Part shown: positions 1 through 32,544 of the stretch, piece by piece | Layout: each line of letters starts with the position of its first letter | How positions within the stretch are numbered: position 1 is the first letter of the stretch | IMG/VR virus record: IMGVR_UViG_3300029923_000073 | Coordinates: 1-32,544 of that record | Direction: 5' to 3' (one strand) | Length of the DNA: 32,544 nt | Source of the DNA: a virus | The notes under the pieces: generated by a model | What the model was told of the DNA's origin: nothing | The model's input: only the letters and a program-made list of their open reading frames with translations | Database searches by the model: none | Position numbers and translations under genes: made by a program

Positions 1-180
1 CACGCAGGTTAGCATCGCGCAGGTTAGCACCGCACAGGTCAGCACCACACAGGTTAGCATCGCACATGTCAGCACCACGCAGGTTAGCATCGCGCAGGTT
101 AGCACCACGCAGGTTAGCACCACGCAGGTTAGCATCGCACATGTCAGCACCACGCAGGTTAGCATCGCACAGGTTAGCTT
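1..180 (-). repeat. Tandem 15-bp repeats encoding the pentapeptide units
   Basis: Twelve nearly identical 15-bp units, in minus-strand sense GCTAACCTGCGTGGT and close variants. They vary at few positions (AAC/GAC, CTG/ATG, CGT/TGT/CGC, GGT/GAT), so the array is conserved at DNA level as well as protein level. This suggests recent expansion by slippage or recombination. The array continues past the left edge. Confidence 0.9.
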
Positions 181-262
181 TACTTCCTTCGTTACTATCT
201 ATTAACCATTTACCATGATTTTCTATAATTTCTTGTAATTTTTCTATTGATAATTTTTCCAT
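1..262 (-). CDS. Pentapeptide-repeat protein, 3' part cut by window edge
   Basis: The first 87 residues are visible; the gene runs off the left edge. After a 32-residue leader (starting [10 protein letters not shown]) the protein becomes an uninterrupted series of five-residue units of the form A(N/D)LxX, such as [10 protein letters not shown] and ANLRD, 11 complete plus one partial. This is the pentapeptide-repeat signature, which in known structures folds as a right-handed quadrilateral beta-helix. The start is fixed by AGGAG eight bases upstream. Some family members mimic DNA and bind gyrase, but most phage copies have no known role, and nothing here decides it. It is the most downstream gene seen in the leftward early operon. 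Family call sure, function unknown. Confidence 0.9.
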
Positions 263-280
263 TTAAAACACTCCTGTATA

Positions 281-490
281 TTATTTAACACCAGTCCAGT
301 CTATCATGCTTTTCCTACCAGTATTATCAACCATCTTTATCGCTTCAACCCATGTACTACGATAACTTTTAACATGTTCTTTGCAATCTGTATGCTTGTC
401 AGCATTGTAAATAGTTTCTTTCTTTTCATGGCAATAGCTTGCTCTTACTTTTAAATGTTTGCATGTACTGCAGTTTTTAACTTCTTCCAT
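281..490 (-). CDS. Small Cys-rich protein, unknown function
   Basis: Using the ATG at 490 the product is 69 residues (MEEVKNCSTC...). It has a CxxC pair near the N-terminus (C7, C10) followed by two more Cys, a spacing compatible with metal binding, and no membrane segment. The same frame stays open upstream to an ATG at 595, but that extension lies over the upstream gene in another frame and is basic and low in complexity. I prefer the start at 490, which directly follows the stop of the upstream gene (the TGA and ATG nearly abut). The ribosome binding site is weak (AAGG about 14 bases away), so translational coupling is likely. Function not recognised. Confidence 0.6.
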   Translation of the reverse strand: MEEVKNCSTCKHLKVRASYCHEKKETIYNADKHTDCKEHVKSYRSTWVEAIKMVDNTGRKSMIDWTGVK

Positions 491-491
491 A

Positions 492-815
492 TCAATTACC
501 CAACCTTGTAAATCCACCACTAAAACTTCTCGCAGCAGTAGTATAATTTTCATCTTTATTAGCTTCTGCTTTCTTCTTGCACGCCAATCGTTCACTCAAC
601 CTACCTTTCACTTCTCCCAAATTTAACTCATGTGCTATTTTTCTAACCAACTCTATACTTACTATTAGTGTAGGTGGTTTCATGCAGTACGTGTCACGTG
701 GTGAGTTGTCATTATGATTATACAGTTTTATATCTTCTGCTTTTAATCCAGTGCGTTTGTGTTTAATTACTTTGTCGTATGTCGACTTTTGTTTTTTTCG
801 TTCTGTATTAATCAT
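492..815 (-). CDS. Hypothetical protein, 107 aa
   Basis: A hydrophilic, lysine-rich protein starting MINTERKKQ with no motif I recognise. A GGGGG-rich ribosome binding site lies about eight bases before the ATG. The ATG overlaps the stop of the upstream gene (ATGA, four bases shared), a typical sign of coupled translation in a phage operon. The C-terminal third overlaps the alternative N-terminal extension of the next gene in another frame. Likely a small accessory early protein; no function can be assigned. Confidence 0.6.
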   Translation of the reverse strand: MINTERKKQKSTYDKVIKHKRTGLKAEDIKLYNHNDNSPRDTYCMKPPTLIVSIELVRKIAHELNLGEVKGRLSERLACKKKAEANKDENYTTAARSFSGGFTRLGN

Positions 816-1000
816 TTCGCAACCCCCATATGATACAAGTATTCAATTTCAAAAGTTATTTTTTTAAGTTGTTTTTGAAAATTTGCAATATGTTTACCAT
901 TCATTGTTACATCAATTACAATTTGTTCGCGCTTGCTTAATAGTTTTTGTATTGCTGTTTTATTTTTATTTTCGTGTAGCCACTGCATACTTACTAACAT
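812..1000 (-). CDS. Hypothetical small protein, 62 aa
   Basis: A charged, mostly helical-looking protein (MLVSMQWLHENKN...) ending HMGVAK. AAAGGA lies about nine bases upstream of the ATG at 1000. A second ATG (MQWLHEN) four codons on is possible. Its first 35 bases overlap the end of the upstream small gene in another frame, and its stop overlaps the next start by four bases. No family recognised. Confidence 0.55.
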   Translation of the reverse strand: MLVSMQWLHENKNKTAIQKLLSKREQIVIDVTMNGKHIANFQKQLKKITFEIEYLYHMGVAK

Positions 1001-1130
1001 TATCTATTAATCCTTTCATGCCGTCTAAAATTAAAATAACACTGTCAAACATTAGATTATTATTTGTTTTTACTGCCCTATTAATACAAAAATATATTAA
1101 CTGTTTTTGTATCAATAGTGCTACTTTCAT
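966..1130 (-). CDS. Small protein, 54 aa, coupled to the primase-helicase stop
   Basis: Begins MKVALLIQKQ and ends KYAVATRK. The ATG overlaps the primase-helicase stop codon as TAATG. A full AAGGAGG ribosome binding site sits inside the last codons of the primase-helicase (its C-terminal KKEDYF), which is strong support for translation. The middle is hydrophobic (MFDSVILILD) but too short and too charged for a clear membrane helix. The 3' end overlaps the next gene in a different frame. No family recognised. Confidence 0.6.
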   Translation of the reverse strand: MKVALLIQKQLIYFCINRAVKTNNNLMFDSVILILDGMKGLIDNVSKYAVATRK

Positions 1131-2911
1131 TAAAAATAATCCTCCTTTTTATACTTATCAAAAGGAACGGTTGGTGGTATAACGTCTGGATATTCTTCCC
1201 ATCCGTATTTCTTATGTTCTCCTTTTGGGTCGCTTTCTTGCCAAAACCTTTTATTCCTTGGGTCGAAAGATAATGCTATTTCAATATTCTGTGCGCCATC
1301 AGACCTATTTTTTAATATAGTCAATATGTTAGTTAATGGTCTTTCTTCGTCACGCTCTACGCTGAAAACATTATCTGCTCGATTGGTAATATCTCCTGTT
1401 CCACTAACATCTTCTTTCTCCAACTTACCTTTTGATTTTTTAGGGTGAGCAACTAAGTATACGTGAACATTATACGTTTTAGCAAAATGTATTAAATCTC
1501 CTACAAAATTAGATTGTGCTCTATAGAAATCAGAATCAGTTTTTCCAGTATTAAATTTACTAGTCATAAGGTTATCAACTAAAAATATTTTACAACCATA
1601 TTTTTTAGCAGCATAAGTAAAAAGTTTTATAATTCCAACGCTTTCATTATTTTCACTATTCATTTCATTGTCATATAACCAAAACTTACCACGATACCAA
1701 CTTTTTATTTTATCTGATATGTTACGCGGTATGGTATATACGTTTCTATCTCTTGCTTTATCGAAATGATCTTTAATGTGTTTGTTACTGCAAGCCTGCA
1801 AATGCACCCAATACTGAAATCTATCTGCCCTTAACTCACCACTATAAGCACAAACTGGTATATTCTGTTCTATTGCTTCTAACATGAATTGACCAAGCAA
1901 TGTAGACTTTCCTTGACCGCTTTTACCTGTAACTACAGTTAATTCTCCCATTAGAGATCCACCTGTATATTTATCTATGCTTTTAACTCCTGTTAATACT
2001 CTCTCTATATTTGTTTGGTCCACAGGAGAAACGTCAGCCAAATCTATTAATCCGTTTATAGGTATTGATCTTGCATTAAAAACCTTCTCTGCTGTCTTAT
2101 CTTGTCCATCTATAGCCAAACTAACATTAGCATCTTTGTGATTGCAATCTACAACATAGCAACGCCACTCTCCAAGTCTAGTTATTACTTCTCTAACCAT
2201 TTTCTTTCCAGGTTCATCATTATCTCCCCAAATTATAATCTGATTAAATTGCTCTAACCATTCCCAACATTCTTCAATCCATGTTAAGTCTTGCGATCCA
2301 CTAGGAACCGATACAACGTTTTCAATTCCGCATTGTTCTAATGCTAGAGCATCAAATTCTCCTTCTGTAATTACTAATGGATTTTCAGGATTGCATAAAT
2401 CCATTCCCCATAAAACTGGTTTACCTCCTTCTTCTCTCCACGACTTCATTCCGTTACCATTATATTTTTCAGCTTTACGGAATTTGTTCATTACGTTAAT
2501 GCCATTTTCGTAATAAGGGAAAACTATCAATCCATTACTTTCGCAAACTCCGCGCAACTCCCATATTTCTTTATCAAAACCACGTAACTTTAAATATTTT
2601 TCAACTTTTTCTTTCGGTGTTTCTAATACTGTCACTTGTTTTTTGTAATTCTTTTTAGGTGGCTTACGCATTTCGTAATTGGTTTGCCGATTTGATTCTT
2701 CGCCAAACTCTTTTAGCAATTGAGAGAAATGTCCTTGTCTGCCACACGAACCACGTTTACAGTTATATGTTTCTTTTTCAATATTCAATGACATTGTGTA
2801 TTTATCCCTATGAGAACCTCCATTGCAAAAAATACAATACACTGGAATAACTTCATTTCCTTTTTGCTTAAAAGGGCCAAAGTGTCTACGTGCAAACTCT
2901 AAAGGATTCAT
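1130..2911 (-). CDS. Primase-helicase (T7 gp4-like: zinc motif, TOPRIM, DnaB-type helicase)
   Basis: A replicative primase fused to a ring helicase, 593 residues against about 566 for T7 gp4. Domains in order: an N-terminal zinc motif with C26, C29, C51 and C56; a TOPRIM fold with ITEGEFDAL at 181-189 and WGDND at 228-232; then a RecA-like helicase domain with Walker A GKSGQGKST at 329-337, Walker B IFLVDN at about 442-447 and a conserved VAHP at about 487-490. In T7-like phages this protein unwinds the fork and makes primers in the 5'-3' direction. It follows the replisome organizer by three bases, and the ribosome binding site GGGAG lies in the last codons of that gene. No separate DNA polymerase gene is visible in the window. 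Confidence 0.95.
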   Translation of the reverse strand: MNPLEFARRHFGPFKQKGNEVIPVYCIFCNGGSHRDKYTMSLNIEKETYNCKRGSCGRQGHFSQLLKEFGEESNRQTNYEMRKPPKKNYKKQVTVLETPKEKVEKYLKLRGFDKEIWELRGVCESNGLIVFPYYENGINVMNKFRKAEKYNGNGMKSWREEGGKPVLWGMDLCNPENPLVITEGEFDALALEQCGIENVVSVPSGSQDLTWIEECWEWLEQFNQIIIWGDNDEPGKKMVREVITRLGEWRCYVVDCNHKDANVSLAIDGQDKTAEKVFNARSIPINGLIDLADVSPVDQTNIERVLTGVKSIDKYTGGSLMGELTVVTGKSGQGKSTLLGQFMLEAIEQNIPVCAYSGELRADRFQYWVHLQACSNKHIKDHFDKARDRNVYTIPRNISDKIKSWYRGKFWLYDNEMNSENNESVGIIKLFTYAAKKYGCKIFLVDNLMTSKFNTGKTDSDFYRAQSNFVGDLIHFAKTYNVHVYLVAHPKKSKGKLEKEDVSGTGDITNRADNVFSVERDEERPLTNILTILKNRSDGAQNIEIALSFDPRNKRFWQESDPKGEHKKYGWEEYPDVIPPTVPFDKYKKEDYF

Positions 2912-2914
2912 AAT

Positions 2915-3724
2915 TTACTCCCTTATGTATTTAGTTTTAGATTGATTATCAAACGATAACTTTGTTTGTTTTTTTTCTTGCTGTATTTTAGCGGTTAATT
3001 GATTAAACTTTTCTCTTAACTTAAAAGTACTTAATATATTACTTTTCCAAAAACTATCTTGTTGACACCAGATAATAACTTTTTTAATAAGTTCAATATC
3101 AATTTTATCGCGTTCTACCATTAACCGTATCTCATTTGCCCATTTATCAATATTACCACGCATCACATAATTAGGATTATTATCTTTGATCAATGATTGC
3201 AATAAAACGGTTAAAGACATCTGTTCATCCGTAAATTTTAATTTAGGACTAGAAGATTCTATATCTGTATCTAACTCTATATCTGTATCTAACTCTTGGT
3301 TGGACATGTTTGACATTGATTGGACAAGTTTAGGACATTGTCCGCCATCTTTTAACTCTTTAACTCGCTGTTTTCTTTTCTGCTCTGCCCAATATGTTTC
3401 AGTGCCTAGCATTTTTTCTACTTCATTCATAAAAATAGTATTATCTTGCATAACATCAATCATTTTCAACTCTGTAAATATTTTCATAGCACTTTTTACT
3501 TTGTCAATATTGGTATTTGTTATTATTGATAGCATGTTTTCGTCATAAGGTATTGTGTCATTAAATCTAAGATTTCCATCATGATCTACGCTTTCTACTA
3601 ATAGCTTTAAATAGAAAAGTATGTAATCTTTACCATTTGGCATTGATTCAATAATTTTAATATCGTGGCGTTTAAAAAAATCTTTCTTTAGTTTAAGCCA
3701 GTAATATTTTTTAGTTTCGCTCAT
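2915..3724 (-). CDS. Phage replisome organizer (DnaD-like replication initiator)
   Basis: The N-terminal ~120 residues (YYWLKLKKDFFKRHDIKIIE...GKDYILFYLKL) match the winged-helix N-terminal domain of Firmicutes phage replisome organizers. The C-terminal part has the pattern W..EI...ER..ID..LI..VI.WCQQDSFWKSNILS...LREKF, typical of the conserved C-terminal domain of the same family. Such proteins bind the phage origin and recruit the helicase, here encoded immediately downstream. The linker holds a tandem ELDTDI duplication. In relatives the origin lies within the initiator gene; repeats at 3259-3343 are candidates here. The start overlaps the upstream small gene by 14 bases. Confidence 0.9.
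   Translation of the reverse strand: MSETKKYYWLKLKKDFFKRHDIKIIESMPNGKDYILFYLKLLVESVDHDGNLRFNDTIPYDENMLSIITNTNIDKVKSAMKIFTELKMIDVMQDNTIFMNEVEKMLGTETYWAEQKRKQRVKELKDGGQCPKLVQSMSNMSNQELDTDIELDTDIESSSPKLKFTDEQMSLTVLLQSLIKDNNPNYVMRGNIDKWANEIRLMVERDKIDIELIKKVIIWCQQDSFWKSNILSTFKLREKFNQLTAKIQQEKKQTKLSFDNQSKTKYIRE
3259..3343. repeat. Repeat cluster inside the initiator gene, candidate replication origin
   Basis: Two tandem copies of an 18-base unit (ATCTGTATCTAACTCTAT-like, plus strand) at about 3262-3297 are followed by TTGGACATGTTT (3300-3311) and TTGGACAAGTTT (3320-3331), and then by a GGACA-T-TGTCC palindrome (3333-3343). Initiator genes of many Firmicutes phages contain such iterons and act as the origin. 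This is a position-based inference; the repeats also encode protein. Confidence 0.4.
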
Positions 3725-3854
3725 TTAATTTATCACCATTAATTGAGTTTGCTTTTTTTAACCAGTATCTTTCGTTGTTAGCTTTAACCTTTTCTTTGTT
3801 TTTAAGTCTCCACTCTTTATAATATAACCTTCTTGCTTCTGCTGCTGTTTTCAA
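3711..3854 (-). CDS. Small basic protein, 47 aa, TTG start
   Basis: Reads KTAAEARRLYYKEWRLKNKE... and is strongly basic and aromatic (YYKEWR, NERYWLKK). I recall similar small proteins of unknown function next to replication genes of Firmicutes phages, but cannot name a family. The start is TTG at 3854, with a full AAGGAGG seven bases before it and no ATG available; a caller restricted to ATG would miss it. The 3' end overlaps the replisome organizer by 14 bases in another frame. It is the first gene after the promoter at 3884-3914. Confidence 0.7.
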   Translation of the reverse strand: MKTAAEARRLYYKEWRLKNKEKVKANNERYWLKKANSINGDKLNERN

Positions 3855-3883
3855 GTTTTTACCTCCTTGTTATTTATATATTT

Positions 3884-3914
3884 ATTATATCTCTTTGTTT
3901 TTATTTTGTCAATC
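3884..3914 (-). promoter_or_regulatory. Sigma-70-type promoter for the replication genes
   Basis: On the minus strand, TTGACA (3914-3909) and TATAAT (3889-3884) are both perfect consensus hexamers, separated by 19 bases, two more than ideal. It lies just downstream of a terminator and 30 bases upstream of the first start of the replication block. The position makes sense; the long spacer lowers certainty. Confidence 0.6.
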
Positions 3915-3923
3915 TGTTTTTAA

Positions 3924-3949
3924 ATAAAAAGGGGAAATTAATCCCCCAT
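3924..3949 (-). terminator. Intrinsic terminator, GGGGA/TCCCC stem
   Basis: On the minus strand a five-base-pair stem (GGGGA with TCCCC) closes the loop TTAATT and is followed by TTTTTATTT. It ends the nuclease-methyltransferase-Cys-rich transcript. The loop is shared with the other terminators of this window. Confidence 0.75.
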
Positions 3950-3952
3950 ACT

Positions 3953-4093
3953 ACCATCATCATTATAATAAATACAATCAGTTTCACCTTTGCAATTTTT
4001 ACAATCACCGCTGCAATATTCTTCTAGTTTTCTGCAATACTTTGCTGTTTTATTTTGGTTGGTGCAGGTTTTACATTGGCATTGTTTTTTCAT
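3953..4093 (-). CDS. Cysteine-rich small protein, 46 aa
   Basis: Starts MKKQCQCKTC and ends DCIYYNGW with eight Cys in 46 residues (C5, C7, C10, C20, C27, C31, C34, C40), arranged like one or two small metal-binding knuckles. The start at 4093 lies one base after the methyltransferase stop, with AAGG about eight bases upstream inside that gene's end. A terminator follows directly. Function unknown; metal binding is an inference from Cys spacing. Confidence 0.7.
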
Positions 4094-4094
4094 G

Positions 4095-5255
4095 TTAGTT
4101 ACCTTCTTTGTTTATAAAACTTAATATATGTGATATAACATCCACTGTCCAACCATTACCAAGGCATTTATACCGTTGTGCGTTGCTAATGCCATCCGTA
4201 TATCTATCTTCTAATGTCTGCAACCTCTCGCATTCGATGGGAGTTAGTTTTCTAATGTATCCCTCTATTAATATTCCATGTTTATCTTGTGCGGTTAATG
4301 TATAAAATTTATTTCCTTCGCTGAACCTTTGGCCGTTCTGTCTTTTATTAACTCGGTCGGGAGTTATGCAACCAAATAAGTATTGCCCCATCTTAGCAGC
4401 CCCACCACCAGCTTCGCCGCATAAGGTTACCGTTTTATTGTGTATGTAATAAACTCTGTTAGCTTGGCTATCTTGCCTAAAATATCCAACTTTTCCTTTT
4501 TCAACTTCTTTATCTAATATTTGGAGCGTTTTGTCGAATGGCACTATATACTCCGCTAAACTCTCCATAACAAAATTACCGTTCCAGCTGGAATACTGTC
4601 TAGCTGTCATTGTTATAGCTTTGTCAGGGTTTAGCGAACTGTATTTTTTATTTAACTGAAATTCAGCATTATCTTTAAACCACTTAACCCAACTTTCACT
4701 AATAATACTATCAATATCAGTTATTTCATGCGTTATATCTTTCAGCATTATTCCTTTATCTTTCGGCTGTGCAACGTCTGGTATGTTTGTCCAGTAAAAG
4801 CGTTTGCGATTCTGAGCGCTAACTAAATTACTGTCAATCATAATCGGATCAACCCCTAAATATCCACTAATAACATCTTGATACTCTTTTTTCATTCGCA
4901 CGTTTTCAAGCAAAAATATTACACTGGGATTAATTGATTTTATGTGTTCTAAAATTTCTGCATAAACAAAGAACAGTTTACTTCGTGGATCATCAAAATT
5001 AAGCTGCTTGCCTGCAAAACTGAATCCTTGGCACGGACTACCACCAATTAAAAATCCAATACTTGACCAATCAATATCCCACTCGCGCCATTTTGCAACA
5101 TCGCCAACTCTAATTATGTTTGGATAGTTTTTTTCTGATACCTTAATTGCGTATTTATCAACTTCACTTGCATAATACTTGTCAATTTTTATTCCTGCAC
5201 GTTCTAATGCTACCATTCCACACGATATTCCATCAAATAATGATAATACGTTCAT
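4095..5255 (-). CDS. DNA (cytosine-5-)-methyltransferase, orphan
   Basis: All main C5-methyltransferase motifs are present. Numbered from the ATG at 5255: motif I SLFDGISCG at about 5-13, the catalytic GGSPCQGFS with Cys75, motif VI LENV at 116-119, motif VIII QNRKR at 148-152, and the C-terminal motifs IX-X (RKLTPIECERLQT ... CLGNGWTVDVI). The target-recognition region lies between about 160 and 330. No restriction endonuclease is adjacent, so it is most likely an orphan enzyme that modifies phage DNA against host restriction. An ATG 12 bases upstream (5267) lacks a ribosome binding site, while 5255 has GGATGG about eight bases before it. The target sequence cannot be read from the protein. 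Confidence 0.93.
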   Translation of the reverse strand: MNVLSLFDGISCGMVALERAGIKIDKYYASEVDKYAIKVSEKNYPNIIRVGDVAKWREWDIDWSSIGFLIGGSPCQGFSFAGKQLNFDDPRSKLFFVYAEILEHIKSINPSVIFLLENVRMKKEYQDVISGYLGVDPIMIDSNLVSAQNRKRFYWTNIPDVAQPKDKGIMLKDITHEITDIDSIISESWVKWFKDNAEFQLNKKYSSLNPDKAITMTARQYSSWNGNFVMESLAEYIVPFDKTLQILDKEVEKGKVGYFRQDSQANRVYYIHNKTVTLCGEAGGGAAKMGQYLFGCITPDRVNKRQNGQRFSEGNKFYTLTAQDKHGILIEGYIRKLTPIECERLQTLEDRYTDGISNAQRYKCLGNGWTVDVISHILSFINKEGN

Positions 5256-5256
5256 A

Positions 5257-6135
5257 TTAATTACCATCCAATAAGTCTAGATAGTGTATTGGTTTAACAA
5301 TCTTCTTTATGCTGCGACAATAATCGCAATGACCACATTTTTCTGGTTCAACTACACCATTTCTAATATCCATAATCCTTGGTAATTTTAATTCAATTTC
5401 TTCTAGTTTTTCTTTAATAAAAGAATTAATGTCCATGAAAATTATGTTTCTGTCCGGTATTTCCTGTTTATCAACTACTAATATAAAACACTCTAAATAT
5501 TCATCATTATTCATTAGTTCAATAAACTTTGACATTTCTTTTTCTGTATATGTTTTTAAAAATTCTTCAAGTATTTTATCGTAGTTTTGTCTTAATATTT
5601 CGGCATAAATAGAAAATTGTAACGGGTAATCGTATTTTTGAATGAATGACATATCATATTTTTTAGTTTCATGATTATAGTACCTTTCATACATTGACTT
5701 CGTTGTCTTAATGTCGCAAAACCTACACTCTTTAGCGTTTAATATATCTACTTGAATCTTGAAGTCAACACCGCCAATTTTCCCAGTATAAATGCTTTCT
5801 TTTATTCCTTCTCTAATTTTAATAAATGCAGGATCTGTTTTAAAAATATCAATCATAGTATCGCCTAAAGCATATTTAGCAAGTAGAGTACCATCTTTTT
5901 TAAACAGTTCGGGTGTATTAGCTATAAACTCTTGCAGGTCACCACTTGACCAATAATGTAAATAATTGCCAAGTAAGAAAGAGGGATTAGGTTTGTCTTG
6001 CCATTCTCCTTTTAGTTCTGCTGTCTTTTTTGATGAACAACCTCCATTAAAGTTATCGTATGCTTTTAGTGAACTCGAACCTAAGTACAGGGATTCTGCT
6101 TCTTTAGAGAAGTAATTTTTGCGATCTAATATCAT
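5257..6135 (-). CDS. PD-(D/E)XK exonuclease, RecE/exodeoxyribonuclease VIII-like
   Basis: Numbering from the ATG at 6135 (AGGAG eight bases upstream), the protein has GNYLH with His60, then VDIL with D130 and DIKTT with D141 and K143, the expected H...D...(D/E)xK nuclease core of the phage exodeoxyribonuclease VIII-like (DUF3799) group. A C-terminal CGHCDYC is a Cys cluster of the kind seen in related nucleases, possibly metal or Fe-S binding. The gene sits one transcription step downstream of recT and the SbcC-like ATPase, so the pair is a phage exonuclease/annealing recombination system. Length 292 residues; a GTG three codons upstream is a less likely start. Confidence 0.85.
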   Translation of the reverse strand: MILDRKNYFSKEAESLYLGSSSLKAYDNFNGGCSSKKTAELKGEWQDKPNPSFLLGNYLHYWSSGDLQEFIANTPELFKKDGTLLAKYALGDTMIDIFKTDPAFIKIREGIKESIYTGKIGGVDFKIQVDILNAKECRFCDIKTTKSMYERYYNHETKKYDMSFIQKYDYPLQFSIYAEILRQNYDKILEEFLKTYTEKEMSKFIELMNNDEYLECFILVVDKQEIPDRNIIFMDINSFIKEKLEEIELKLPRIMDIRNGVVEPEKCGHCDYCRSIKKIVKPIHYLDLLDGN

Positions 6136-6157
6136 TATTAACACTCCTTAATATTTA

Positions 6158-6182
6158 ATTTAAAAGGGAGAATTAACTCCCT
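6158..6182 (-). terminator. Weak intrinsic terminator between recT and the nuclease gene
   Basis: Minus-strand stem AGGGAG / CTCCCT with loop TTAATT followed by TTTTAAATT. The T-run is short, so it may attenuate rather than stop transcription into the nuclease gene. It shares the common loop. Confidence 0.6.
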
Positions 6183-6187
6183 AACTG

Positions 6188-7018
6188 CTACTTAACTTCA
6201 ATCTCCTTATTAAACGTTTTAAGTTCTTCATCCATAATTTTGTTAAATTCGTCATCAACTGAATCAGCTTCAACCACAATATCATCATCTTGTTGATATA
6301 AAATATCTGGAACATTTTTACGCTTTAATTGTTCTCCTTTTTTATTAAATTCGCAATCTGAACTTTCTTCATATGCTTGAGATTGTTCAATGTTTGCAAA
6401 GTCTTTTTCTATTTTTTTGGTCAATCTCCGTAATACTGTTTTCTTATATGCTTCTTCTGGTGTCTTACTCCACATTAGCCCATTCTTCATTTTACTAAAA
6501 TTGTTTCTAATGCCCTCTATTTGCTCTGTACTCATTGTTTCATACTCCATACCACCGTCACTATACAATACGATAGCAAATGCCCCTACAATCTGTTTAT
6601 TGCTGAATGACAATGGTTTGAAGTTTACAAATTGTTGGCCTTCTTTAATTTCTTCTTCAAAAAAATCACTTTCACGAACTACCTTAGCATAAATGTCTTT
6701 AATTTTTCTAATGCTATATTTTTTAGCCATCTTAGTTTCACCCTTGTAATCCGTTTGAAACGTGAGAGTATTTCCGTAAGGAATCGCATAACATTCACGT
6801 TGAAAGAAATCCAATCCAAGAAAAGCACCTTTTAAAAGAGTTCTAGCAATTGATACTGGTTGGCACTTTTCAATTTCTTTTGTATCTTGAAGTACTGTCA
6901 TGCAATTCTGTAAAAATCTTGTTTGGTTAAAATCTTTTGGCATTGCATCTTGTTTGCTTGTAAGTAATGTCATTAGGTTTTTATGAGTTTCTGCTAGAAC
7001 TAGTTGTTTGTCAGCCAT
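6188..7018 (-). CDS. recT: RecT-family single-strand annealing protein
   Basis: A 276-residue protein with the RecT core: NCMTVLQDTKEIEKCQPVSIARTLLKGAF..., LDFFQRECYAIPYG..LTFQTDYKG and the region MSTEQIEGIRNNFSK...WSKTPEEAYKKTVLRRL are characteristic. RecT anneals complementary single strands produced by its partner nuclease, encoded next. The C-terminal tail from about 210 is acidic and variable, which is usual. It starts three bases after the SbcC-like gene, with AAAGGCGG about ten bases upstream. Confidence 0.93.
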   Translation of the reverse strand: MADKQLVLAETHKNLMTLLTSKQDAMPKDFNQTRFLQNCMTVLQDTKEIEKCQPVSIARTLLKGAFLGLDFFQRECYAIPYGNTLTFQTDYKGETKMAKKYSIRKIKDIYAKVVRESDFFEEEIKEGQQFVNFKPLSFSNKQIVGAFAIVLYSDGGMEYETMSTEQIEGIRNNFSKMKNGLMWSKTPEEAYKKTVLRRLTKKIEKDFANIEQSQAYEESSDCEFNKKGEQLKRKNVPDILYQQDDDIVVEADSVDDEFNKIMDEELKTFNKEIEVK

Positions 7019-7020
7019 AA

Positions 7021-8673
7021 TTATAAACCGCCTTTAATTTCAAATTTACCATCTTCGTTATCATTAGTAATTGTTGCAAATATTTGTATTGCTTCGCGTT
7101 CTTCTGTTGATTCGCATAGTTCTATTATCTTCTTTTGTTCTGACTTATTTAGTTTTTCCATACCGTCAAGGCATAAAACTTTAAATTCTCCCATGCGTTG
7201 CAATGCTATCTTGATTGCAGCTTCTAGTTTTTCACCATCTGATAATCCATCTAGCAATATTCCATTAATGCGGATCATTGAATTTTCATCTACTGAAATA
7301 CCATCAATTGGTAATGTGTGTTGTTTTAATAACTCACTAGGCTTGTTTCTTGCAGTTTCAATAATTTTAGTCAAGGAATCAGAATAAAACTTACTGCTAG
7401 CTAGTTTGTTATTTCTTATTTCTAGCATCCTATCCCATTCTCGCAAATATGATTGCATTTTAGCAACTTTATCCGCTTCAATCTGCAATGGTTCTACTTC
7501 AATTTCTTTATGAGTTTTCAACCATTCGGTCGCAATACCGACACGTGAATTTTCATTTTCAATTAATGATTCCAATTGTTGTTCTTCTGCTTTTAATTCT
7601 TGTTTTTCTAACTCTGATACCGATAATAATTCTTGTTCTTTTGCTGATATTTTATTGTTGTTAATATTTATAACTTCTTTTTGTTCGTTAATTTCTTTAT
7701 TTATTTCCTTAACTATTTCAATTCCAATATGTGAGTATCTTCTTTTAATTTCTTCTATTTCTTCATTCATTCTTAAAGTTGATTTATTTTGTTCTATTTC
7801 TAACTTATCAGCAGAAGAATTTATTACATTGTTTGACTTTTCAATTTTACCTTTAGTTGATTCAATAATATCTTTAATATATTGACGTTGTTCTGTGAAC
7901 TTAATGCCAATTTTTCTTTTATTGTTTTCTGTATTAATTTTAAGTGATTCAATTTTTTCTGTAATAGTATTTCGTAATTCGTTTGCCTTAATAATTGCGT
8001 TGTTAATCTTCTCCGCTTCGGAAACTTTATTGTAATATTCTTGTATTTTTAATTCCTGCCATTCTTTACCGTCATAATTAGGTGGCAACTCTGATTCAAT
8101 TCCCTTTACTTGTCCTTCCAGTAACTTGATTTCTCTGTTTACTTCTTCTCGTTGTTTAAAATTGCGAACTTCTATATCTTTTAAAACCTGCAATAAATGC
8201 TTGGAAGTGTTTACGTTGCTTAAAACGTCTTGCCCAAACCATCCGTTAATTTCTTCGTCGGTATAATTCATTTTAATCATACCTAAAATAATTTCAGTTT
8301 GTTTTTTGGCATCCATGGTTATGAAATCTAGTGGTCTAAATATATCACCGCTTACTAGTTTTCTTAATTCAGTTTCGGTTGACTTGATGCCTTCTCCTTT
8401 TTGTCTTAGCTTAAGATAATCGGCTTTTTCATTTCTGATTCTGCGATCAACTTCTAATCCTGTGTCTGTTTCAATAAATAGCGTAGATTCATCTGCTCCA
8501 TGCCTAATAACCTCGGTCCGTCTATTGTTATTACTAATGGTTTTTTCTATGCCTTCTAAAATACTAGATTTGCCACTGCCTTTTACACCTTCAAAAATGT
8601 TAAGCATACCTGGATTATAATTTAATTCGTCAATACCTATAAAATTAGTCATTTTTAAAGTTTTAATAATCAT
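7021..8673 (-). CDS. SbcC/Rad50-like AAA ATPase with long coiled coil
   Basis: Walker A GVKGSGKSS at about 29-37; the C-terminal part has the ABC-type signature LSDGEK at 477-482 and a Walker B-like VLCLDGME at about 499-506. Between them lie long heptad-rich, Lys/Glu/Ile-rich segments (about 170-420), as expected for an SMC/Rad50 arm, but at 550 residues it is shorter than SbcC. Genes of this type often accompany RecT and an exonuclease in Firmicutes phages and are thought to help process DNA ends. No SbcD-type nuclease is nearby. The ATG overlaps the stop of the upstream small gene (TAATG). Confidence 0.88.
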   Translation of the reverse strand: MIIKTLKMTNFIGIDELNYNPGMLNIFEGVKGSGKSSILEGIEKTISNNNRRTEVIRHGADESTLFIETDTGLEVDRRIRNEKADYLKLRQKGEGIKSTETELRKLVSGDIFRPLDFITMDAKKQTEIILGMIKMNYTDEEINGWFGQDVLSNVNTSKHLLQVLKDIEVRNFKQREEVNREIKLLEGQVKGIESELPPNYDGKEWQELKIQEYYNKVSEAEKINNAIIKANELRNTITEKIESLKINTENNKRKIGIKFTEQRQYIKDIIESTKGKIEKSNNVINSSADKLEIEQNKSTLRMNEEIEEIKRRYSHIGIEIVKEINKEINEQKEVININNNKISAKEQELLSVSELEKQELKAEEQQLESLIENENSRVGIATEWLKTHKEIEVEPLQIEADKVAKMQSYLREWDRMLEIRNNKLASSKFYSDSLTKIIETARNKPSELLKQHTLPIDGISVDENSMIRINGILLDGLSDGEKLEAAIKIALQRMGEFKVLCLDGMEKLNKSEQKKIIELCESTEEREAIQIFATITNDNEDGKFEIKGGL

Positions 8674-8834
8674 TATTTACACACTCCATTTATTTTATTT
8701 TTAGCATCTGTTAATATTTCATAAAAACTTCTACCATTTCCGTTTTCTTTATCTTGTTTTTCAATATACTTTTTAAATAATTTGTTATTGTTGTTAAAAT
8801 CAGCAACACAGCTTACTTGTCCAATTTTTATCAT
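8673..8834 (-). CDS. Small hypothetical protein, 53 aa
   Basis: Starts MIKIGQVSCV and ends NKINGVCK; polar and Asn/Lys-rich with no membrane helix. A good GGAGG ribosome binding site lies about eight bases upstream of the ATG at 8834, and the stop overlaps the start of the ATPase gene, so it is probably translated and coupled. No family recognised. Confidence 0.65.
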   Translation of the reverse strand: MIKIGQVSCVADFNNNNKLFKKYIEKQDKENGNGRSFYEILTDAKNKINGVCK

Positions 8835-8837
8835 TTG

Positions 8838-9701
8838 TTAAACCTCCACAAATTCACCATTTTCTAATTTATAATAAATATTTTCTTTTAAAATTTCACC
8901 ATCAATTTGCGATGATTTAACACATAATGGGACTTGTTTATTTATTGAATTATCATATTCCCATTCTGCAAGTGTTATCCACGTTCCAGTTATTCCTTTA
9001 ATTTTATTATTAATACCGATTCCTGCCACTACTGAATATTTACCATCCACTGCTAATTGGGCATATTCTCCGCTACTTGCTAACTTGGCATAATCTCCGC
9101 TACTTGCTAACTTGGCAGAATCTCCGCTACTTGCTAATTGGGCATATTCTCCGATACTTGCTAACTTGGCAGAATATCCGCTACTTGCTAACTTGGCATA
9201 TTCTCCGCTACTTGCTAACTTGGCAGAATCTCCGCTACTTGCTAACTTGGCAGAATCTCCGCTACTTGCTAATTGGGCATATTCTCCGCTACTTGCTAAC
9301 TTGGCATATTCTCCGCTACTTGCTAACTTGGCAGAATCTCCGCTACTTGATAACTGGGATTTTTTTTTATTATTATCAGTGTTTTGTTCTTGCTTACAAC
9401 ATTCGCTAACGTATTCTATTGATGCTTTAATAAATCTAGGTAAATTTAATTTAATACCAATTTTTAATTTATTAGTAACTGATTTGTTATCTTCTTTTTT
9501 AACTTCTCCAACTGCTTCAACAATTGCAAATTCGCTGTTACATAAATCGTAATAATTCAAAACATCTAATGGATTTTCGCAAAAATGAAATCCGCTATTA
9601 CAAGGTATAAAATCACCTTTATGTTCATAAGTTTTACCTTCTTCAAATTGAAACCCTCTACACACTAAACCTTTATCAAATGCCTTAAATCCAACTACCA
9701 T
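8838..9701 (-). CDS. DUF7666-type protein with a 9-residue tandem repeat domain
   Basis: The N-terminal ~90 residues (KAFDKGLVCRGFQFEEGKTY ... CNSGFHFCENPLDVLNYYDL) match a phage domain I know as DUF7666, of unknown function. After a polar linker come 11 near-perfect copies of a nine-residue unit, SSG(D/E)(S/Y)A(K/Q)LA, plus a degenerate twelfth (VDGKYSVVA), and a C-terminal ~70-residue segment. Gly-containing repeats of this sort probably stack as a beta-helix or solenoid (inference). AAGGAGG lies about eight bases before the ATG. It sits in the early operon, so a virion role is unlikely; a DNA-mimic or scaffold role is only a guess. Confidence 0.75.
   Translation of the reverse strand: MVVGFKAFDKGLVCRGFQFEEGKTYEHKGDFIPCNSGFHFCENPLDVLNYYDLCNSEFAIVEAVGEVKKEDNKSVTNKLKIGIKLNLPRFIKASIEYVSECCKQEQNTDNNKKKSQLSSSGDSAKLASSGEYAKLASSGEYAQLASSGDSAKLASSGDSAKLASSGEYAKLASSGYSAKLASIGEYAQLASSGDSAKLASSGDYAKLASSGEYAQLAVDGKYSVVAGIGINNKIKGITGTWITLAEWEYDNSINKQVPLCVKSSQIDGEILKENIYYKLENGEFVEV
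9046..9354 (-). repeat. 27-bp tandem repeat array within the DUF7666 gene
   Basis: About eleven copies of a 27-bp unit, plus-strand form CTTGGCAGAATCTCCGCTA followed by CTTGCTAA, differing at few sites (AGAATC/ATATTC/ATAATC; ACTTGG/ATTGGG). The units encode SSGDSAKLA, SSGEYAKLA and similar. Near-identity at DNA level suggests recent copy-number change. Confidence 0.9.
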
Positions 9702-9702
9702 T

Positions 9703-9861
9703 TTAATATCCTCCTTTTATTGATAAAAATACTAATGATGCTAAACAAGCTATTGTAAACATTACTAAAACAATTGGTATTGCAAAGTTACTACAAATGA
9801 AATCATGCCACTTTCTAGTTCCTTTTAGTATGTATCGGTTATTTCTTATTTGTTTGTTCAT
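9703..9861 (-). CDS. Small single-pass membrane protein, 52 aa
   Basis: Starts MNKQIRNNRY. It has a basic N-terminal part, then one strongly hydrophobic stretch from about residue 28 to 47 (IPIVLVMFTIACLASLVFLS) and a short KGGY tail, so it should be a small inner-membrane protein with a cytoplasmic N-terminus. The ATG overlaps the stop of the upstream gene (TAATG), and GGGGTG gives a ribosome binding site. Its tail codes the AAGGAGG of the next gene. Early location argues against a holin. Function unknown. Confidence 0.65.
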   Translation of the reverse strand: MNKQIRNNRYILKGTRKWHDFICSNFAIPIVLVMFTIACLASLVFLSIKGGY

Positions 9862-10004
9862 TATTTAACACCCCTATCTCTTTTCCATTCTATTGCTTCT
9901 TTATCTTTAGGCGATGGGCAAAAGTTGATAATATGGCAAGCAATACATTCATTTGGTTTTCTTGGATCTTCTTCACAAGGTCTGTTTTCTTTTTCATTAT
10001 TCAA
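9861..10004 (-). CDS. Small Cys-containing protein, 47 aa, TTG start
   Basis: Reads NNEKENRPCE... with C10, then C20-x2-C23 and C29 (NECIACHIINFC), a spacing that could bind zinc or a cluster. The start is TTG at 10004, seven bases after a perfect AAGGAGG. The ATG between them opens a two-codon frame only, and a later ATG in another frame gives no long product. The gene ends in TAATG with the next gene. Function unknown. Confidence 0.65.
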   Translation of the reverse strand: MNNEKENRPCEEDPRKPNECIACHIINFCPSPKDKEAIEWKRDRGVK

Positions 10005-10016
10005 AACATTACCTCC

Positions 10017-10193
10017 TTATAATTTACCATCTAATAACAGTTTTTCAAATTCTGATTTTTTAATCTTCCATGTTATCCTATTTCCTACTTTAAATTGTAC
10101 ACATGGCAATGTTCCACTTTTGCAGTATGAATAAATTGTTTGTACTGTAACCCCTAGTTGTCTTGAAGCATCACTTACTTTTATATAATCCAT
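10017..10193 (-). CDS. Excisionase/MerR-like helix-turn-helix DNA-binding protein, 58 aa
   Basis: Starts MDYIKVSDASRQLGVTVQTI and continues YSYCKSGTLPC..F.VGNRITWKIKKSEFEKLL. This is the winged-helix pattern of the HTH_17/excisionase group: helix-turn-helix over residues 5-22, a wing with the typical G..P and W.I positions, and a C-terminal helix. Such small proteins act as excisionases or as transcription regulators. It is the first gene after a consensus promoter (10236-10264) with a palindrome in its spacer, so it may autoregulate the early operon. No integrase is visible, so an excisionase role cannot be tested here. Confidence 0.8.
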   Translation of the reverse strand: MDYIKVSDASRQLGVTVQTIYSYCKSGTLPCVQFKVGNRITWKIKKSEFEKLLLDGKL

Positions 10194-10235
10194 TTGATCA
10201 CCACCTTTTGTATATTTGTTTTACCTCTTGTCCTT

Positions 10236-10264
10236 ATATTACTTTAAAGTTTAACTAATGTCAA
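10236..10264 (-). promoter_or_regulatory. Promoter of the early operon with palindromic spacer
   Basis: Minus strand TTGACA (10264-10259), 17-base spacer, TAATAT (10241-10236). The spacer side contains the 10-bp perfect palindrome ACTTTAAAGT (10241-10250), and a close copy, AGTTTAAAGT, lies at 10291-10300. These are operator candidates. The promoter lies about 45 bases before the HTH gene and just after a terminator. Confidence 0.75.
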
Positions 10265-10310
10265 TATAAATTTTATAAGTTTTTATATAAAGTTTAAAGT
10301 TAATTAATAA

Positions 10311-10339
10311 ACAAAAACCACCTACAATTAAGCAAGTGG
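10311..10339 (-). terminator. Intrinsic terminator after the lysis genes
   Basis: Minus strand CCACTTGC / GTAGGTGG (eight pairs, two of them G-U) with loop TTAATT, followed by TTTTTGTTT. It lies just beyond the last spanin-like gene and before the early promoter. The pairing is poorer on the plus strand, so it works for leftward transcription. Confidence 0.75.
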
Positions 10340-10347
10340 CATAATGA

Positions 10348-10761
10348 CTACTTTTTAAATATCATGTATAGTAATCCAATTCCTATGATATCGCGTTCAA
10401 ATGTTAACTTTTTAATTTTAAATTTTTCCGCTTGTTCTAGCTTCTCCCAATATTCGTTTGCAATCTTTAAGGATTTCTCCGCTTGTTCTATTGAGTTCCC
10501 TGCTATCATTAATTGTTGATTCAATTTCATTATTTGTTGATCTGATATTGTTATTTGATTGTTTGATTTCTGTAATAATTGATTTACTTGCTGCAATTGC
10601 TTCTCCTGCTCGTTGTTGTTGATCTCCAACTGATTTATATTGTTCTCTAACTGTGTTAGTTGTGATTCTGTCAACTGATACGTTGCTGTTGCTTCGCATA
10701 TCCCATGCAACGACAATACCAATAAGCAGCAAAATAACAAAGATGATATTAGTTTTTTCAT
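10348..10761 (-). CDS. Exported coiled-coil protein nested in the adjoining gene; candidate outer spanin subunit
   Basis: A 137-residue protein with a typical N-terminal export signal (MKKLISSLLFCCLLVLSLHG, followed by ICEA), then a Gln/Asn-rich region full of heptads (about 28-110) and a mildly hydrophobic end (IIGIGLLYMIF). The Cys in the signal region is not in a canonical lipobox, so lipoprotein processing is uncertain. It starts 37 bases inside the neighbouring gene in another frame and overlaps it for 344 bases. AAGGGG lies seven bases before its ATG. Embedded reading frames encoding two envelope proteins next to an endolysin are the hallmark of Rz/Rz1-type spanins. Unlike classical Rz1, this one is long. 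Confidence 0.65.
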   Translation of the reverse strand: MKKLISSLLFCCLLVLSLHGICEATATYQLTESQLTQLENNINQLEINNNEQEKQLQQVNQLLQKSNNQITISDQQIMKLNQQLMIAGNSIEQAEKSLKIANEYWEKLEQAEKFKIKKLTFERDIIGIGLLYMIFKK

Positions 10762-10798
10762 TCGCAGCCCCTTCTTTTATTTTTTTTATAATATCCAT
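10418..10798 (-). CDS. Membrane-anchored coiled-coil protein; candidate inner-membrane spanin (Rz-like)
   Basis: 126 residues with a single N-terminal transmembrane helix (about 18-34, IIFVILLLIGIVVAW) after a basic start, then a polar helical domain with repeated Ile/Leu heptads. This is the layout of an i-spanin: cytoplasmic tip, one helix and a periplasmic coiled coil. The start overlaps the endolysin stop as TAATG and is probably translated by coupling. It shares 344 bases with the exported protein in a different frame. Spanins join inner and outer membranes at the last step of lysis, so their presence implies a diderm host. The family match is by architecture, not by sequence. Confidence 0.65.
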   Translation of the reverse strand: MDIIKKIKEGAANEKTNIIFVILLLIGIVVAWDMRSNSNVSVDRITTNTVREQYKSVGDQQQRAGEAIAASKSIITEIKQSNNNIRSTNNEIESTINDSRELNRTSGEILKDCKRILGEARTSGKI

Positions 10799-11241
10799 TA
10801 TAAATCACATGCTCTAATAGTATTCATAATTTTACTAGCGTAGTAAATATCAGTAGCATATACACCACTAATTCCATTAACGAATGATTCTAAGTTTTGA
10901 TCTTCCTTATATTGATCGCTAAACTCTTTATATGGCCCCCAAATCATAAGATGACACCAATCGTTTATAGCATCGCCAATATCATTATAAGACTGGAATT
11001 TTGCTGTGATGGTATATAGGTTTCCGGTTCCATCATCTTCCTGTGTTTTAACTTCCACATATTCACCTTCACCACCCCATTTGCGACCAAAAATATTATA
11101 ACCGCCATTACCTATTCCGTAACGTCCCCATTCGCTTTCAATTGCCCCCTGTGCAACACAACAAGCATATGGTAACCCATAATTACCACATACCTCTTTT
11201 GATTTTTCTGTTATCATTTCTAAATACTGATCTGCTGTCAT
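10798..11241 (-). CDS. Endolysin, glucosaminidase (GH73-like)
   Basis: 147 residues with QGAIESEWGRY (Glu35 the likely catalytic residue), GGYNIFGRKW and the C-terminal GVYATDIYYASKI motif, the three landmarks of GH73 N-acetylglucosaminidases that cut the glycan strands of peptidoglycan. There is no signal peptide and no wall-binding domain, so release needs a holin. It is followed directly by the spanin-like pair and preceded by small genes including a membrane protein. GH73 endolysins are common in Firmicutes phages. Confidence 0.9.
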   Translation of the reverse strand: MTADQYLEMITEKSKEVCGNYGLPYACCVAQGAIESEWGRYGIGNGGYNIFGRKWGGEGEYVEVKTQEDDGTGNLYTITAKFQSYNDIGDAINDWCHLMIWGPYKEFSDQYKEDQNLESFVNGISGVYATDIYYASKIMNTIRACDL

Positions 11242-11348
11242 TAATCATCACTCCCATTACTAAATTTACTATACTCTGGACAAACATTATTTAATTCGCT
11301 TGCTGAATACCAAACTGTTCCGCAATATTTACATATAAATTCTATCAT
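11241..11348 (-). CDS. Small CxxC protein, 35 aa
   Basis: Starts MIEFICKYCGTVW and ends FSNGSDD. C6-x2-C9 followed by one later Cys resembles a single zinc-ribbon knuckle. The ATG overlaps the upstream stop by four bases, the stop overlaps the endolysin start as TAATG, and AAGGCG lies about eight bases upstream. The tight packing is the main evidence that it is real. Confidence 0.55.
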   Translation of the reverse strand: MIEFICKYCGTVWYSASELNNVCPEYSKFSNGSDD

Positions 11349-11545
11349 AATTTTTCGCCTTGTTTGCTGTTATTTACGCTATCGTCCCTTTTATCAGCAA
11401 ATACATATAACCTTACCACTCCGTAAAATGCTGTCAGACGGTCAAGATCGTACTTGTGGTCGACGTTATTAAAAAAGCAATACAACCATAAACAAGCAAA
11501 TATTAAATCTGATATATGGACGTTTTTAATTAGTTCTTTAAACAT
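11345..11545 (-). CDS. Small membrane protein, 66 aa; holin candidate
   Basis: Starts MFKELIKNVH. It has one hydrophobic segment at about 11-27 (ISDLIFACLWLYCFFNN), a possible second weak one (AFYGVVRLYVFA), and a charged C-terminal tail. A strong AAAGGAGG lies eight bases upstream, and it is the first gene after an extended -10 promoter and two genes before the endolysin. Size and place fit a holin or holin-like protein, but no family match is seen and a single clear helix is not diagnostic. Confidence 0.6.
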   Translation of the reverse strand: MFKELIKNVHISDLIFACLWLYCFFNNVDHKYDLDRLTAFYGVVRLYVFADKRDDSVNNSKQGEKL

Positions 11546-11564
11546 GTTATTCCTCCTTTGTTTT

Positions 11565-11573
11565 ATTATAGCA
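11565..11573 (-). promoter_or_regulatory. Extended -10 promoter for the endolysin/spanin block
   Basis: Minus strand TGCTATAAT is an extended -10 element. The -35 position holds only TTTCAA (about three of six matches). It lies 20 bases upstream of the 66-residue membrane protein and directly after a terminator, so it can restart transcription for the lysis block. Confidence 0.5.
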
Positions 11574-11574
11574 T

Positions 11575-11606
11575 AAAGAAAAAAGTATTGAAATTAATCA
11601 ATACTT
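11575..11606 (-). terminator. Intrinsic terminator with a perfect 9-bp stem
   Basis: Minus strand AAGTATTGA / TCAATACTT with loop TTAATT, followed by TTTTCTTT. It begins ten bases after the stop of the DUF7167-like gene and closes the accessory island before the endolysin block. Confidence 0.85.
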
Positions 11607-11615
11607 AAAATAAGT

Positions 11616-11792
11616 TTAAAGTTTAATATAAGAAACATTAATATATTCTTCGGACCATTCTTGTGTTCTTTCTAAACAATATTCGTTAATTTCTTCTTCT
11701 GTTAACCATTCTAGTTCTTCATCTTCTATTACAATGTAATCTTCTTGTTCTGCTCCTCTGTACCCAATTGATAATTTTACTTTTATTTTCAT
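11616..11792 (-). CDS. DUF7167-like small acidic protein, 58 aa
   Basis: Reads MKIKVKLSIGYRGAEQEDYI... followed by a very acidic helix (EDEELEWLTEEEINEY) and an aromatic end. The pattern of beta strand, SIGY.GA, then an acidic (E)EE.EEY helix resembles small phage proteins grouped as DUF7167 (from memory, moderate certainty). AGGAG lies nine bases before the ATG. Function unknown; the strong negative charge would fit an inhibitor or DNA mimic, which is a guess. Confidence 0.7.
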   Translation of the reverse strand: MKIKVKLSIGYRGAEQEDYIVIEDEELEWLTEEEINEYCLERTQEWSEEYINVSYIKL

Positions 11793-11914
11793 GTTATTTT
11801 ACTCCTTACATATTGGTATTTAAATAAAAATAACGAATCTCCATTATTTATTAAATAAATTTGCTGTTTGTGCAAGTTTTTTAATTCTTCAATTAATTGT
11901 TTTTCTATTTTCAT
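11789..11914 (-). CDS. Small hypothetical protein, 41 aa
   Basis: Starts MKIEKQLIEELKNLHKQQIY and ends RSKIT. A helical charged start is followed by LINNGDSLFLFKY. The last codons overlap the next start (ATGA), and its tail carries the AAGGAG site of the next gene. Its own ribosome binding site is weak (GTGG). The 157 bases upstream of it (11915-12071) contain no gene I can support, only a TATAAT-like hexamer without a -35. Confidence 0.4.
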   Translation of the reverse strand: MKIEKQLIEELKNLHKQQIYLINNGDSLFLFKYQYVRSKIT

Positions 11915-12071
11915 TATTTTTACCACATTATTATTATTTTAAAGCCTTGCTACGCTTCCATATTTATCTTGTGATGTGTTTTATTTGTTTGTGTATATGC
12001 TTGTATCAACTTGCATTAAAACTACCTAATATTATACACTCTTCGTTTGTTTTTATTTCTTGAACTTTAAA

Positions 12072-12194
12072 TTATCCTTGTGTTTCTTTAATAGCCATTT
12101 GCAACGCACTGTTTTTATTTTCTGCACAAATTACAAACGAATCATATTCATTATCTCCATATTCATCAGTTATTGTTAGTAAATATAAATTCAT
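12072..12194 (-). CDS. Hypothetical frame, 40 aa from ATG; longer open frame without a normal start
   Basis: From the ATG at 12194 the product is MNLYLLTITD...QMAIKETQG, but no good ribosome binding site precedes it. The same frame stays open 39 codons further upstream (CIKGIYHTYKIKGKK..., coding-like) to about 12311 without any ATG, GTG or TTG. A strong AAGGAAGG (12323-12316) lies just upstream of that extension, seven bases before an in-frame ACG (12308). Alternatives are a non-AUG start, a -1 frameshift from a GTG at 12316 on the A-AAA-AAC run (at about 12247), or a decayed gene. Confidence 0.45.
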   Translation of the reverse strand: MNLYLLTITDEYGDNEYDSFVICAENKNSALQMAIKETQG

Positions 12195-12330
12195 TACTTT
12201 TGCTTTTTCTTTGTTTTTTAATATTTCAAATTTATCGTTTGCTTGTTTTTTACCTTTAATTTTATAAGTGTGATAAATACCTTTAATACACTTATATTCT
12301 TTATTCGTGGTTGCACCTTCCTTATTGTAC

Positions 12331-13053
12331 TTAACTTATTTTACAATTAACTCTTATTTCACTCTCGCTGTGCGGTAATGATTCTTTTAAAACATCAATC
12401 ATTTTTCTCTGAATTTTTATCAATCTTCCGTTTTCTTTATAACTTAATTTAAATAAGCACATATCGAAACTTTTTTTAATCTTATCGAAGTATTTCACTT
12501 TACATATATTATTCCTTGGATAAATACGTTCTTTAGAATCCTTATGTATAAAATCCCCACGTTTATTCACCATGTATGGATATTTAATTCCGTCAATTAT
12601 TGCATCGTACCACCTATACTGTAATTTACACCATTTTTCAATATCGTAATACTCATATTCTTTATCTGTTAGATAGTATTCAGCTAACATTTTTTCAAAA
12701 GTTGTTTTATTGATAGAGTATGAACAATACACGTAACAATTTTGTAACGATTCCAATGTTCCACACCCAACACCAATAAACTCGCCATGTTTTTTATAAC
12801 TACCACAAGTAAACCAATGGTTTTTAATTTTAGTTTCTGTTCCATCTTTCATTTTTAGAGTTAATTCTCTACCTGCAAAAGCATTCCCAAATGATTCATA
12901 ATACAAATGTTCACTAAAGATAATATTTCCATCGTTGTCAATTGCTGATCCAATATAATCACTACCTATTTTTTCATAAGTAAGTTCCGGTATTTCGTCA
13001 AACATAACATAATAACGATTATCTTGATTTCTGTATAGTTTTAATATTTTCAT
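12331..13053 (-). CDS. Hypothetical protein, 240 aa
   Basis: Starts MKILKLYRNQDNRYYVMFDE. It is Tyr/Lys-rich, without membrane segments or recognised motifs. A Cys-containing middle (HWFTCGSY...GVGCGTLESLQNCYVYCSYS) and a basic C-terminal part stand out. AGGAGGTAA precedes the ATG at good distance, 15 bases after the replication-initiator-like gene, so they form one operon. I do not recognise the family. Confidence 0.7.
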   Translation of the reverse strand: MKILKLYRNQDNRYYVMFDEIPELTYEKIGSDYIGSAIDNDGNIIFSEHLYYESFGNAFAGRELTLKMKDGTETKIKNHWFTCGSYKKHGEFIGVGCGTLESLQNCYVYCSYSINKTTFEKMLAEYYLTDKEYEYYDIEKWCKLQYRWYDAIIDGIKYPYMVNKRGDFIHKDSKERIYPRNNICKVKYFDKIKKSFDMCLFKLSYKENGRLIKIQRKMIDVLKESLPHSESEIRVNCKIS

Positions 13054-13067
13054 TATTAATTTACCTC

Positions 13068-13778
13068 CTAACTTATCTCATAAATTCTATTTTTAATTAT
13101 TCCGTCACTGATAAAGTGCATTAGGTTATGATCACAATTAACACTACTGAAATACTTATCAATTATATCTTGCATATTTTCAAAACCTAAACTGTATTCA
13201 ATGAAAATATCATTCAATGTGTTATCTATTTCTTTGTTCTGTTCTGCTATATGTCTATGGTACTTTTTATTGTATTTTTCAAAGTAACATTCAGCAAAAT
13301 ATTTCCTAGTCTCGTTAATTTTAAATCTAAATTTTAATGGTTCAATACATGAAGTACCTTTTTTATCAAAAATGGTACCATTGTCATTATAGTTATTATT
13401 ATGTTCATTATTATTTAGTTTAGGTAAATACTTAGTAGTATGTCCTTTTCGGTTTTCCGCTTTTCCGTTTTCCGCTTTTGGCGTTTCGGATACGATATAC
13501 TCATAACCTGCGAATCTGTTGGTGATTTCTTCTCTTAGTATTTTTCTTTCAATGTATCCTGCCGTTATTAATTCTTTAATACCTGTATTGGTTGACTTTA
13601 TTCCATCTTTTGTATGTTTTGATAATTCTTCAATATAAACTTTCCAATCGTCAGGCAAACTTAGCAAATATGTTAATATTCCTTTTGCTTTCCAAGATAA
13701 CGAAATATCATCTAAACACGCTTTATTCATTATTAAATATGGATTGTTTTTATCCTTGCTAACTCTTATTACTGACAT
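13068..13778 (-). CDS. Helix-turn-helix replication-initiator-like protein
   Basis: The N-terminal ~90 residues (VSKDKNNPYLIMNKACLDD...LSWKAKGILTYLLSLPDDWK followed by ELSKHTKDGIKSTNTGIKEL..AGYI) form the winged-helix domain found at the start of many phage and plasmid replication proteins in Firmicutes (HTH_36/DnaD-associated). A polar linker leads to a C-terminal helical domain. It could initiate replication or act as a regulator. It is far from the main replication block, which has its own organizer. The ATG follows the excisionase-like gene stop by one base. Confidence 0.75.
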   Translation of the reverse strand: MSVIRVSKDKNNPYLIMNKACLDDISLSWKAKGILTYLLSLPDDWKVYIEELSKHTKDGIKSTNTGIKELITAGYIERKILREEITNRFAGYEYIVSETPKAENGKAENRKGHTTKYLPKLNNNEHNNNYNDNGTIFDKKGTSCIEPLKFRFKINETRKYFAECYFEKYNKKYHRHIAEQNKEIDNTLNDIFIEYSLGFENMQDIIDKYFSSVNCDHNLMHFISDGIIKNRIYEIS

Positions 13779-13779
13779 A

Positions 13780-13935
13780 CTACACCTCTAAAAGTTTTAA
13801 AATAGTAGATTCTTTAATTAACCACTTGCCACCAATTTTAGTTGCTTCAATTTCGCCTCTACTTAACTTTTGTGCCAAATAAGCAATGTTGTAGTGAAGT
13901 ATTTCGGCTGCTTGCTTTACTGTGTATGTTTTCAT
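13780..13935 (-). CDS. Excisionase-like helix-turn-helix protein, 51 aa
   Basis: Reads MKTYTVKQAAEILHYNIAYL followed by AQKLSRGEIEATKIGGKWLIKESTILKLL. This is the standard HTH_17/excisionase layout: a helix-turn-helix, the R.GEI.A.K.GGKW.I wing, then a final helix. GAGGTG lies five bases before the ATG. It heads the leftward island operon and shares a divergent control region with the plus-strand gene at 14044, so it probably binds there. It is a second, clearly different paralogue of the HTH gene at 10017. Confidence 0.85.
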   Translation of the reverse strand: MKTYTVKQAAEILHYNIAYLAQKLSRGEIEATKIGGKWLIKESTILKLLEV

Positions 13936-13954
13936 TTGTTCACCTCATAAACTT

Positions 13955-13983
13955 ATAATACCACATATAAAAACATAACACAA
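13955..13983 (-). promoter_or_regulatory. Leftward promoter of the accessory island
   Basis: Minus strand TTGTGT (13983-13978), 17-base spacer, TATTAT (13960-13955), 20 bases upstream of the excisionase-like start. The -35 is poor (TTG conserved), the -10 good. It belongs to a back-to-back regulatory region with the next entry. Confidence 0.5.
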
Positions 13984-13990
13984 CATATTT

Positions 13991-14031
13991 TATTAATATA
14001 ATTAATAACAAAAAAAGTAGTATAATTAATA
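13991..14031 (+). promoter_or_regulatory. Divergent control region: palindrome and rightward -10
   Basis: A 17-base inverted repeat, TATTAAT-ATA-ATTAATA (13991-14007), and a third ATTAATA (14025-14031) flank and overlap a perfect TATAAT (14021-14026), which faces the plus-strand gene; its -35 is not recognisable. The repeats are operator candidates for one of the small HTH proteins. Confidence 0.5.
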
Positions 14032-14043
14032 AGGGGTGATAAA

Positions 14044-14247
14044 ATGGAATACATTGGTTTTATAAAGTTCAACTAGAAAAACATTAACAAAAATTCATTA
14101 CCAGGGAACAGCCTAACACAAATATGTAAGATGCCAAACATAACAGAAGGTAATTTAGGAGCAAGATGTTTGCTAACCAATTACGGCAGTATAGCAGAAG
14201 AAATCATAATGTCTGACAGTTTTGGAGAAATGACAGTAGTTAAATAG
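14044..14247 (+). pseudogene. Small plus-strand gene interrupted by an in-frame TAG
   Basis: ATG at 14044 with GGGGTG six bases upstream opens MEYIGFIKFN, then hits TAG at 14074-14076. The same frame continues another 56 codons (KNINKNSLPGNS ... DSFGEMTVVK) to a second TAG at 14245. The downstream part looks coding and ends just before a bidirectional terminator, so this was, or is, a 67-residue gene broken by a nonsense change or read through by an amber suppressor. No family recognised. The TATAAT upstream and the divergent HTH gene suggest a regulatory role, by position only. Confidence 0.55.
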
Positions 14248-14282
14248 AAAAAAAGCGGGGCAATTACGCCATGCTTTTTATT
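14246..14282. terminator. Bidirectional intrinsic terminator between convergent genes
   Basis: AAAAAGC(GG)GGC, loop AATTAC, GCC(AT)GCTTTTT, so there is a T-run on either strand. It separates the plus-strand interrupted gene from the leftward tail and membrane-protein genes. The loop differs by one base from the AATTAA shared by the other terminators. Confidence 0.75.
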
Positions 14283-14310
14283 CTTTCTCAATCCACCAAC
14301 TATGTTCTTT

Positions 14311-14565
14311 TTATTTATCTTTAATTTTCAAATTAGTAGTAAGATCAATAAATTGTTGTTCTGTCAGTCGTATTTCCGCTTTAATTAATATCTTTTCTAA
14401 GTTTTTTGTATTTGATACTGTTTCATACTTAACATATATAGGCCTATGCATTTTAATAGTTGTATTTTTAACTCCGTACGAATATGATAATCCGCAAAAT
14501 ACGAATACAATTACAACTATTAAAATATAATTAACTATTATTTTAACTTTATTGTTAACTAACAT
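14311..14565 (-). CDS. Small membrane protein, 84 aa
   Basis: Starts MLVNNKVKII with one strong membrane helix at about 9-30 (IIVNYILIVVIVFVFCGLSY) and a charged, probably extracytoplasmic C-terminal domain (TIKMHRPIYVKYETV ... LTEQQFIDLTTNLKIKDK). The ribosome binding site is AGGGGG about six bases upstream. It follows the XhlA-like protein by nine bases, so it may be part of the lysis set, for example a holin accessory, but no family is recognised. Confidence 0.7.
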   Translation of the reverse strand: MLVNNKVKIIVNYILIVVIVFVFCGLSYSYGVKNTTIKMHRPIYVKYETVSNTKNLEKILIKAEIRLTEQQFIDLTTNLKIKDK

Positions 14566-14574
14566 TTTAACCCC

Positions 14575-14847
14575 CTAATGCTTCATCATGCTATAAATTG
14601 ATATTAATATAGCAACTGCCGATATACAGGTAGTTATTAGATACTGGTTTGAATCTTTGCGATCCTTTAACTCATCAACAAGTGAACTAACGGAACTAGC
14701 AAGCGTAGACAAAATAGTCTCTAATGTCCTAATGCGTGGCTCGTGTTGCAATTTTTCACTTTCCTCCGATCTTACTTTTATAGTTGCCACGTCAACTGAT
14801 AGGTCATCCAACTTACGCGATATTCTTTCTGCTAAAACATTATCCAT
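14575..14847 (-). CDS. XhlA-like/holin-associated coiled-coil membrane protein
   Basis: 90 residues: a long polar helix with heptads (MDNVLAERISRKLDDLSVDV ... LETILSTLASSVSSLVDELKDR) followed by a C-terminal membrane helix (about 70-87, LITTCISAVAILISIYSM) and a short MKH end. This is the layout of XhlA-type hemolysin/holin partners. AGGAGG lies about seven bases before the ATG. It lies downstream of the fibre genes, about 3 kb before the endolysin in transcription order. The match is by architecture, not sequence. Confidence 0.6.
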   Translation of the reverse strand: MDNVLAERISRKLDDLSVDVATIKVRSEESEKLQHEPRIRTLETILSTLASSVSSLVDELKDRKDSNQYLITTCISAVAILISIYSMMKH

Positions 14848-14859
14848 CCTTACCTCCTA

Positions 14860-15288
14860 TTAATATATATTCCATCCATCGTTACTAGTTGCAAAAGGAT
14901 CGTTGCCTGCATTAATTTGAAAAACCTTATTTGGATAATCAGCAATTAAGTAATTCCAACTTTCACGGGCGGTTCTAATTTCTGCATCGTTACCTGTTAG
15001 GATTCCGTCTGATACCATGTTAGTTAACTTTGTTTTATTGATAGACAATGTTGCATCTAAATTATTAATACGTTGTTGTTTTATTTCTTCCTGCGTTATT
15101 GGTACTTGCACTTGTTGTATTGGTTGTTCAACAATAATTTGTTTTTCTTTTAATTCTCCGTTAATATATTCATATTTTGTCCAATCAATGGGATTACCGT
15201 CACCAAAGGTTATATATCCATCAGGTTTGTTATTAACATCTGTGTGAATTAATTTACCTTCATTAAATAGATAATAATATTTATCCAT
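14860..15288 (-). CDS. Tail fibre assembly-like protein
   Basis: 142 residues. The first half resembles short phage fibre-tip or chaperone proteins (MDKYYYLFNEGKLIHTDVN ... YEYINGELKEK), followed by a Gln-rich linker and a helical segment (EEIKQQRINNLDATLSINKT) found near the C-terminus of many phage tail assembly chaperones. It directly follows the SPRY protein (TAATG overlap, GGAGGG site), the usual place for a fibre chaperone. Sequence family not certain. Confidence 0.55.
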   Translation of the reverse strand: MDKYYYLFNEGKLIHTDVNNKPDGYITFGDGNPIDWTKYEYINGELKEKQIIVEQPIQQVQVPITQEEIKQQRINNLDATLSINKTKLTNMVSDGILTGNDAEIRTARESWNYLIADYPNKVFQINAGNDPFATSNDGWNIY

Positions 15289-15854
15289 TATATCCCTCCT
15301 ACCATTGCTTGGTTTTTATTTTTTGCTACGCCATCCCATGCAGTATAACCACTTGGTACTGTAGTTGGATTGCAGTTTAGTGTTGCTATGCCGTTATTCG
15401 CTCCACTTGCGTATCCCAAGAAGGGGAATAGTGCCCCATTGGGCAATGTCGTAAAAGCATTAGCTCCGTTTGCAAAGAAAACGCCATTTTTGCTAAATTT
15501 AATGGTTCTCTTATCTAAATCAACAGCTACGCCTATAACATCACCAGTCACAAAAATAGTACCATATGCTAAATTGCCTGGATATATAGAACCATTAAAA
15601 GGTGCTATGCTTCGTTGATTAATATCAGTTTCCTGATCTTGATTGAGATTTAATGTCGTATTTGCCACACCCATTAACATGGCATTTCCACCTGCTCCAG
15701 TCCCTCCATTATGTATAATATCAAAACACCAAGAACCAGCAGAATGAGAAGTTGTCCCCCTTACACCTGTAGCAGCGGAAACCTGCGCTGTTAAACTATT
15801 ATTAGACAATATAACTCCTGCGCTTTTGTCTGCAGGATTCCACGTTGTAATCAT
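15288..15854 (-). CDS. SPRY-domain protein, probable receptor-binding tail component
   Basis: 188 residues. GDVIGVAVDLDKRTIKFSKNG is the hallmark core of the SPRY/B30.2 fold, preceded by SWCFDI and followed by LFPFLGY and a short tail. In phages such domains sit on tail or fibre proteins and are thought to bind surface glycans or proteins. Located in the fibre operon and overlapping both neighbours' start/stop codons (TAATG), it is most likely a virion surface protein. The last residues, TAWDGVAKNKN, echo other fibre ends. Confidence 0.8.
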   Translation of the reverse strand: MITTWNPADKSAGVILSNNSLTAQVSAATGVRGTTSHSAGSWCFDIIHNGGTGAGGNAMLMGVANTTLNLNQDQETDINQRSIAPFNGSIYPGNLAYGTIFVTGDVIGVAVDLDKRTIKFSKNGVFFANGANAFTTLPNGALFPFLGYASGANNGIATLNCNPTTVPSGYTAWDGVAKNKNQAMVGGI

Positions 15855-16843
15855 TACCTATTCACCCACTTTTGATTGCACAAAATTTGACAAGTTGATA
15901 ATCCATCTCCGCTAACCGTATAAGTAAATAGATCATCACTTGTACCTGTTACCGTTGCAGAATAGGTTAAAGTACTTTTGCCACTAGCTGATATCGATAT
16001 CGTACCGACTGTAGTTACCCCTTGTTTGACCGTAATAGTTGTTGCTGTACTTGGTGTACCAATGCAATAAAAATCAGTTGTAGCCATTGTTCCGTTCCTA
16101 CAAAGCGGTATTGTGATTATTTGACCTGCCGTAGTAGGATTTGCTAATATAAATTGTTGTATCCATTGTTGGTTATTTAATGATTCTAGACTTTTAGCTG
16201 GTGCAGTTCTAGCATCTGATTTACCAGTAACTAGTTTTTGTAAACTAATAATGCCAGTTAAAAGAGTTGTTAGGTTTCCGCTATATGACGAAAGTAACGT
16301 TGCATCGGTTAAAGTCCTATTGCCAATTGCCAAGTCAGTCGCAGAATTATTAGCAATTGTATCTGCCAATGTTGCATGATTTACAATTCCATCATCATTA
16401 GTGTCGTAAACTGTTTTTAACATATCTCCTATTCCTGTACCGTCTGCACCTTTTGCAACACCTGCATCGATAGTGGATGAATCGCTAAATGTTAATATTA
16501 AATGACCAGATCCATCGATGTTAGCACCTGTAATACTAACACCATTGGTTCCATTTGCCCCTTTAACAAGTCCAACATCAATAATAGTACTATCCGTTAA
16601 GGTAATCAATAAATGACCACTGAGGTCAATTGAAGCACTAACAATGCCAATTCCGTTATCACCATTAGAGCCATTTAATCCCGCAAAGTAAGTAAGTCCA
16701 TTCCACGGAGTAACTCCATTTCCTATTTTCATTTTAATAGGTGTAGTATCTAAAGTGAACGCTAATTCCCTTTGTACTAATATAGGGTTAACGGATTGCC
16801 AATTTGATTCTATATCACCACGCATCTGAATTATATCAGCCAT
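15854..16843 (-). CDS. Tail fibre protein with Mtd-like N-terminal module and internal repeats
   Basis: 329 residues. The N-terminal ~50 residues (QMRGDIESNWQSVNPIL ... DTTPIKMKIGNGVTPWNGL) are the module found at the start of many fibre proteins, including the major tropism determinant of phage BPP-1. Two collagen-like stretches (GSNGDNG, GANGTNG) flank a duplicated ~36-residue unit (ASIDLSGHLLITLTDSTII / ANIDGSGHLILTFSDSSTI). The C-terminal ~120 residues are Thr/Ser-rich beta structure, probably the receptor-binding tip. The N-terminal module is shared with the tailspike at 16856. Confidence 0.85.
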   Translation of the reverse strand: MADIIQMRGDIESNWQSVNPILVQRELAFTLDTTPIKMKIGNGVTPWNGLTYFAGLNGSNGDNGIGIVSASIDLSGHLLITLTDSTIIDVGLVKGANGTNGVSITGANIDGSGHLILTFSDSSTIDAGVAKGADGTGIGDMLKTVYDTNDDGIVNHATLADTIANNSATDLAIGNRTLTDATLLSSYSGNLTTLLTGIISLQKLVTGKSDARTAPAKSLESLNNQQWIQQFILANPTTAGQIITIPLCRNGTMATTDFYCIGTPSTATTITVKQGVTTVGTISISASGKSTLTYSATVTGTSDDLFTYTVSGDGLSTCQILCNQKWVNR

Positions 16844-16855
16844 AATAAACCTCCT

Positions 16856-18487
16856 TTAAATTTCTACTTTACATGAAAATTGAACATCACCAGCAACTGA
16901 TAAGAAATATACTCCGAATTTTATTGTTATATTTGTTGCATCTACTGCTAATATTTGATTAGGTATTACATCAAACATTCCGCTATTAGTTCTAGCGGTA
17001 ACAGTGCATTTCCAGATAGATGGAGTAGAAACGCATCCATGGGAAATAGTACCTGACTTTTGACCATCGCTGGAAACAGCTACATTTCCAACGGCATATC
17101 CATCTGTTTTTAATCCTGTGTTATTTGACCATTTAAATTTATTCAAACGATCTGTTCCGGTAACTGACAGAGTTCCTACTAATTTGTTGTTTGATATAAC
17201 GAAAGGTCCACCACTTGCTCCGTCAGTTAAAGCTAAACAAATATTACTGTTAATATGCTTACCATTTGTTATTGATACGTTTTTAGTTTGATTATACAAA
17301 CAATCGCAGTTTGTTATATTGGTAAAACTGTTATTATCTTCTGTTACGTTATCAACCCAACTACCTAAATTTATTCCGTATCCACTGTACCCTATCTTAT
17401 TATTAGAAATAACTATGTCGTTTATCGCAGTTGGCGTTGACCCTGCATAGATACCTACGCCTGTACTTCCACCAGTTGCAGCAGCTATATAATTACCATT
17501 GATTACAGCTTGCTGAACACCAGTTATTCCACCATTTAAATAAATACAAGAACTTCCGCATTGATCTAACATATTATTAGAAATATTAATAAATAATACA
17601 TCTTGAACATTAACTTGGTACGATCCAGTGGTTATTAAAGTGCTATCTAATAACCATATTCCTTCTGCTCTTGCACCTACAACAGAAGAAGCAACCTTTA
17701 CACCTTGTCCGATTCCTCCCATATATGTACGTCTTACACCAGAATTTATTAATATTCCAGCTGTTGTTCTGCGTACGTGTACGCAATACGCACTAGCATT
17801 AGTATTTGTCATATAGCAATCTTCTATAAATGTATTTGAAGAATTTATTTCTATTATATCAGAAGAATTACTTGTTAAGTTTTCAAAATAACATTCAACA
17901 ACTTTATGCCCTAATCCATTTTGGAAATTCATAATTTTACCAGAAGTTCCACCATGTTTTAATGCAATTCCAACAAAACTAGCAAAGTAATTTGCAGTAA
18001 CATTAAACATATCACCTGCATTAGTTTTGTATATCATTGTTGATTGTGACCATGATTGCCCACCGACAAGCGTAGTGCTGTTTACAGAGATATTCAACGT
18101 AGATGTTACCCTATATATACCATCTGGGAAATATATTGCACCTCCTGCATTTAATGCTGCTTGAATAGCACTTGTATCGTCTGCTATATTGTCACCAATT
18201 GCACCATAATTCTTAACACTATTAATTTGACTATTCCACCTTGTCTTTTCAAAATCAGTTACAAACCTGTTATTTAAATCCTGCGATATAATGCTTGGTG
18301 GATGGGTTAATGGGTGAATATATCCTTCATAATATCCCATATCATTCCATCTAGTAATTCCATTGCCTATTTTTTGTTTCCAAGGAACAGTATCTGTTAC
18401 ATATCCGATTTGTCCATCAGCTAGAATAGGATTAGCACTAGCCCATTCCGCTTCTATGTCTCTCCTTTGTTGCATTATATTACCCAT
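16856..18487 (-). CDS. Tailspike with Mtd-like N-terminus and right-handed beta-helix
   Basis: 543 residues from the ATG at 18487, which has GGAGGGGGAG just upstream; an upstream ATG (18505) adds six residues inside the previous gene. Residues 1-60 repeat the fibre module (QRRDIEAEWASANPIL ... KIGNGITRWND). Then comes VKNYGAIGDNIADDTSAIQA, the classic opening of pectate-lyase/GH28-type beta-helix tailspikes, followed by many Asn-turn repeats. A ~100-residue beta-rich C-terminal domain ends the protein. Such spikes bind and often cleave capsule or O-antigen; the catalytic residues cannot be picked out. A surface-polysaccharide target is inferred. Confidence 0.88.
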   Translation of the reverse strand: MGNIMQQRRDIEAEWASANPILADGQIGYVTDTVPWKQKIGNGITRWNDMGYYEGYIHPLTHPPSIISQDLNNRFVTDFEKTRWNSQINSVKNYGAIGDNIADDTSAIQAALNAGGAIYFPDGIYRVTSTLNISVNSTTLVGGQSWSQSTMIYKTNAGDMFNVTANYFASFVGIALKHGGTSGKIMNFQNGLGHKVVECYFENLTSNSSDIIEINSSNTFIEDCYMTNTNASAYCVHVRRTTAGILINSGVRRTYMGGIGQGVKVASSVVGARAEGIWLLDSTLITTGSYQVNVQDVLFINISNNMLDQCGSSCIYLNGGITGVQQAVINGNYIAAATGGSTGVGIYAGSTPTAINDIVISNNKIGYSGYGINLGSWVDNVTEDNNSFTNITNCDCLYNQTKNVSITNGKHINSNICLALTDGASGGPFVISNNKLVGTLSVTGTDRLNKFKWSNNTGLKTDGYAVGNVAVSSDGQKSGTISHGCVSTPSIWKCTVTARTNSGMFDVIPNQILAVDATNITIKFGVYFLSVAGDVQFSCKVEI

Positions 18488-19055
18488 TGGCTCCCCCTCC
18501 ATCATACTTTTGCTTGTCTAAATAAACGCTTCTAGAATTTCCACCATCAATAGATTTACTATCAATAGTACCAAACTTAATAGTATTTTCTAGTGCTGTT
18601 CCGTCTTCATTCCACCCTAGTACATAACCTGCTACTGGATTTGGTAGCACTTTACTTACTGAATCTTCGGAAGTAACCGAGAATTTTAATGTCCTGCTTA
18701 ATTCATCATGTAATTGTTGGTCAATAATAGTTGACTTATCCAATGATCCTTCAACTGTTTTTGCAAAGTACGCCCCTTGATTTGGTAGTGTAACCTCTTG
18801 CGTAATTGGTACTTGTCTAAAAATAGTTATTTTTGTAGTTGAAGCAATAGCTGATCCAGTTATTGGATATATAACATATCCACTTGATACGTTTACAGAG
18901 TAATTAGATGTTAATAACGTGTCAATTCCTGTTTCTATATCTGTTAAAATAATTTGCAGGTCGCTAGATTTGAATATTTTAAATGTAAATGGGAATTGTT
19001 TGGTTAATGAGTTTCCTATATATGTTATTTTATTGGAACTATTTGTAACTGTCAT
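18480..19055 (-). CDS. T7 gp17-type N-terminal tail fibre adaptor
   Basis: 191 residues. The first ~140 match the T7-type tail fibre N-terminal domain (KQFPFTFKIFKSSDLQIIL ... YPITGSAIASTTKITIFRQV ... DKSTIIDQQLHDELSRTLKF), which attaches fibres to the tail. The protein then stops after a Gly-rich end (GGNSRSVYLDKQKYDGGGANG), so it is an adaptor without its own receptor-binding tip and likely carries the tailspike encoded next. AAGGAGG lies before the ATG, and a promoter (19088-19115) lies 33 bases upstream of the start. Confidence 0.88.
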   Translation of the reverse strand: MTVTNSSNKITYIGNSLTKQFPFTFKIFKSSDLQIILTDIETGIDTLLTSNYSVNVSSGYVIYPITGSAIASTTKITIFRQVPITQEVTLPNQGAYFAKTVEGSLDKSTIIDQQLHDELSRTLKFSVTSEDSVSKVLPNPVAGYVLGWNEDGTALENTIKFGTIDSKSIDGGNSRSVYLDKQKYDGGGANG

Positions 19056-19087
19056 GTATATTCCTCCTTGTTTATTTATAATTATAC

Positions 19088-19115
19088 AGTATAATCAATG
19101 AATTATACATGTAAA
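19088..19115 (-). promoter_or_regulatory. Leftward promoter for the fibre operon
   Basis: Minus strand TTTACA (five of six), 16-base spacer, TATACT (five of six). The -10 lies inside a perfect 15-bp palindrome, ATTATAC-A-GTATAAT (19081-19095). It stands back to back with the plus-strand promoter at 19121, so the fibre genes probably have control separate from the upstream virion genes. Confidence 0.6.
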
Positions 19116-19120
19116 TTTAT

Positions 19121-19149
19121 TTGACAATACGTACCGAGTACGATATAAT
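19121..19149 (+). promoter_or_regulatory. Consensus promoter with operator-like palindrome for the plus-strand cassette
   Basis: TTGACA, 17-base spacer, TATAAT: a perfect sigma-70 promoter. The spacer contains CGTAC-CGA-GTACG (19130-19142), an inverted repeat well placed for a repressor to block polymerase. The first gene downstream encodes a ribbon-helix-helix protein, a class that typically binds such short palindromes and represses its own promoter. Confidence 0.88.
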
Positions 19150-19171
19150 AACGAATGAGAGGTGATAATAA

Positions 19172-19315
19172 ATGCAAACAACAGACAGGATGGAAATAAG
19201 ATTACCAAAAGAACTAAAAAAAGAATTTAAAAAATGGTGTGACGAAACCGTTACAACTCCAAGCGATGAAATTAGACGGTATATTGCTAGATTAATTAAG
19301 AAAGAAGGTAAATAA
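19172..19315 (+). CDS. Ribbon-helix-helix (Arc/CopG-type) regulator, 47 aa
   Basis: Starts MQTTDRMEIRLPKELKKEFK and ends RYIARLIKKEGK. The strand MEIRLP followed by two helices, with a P-S-D-E-I-R helix-2 cap, is the ribbon-helix-helix pattern; its size equals P22 Arc (53 aa). GAGAGGTG lies nine bases before the ATG. It is the first gene of the plus-strand cassette, directly behind a promoter with a palindromic operator, so autorepression is likely. The stop is followed by one base and then the Rha gene. Confidence 0.88.
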   Translation: MQTTDRMEIRLPKELKKEFKKWCDETVTTPSDEIRRYIARLIKKEGK

Positions 19316-19316
19316 T

Positions 19317-19943
19317 ATGAATGAATTATTAACAATAGGAAATAATAACAAAGCGGTAACTAGCAGTAGGAAAATTGCTAAAAATTTTGGTAAAGAGCAT
19401 AAGCACATAATGGAATCAATAAGGGTATTAGAAACTCAAATTAGTACGGTCGAATTTTCGACCCTATTTGAAACAAGGAGTTACGTAGCTTCAAACGGAA
19501 AAGTAAACCCAGAATATATTATAAACAGAGACGGATTTACATTGCTTGCAATGGGTTTCACTGGTAAAAATGCTACCGAATGGAAGATGAAGTATATCAA
19601 AGCGTTTAATAGTATGGAAAAGAAATTAACAGTTATTTATGAAAATGAAGTTAATAGTAAAATTAAAGAATTAAATACCACATTAGACGAAGTAAAACAA
19701 TATTACAGGTTTCCACATTCGGCAAAGATCAACTTTAACAAGCGTATAAAATCAAAGCTCGGCGAAGAATGTACAAAATCGGAAGTAGAAGACGTTAAAG
19801 AATATGTATTTACTTTATTGGCAATTGACACTTGGGAAGATTTGCCGTTAGACAAGCGAACTAATGTGATTGATTTAATTGATAGAAGATGTAATATTAT
19901 TGTAAATACTCGTAAAAACTTATTTAATTGGGATAAAATGTAG
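19317..19943 (+). CDS. rha: Rha-family phage regulatory protein, antirepressor-like
   Basis: 208 residues. The N-terminal ~105 residues (VTSSRKIAKNFGKEHKHIME, FETRSYVASNGKVNPEYIINRDGFTLLAMGFTGKNA..WKMKYI.AFN.ME) are a clear Rha domain. The C-terminal ~100 residues (REFP-like LDEVKQYYRFPHSAKINF ... DRRCNIIVNTR) differ from the usual ORF6N or KilAC tails and are probably a separate DNA- or protein-binding module. Rha proteins are phage regulators that often take the place of P22 Ant. It is in one operon with the ribbon-helix-helix gene, opposite to the surrounding late genes. Confidence 0.9.
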   Translation: MNELLTIGNNNKAVTSSRKIAKNFGKEHKHIMESIRVLETQISTVEFSTLFETRSYVASNGKVNPEYIINRDGFTLLAMGFTGKNATEWKMKYIKAFNSMEKKLTVIYENEVNSKIKELNTTLDEVKQYYRFPHSAKINFNKRIKSKLGEECTKSEVEDVKEYVFTLLAIDTWEDLPLDKRTNVIDLIDRRCNIIVNTRKNLFNWDKM

Positions 19944-19977
19944 TATAGTTTAAATAAAAAAAGGGGGGTGATTTTAG

Positions 19978-20127
19978 GTGAGTTGTTTAGTAGGATTGCT
20001 ATGCAGTATAATAACAGTATTAATAATGCCATGGGGAAAGGTTGGCCCTTTATTTGGAGCGATAATGGCAACAGCGGTATTTTATATAGCTACTATATGG
20101 TGTAGTATTGAAATGGATGAAAATTAG
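19978..20127 (+). CDS. Small two-helix membrane protein, GTG start; superinfection-exclusion candidate
   Basis: 49 residues starting (GTG)SCLVGLLCSI. Two hydrophobic segments (about 3-17 and 24-42) are joined by PWGKVG, with a short acidic tail, EMDEN. GGGGGGTG lies seven bases before GTG. It is the last gene of the plus-strand cassette and ends at a perfect terminator. In P22 the comparable region contains the membrane exclusion protein SieA; a similar role here is suggested by position only, since size and sequence do not match. Confidence 0.6.
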   Translation: MSCLVGLLCSIITVLIMPWGKVGPLFGAIMATAVFYIATIWCSIEMDEN

Positions 20128-20153
20128 AGAGCGAATTAACGCTCTCTTTTTAT
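20127..20153 (+). terminator. Intrinsic terminator of the plus-strand cassette
   Basis: Perfect seven-bp stem GAGAGCG / CGCTCTC with loop AATTAA followed by TTTTTATTT. The T-run overlaps the stop codon of the converging ejection-protein gene. On the minus strand the hairpin is followed only by TAATTTTC, so leftward termination would be weaker. Confidence 0.93.
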
Positions 20154-23100
20154 TTGCCTAATGCTTTTAAAATTATAGCATTATGTTTTATTTGTAATTC
20201 ATCAATTTTAGATCTCTTAGTATCAGCATCTAGTTTTGTATCTGCTAAAACTAATTTAACCTTCTTGTAATTATCTTGTAGTTTTTCATTTGCCGTTCTA
20301 TATTTTCTTAATTCCCCTGCAACTACTCCTTTCTTACCAGTTTCATCGTGTTCCTGTTCTAATGTTTTCATTTTGTCATAAAATTGTTCTGTACTTTGTG
20401 ATAGTTTACCTGCATTTTTACTAAATAATGTTTTAATTACTGGTTGTTCTGTAAATTGTTTTGTAGGTAATTCATTTTTAGTACCAGATATTTCATTAAT
20501 CATTTTATCAGCACCTAATACCATAAACCCTGCAAGACCGCCACCTATATTGGAAATTGCATTATCAATTAACATTGGAGATTTATTTGTTTTATCTCCT
20601 ATTAATTTAGCTGTTTCGGATGTGTAAGAGTTAAATTGCTTGCTTGGTGTTGTATTTTTCAATGATTGCGGTACAATTTGTTTCTCTTTGAATACAGAGT
20701 AGCCACTAACCCATTCTCCAACCGTTAAGGCTGTAGTAGGAATTAAGTTAGGAACAAAACTACCACCAGTATTTTGCAAAAACTTTTGTATGCTTCTAGG
20801 ATTAACATTATACATGTGTCTAATTGCTTCTTCGGTAGTATTGGCAAACGTATTAAGTCCTAGTGGCTTTGGTATTCTTAATAATTTATCGCCAGTTCTA
20901 ATAATCCAAAAAGTATCTTTTTCATAATCAGGAAGTTCTTGAATATCTTTGTCGTTTAATCCTAGTAAAGTAATAACGACAGTTGGCAATACCAAGGCCA
21001 TAGTTATTTTTTTACTAACTCCTTTAGGGTCTTTGTAAAATTCGCGGGCCATTTTATCAGTACCTTGGATTGCAGCATTGAAGAACGGTATCATTTGATT
21101 AATGACTTGACCTTCTGATCCATGACGTGAAAAGTTAAGTGTAATTTCTTGCGCAGCTAATGCAGCTTCTTCGATTGATTTACCTGCTTTTTTTGCTTTC
21201 ATGTATTCGCCTAGTCTTGTGCCTGTCTCTGACATGTCGGTTAACCATTGTAATCCTCCTAGTAATGATCTAAACGCTTCTTTAGGTAATTTTGATGGTT
21301 CTATAATTGCTGTTTTTCCCATAGTTTTAATAGATTCAATTGGATTTTCAAATGACTTACCTTTCATAGCATCTTGTATTTTTGTATTCATAGCTTGTCT
21401 ATCGGAGTTTAGGTATGACGACATTATTGCACCGCTTGATTTGTACTCATTGTACATTTTTTCATTACCAAACATTGCAAATACACCTCGTACAGTATCA
21501 ACAACGGGAACAAATCCATGTTTTGAATATACATATGCTTCTAATGTATCTTTAATCGGATTCTTAATAAAGAACTCTGGACTTAAAATTGCCCCTGTAC
21601 GCAACCATTTTGCTTGATATGACATTAGCTTTACCATTGCATTACTACTTGATTCACTCACTGACATAATTGCTCTGTAGTATTCTGGTTCTGTGGCGTA
21701 TGCCTGTTTTTTACCACCTGTCATTACTGTAAATATGCTATTTTTAGCATCTGCATCGCCTGGTACTTTTTCAACAAAACGTCCTGCTCCGTTAACGTCT
21801 GATAATTTAACAAACGCTTGGGCTACCCTATTCCTTTCAATAACATTTAACGTCGAATATGTGTCGATTATAGCTGATTCAAGGGGACTAATAACCGATC
21901 TAGCTGATCCGTATTCAGTTAGCTTTTGTTGCTTATCTGAAATGTTACCAAATCCTTCTCCTTTTCCCTTGCCTTTTACTTTTGACACTGTGTCCTCGAA
22001 ATCTCTAGACATATGTGCATAGTTTTGATTATTTTTTTTCATTTCTGCATATTCTGTTGCACTGGTTAATCCTTCTGCAACTCTCATTCTCATAATGTTA
22101 TCATTGTAATTATAAAAGTCTTGTGCAATATCTTCAAATTCCTTAGGTGAATCTTTTAAAACAATTGCAGCATCTTCCTTACTCATTGAACCTACATATT
22201 TTTCTTTAGTTTTTTGTATTTCTGTTTGGCGTTTTGCAACTAAATAAGTGTCAAATGCTTCATTCCAATTTTTAAAGTTTCCTTCTTTTAGGAATGTTTG
22301 ATATTTTTTGTCTGTTACTTCACTACTGATTCTATCTATAATTGATCTAAAAGTTACATCGTGAACCAATGCACCACCAAAATGAACGTTTAACAATTCA
22401 ATAGCCATTACAGGATTTAATTCATTTACTATAATATCAGCTTTAGCCATTGCGGAATTGTTTGCCAATCTTGCTAATTTTTCTGGATTATCTTTTGTTC
22501 CTAATTTAGTACCAGTTGCTTTTTCAAACGCTTTTACAAATCTAGTTAATCCAAACTTATCATCTACCATTTTTTCGTAAAACTTAACTCCGACTTCCTC
22601 TGCACGTTTTAAAATTGTATTTTCGTGTTCATAGCCAAATGATAATCCACTACGAGCCCTTGCAATAGATGGTTGTGCATACCATGCTCGAATCTTATTA
22701 CCAATGTTTTCTACCGACTTAAATAGTTTTTTATCAGCGGATAACTTAGCAACAAATTCTGGGCCATAACTAGGGAAATTATTTAATGCTTCTTGCTTAT
22801 TGATTAGGTATTGCCTAGTAAACTCTGCAACTCCTTCTGCTCTGCGCTGTTCTGGTGTATATGAGTCGTATTCTTTTGCTCCTGACCACATTTTATCAGC
22901 GGTTCCTATTAATTCAGCATCGTGACCAGTGATTTTTAGTTTTGAATCTACATGATGACCTATTTCGTGGGACATTGTGTCAAAGTCACCATAGTTTCTT
23001 GTTCTTGCAACTCCTGCTTCTGTTTTATATAATCCCTCATAGGTTTTAACGCCTAATCTTCCTGTTCTTGCAGGAACTAAAGCATTAATGTCTTTCATTA

Positions 23101-25135
23101 TTTCAGTTCTTGTTACTGGTTTTTCATAAGTTGTTTCTGCAGGAATTACAGTTGATTTTCCAAGTGATCCTTGTTCTCCTTCTTTTAACTTTGCAATAAT
23201 AGCAGTGGTTTCAGTTGGATATTTTTCAACTAATGCAGGATATTCTTTTAACACTTCTTGTGGCACAAGTTTTTCATCTTTAATAGCTTGTTCTATAATT
23301 TGTTCATGTGTTTTTAATTGTTCTGTTGTTAATTCTGCTACTGGTTTTTCTTTGGTAATATTATCATATTGATCTTTTGTCATTTCCCATGGTTGCTTAG
23401 TTGCTAAGTCTGTTAAATCTTTAGTAGCAGATTCTGCAGAAATCTTATCTTGTTCAAGTTGATACTTTTCTCTTGCTGTTAATTCTGTTTTTTGTACATC
23501 TGAAACAACTTTACTTTCTGGTGATCTTTTAATACTTTCCATAATTTTATTTACATAATTTTGCGTTTCTTTATATGGAGGAATGCCATTGTATTTTAAT
23601 ACTGCATTAGGTCCTGCATTATAAGCTGCCAATGCCTTTTCTGTATCTCCACCAAATGTTTCTAATTGCTCTTTTAAATATTTGGCTCCACCCATAACGT
23701 TACCGCGAACATCGTGAGGATTAACACCTAATCCCTCTGCAGTATCTGGCATTAATTGCATTAAACCAATTGCGCCAGTTGGAGAAACCGCATCTGATTT
23801 AAAACTGCTTTCTTGTTTCATTACTGCTGCGATTAGTTCTGGTGATACTCCATATTTTTGAGATGCTTCTAAAATTATATCTTTATAACTACTAGCTTCT
23901 GTCAATGCAGGGTGTTCATATGCTGTTGCTTTAGGTAACTCACCAGTAAAATCAGCTAAATGTAAATGTAATCCACTTCCTGTGTCATGATATAGCACTT
24001 CTCCCCATCCTGCATCAATAGCCTTTTGTTTAATCAATGCCTGTTGTTCTGGTGTTATAATCCCAACACCTAAGTCTATTGCCCTGCCGTCTAAATGATG
24101 TGACGTAGGAGATCCTCCTGATTCTGCATTGACTTCTGGTGTTCTTTTGCCAGAGGTAATAACTGGTTCTATTCCAAATTCGCTTCTTAATACCTCTCCA
24201 AACGTATTGGCAGCTACTTTTGTATTATTTTCAACCCCTACATAATCAGATGTTTCAGGACTTATTTCTAATTGTTTTGCTTGCTGTGTAGTTGTTTCTC
24301 TCTTTACAGGAGTTACTTGCTGTTCTGATTGTTTGTTTGCTCTATACGACGCTAACTCATCTTGCAACGTTACACCTTGTTCATTTACATGCGGAACAGT
24401 CTCAATAATTGGTGTACCTTCTGGTGTAACACCGGCTTGTCGCGATTCTCTTATTTTAGTTATACCTTCAATTGCACCTTTGCCCATTAATAGCGGTGGA
24501 ATTATTGACATTAATCCGCTACCTGTTGTGGATATTGGTCTATTATAAAACTGTTGTCGTAAATCTGGTTGATTATACCAATCAATTGCACCTCCGACAG
24601 TGAAATCGCGTATTACTTTTTGAACACCATTCATTTTTCCATCTGCAATTTGTTTTTGGGCATTGACTTCCTCTTGTGAAAAACCTTCTTTTGGAGTTGC
24701 ATTTCCATATTCATCAACATTAGCCATTGTTCTTAATTTTGCTTGCTCTACATTTCCTTCTTGATATATGTTTTTAATATCAGTTGCCATAAACGGTAAT
24801 GATGCTATACCTGCTGTCTTACTAACCAAAGATAATGGCAATGCCACTGGCTTAACTGTTTGATCCATAAAGTCAGATGTTGCCTTACCTGCATATTCTA
24901 CATTTGCTTTTTGTTGTTCTGGTGTTGTTTGCGCAGAAGTACCTGGACCACCATATAATTGATCTTGTGCTGTTTGCACTTCTTTAGCACCTTGAATTGC
25001 ACCAATACCCCAGTTTTTAACCGTATCCCTAACATCTTCAAATGCTCTAGTAAAAAGACCTTTTTCTTCTGGTGGAGGTGTAGGTTTTGGTCTATTTGCT
25101 CTATATTCCGCTAAATCATCTGATATGTTACCCAC
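20150..25135 (-). CDS. Giant ejection/polyvalent internal virion protein with M15-like, transglycosylase and HExxH domains
   Basis: 1661 residues, GTG start (AAGGAAG eight bases upstream). Domains: about 300-395, an M15-like peptidase fold (SHHLDGRAIDLG at 345-356 and LHLHLAD near 390), fitting a peptidase that cuts peptidoglycan stems; about 420-535, an SLT lytic transglycosylase (KQESSF with Glu442, GAIGLMQLMP, ALAAYNAGP); about 685-780, a zinc-peptidase-like motif HEIGH (723-727) with EGVAEF downstream; about 1180 on, an LPD38-like region (LSPEFFIKNPIKD). LAEYRANRP (8-16) is echoed by LASYRANKQ (261-269). This is the T7 gp16 equivalent: packed in the head, ejected first, and opening a path through the cell wall. 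Confidence 0.92.
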   Translation of the reverse strand: MGNISDDLAEYRANRPKPTPPPEEKGLFTRAFEDVRDTVKNWGIGAIQGAKEVQTAQDQLYGGPGTSAQTTPEQQKANVEYAGKATSDFMDQTVKPVALPLSLVSKTAGIASLPFMATDIKNIYQEGNVEQAKLRTMANVDEYGNATPKEGFSQEEVNAQKQIADGKMNGVQKVIRDFTVGGAIDWYNQPDLRQQFYNRPISTTGSGLMSIIPPLLMGKGAIEGITKIRESRQAGVTPEGTPIIETVPHVNEQGVTLQDELASYRANKQSEQQVTPVKRETTTQQAKQLEISPETSDYVGVENNTKVAANTFGEVLRSEFGIEPVITSGKRTPEVNAESGGSPTSHHLDGRAIDLGVGIITPEQQALIKQKAIDAGWGEVLYHDTGSGLHLHLADFTGELPKATAYEHPALTEASSYKDIILEASQKYGVSPELIAAVMKQESSFKSDAVSPTGAIGLMQLMPDTAEGLGVNPHDVRGNVMGGAKYLKEQLETFGGDTEKALAAYNAGPNAVLKYNGIPPYKETQNYVNKIMESIKRSPESKVVSDVQKTELTAREKYQLEQDKISAESATKDLTDLATKQPWEMTKDQYDNITKEKPVAELTTEQLKTHEQIIEQAIKDEKLVPQEVLKEYPALVEKYPTETTAIIAKLKEGEQGSLGKSTVIPAETTYEKPVTRTEIMKDINALVPARTGRLGVKTYEGLYKTEAGVARTRNYGDFDTMSHEIGHHVDSKLKITGHDAELIGTADKMWSGAKEYDSYTPEQRRAEGVAEFTRQYLINKQEALNNFPSYGPEFVAKLSADKKLFKSVENIGNKIRAWYAQPSIARARSGLSFGYEHENTILKRAEEVGVKFYEKMVDDKFGLTRFVKAFEKATGTKLGTKDNPEKLARLANNSAMAKADIIVNELNPVMAIELLNVHFGGALVHDVTFRSIIDRISSEVTDKKYQTFLKEGNFKNWNEAFDTYLVAKRQTEIQKTKEKYVGSMSKEDAAIVLKDSPKEFEDIAQDFYNYNDNIMRMRVAEGLTSATEYAEMKKNNQNYAHMSRDFEDTVSKVKGKGKGEGFGNISDKQQKLTEYGSARSVISPLESAIIDTYSTLNVIERNRVAQAFVKLSDVNGAGRFVEKVPGDADAKNSIFTVMTGGKKQAYATEPEYYRAIMSVSESSSNAMVKLMSYQAKWLRTGAILSPEFFIKNPIKDTLEAYVYSKHGFVPVVDTVRGVFAMFGNEKMYNEYKSSGAIMSSYLNSDRQAMNTKIQDAMKGKSFENPIESIKTMGKTAIIEPSKLPKEAFRSLLGGLQWLTDMSETGTRLGEYMKAKKAGKSIEEAALAAQEITLNFSRHGSEGQVINQMIPFFNAAIQGTDKMAREFYKDPKGVSKKITMALVLPTVVITLLGLNDKDIQELPDYEKDTFWIIRTGDKLLRIPKPLGLNTFANTTEEAIRHMYNVNPRSIQKFLQNTGGSFVPNLIPTTALTVGEWVSGYSVFKEKQIVPQSLKNTTPSKQFNSYTSETAKLIGDKTNKSPMLIDNAISNIGGGLAGFMVLGADKMINEISGTKNELPTKQFTEQPVIKTLFSKNAGKLSQSTEQFYDKMKTLEQEHDETGKKGVVAGELRKYRTANEKLQDNYKKVKLVLADTKLDADTKRSKIDELQIKHNAIILKALGK

Positions 25136-26554
25136 TTACTCACTTCCTTCTGTTAGATATTTCTCCTGTATGTCTGCATCTGACCAATGCTTATCATATT
25201 TTAAATGTTTGTATTCATCCATTGTTAACACTTCCTTAGGTTTAGCGTTAGGATTAAAACCTCCACCACTAGTGAAAACCCAATAATCTGTTAACATTGC
25301 AGATGATTTATTAAAACTTTTTTGTTGTTCGTCTGTTATTTCCCCAACATCTTTAATTTTCTTTTCATATAATGCAATATTTTCTAAATGTCCTTTTAAT
25401 GATTCCCTTTCAAAATTATGCCAAAATGTTTGATCTGGGGTAGGCTTTTCAAGTGCCTTAAATTTTGCTGTGGCTCGTTCTAATAATGTAATTTTTTGAG
25501 CCATTGTAACATTTGAATTATTTATAATTTTTTTAGATTCTTCTAATGTATTAGCACTCCACATTTGTGTTAATGTTGCTTCTTCTGTTTTCTTTTTATT
25601 TTCGTTATCATATCTTCGTAAATCAACAAATTTTGCCTGTAAATCAGCAGAATAACTTTTAAAGTTAGGATCTTTACCAAATGCTTTTTCCAACTCCGCC
25701 ATTGCTGGTTGCTCATTTAGTCCATATTTACCTACCAATGAATCTGTTATTTGTTTAGACTTAATTGGCAATGCTTTTTTATTAATTGATTCGTTAAAAA
25801 TGTTAATTGATTTTTGATCCACTTTGTCACCGTATCGGATGACTGCTCCGCGCGCTCCATTAATATCATTTTGATCTAATGCGGTTTTAACCATACCAGC
25901 TAATACACCGTCACTATATTTCTTAATGTTTTCGTTAATTGTTTCGTTAGGTAATCCTAATATCATTCCCTTAGTTGTTTGGCTTTTAATACCCATTCTT
26001 ATAGCATTATCAGCTACTTCAAAATTATTATACGCGGTTGATGCTATATCTAAGTTATTTGCAGCTACCGAATCAGACGACTGTATAGCTGCAACTTTAG
26101 TTTGTTGCGACTCATGGTTCATAGTTGTATTTTGAAACGATTGTAATTGTGGTTCAATAGCTTTCATAAATGAATTTTTCTGTACATCATTAGTAAACAT
26201 TTTAGATTTTTTTTCAATAATTTCATCACTTAATTTTTTAGAAGTTGCAGTAATACCTTTTGAATTTATGCCTTGTGTGTGTAGTAATCCAGTATCAGCA
26301 TTATAATGCAAATCGCTTATCTCTTTTGCGCTGCTTGCCAATGCTGTTTGCACTGCTGATAAGTTATCTTCATGTTGTTGTTGGACTTGCTGATCGTTTA
26401 ATTCTTTTCCGGCATATTGTAATGATTCACCTATTCCACCTAATGCTTGTGCTGTTCCTGCTCCGTATGCTGTTGGGCTAGCGGATGAACTTGCCATTAC
26501 TCCAGGCAACTGTTGTGCTTGCGAAACTGGTGTATATCTCTGAACGGTAGCCAT
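25136..26554 (-). CDS. Internal virion protein (T7 gp15 position)
   Basis: 472 residues. A Gly/Ala/Ser-rich start (PGVMASSSASPTAYGAGTAQ) leads into a long, mostly helical, Lys/Gln-rich body, with no membrane segment. Order and size between a gp14-like and a gp16-like protein fit the second ejection protein, which forms the periplasmic conduit in T7. Coupled by TAATG to the gene before it, and followed directly by the GTG of the giant protein. Assigned mostly by position and composition. Confidence 0.8.
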   Translation of the reverse strand: MATVQRYTPVSQAQQLPGVMASSSASPTAYGAGTAQALGGIGESLQYAGKELNDQQVQQQHEDNLSAVQTALASSAKEISDLHYNADTGLLHTQGINSKGITATSKKLSDEIIEKKSKMFTNDVQKNSFMKAIEPQLQSFQNTTMNHESQQTKVAAIQSSDSVAANNLDIASTAYNNFEVADNAIRMGIKSQTTKGMILGLPNETINENIKKYSDGVLAGMVKTALDQNDINGARGAVIRYGDKVDQKSINIFNESINKKALPIKSKQITDSLVGKYGLNEQPAMAELEKAFGKDPNFKSYSADLQAKFVDLRRYDNENKKKTEEATLTQMWSANTLEESKKIINNSNVTMAQKITLLERATAKFKALEKPTPDQTFWHNFERESLKGHLENIALYEKKIKDVGEITDEQQKSFNKSSAMLTDYWVFTSGGGFNPNAKPKEVLTMDEYKHLKYDKHWSDADIQEKYLTEGSE

Positions 26555-27072
26555 TATTTAAATCCCACCTTTTTGCGCTTGCTGTACATTTCTTGTTGCT
26601 TAGTTGCACCAGTAAGCAATGATCCTACGGCTCCCATATACCCTGCTGTTTGTGCATTGCTTGCGGATGCTCTAGCCGAACTTGCTTGGTTTTGATAATT
26701 GGTTTGTTCTGCTTGATATCCCCATGTTTGTTGTGCTGCGTTTCTACGTGTTGCCAGTGCATCAATATTACCTTGTGTGCTAGTTTCTGTCAGTATGTCC
26801 AATGGTGATCCTGTGGCTATATCTAAACCACTAGCAGATAATCCTACTTTCTGTTGACCTGCTATTTGTGCTGTTCTATTTCTAACTCGTTGCTCCTCTT
26901 GTGCTCCTGCTTGTGCTGAAATTTCTGCCTGCTTACTTGCGGTTGCAGCATTTTGCTCTGCTGCCTTTGCTTGTGCGGAATACGCATCTGATTGTGCTTG
27001 TCCCTGTGAAATGCTTGATACAGCACCAAATGCTGCGCCTAATCCTGAAAGTAATTCTGGTCCTACACACAT
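26554..27072 (-). CDS. Internal virion protein B (T7 gp14-like)
   Basis: 172 residues from the ATG at 27072 (MCVGPELLSGLG), chosen because GGAAGTG lies about seven bases upstream; an ATG at 27108 would run into the upstream gene. Small, Ala/Gln-rich helical protein: GAAFGAVSSISQGQAQSDAY ... a long AKAAEQNAATASKQAEISAQ-type helix, a GLSASGLDIATGSPLDIL motif common in gp14-type proteins, and a Gly/Ala stretch near the end (TAGYMGAVGSLLTGA). In T7, gp14 forms the outer-membrane part of the ejection channel. Confidence 0.85.
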   Translation of the reverse strand: MCVGPELLSGLGAAFGAVSSISQGQAQSDAYSAQAKAAEQNAATASKQAEISAQAGAQEEQRVRNRTAQIAGQQKVGLSASGLDIATGSPLDILTETSTQGNIDALATRRNAAQQTWGYQAEQTNYQNQASSARASASNAQTAGYMGAVGSLLTGATKQQEMYSKRKKVGFK

Positions 27073-27076
27073 ATTT

Positions 27077-27520
27077 TCACTTCCTTTTCCAAAAGTTATG
27101 TACTTCAATTTGTTTTATACCTAATAAAGATACAGGTTCTATGTTAAAATCTAGCAGTTTAAGCCACTTTAATATAAAAATATTACCTTTTTGCGTATAA
27201 TTATGCAAGTATCCATATTTATCTAACCATTGTTTAACTAGTTTTTTACTTAGTTTAAAAAATGATATTGGCAATGATGTTACTTCATTTGTAAATAGCA
27301 TCCATAATGTAACGCCTGTGCTGTCAGGTATTAACCCAACAACACAGAACACTTTACCATCATCCATTCCAACTATGCACTCACATGAAGCGTAGAACGA
27401 TTCCTTTAATGCCACTAATACATTTACATTAGCAATTGATAAAATCTCGCCTACGTCTTCTGTGCGCATTTTAGTAGCAACATACTCAATATCTTCTATT
27501 GTTGCTATTCTGCTATTCAT
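27077..27520 (-). CDS. Internal virion protein A-like (T7 gp13/DUF2833, GNAT-like fold)
   Basis: 147 residues starting MNSRIATIEDIEYVATKMRT and continuing with VALKESF..S.ECIVGMDDGKVFCVVGL, VTLWMLFTNEV, LVKQWLDKYGYLHNY, LKWLKLLDF. This matches the acetyltransferase-like fold of small proteins found at this position in T7-like phages (gp13 of T7). The acetyl-CoA loop is degenerate, so enzyme activity is not expected. The ATG overlaps the end of the preceding gene by eight bases. Confidence 0.85.
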   Translation of the reverse strand: MNSRIATIEDIEYVATKMRTEDVGEILSIANVNVLVALKESFYASCECIVGMDDGKVFCVVGLIPDSTGVTLWMLFTNEVTSLPISFFKLSKKLVKQWLDKYGYLHNYTQKGNIFILKWLKLLDFNIEPVSLLGIKQIEVHNFWKRK

Positions 27521-27887
27521 TTTTATTATCTTTTAAATAAAACTTTTCTTGTGCGGTATGCAAAGATTCAGCATATTTATTCGCGCTTTCTGGATTACTA
27601 AACTTTCCTAAATGTTTACCTGTTTTATAGTATAAGTCTACTGCTTCTTTATCAGACATTATTTTACCATCATCGCTAACAGTTGGAATTAATATTTCTG
27701 TTTTTCCGTCATCGCTGAAACTCATAGATCTAACAGTACTAATGGACCCATCTTTATTTTTAACAATTGGTCTTTTTGATAAATCAATATTTCCTTTCTC
27801 CACAATATCACTATAATTAACATTAGGTTGACCTGCTGGAATATTTTCATAACTAGAATTTTCTATTGTTTTTTTATCAACACACAT
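27513..27887 (-). CDS. Stand-alone virion-associated domain protein, 124 aa
   Basis: Carries NIDLSKRPIVKNKDGSIST, VRSMSFSDDGKTEILIPTVS and KTGKHLGKFSNPESANKYAE with LHTAQEKFY. This conserved domain is often embedded in large internal virion or polyvalent proteins of phages; here it stands alone with a ~30-residue N-terminal tail. GGAGG lies before the ATG. Sitting among ejection-protein genes, it is probably a minor virion protein. Its biochemical role is unknown. Confidence 0.8.
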   Translation of the reverse strand: MCVDKKTIENSSYENIPAGQPNVNYSDIVEKGNIDLSKRPIVKNKDGSISTVRSMSFSDDGKTEILIPTVSDDGKIMSDKEAVDLYYKTGKHLGKFSNPESANKYAESLHTAQEKFYLKDNKNE

Positions 27888-27904
27888 AATAATACCTCCA
27901 TAAT

Positions 27905-30220
27905 TTATCCATCAACTGTTACATGTGTAATCAGTGCAAGTAATGTAATTGGTAGCGGGTCACTCATCCTGATGCACACCCTTCCTTCTCTATTTGATGG
28001 AGCATTAATTGTTATATCCTTATCTCCACTAAATACTCTTACTGGTTCATCCCAATTTTCTTTTTCTCTGACCTTTAGTTCATACATCTTTTTAAAATCA
28101 ATTCCAATGAATGCATTACGTGAATCTTCCATTCTTAATGTCGCTTGCATTATACGCTTATTTCTTGTTTGTAATGTCCCGTCTTTTAGGGGGAAGTCAA
28201 CATTTAATGTTTGAATATCAGAAGTATACGGCAATCCAATATGTACTAAAGTAGCCATAAAATCTAATGTAATTATACCACCATTTACTACTAATTGCTT
28301 ATGCACATTTCCATCAGCTAAAATAGATACTGTTTTTCCTTCAAGATGTGATAATCCTGTTATTGTATTGGTAGCAACTCCACTATAAGTAATACCACAA
28401 TCAACAAAATAAGATTCTTCTGATTTTATATATGAATATGTTTCTCCATCATCATCTACTGAATAATAAGTAGTTGGTTCACGCTTTGCAAGTTGCTCCA
28501 CATATCTTTTAGCAACTCCATCAATTGTTCTATTTACAATAAACCATACTTCGTCACGATCTACTCCTGCAATGCTTCCTACACCTTCAAATTTGCCGTC
28601 TGTTACATGTTTAGACCATCCCCATACATCTTGCTCCTTTAAGTAAGTAAACCCTAGCAATGTTCCATCATCACAAACGCACCATATAATTCCATTTGGT
28701 TCTTGTGCGTAGGCCCAATCAATTACCTTTCTGCCTTTAAATAGGTGTTCTGCAAGTATTGTTAATTCATTACCAGTATATGAGTCAGAATTGTAATCGT
28801 AACCAATGTCTCTTATTGATGATCCTTTTGCTTCTGAATAAACCATCTTATTACCTACGGTTAATGGCGTTAAGTTTGATGCACCGTAATAACCTTGTTG
28901 TACTGCTGACTGCGAACTAGGTGTAATTGCAGCATCACCGCCACTTCCTATTTTCCAGTTACCGCCAGTGGTGAATGCAATTATCTTATCTAATGATTTT
29001 AGGTTCTGAATAATATTAACCTGTTCGGCAACTAATGGTGTTGTAATGCTATCAGAATCAACCATGGGATACGATATACCAAAGTTAGTATAATCACCAC
29101 TTTGTGATCCCCATAACGTCTGTGGTTGATTTGCGGTGCCACCAAACCATAATCTATTCTGAAAAAATACCACCGCGCAAGGAAAACCATTTAATCCTGA
29201 CCATGCCCCTCTATAAAACAAATTAGTTGCAGAAGTAGAACCTAATTCTTTAAGTACTGTTGCTGTTGCGCTTGTACCGCTTGTTACTGCTGTTATTTTA
29301 GCTATGCCTTTACTTGTATATGGGTCAAAACTTAATGTAACGTTGCATGTTCCGCTTGTATATACTCCCATAAATGCCCTAATTAATATAATAGATTCAT
29401 TTTCTGTTCCGCTTGCTATTGGATTATAGTCATCGACCGAACTATAAGTTCTTAATTTAGTCCATGTTGTGCCATTGTCTTCTGATTTTTGAACATATAA
29501 AGTTCCTTTCCATATTCCGTGAGTAATTAAATTCCATGTTCCTTGCCCTCTTACTGATCCAGTAGTTGTTGCAGAAGATAATGAAGCTGAAATAGACTGA
29601 TCTTCAATATCTTGTTCTATTTTCATTAAAGATCCTATTTCTAATGAGTTAAATATTGAAGCTGTAGAGGTCAACGTCACTGTACCAGTTGTTGCGGATG
29701 GTGTTATTTTTGTTGTATCTACTAAATTAACATTTGCAAATGGTCCATCGTGGTAATTAAATGTTGTTAATGTCCAATTATCATCAGCAAAGCAAGATAA
29801 AACCATTGGTGTATGATTAGGATGTACTAAATACAATACATCTGCAGATTGTGCAAATTTAATCATGGGTAATTCAGTATCTAAATATGGGCTGACTACT
29901 TCATACGGCGTTCCCATTACCTTTATTTGCGATCCATTTGCATAGAATCTAATGTATAGATCACCAAATTCTAACATATATGTTTTTGTTGAAGACCTTT
30001 GAAATGGTATTAGTCTGCTTTTCTTTGCACTTTTTTTAGATTCTGCTATAAATTTAGTGCCTGCTCTATTTACTGCTGCGCCATGAGCCAATGCGTAAAA
30101 GTTTTTCATCGTTTTTAAACTACTTGCATACTTTGCTAAGTCTTGCCTTGCATCCATAATGGGGCTAACTTCTCCACCACTAAAACTATTTTGCATTACA
30201 TGCATTGGATTAGTTGCCAT
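27905..30220 (-). CDS. Tail tubular protein B / nozzle (T7 gp12-like)
   Basis: 771 residues. The start NSFSGGEVSPIMDARQDLAKY is typical of podovirus tail nozzle proteins, as are LIPFQRSSTKTYMLEFGDLYIRFYANG, AVVFFQNRLWFGGTANQPQT and DEVWFIVNRT. This protein forms the propeller-shaped end of the short tail through which DNA leaves. It follows tail tubular A by four bases with an AGGAGG site. Length is close to T7 gp12 (794). Confidence 0.95.
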   Translation of the reverse strand: MATNPMHVMQNSFSGGEVSPIMDARQDLAKYASSLKTMKNFYALAHGAAVNRAGTKFIAESKKSAKKSRLIPFQRSSTKTYMLEFGDLYIRFYANGSQIKVMGTPYEVVSPYLDTELPMIKFAQSADVLYLVHPNHTPMVLSCFADDNWTLTTFNYHDGPFANVNLVDTTKITPSATTGTVTLTSTASIFNSLEIGSLMKIEQDIEDQSISASLSSATTTGSVRGQGTWNLITHGIWKGTLYVQKSEDNGTTWTKLRTYSSVDDYNPIASGTENESIILIRAFMGVYTSGTCNVTLSFDPYTSKGIAKITAVTSGTSATATVLKELGSTSATNLFYRGAWSGLNGFPCAVVFFQNRLWFGGTANQPQTLWGSQSGDYTNFGISYPMVDSDSITTPLVAEQVNIIQNLKSLDKIIAFTTGGNWKIGSGGDAAITPSSQSAVQQGYYGASNLTPLTVGNKMVYSEAKGSSIRDIGYDYNSDSYTGNELTILAEHLFKGRKVIDWAYAQEPNGIIWCVCDDGTLLGFTYLKEQDVWGWSKHVTDGKFEGVGSIAGVDRDEVWFIVNRTIDGVAKRYVEQLAKREPTTYYSVDDDGETYSYIKSEESYFVDCGITYSGVATNTITGLSHLEGKTVSILADGNVHKQLVVNGGIITLDFMATLVHIGLPYTSDIQTLNVDFPLKDGTLQTRNKRIMQATLRMEDSRNAFIGIDFKKMYELKVREKENWDEPVRVFSGDKDITINAPSNREGRVCIRMSDPLPITLLALITHVTVDG

Positions 30221-30224
30221 GTTT

Positions 30225-30830
30225 TTACCTCCTAGCGTTGATATACGCTCTATCTGATCGTACTTTATTGTTATCTGATCTTTTTTGCGCTCCCTCTACT
30301 GCCCCATGAAGCATTGCAATGGATAAAGCATACTGATATTTCTGTGTTATTTCTTGCGTTCTAGTTGCACTATTGGTTAATGGCATGATCAAATCAAGTG
30401 CCAACTTATACGCCAATACATCAATAAACAACGGATCATACAACATAGGATCAACTATATTAATAGTACATTTTGCATATGCATTTTCAATGTCACAACC
30501 AATATACTTATCAATTCCACTTGTTAGCACTTCATATTCGTTTTGTATTTCTTGGTTTGAGTTAGTTCCATTGTATATTCGTCTGATATGTAAACACTCT
30601 GGTGGATATGAATACACGTATGACCATTCTTTAATATCAGATACCACCTGCGCCAACATAATGCTTTTAGTAGCAAAGTTCCACGGAAATTGTCTCAATA
30701 GAGAATCTCGTGTATATGGGTAGAATAGGTTACACTGCTCTGCCTGTGCGCTTCTTTCATCCAGTGAGTTAATGCTACCTTGCCCTATATGTGCTAATGC
30801 CAAATTACAAATATCTATTACGCTTGCCAT
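30225..30830 (-). CDS. Tail tubular protein A / adaptor (T7 gp11-like)
   Basis: 201 residues: VIDICNLALAHIGQGSINSL, SAQAEQCNLFYPYTRDSLLR..PWNFA, then YSYPPECLHIRRIY and a helical C-terminus with ALDLIMPLT. These are the standard gp11/gatekeeper features; the protein makes the ring between portal and nozzle. AGGAGG site before the ATG. First gene after the terminator at 30847-30876. Confidence 0.95.
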   Translation of the reverse strand: MASVIDICNLALAHIGQGSINSLDERSAQAEQCNLFYPYTRDSLLRQFPWNFATKSIMLAQVVSDIKEWSYVYSYPPECLHIRRIYNGTNSNQEIQNEYEVLTSGIDKYIGCDIENAYAKCTINIVDPMLYDPLFIDVLAYKLALDLIMPLTNSATRTQEITQKYQYALSIAMLHGAVEGAQKRSDNNKVRSDRAYINARR

Positions 30831-30846
30831 AACTTCCTCCTAATTA

Positions 30847-30876
30847 TAAAAATAAGGCAGGAAATTAATCCCGCCC
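30847..30876 (-). terminator. Intrinsic terminator between capsid and tail genes
   Basis: Minus strand GGCGGGA / TCCTGCC (seven pairs, one G-U) with loop TTAATT, followed by TTATTTTTA. It separates the capsid/cement transcript from the tail genes and probably lowers tail gene expression relative to capsid. Confidence 0.85.
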
Positions 30877-30886
30877 TATTTATCTT

Positions 30887-31282
30887 TTATTTAATTTGCA
30901 CATCAATAGAGAAGTTAATGTCTATTGTTCCTGCTGTCATTGGTCCAGTTCCTACGATGTAGTAAGCACGGATATAACGTTTTGACCCTGGGGGAATTAA
31001 TACTTTTACTACTTCTGTATTTGCGGCTAATGCTGTCTTAGCAATCGGCCCGCTATCATACAATACTATTGGAGTTGTGAACGCTAAGTCGACAGACGTT
31101 TGCAATTGGATGTTCAATGTTCCTGCCCCTGCTGCAGTAAATGCCGTGCCTACTCTTGCCGTCATATACAATTCATTACCAATTGCATTTCCTGCTGCGC
31201 CTTGGTCAATAACATTAACACTTGCAGCAGTTACCGTAATAGGATTGGCTAAATCTAATTGTAATGCTTTATCAATAATCAT
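30887..31282 (-). CDS. Bbp16-like capsid cement protein
   Basis: 131 residues starting MIIDKALQLDLANPITVTAA and SVNVIDQGA..NAIGNELYM, with a beta-rich body (TLNIQLQTSVDLAFTTPIVL, IPPGSKRYIRAYYIV). This matches the Bbp16 family, named after the cement protein that stabilises the capsid of Bordetella phage BPP-1. It is encoded directly after the major capsid protein, the same order as in BPP-1. High copy number in the virion is expected, consistent with the terminator after it. Confidence 0.88.
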   Translation of the reverse strand: MIIDKALQLDLANPITVTAASVNVIDQGAAGNAIGNELYMTARVGTAFTAAGAGTLNIQLQTSVDLAFTTPIVLYDSGPIAKTALAANTEVVKVLIPPGSKRYIRAYYIVGTGPMTAGTIDINFSIDVQIK

Positions 31283-31285
31283 ATC

Positions 31286-32269
31286 TTATACCACCTTTGT
31301 TTCAGCATTGATAATTTGGTCTACACGTCTTACTGGAATACCATCAAATGCTACTACTTTTCTGCCAGCTATTTCATCCATTGTTAATTGATAGTTTGTT
31401 TTGTTAACAATCTGTCTACGTAAGAAAGAACGAACCTTTTGGTTTACATAGAATACAGGTTTACCCATTGCTTGATTAGGAAGTAATTCAATTGCTTGTG
31501 TCATAAGGTCAATCAAGTCAGCACCAGCACTAGCGTTTTTAGTTAATGCAGCAGTATCGATATTAGCAATACGAACCACATATCTCCAATCCCTTACGGT
31601 AAAACCACAATCCCACTTATAATGAGTGCGGTAACCTTGATATTTATTGCCGTTTACATCAAATAATGTTTGTTCACCAAGGTCTTGATGTTGAAAACCA
31701 GCCTTAGAACCTTTAGGGAAAATACCATGTGCAGTAAGGTCGCCCCAACATACTAAATAAATAGATGTTAGTCCAGTAGAGCCACCACCATCTAGGATAT
31801 TAGCCCCACTCGGTGCAGATAACGACGAGAATCTAGGTTGCAATCCTACGAATCTTTCAGGATTAGCACTAGTATCACCATAAATTAATGATTGTCCCAT
31901 GGTTTGATTCATGGATTCTAAATATGCTCTATCTTCGCCAAGTCTAAACTCGCTAGCATTGCCGTTTAAGTCAGCTAAAACTTTATCAACTTCCGCATAA
32001 GCTTCAAGCATTCCGCAAGTGTCAGTAATTTGAGTTGTTTCAGATTTACTATTAGGAACACCATAATTTAATAGTCTCCATGCTACAGTTGGTAAACCTG
32101 CTCTAATGGTTGTTTTATGACCAGTAGGTAGATTGCCCTCAATCCATAACATATCATCTAAAATTTCATTAGTTTGAGTTAATACCTCAACAATTTTATC
32201 TACCTTTCCATTTGCATCTAGGCGTTTTGCCATATCTTGCAGTGTTACTGCTGTTCCAATAGTCGCCAT
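31286..32269 (-). CDS. Major capsid protein (BPP-1/Bbp17-type, HK97 fold)
   Basis: 327 residues: ATIGTAVTLQDMAKRLDANG, NEILDDMLWIEGNLPTGHKT, GVPNSKSETTQITDTCGMLE, FRLGEDRAYLESMNQTMGQS, LIYGD, then WDCGFTVRDWRYVVRIAN and a C-terminal FDGIPVRRVD. These are features of the podovirus major capsid group that occurs together with Bbp16-like cement proteins. GGAGG lies seven bases before the ATG. No cleaved prohead part is evident at the N-terminus. Confidence 0.92.
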   Translation of the reverse strand: MATIGTAVTLQDMAKRLDANGKVDKIVEVLTQTNEILDDMLWIEGNLPTGHKTTIRAGLPTVAWRLLNYGVPNSKSETTQITDTCGMLEAYAEVDKVLADLNGNASEFRLGEDRAYLESMNQTMGQSLIYGDTSANPERFVGLQPRFSSLSAPSGANILDGGGSTGLTSIYLVCWGDLTAHGIFPKGSKAGFQHQDLGEQTLFDVNGNKYQGYRTHYKWDCGFTVRDWRYVVRIANIDTAALTKNASAGADLIDLMTQAIELLPNQAMGKPVFYVNQKVRSFLRRQIVNKTNYQLTMDEIAGRKVVAFDGIPVRRVDQIINAETKVV

Positions 32270-32288
32270 TTATAATACCTCCGTTTTT

Positions 32289-32544
32289 TTATGTATTCAT
32301 ACTAGGATATAGTACATCTGCTGCTGACTTAGGTGTATATTTTGTACCGCCATCAACGAATTGACCCTCTGATATCTGACTACCAATATTTTTAAACAGT
32401 GCAATCATTTGTTTGTGATTACCAAGGCCTGTGGATTTCAATACCTCGATTAACTCAGGACTGCCAAACTTACTAAGAGTTTTATTAGCTAATTCAATTT
32501 CAGCAGGTTTAAAAGATTTAGTAGATTCAGTTGCCCAATCTTCT
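32289..32544 (-). CDS. Capsid assembly scaffold-like protein, C-terminal part only
   Basis: The last 84 residues are visible, the start lies beyond the right edge. Acidic helical segment EDWATESTKSFKPAEIELAN, then FGSPELIEVLKSTGLGNHKQ and the ending SAADVLYPSMNT. The A(A/S)xxLYPS ending is common in podovirus scaffold or capsid assembly proteins encoded before the major capsid gene, which fits the position here. The stop is 20 bases before the capsid start. Confidence 0.8.
   Translation of the reverse strand, partial: EDWATESTKSFKPAEIELANKTLSKFGSPELIEVLKSTGLGNHKQMIALFKNIGSQISEGQFVDGGTKYTPKSAADVLYPSMNT

Follow-up and report, generated by a model that had tools for sequence, protein, structure and literature searches.

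Two-component spanins such as lambda Rz/Rz1 combine a type II inner-membrane protein (i-spanin) with an exported partner (o-spanin), a lipobox-bearing lipoprotein of the outer membrane. Both have helical periplasmic domains, and their genes, which follow the endolysin gene, lie side by side, overlap or are embedded one in the other in different frames (Kongari et al. 2018, PMC6139136). Unimolecular spanins (u-spanins) such as T1 gp11 carry an N-terminal lipobox and a C-terminal transmembrane domain (TMD), and their periplasmic domain is rich in β-structure. In the survey by Kongari et al. (PMC6139136), o- and u-spanins were defined by the lipobox and other anchors were not considered; the 91 phages without spanins include cyanobacterial, Thermus and Bordetella BPP-1-type phages. 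A survey from 2025 likewise removed candidates without a lipobox and reported no spanins in cyanobacterial phages, for which spanin surveys have offered fragile membranes as a reason. Lipobox filters would miss lipobox-free systems like the gene pair described here.

The stretch of DNA analyzed (the window) spans 32,544 bases of an IMG/VR virus record, has a GC content of 33% and is probably incomplete. Directly 3′ of its glucosaminidase endolysin gene lie two long frames, for which a first-pass annotation had reported an overlap of 344 bases; this overlap was confirmed, and the dual coding is beyond chance (Table 1). The ATG of the outer, i-spanin-like (i-like) gene overlaps the endolysin stop codon (TAATG), and the pair does follow the endolysin. 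The inner, o-spanin-like (o-like) ATG is preceded at about 6 to 8 nt by AAGG(GG), in agreement with the well-placed AAGGGG that had been noted inside the first frame. Among open reading frames of at least 90 aa, this is the sole same-strand overlap of at least 150 nt in the window; an antisense frame at 9077-9552, an artefact of a repeat gene, was set aside in the count. The layout had been called embedded. A nested spanin-like pair is indeed present, but the o-like frame extends 70 nt beyond the i-like frame, and "overlapped" is therefore the usual term.

Table 1. Features of the gene pair and the wider lysis region in the window
Feature	Position	Strand	Remarks
i-spanin-like protein, 126 aa	10418..10798	-	Cytoplasmic N-tail, TMD at about residues 18-32, 94-aa periplasmic helical domain (predicted)
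o-spanin-like protein, 137 aa	10348..10761	-	Signal peptide residues 1 to about 27, long helix 32-136, hydrophobic C-terminus 125-135, no lipobox
Region coding in two frames, 344 nt	10418..10761	-	Codon redraws and third-position comparison
Ribosome-binding site of inner gene, AGAAGGGG, within outer frame	10762..10780	-	
Endolysin, glucosaminidase PF01832	10798..11241	-	Stop overlaps start of i-like gene
Possible holin (weak), 66 aa, possible single TMD	11345..11545	-	Upstream of endolysin; no family match
84-aa N-anchored protein, short relative of phrog_10797	14311..14565	-	Adjoins XhlA-like gene
XhlA-like membrane protein	14575..14847	-	Wider lysis region; PF10779 E=2.8e-4, below gathering score

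The pair is known from three sequences only. Scans of viral contigs placed it on two other IMG/VR contigs, L002 and L004, in both cases in the same phase as in the window. L002 (10.5 kb) carries baseplate genes and was thus assigned to a myophage; its i-like and o-like proteins are 54% and 60% identical to those of the window, and the pair stands directly after the endolysin, with a PF05105 holin and an amidase preceding it. L004 (43 kb) has the gene set of an HK97-type siphophage. It encodes a PF05105 holin and an endolysin with 62% identity to that of the window, and the pair lies about 1.4 kb after this endolysin. The o-like protein of L004 is 31% identical to that of the window, and the i-like protein is an open frame in the same phase. 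The virion genes of the window itself are those of an epsilon15/BPP-1-type podovirus, with a tail protein 36% identical to those of epsilon15-like phages. Since the pair recurs across three virion types with two unrelated endolysins, its distribution indicates an exchangeable lysis module.

No match to the pair was obtained in 50,697 phage records and none to the o-like protein in 72,556 plasmid records, and scans of genome contigs revealed no relative of the pair. A scan for the C-terminal motif of the o-like protein returned 40 loci, of which only those in L002 and L004 were real; an HMM search of 80 loci with relatives of the endolysin gave no pair beyond L004 itself. tRNA genes were found neither on the window nor on the fetched L002 and L004 contigs. 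None of ATG, GTG and TTG is available as a start codon for the i-like frame of L004; the one good start there is an ATT that overlaps the TTG of the o-like frame (ATTG, L004:7856-7859), and one ribosome-binding site serves both. The TMD of the L004 i-like protein (L004:7868-7930) holds FLLGC followed by AAGYYLSGGG and could also be taken for a lipoprotein signal.

To assess dual coding, synonymous codons were redrawn with each contig's own usage while one protein was kept fixed, and stop codons were counted in the other frame. With either protein of the window fixed, the other frame contained about 11 stops on average and was open in 0 of 20,000 draws. For L002, 8 to 9 stops were counted on average, again with no open frame in 20,000 draws, while in the GC-rich L004 the other frame was open in 0.2 to 0.3% of draws. 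Substitutions pointed in the same direction. Between the window and L002, third positions of the i-frame changed least (23 of 106, compared to 16 of 22 in the single-coding tail; Fisher p=8e-6), and those of the o-frame were also slowed (37 of 105 versus the same 16 of 22; p=0.002); i-frame third positions are o-frame second positions, and o-frame third positions are i-frame first positions. Not a single aligned column was out of phase in the three pairwise comparisons. By these tests, both frames are coding and under selection.

The first-pass annotation had described one product as an N-terminal membrane anchor with a helical body and the other as an export signal with a coiled coil, a description that hydropathy, the signal sequences and an AlphaFold model of the o-like protein support. 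The i-like proteins of the three phages consist of a short N-tail, one strong TMD by hydropathy and 86 to 99 periplasmic residues. Judged from these features, the i-like protein would be a type II membrane protein with its N-terminus inside and a predicted helical periplasmic domain, as in an i-spanin. The L004 member matches phrog_214, an Rz-like spanin family (E=5.9e-5), whereas for the window and L002, hits to such families were at noise level or close to it. No Pfam spanin family matched the pair, and a PDB profile search with the i-like family returned chance coiled-coil matches only.

Cleavable-looking export signals are present in all three o-like proteins. Read by eye, an AxA-type cleavage site closes the signal of the window protein (ATA) and of its L002 counterpart (AQA), and L004 shows a near equivalent. 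AlphaFold, working from three sequences only, modeled the window protein as a single helix over residues 32-136 (pLDDT of about 95). Two cysteines of the signal region, C12 and C22, are conserved, and near the signal end only Cys22 qualifies as a candidate for lipidation. The sequences at this position (HGIC, PITC and ATTC) fail both strict and relaxed lipobox motifs, which bears out the earlier statement that a canonical lipobox is lacking. The lipobox by which an o-spanin is recognized as an outer-membrane lipoprotein is thus absent.

Lipidation of the o-like protein at an unorthodox site is nevertheless possible. The pair would then be a conventional overlapped spanin pair, in a host tolerant of such a lipobox, where Cys22 would be acylated and Lol would carry the protein to the outer membrane; the hydrophobic C-terminus would serve as an extra membrane anchor or as part of the coiled coil. 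The cysteine lies close to the signal end and is kept in all three o-like proteins though the i-frame residues there differ, and o-spanins with deviant lipoboxes such as AWAC and LNGC exist (PMC6139136). However, positions -3 to -1 read HGI, PIT and ATT, with Gly, Ala or Ser at -1 in none of the three, and in the window and L002 the AxA-type sites offer alternative signal peptidase I cleavage after the cysteine. We regard this explanation as unlikely. A separate lipoprotein was sought with the loose version of an all-frame lipoprotein-signal scan, which replaced a tighter scan that had missed several control loci. No credible coding-strand frame was found near the lysis cassettes of the window, L002, L004 and four further phages with related endolysins (L057-L060); the same scan recovered the lipoprotein in 10 of 10 control loci, which were picked for carrying one and thus test sensitivity only.

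The o-like proteins share a further feature that the first reading of the sequence had missed. Each ends in an 11-residue, purely hydrophobic segment with a terminal F: IIGIGLLYMIF-KK in the window, LLIVGIIGMVF-NK in L002 and LAIILLAALIF-N in L004. A length of 11 residues would correspond to about one membrane leaflet. This conserved segment gives the earlier suggestion of a new anchoring mode a concrete candidate, and the reported lack of Lol in Negativicutes provides its rationale. A function of the C-terminus as a β-strand signal was considered and dropped, as the segment is uniformly hydrophobic and was modeled as helix.

Compared with two-component spanins, the pair has in common the type II protein with an exported partner, the helical periplasmic domains and the nesting in different frames, with the same phase in three phages and a place in the lysis cassette. 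It differs in the missing lipobox, in the 137-aa partner with a hydrophobic tail and in the lack of a significant Pfam spanin match. Because the defining lipobox is absent, we file the pair as a spanin variant and not as a member of the two-component class; its most likely function, as far as the protein features indicate, is that of a two-component spanin. More specifically, we favor with moderate confidence a dual-coded lysis module that works in this manner without a lipoprotein. The 126-aa protein would be anchored in the inner membrane and expose its helical domain to the periplasm, while the 137-aa protein would be exported by Sec, lose its signal and pack its long helix against this presumed partner. 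Its hydrophobic C-terminus would insert in a membrane, most likely in the inner leaflet of the outer membrane, and so replace the acyl chains of Rz1. Once the wall had been cut by the endolysin, a collapse of the complex could pull one membrane onto the other, which would disrupt the outer membrane. If the outer membrane does hold the C-terminus, the two proteins would lie parallel, N to C from the inner to the outer membrane, unlike the C-to-C contact of Rz/Rz1. The tail could instead lie in the inner membrane, and the complex would then not bridge the periplasm.

The hydrophobic segments at both ends of the 137-aa protein are also a trait of T1 gp11, and a helix of 105 residues is long enough for much of the periplasm. 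The protein might accordingly span the envelope alone, with its N-terminus at one membrane and its tail reaching into the other; the 126-aa protein might then be a regulator. Known u-spanins, though, need a lipobox and have β-rich periplasmic domains, whereas the 137-aa protein is all helix, has no lipobox, ends in a segment of only 11 aa and, in each of the three phages, shares a nested locus with an i-spanin-like partner. An envelope-spanning single protein thus appears very unlikely. A different role would be the regulation of holin or wall degradation by two inner-membrane proteins, in the manner of antiholins or XhlA. The coiled coil followed by a C-terminal hydrophobic segment resembles XhlA-type proteins, and the L004 o-like protein reaches PF10779 with E=1.3e-3, below the cut-off. 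Yet XhlA proteins are not known to have an export signal, while the o-like proteins do have one; moreover, a gene nested with that of a type II helical protein immediately behind the endolysin is the arrangement of spanins, and the virion genes speak for a diderm host, so that we consider such a regulator rather improbable.

The first-pass annotation had taken the replication and recombination genes as Firmicutes-like and had predicted a diderm Firmicute host; both claims hold in part, and its narrower choice of Negativicutes is a possibility. RecT shares about 51% identity with its counterpart in Paenibacillus phage PG1, the phage relatives of the endolysin are Firmicute phages, and the PF05105 holins of L002 and L004 are of Firmicute type. 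The primase-helicase, in contrast, is not Firmicute-like (best named match, Fusobacterium phage phiFN37, 30%), and the virion genes are those of Proteobacteria phages, with a capsid (31286-32269, minus strand) 62% identical to that of Bordetella phage BPP-1. L059, a prophage record whose IMG number suggests an isolate genome, shares with the window an endolysin (43%) and the large virion protein, the latter at 33% over 1,048 aa; the best match of its recombinase is an Alicyclobacillus phage, and most others are Firmicute. A diderm Firmicute host would reconcile the Firmicute-type holins, endolysin and RecT with a virion of Proteobacteria-phage type, and the gene content suggests such a host. 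Other diderms are possible, Fusobacteria among them because of the phiFN37 match. BPP-1 is itself on the published list of phages without a recognizable spanin (PMC6139136).

Negativicutes are reported to lack LolA/LolB homologues, and Veillonella parvula has no known outer-membrane lipoproteins; diderm Terrabacteria except Halanaerobia are said to lack both Lol and outer-membrane lipoproteins (PMC5007114, PMC10665443, PMC11784454). A lipid-free partner would therefore fit Negativicutes, and the pair constitutes a concrete, testable candidate for lysis without lipoproteins. Tentatively, and with rather more doubt than conviction, we propose a lipid-free spanin class in diderms without Lol (Negativicutes and possibly other diderm Terrabacteria), in which a C-terminal hydrophobic peptide, placed in one leaflet like a fusion peptide, replaces the acyl chains. 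If true, this class would explain why cyanobacterial and Thermus phages appear spanin-less in lipobox-based surveys; the link between the literature on spanin-less phages and that on missing Lol is our own hypothesis.

Four cassettes with related endolysins lack the nested pair and encode one type II membrane protein of 175 to 209 aa (L057:4816-5445, L058:4665-5198, L059:4787-5314 and L060:4425-4997, all plus strand; phrog_10797 in L057-L059). In L058-L060, this protein has a strand-like aromatic C-terminus (YVRTIVEW, YEIGAAYMIRW and HYGAGFGIRFK) and may be a unimolecular spanin that reaches from the inner to the outer membrane with an OMP-like end. AlphaFold models of phrog_10797 proteins from related cassettes were too poor to judge (pLDDT of 42). 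In related phages the phrog_10797 protein comes after the endolysin, and the 84-aa protein of the window keeps only the membrane-anchored part of this family. Elsewhere in the window, a 1,661-aa virion protein (20150-25135, minus strand) contains, by eye, lytic transglycosylase-like and M15-peptidase-like stretches, and prophage L059 encodes a relative. Pentapeptide-repeat proteins are encoded at the window end (2-262, minus strand) and in the L004 phage (L009:18901-19404, minus strand). A DUF7666 protein of the window (8838-9701, minus strand) carries a run of near-identical 9-residue repeats (LASSGEYAK) and also matches the YdhT model with E=7.7e-21, below the cut-off.
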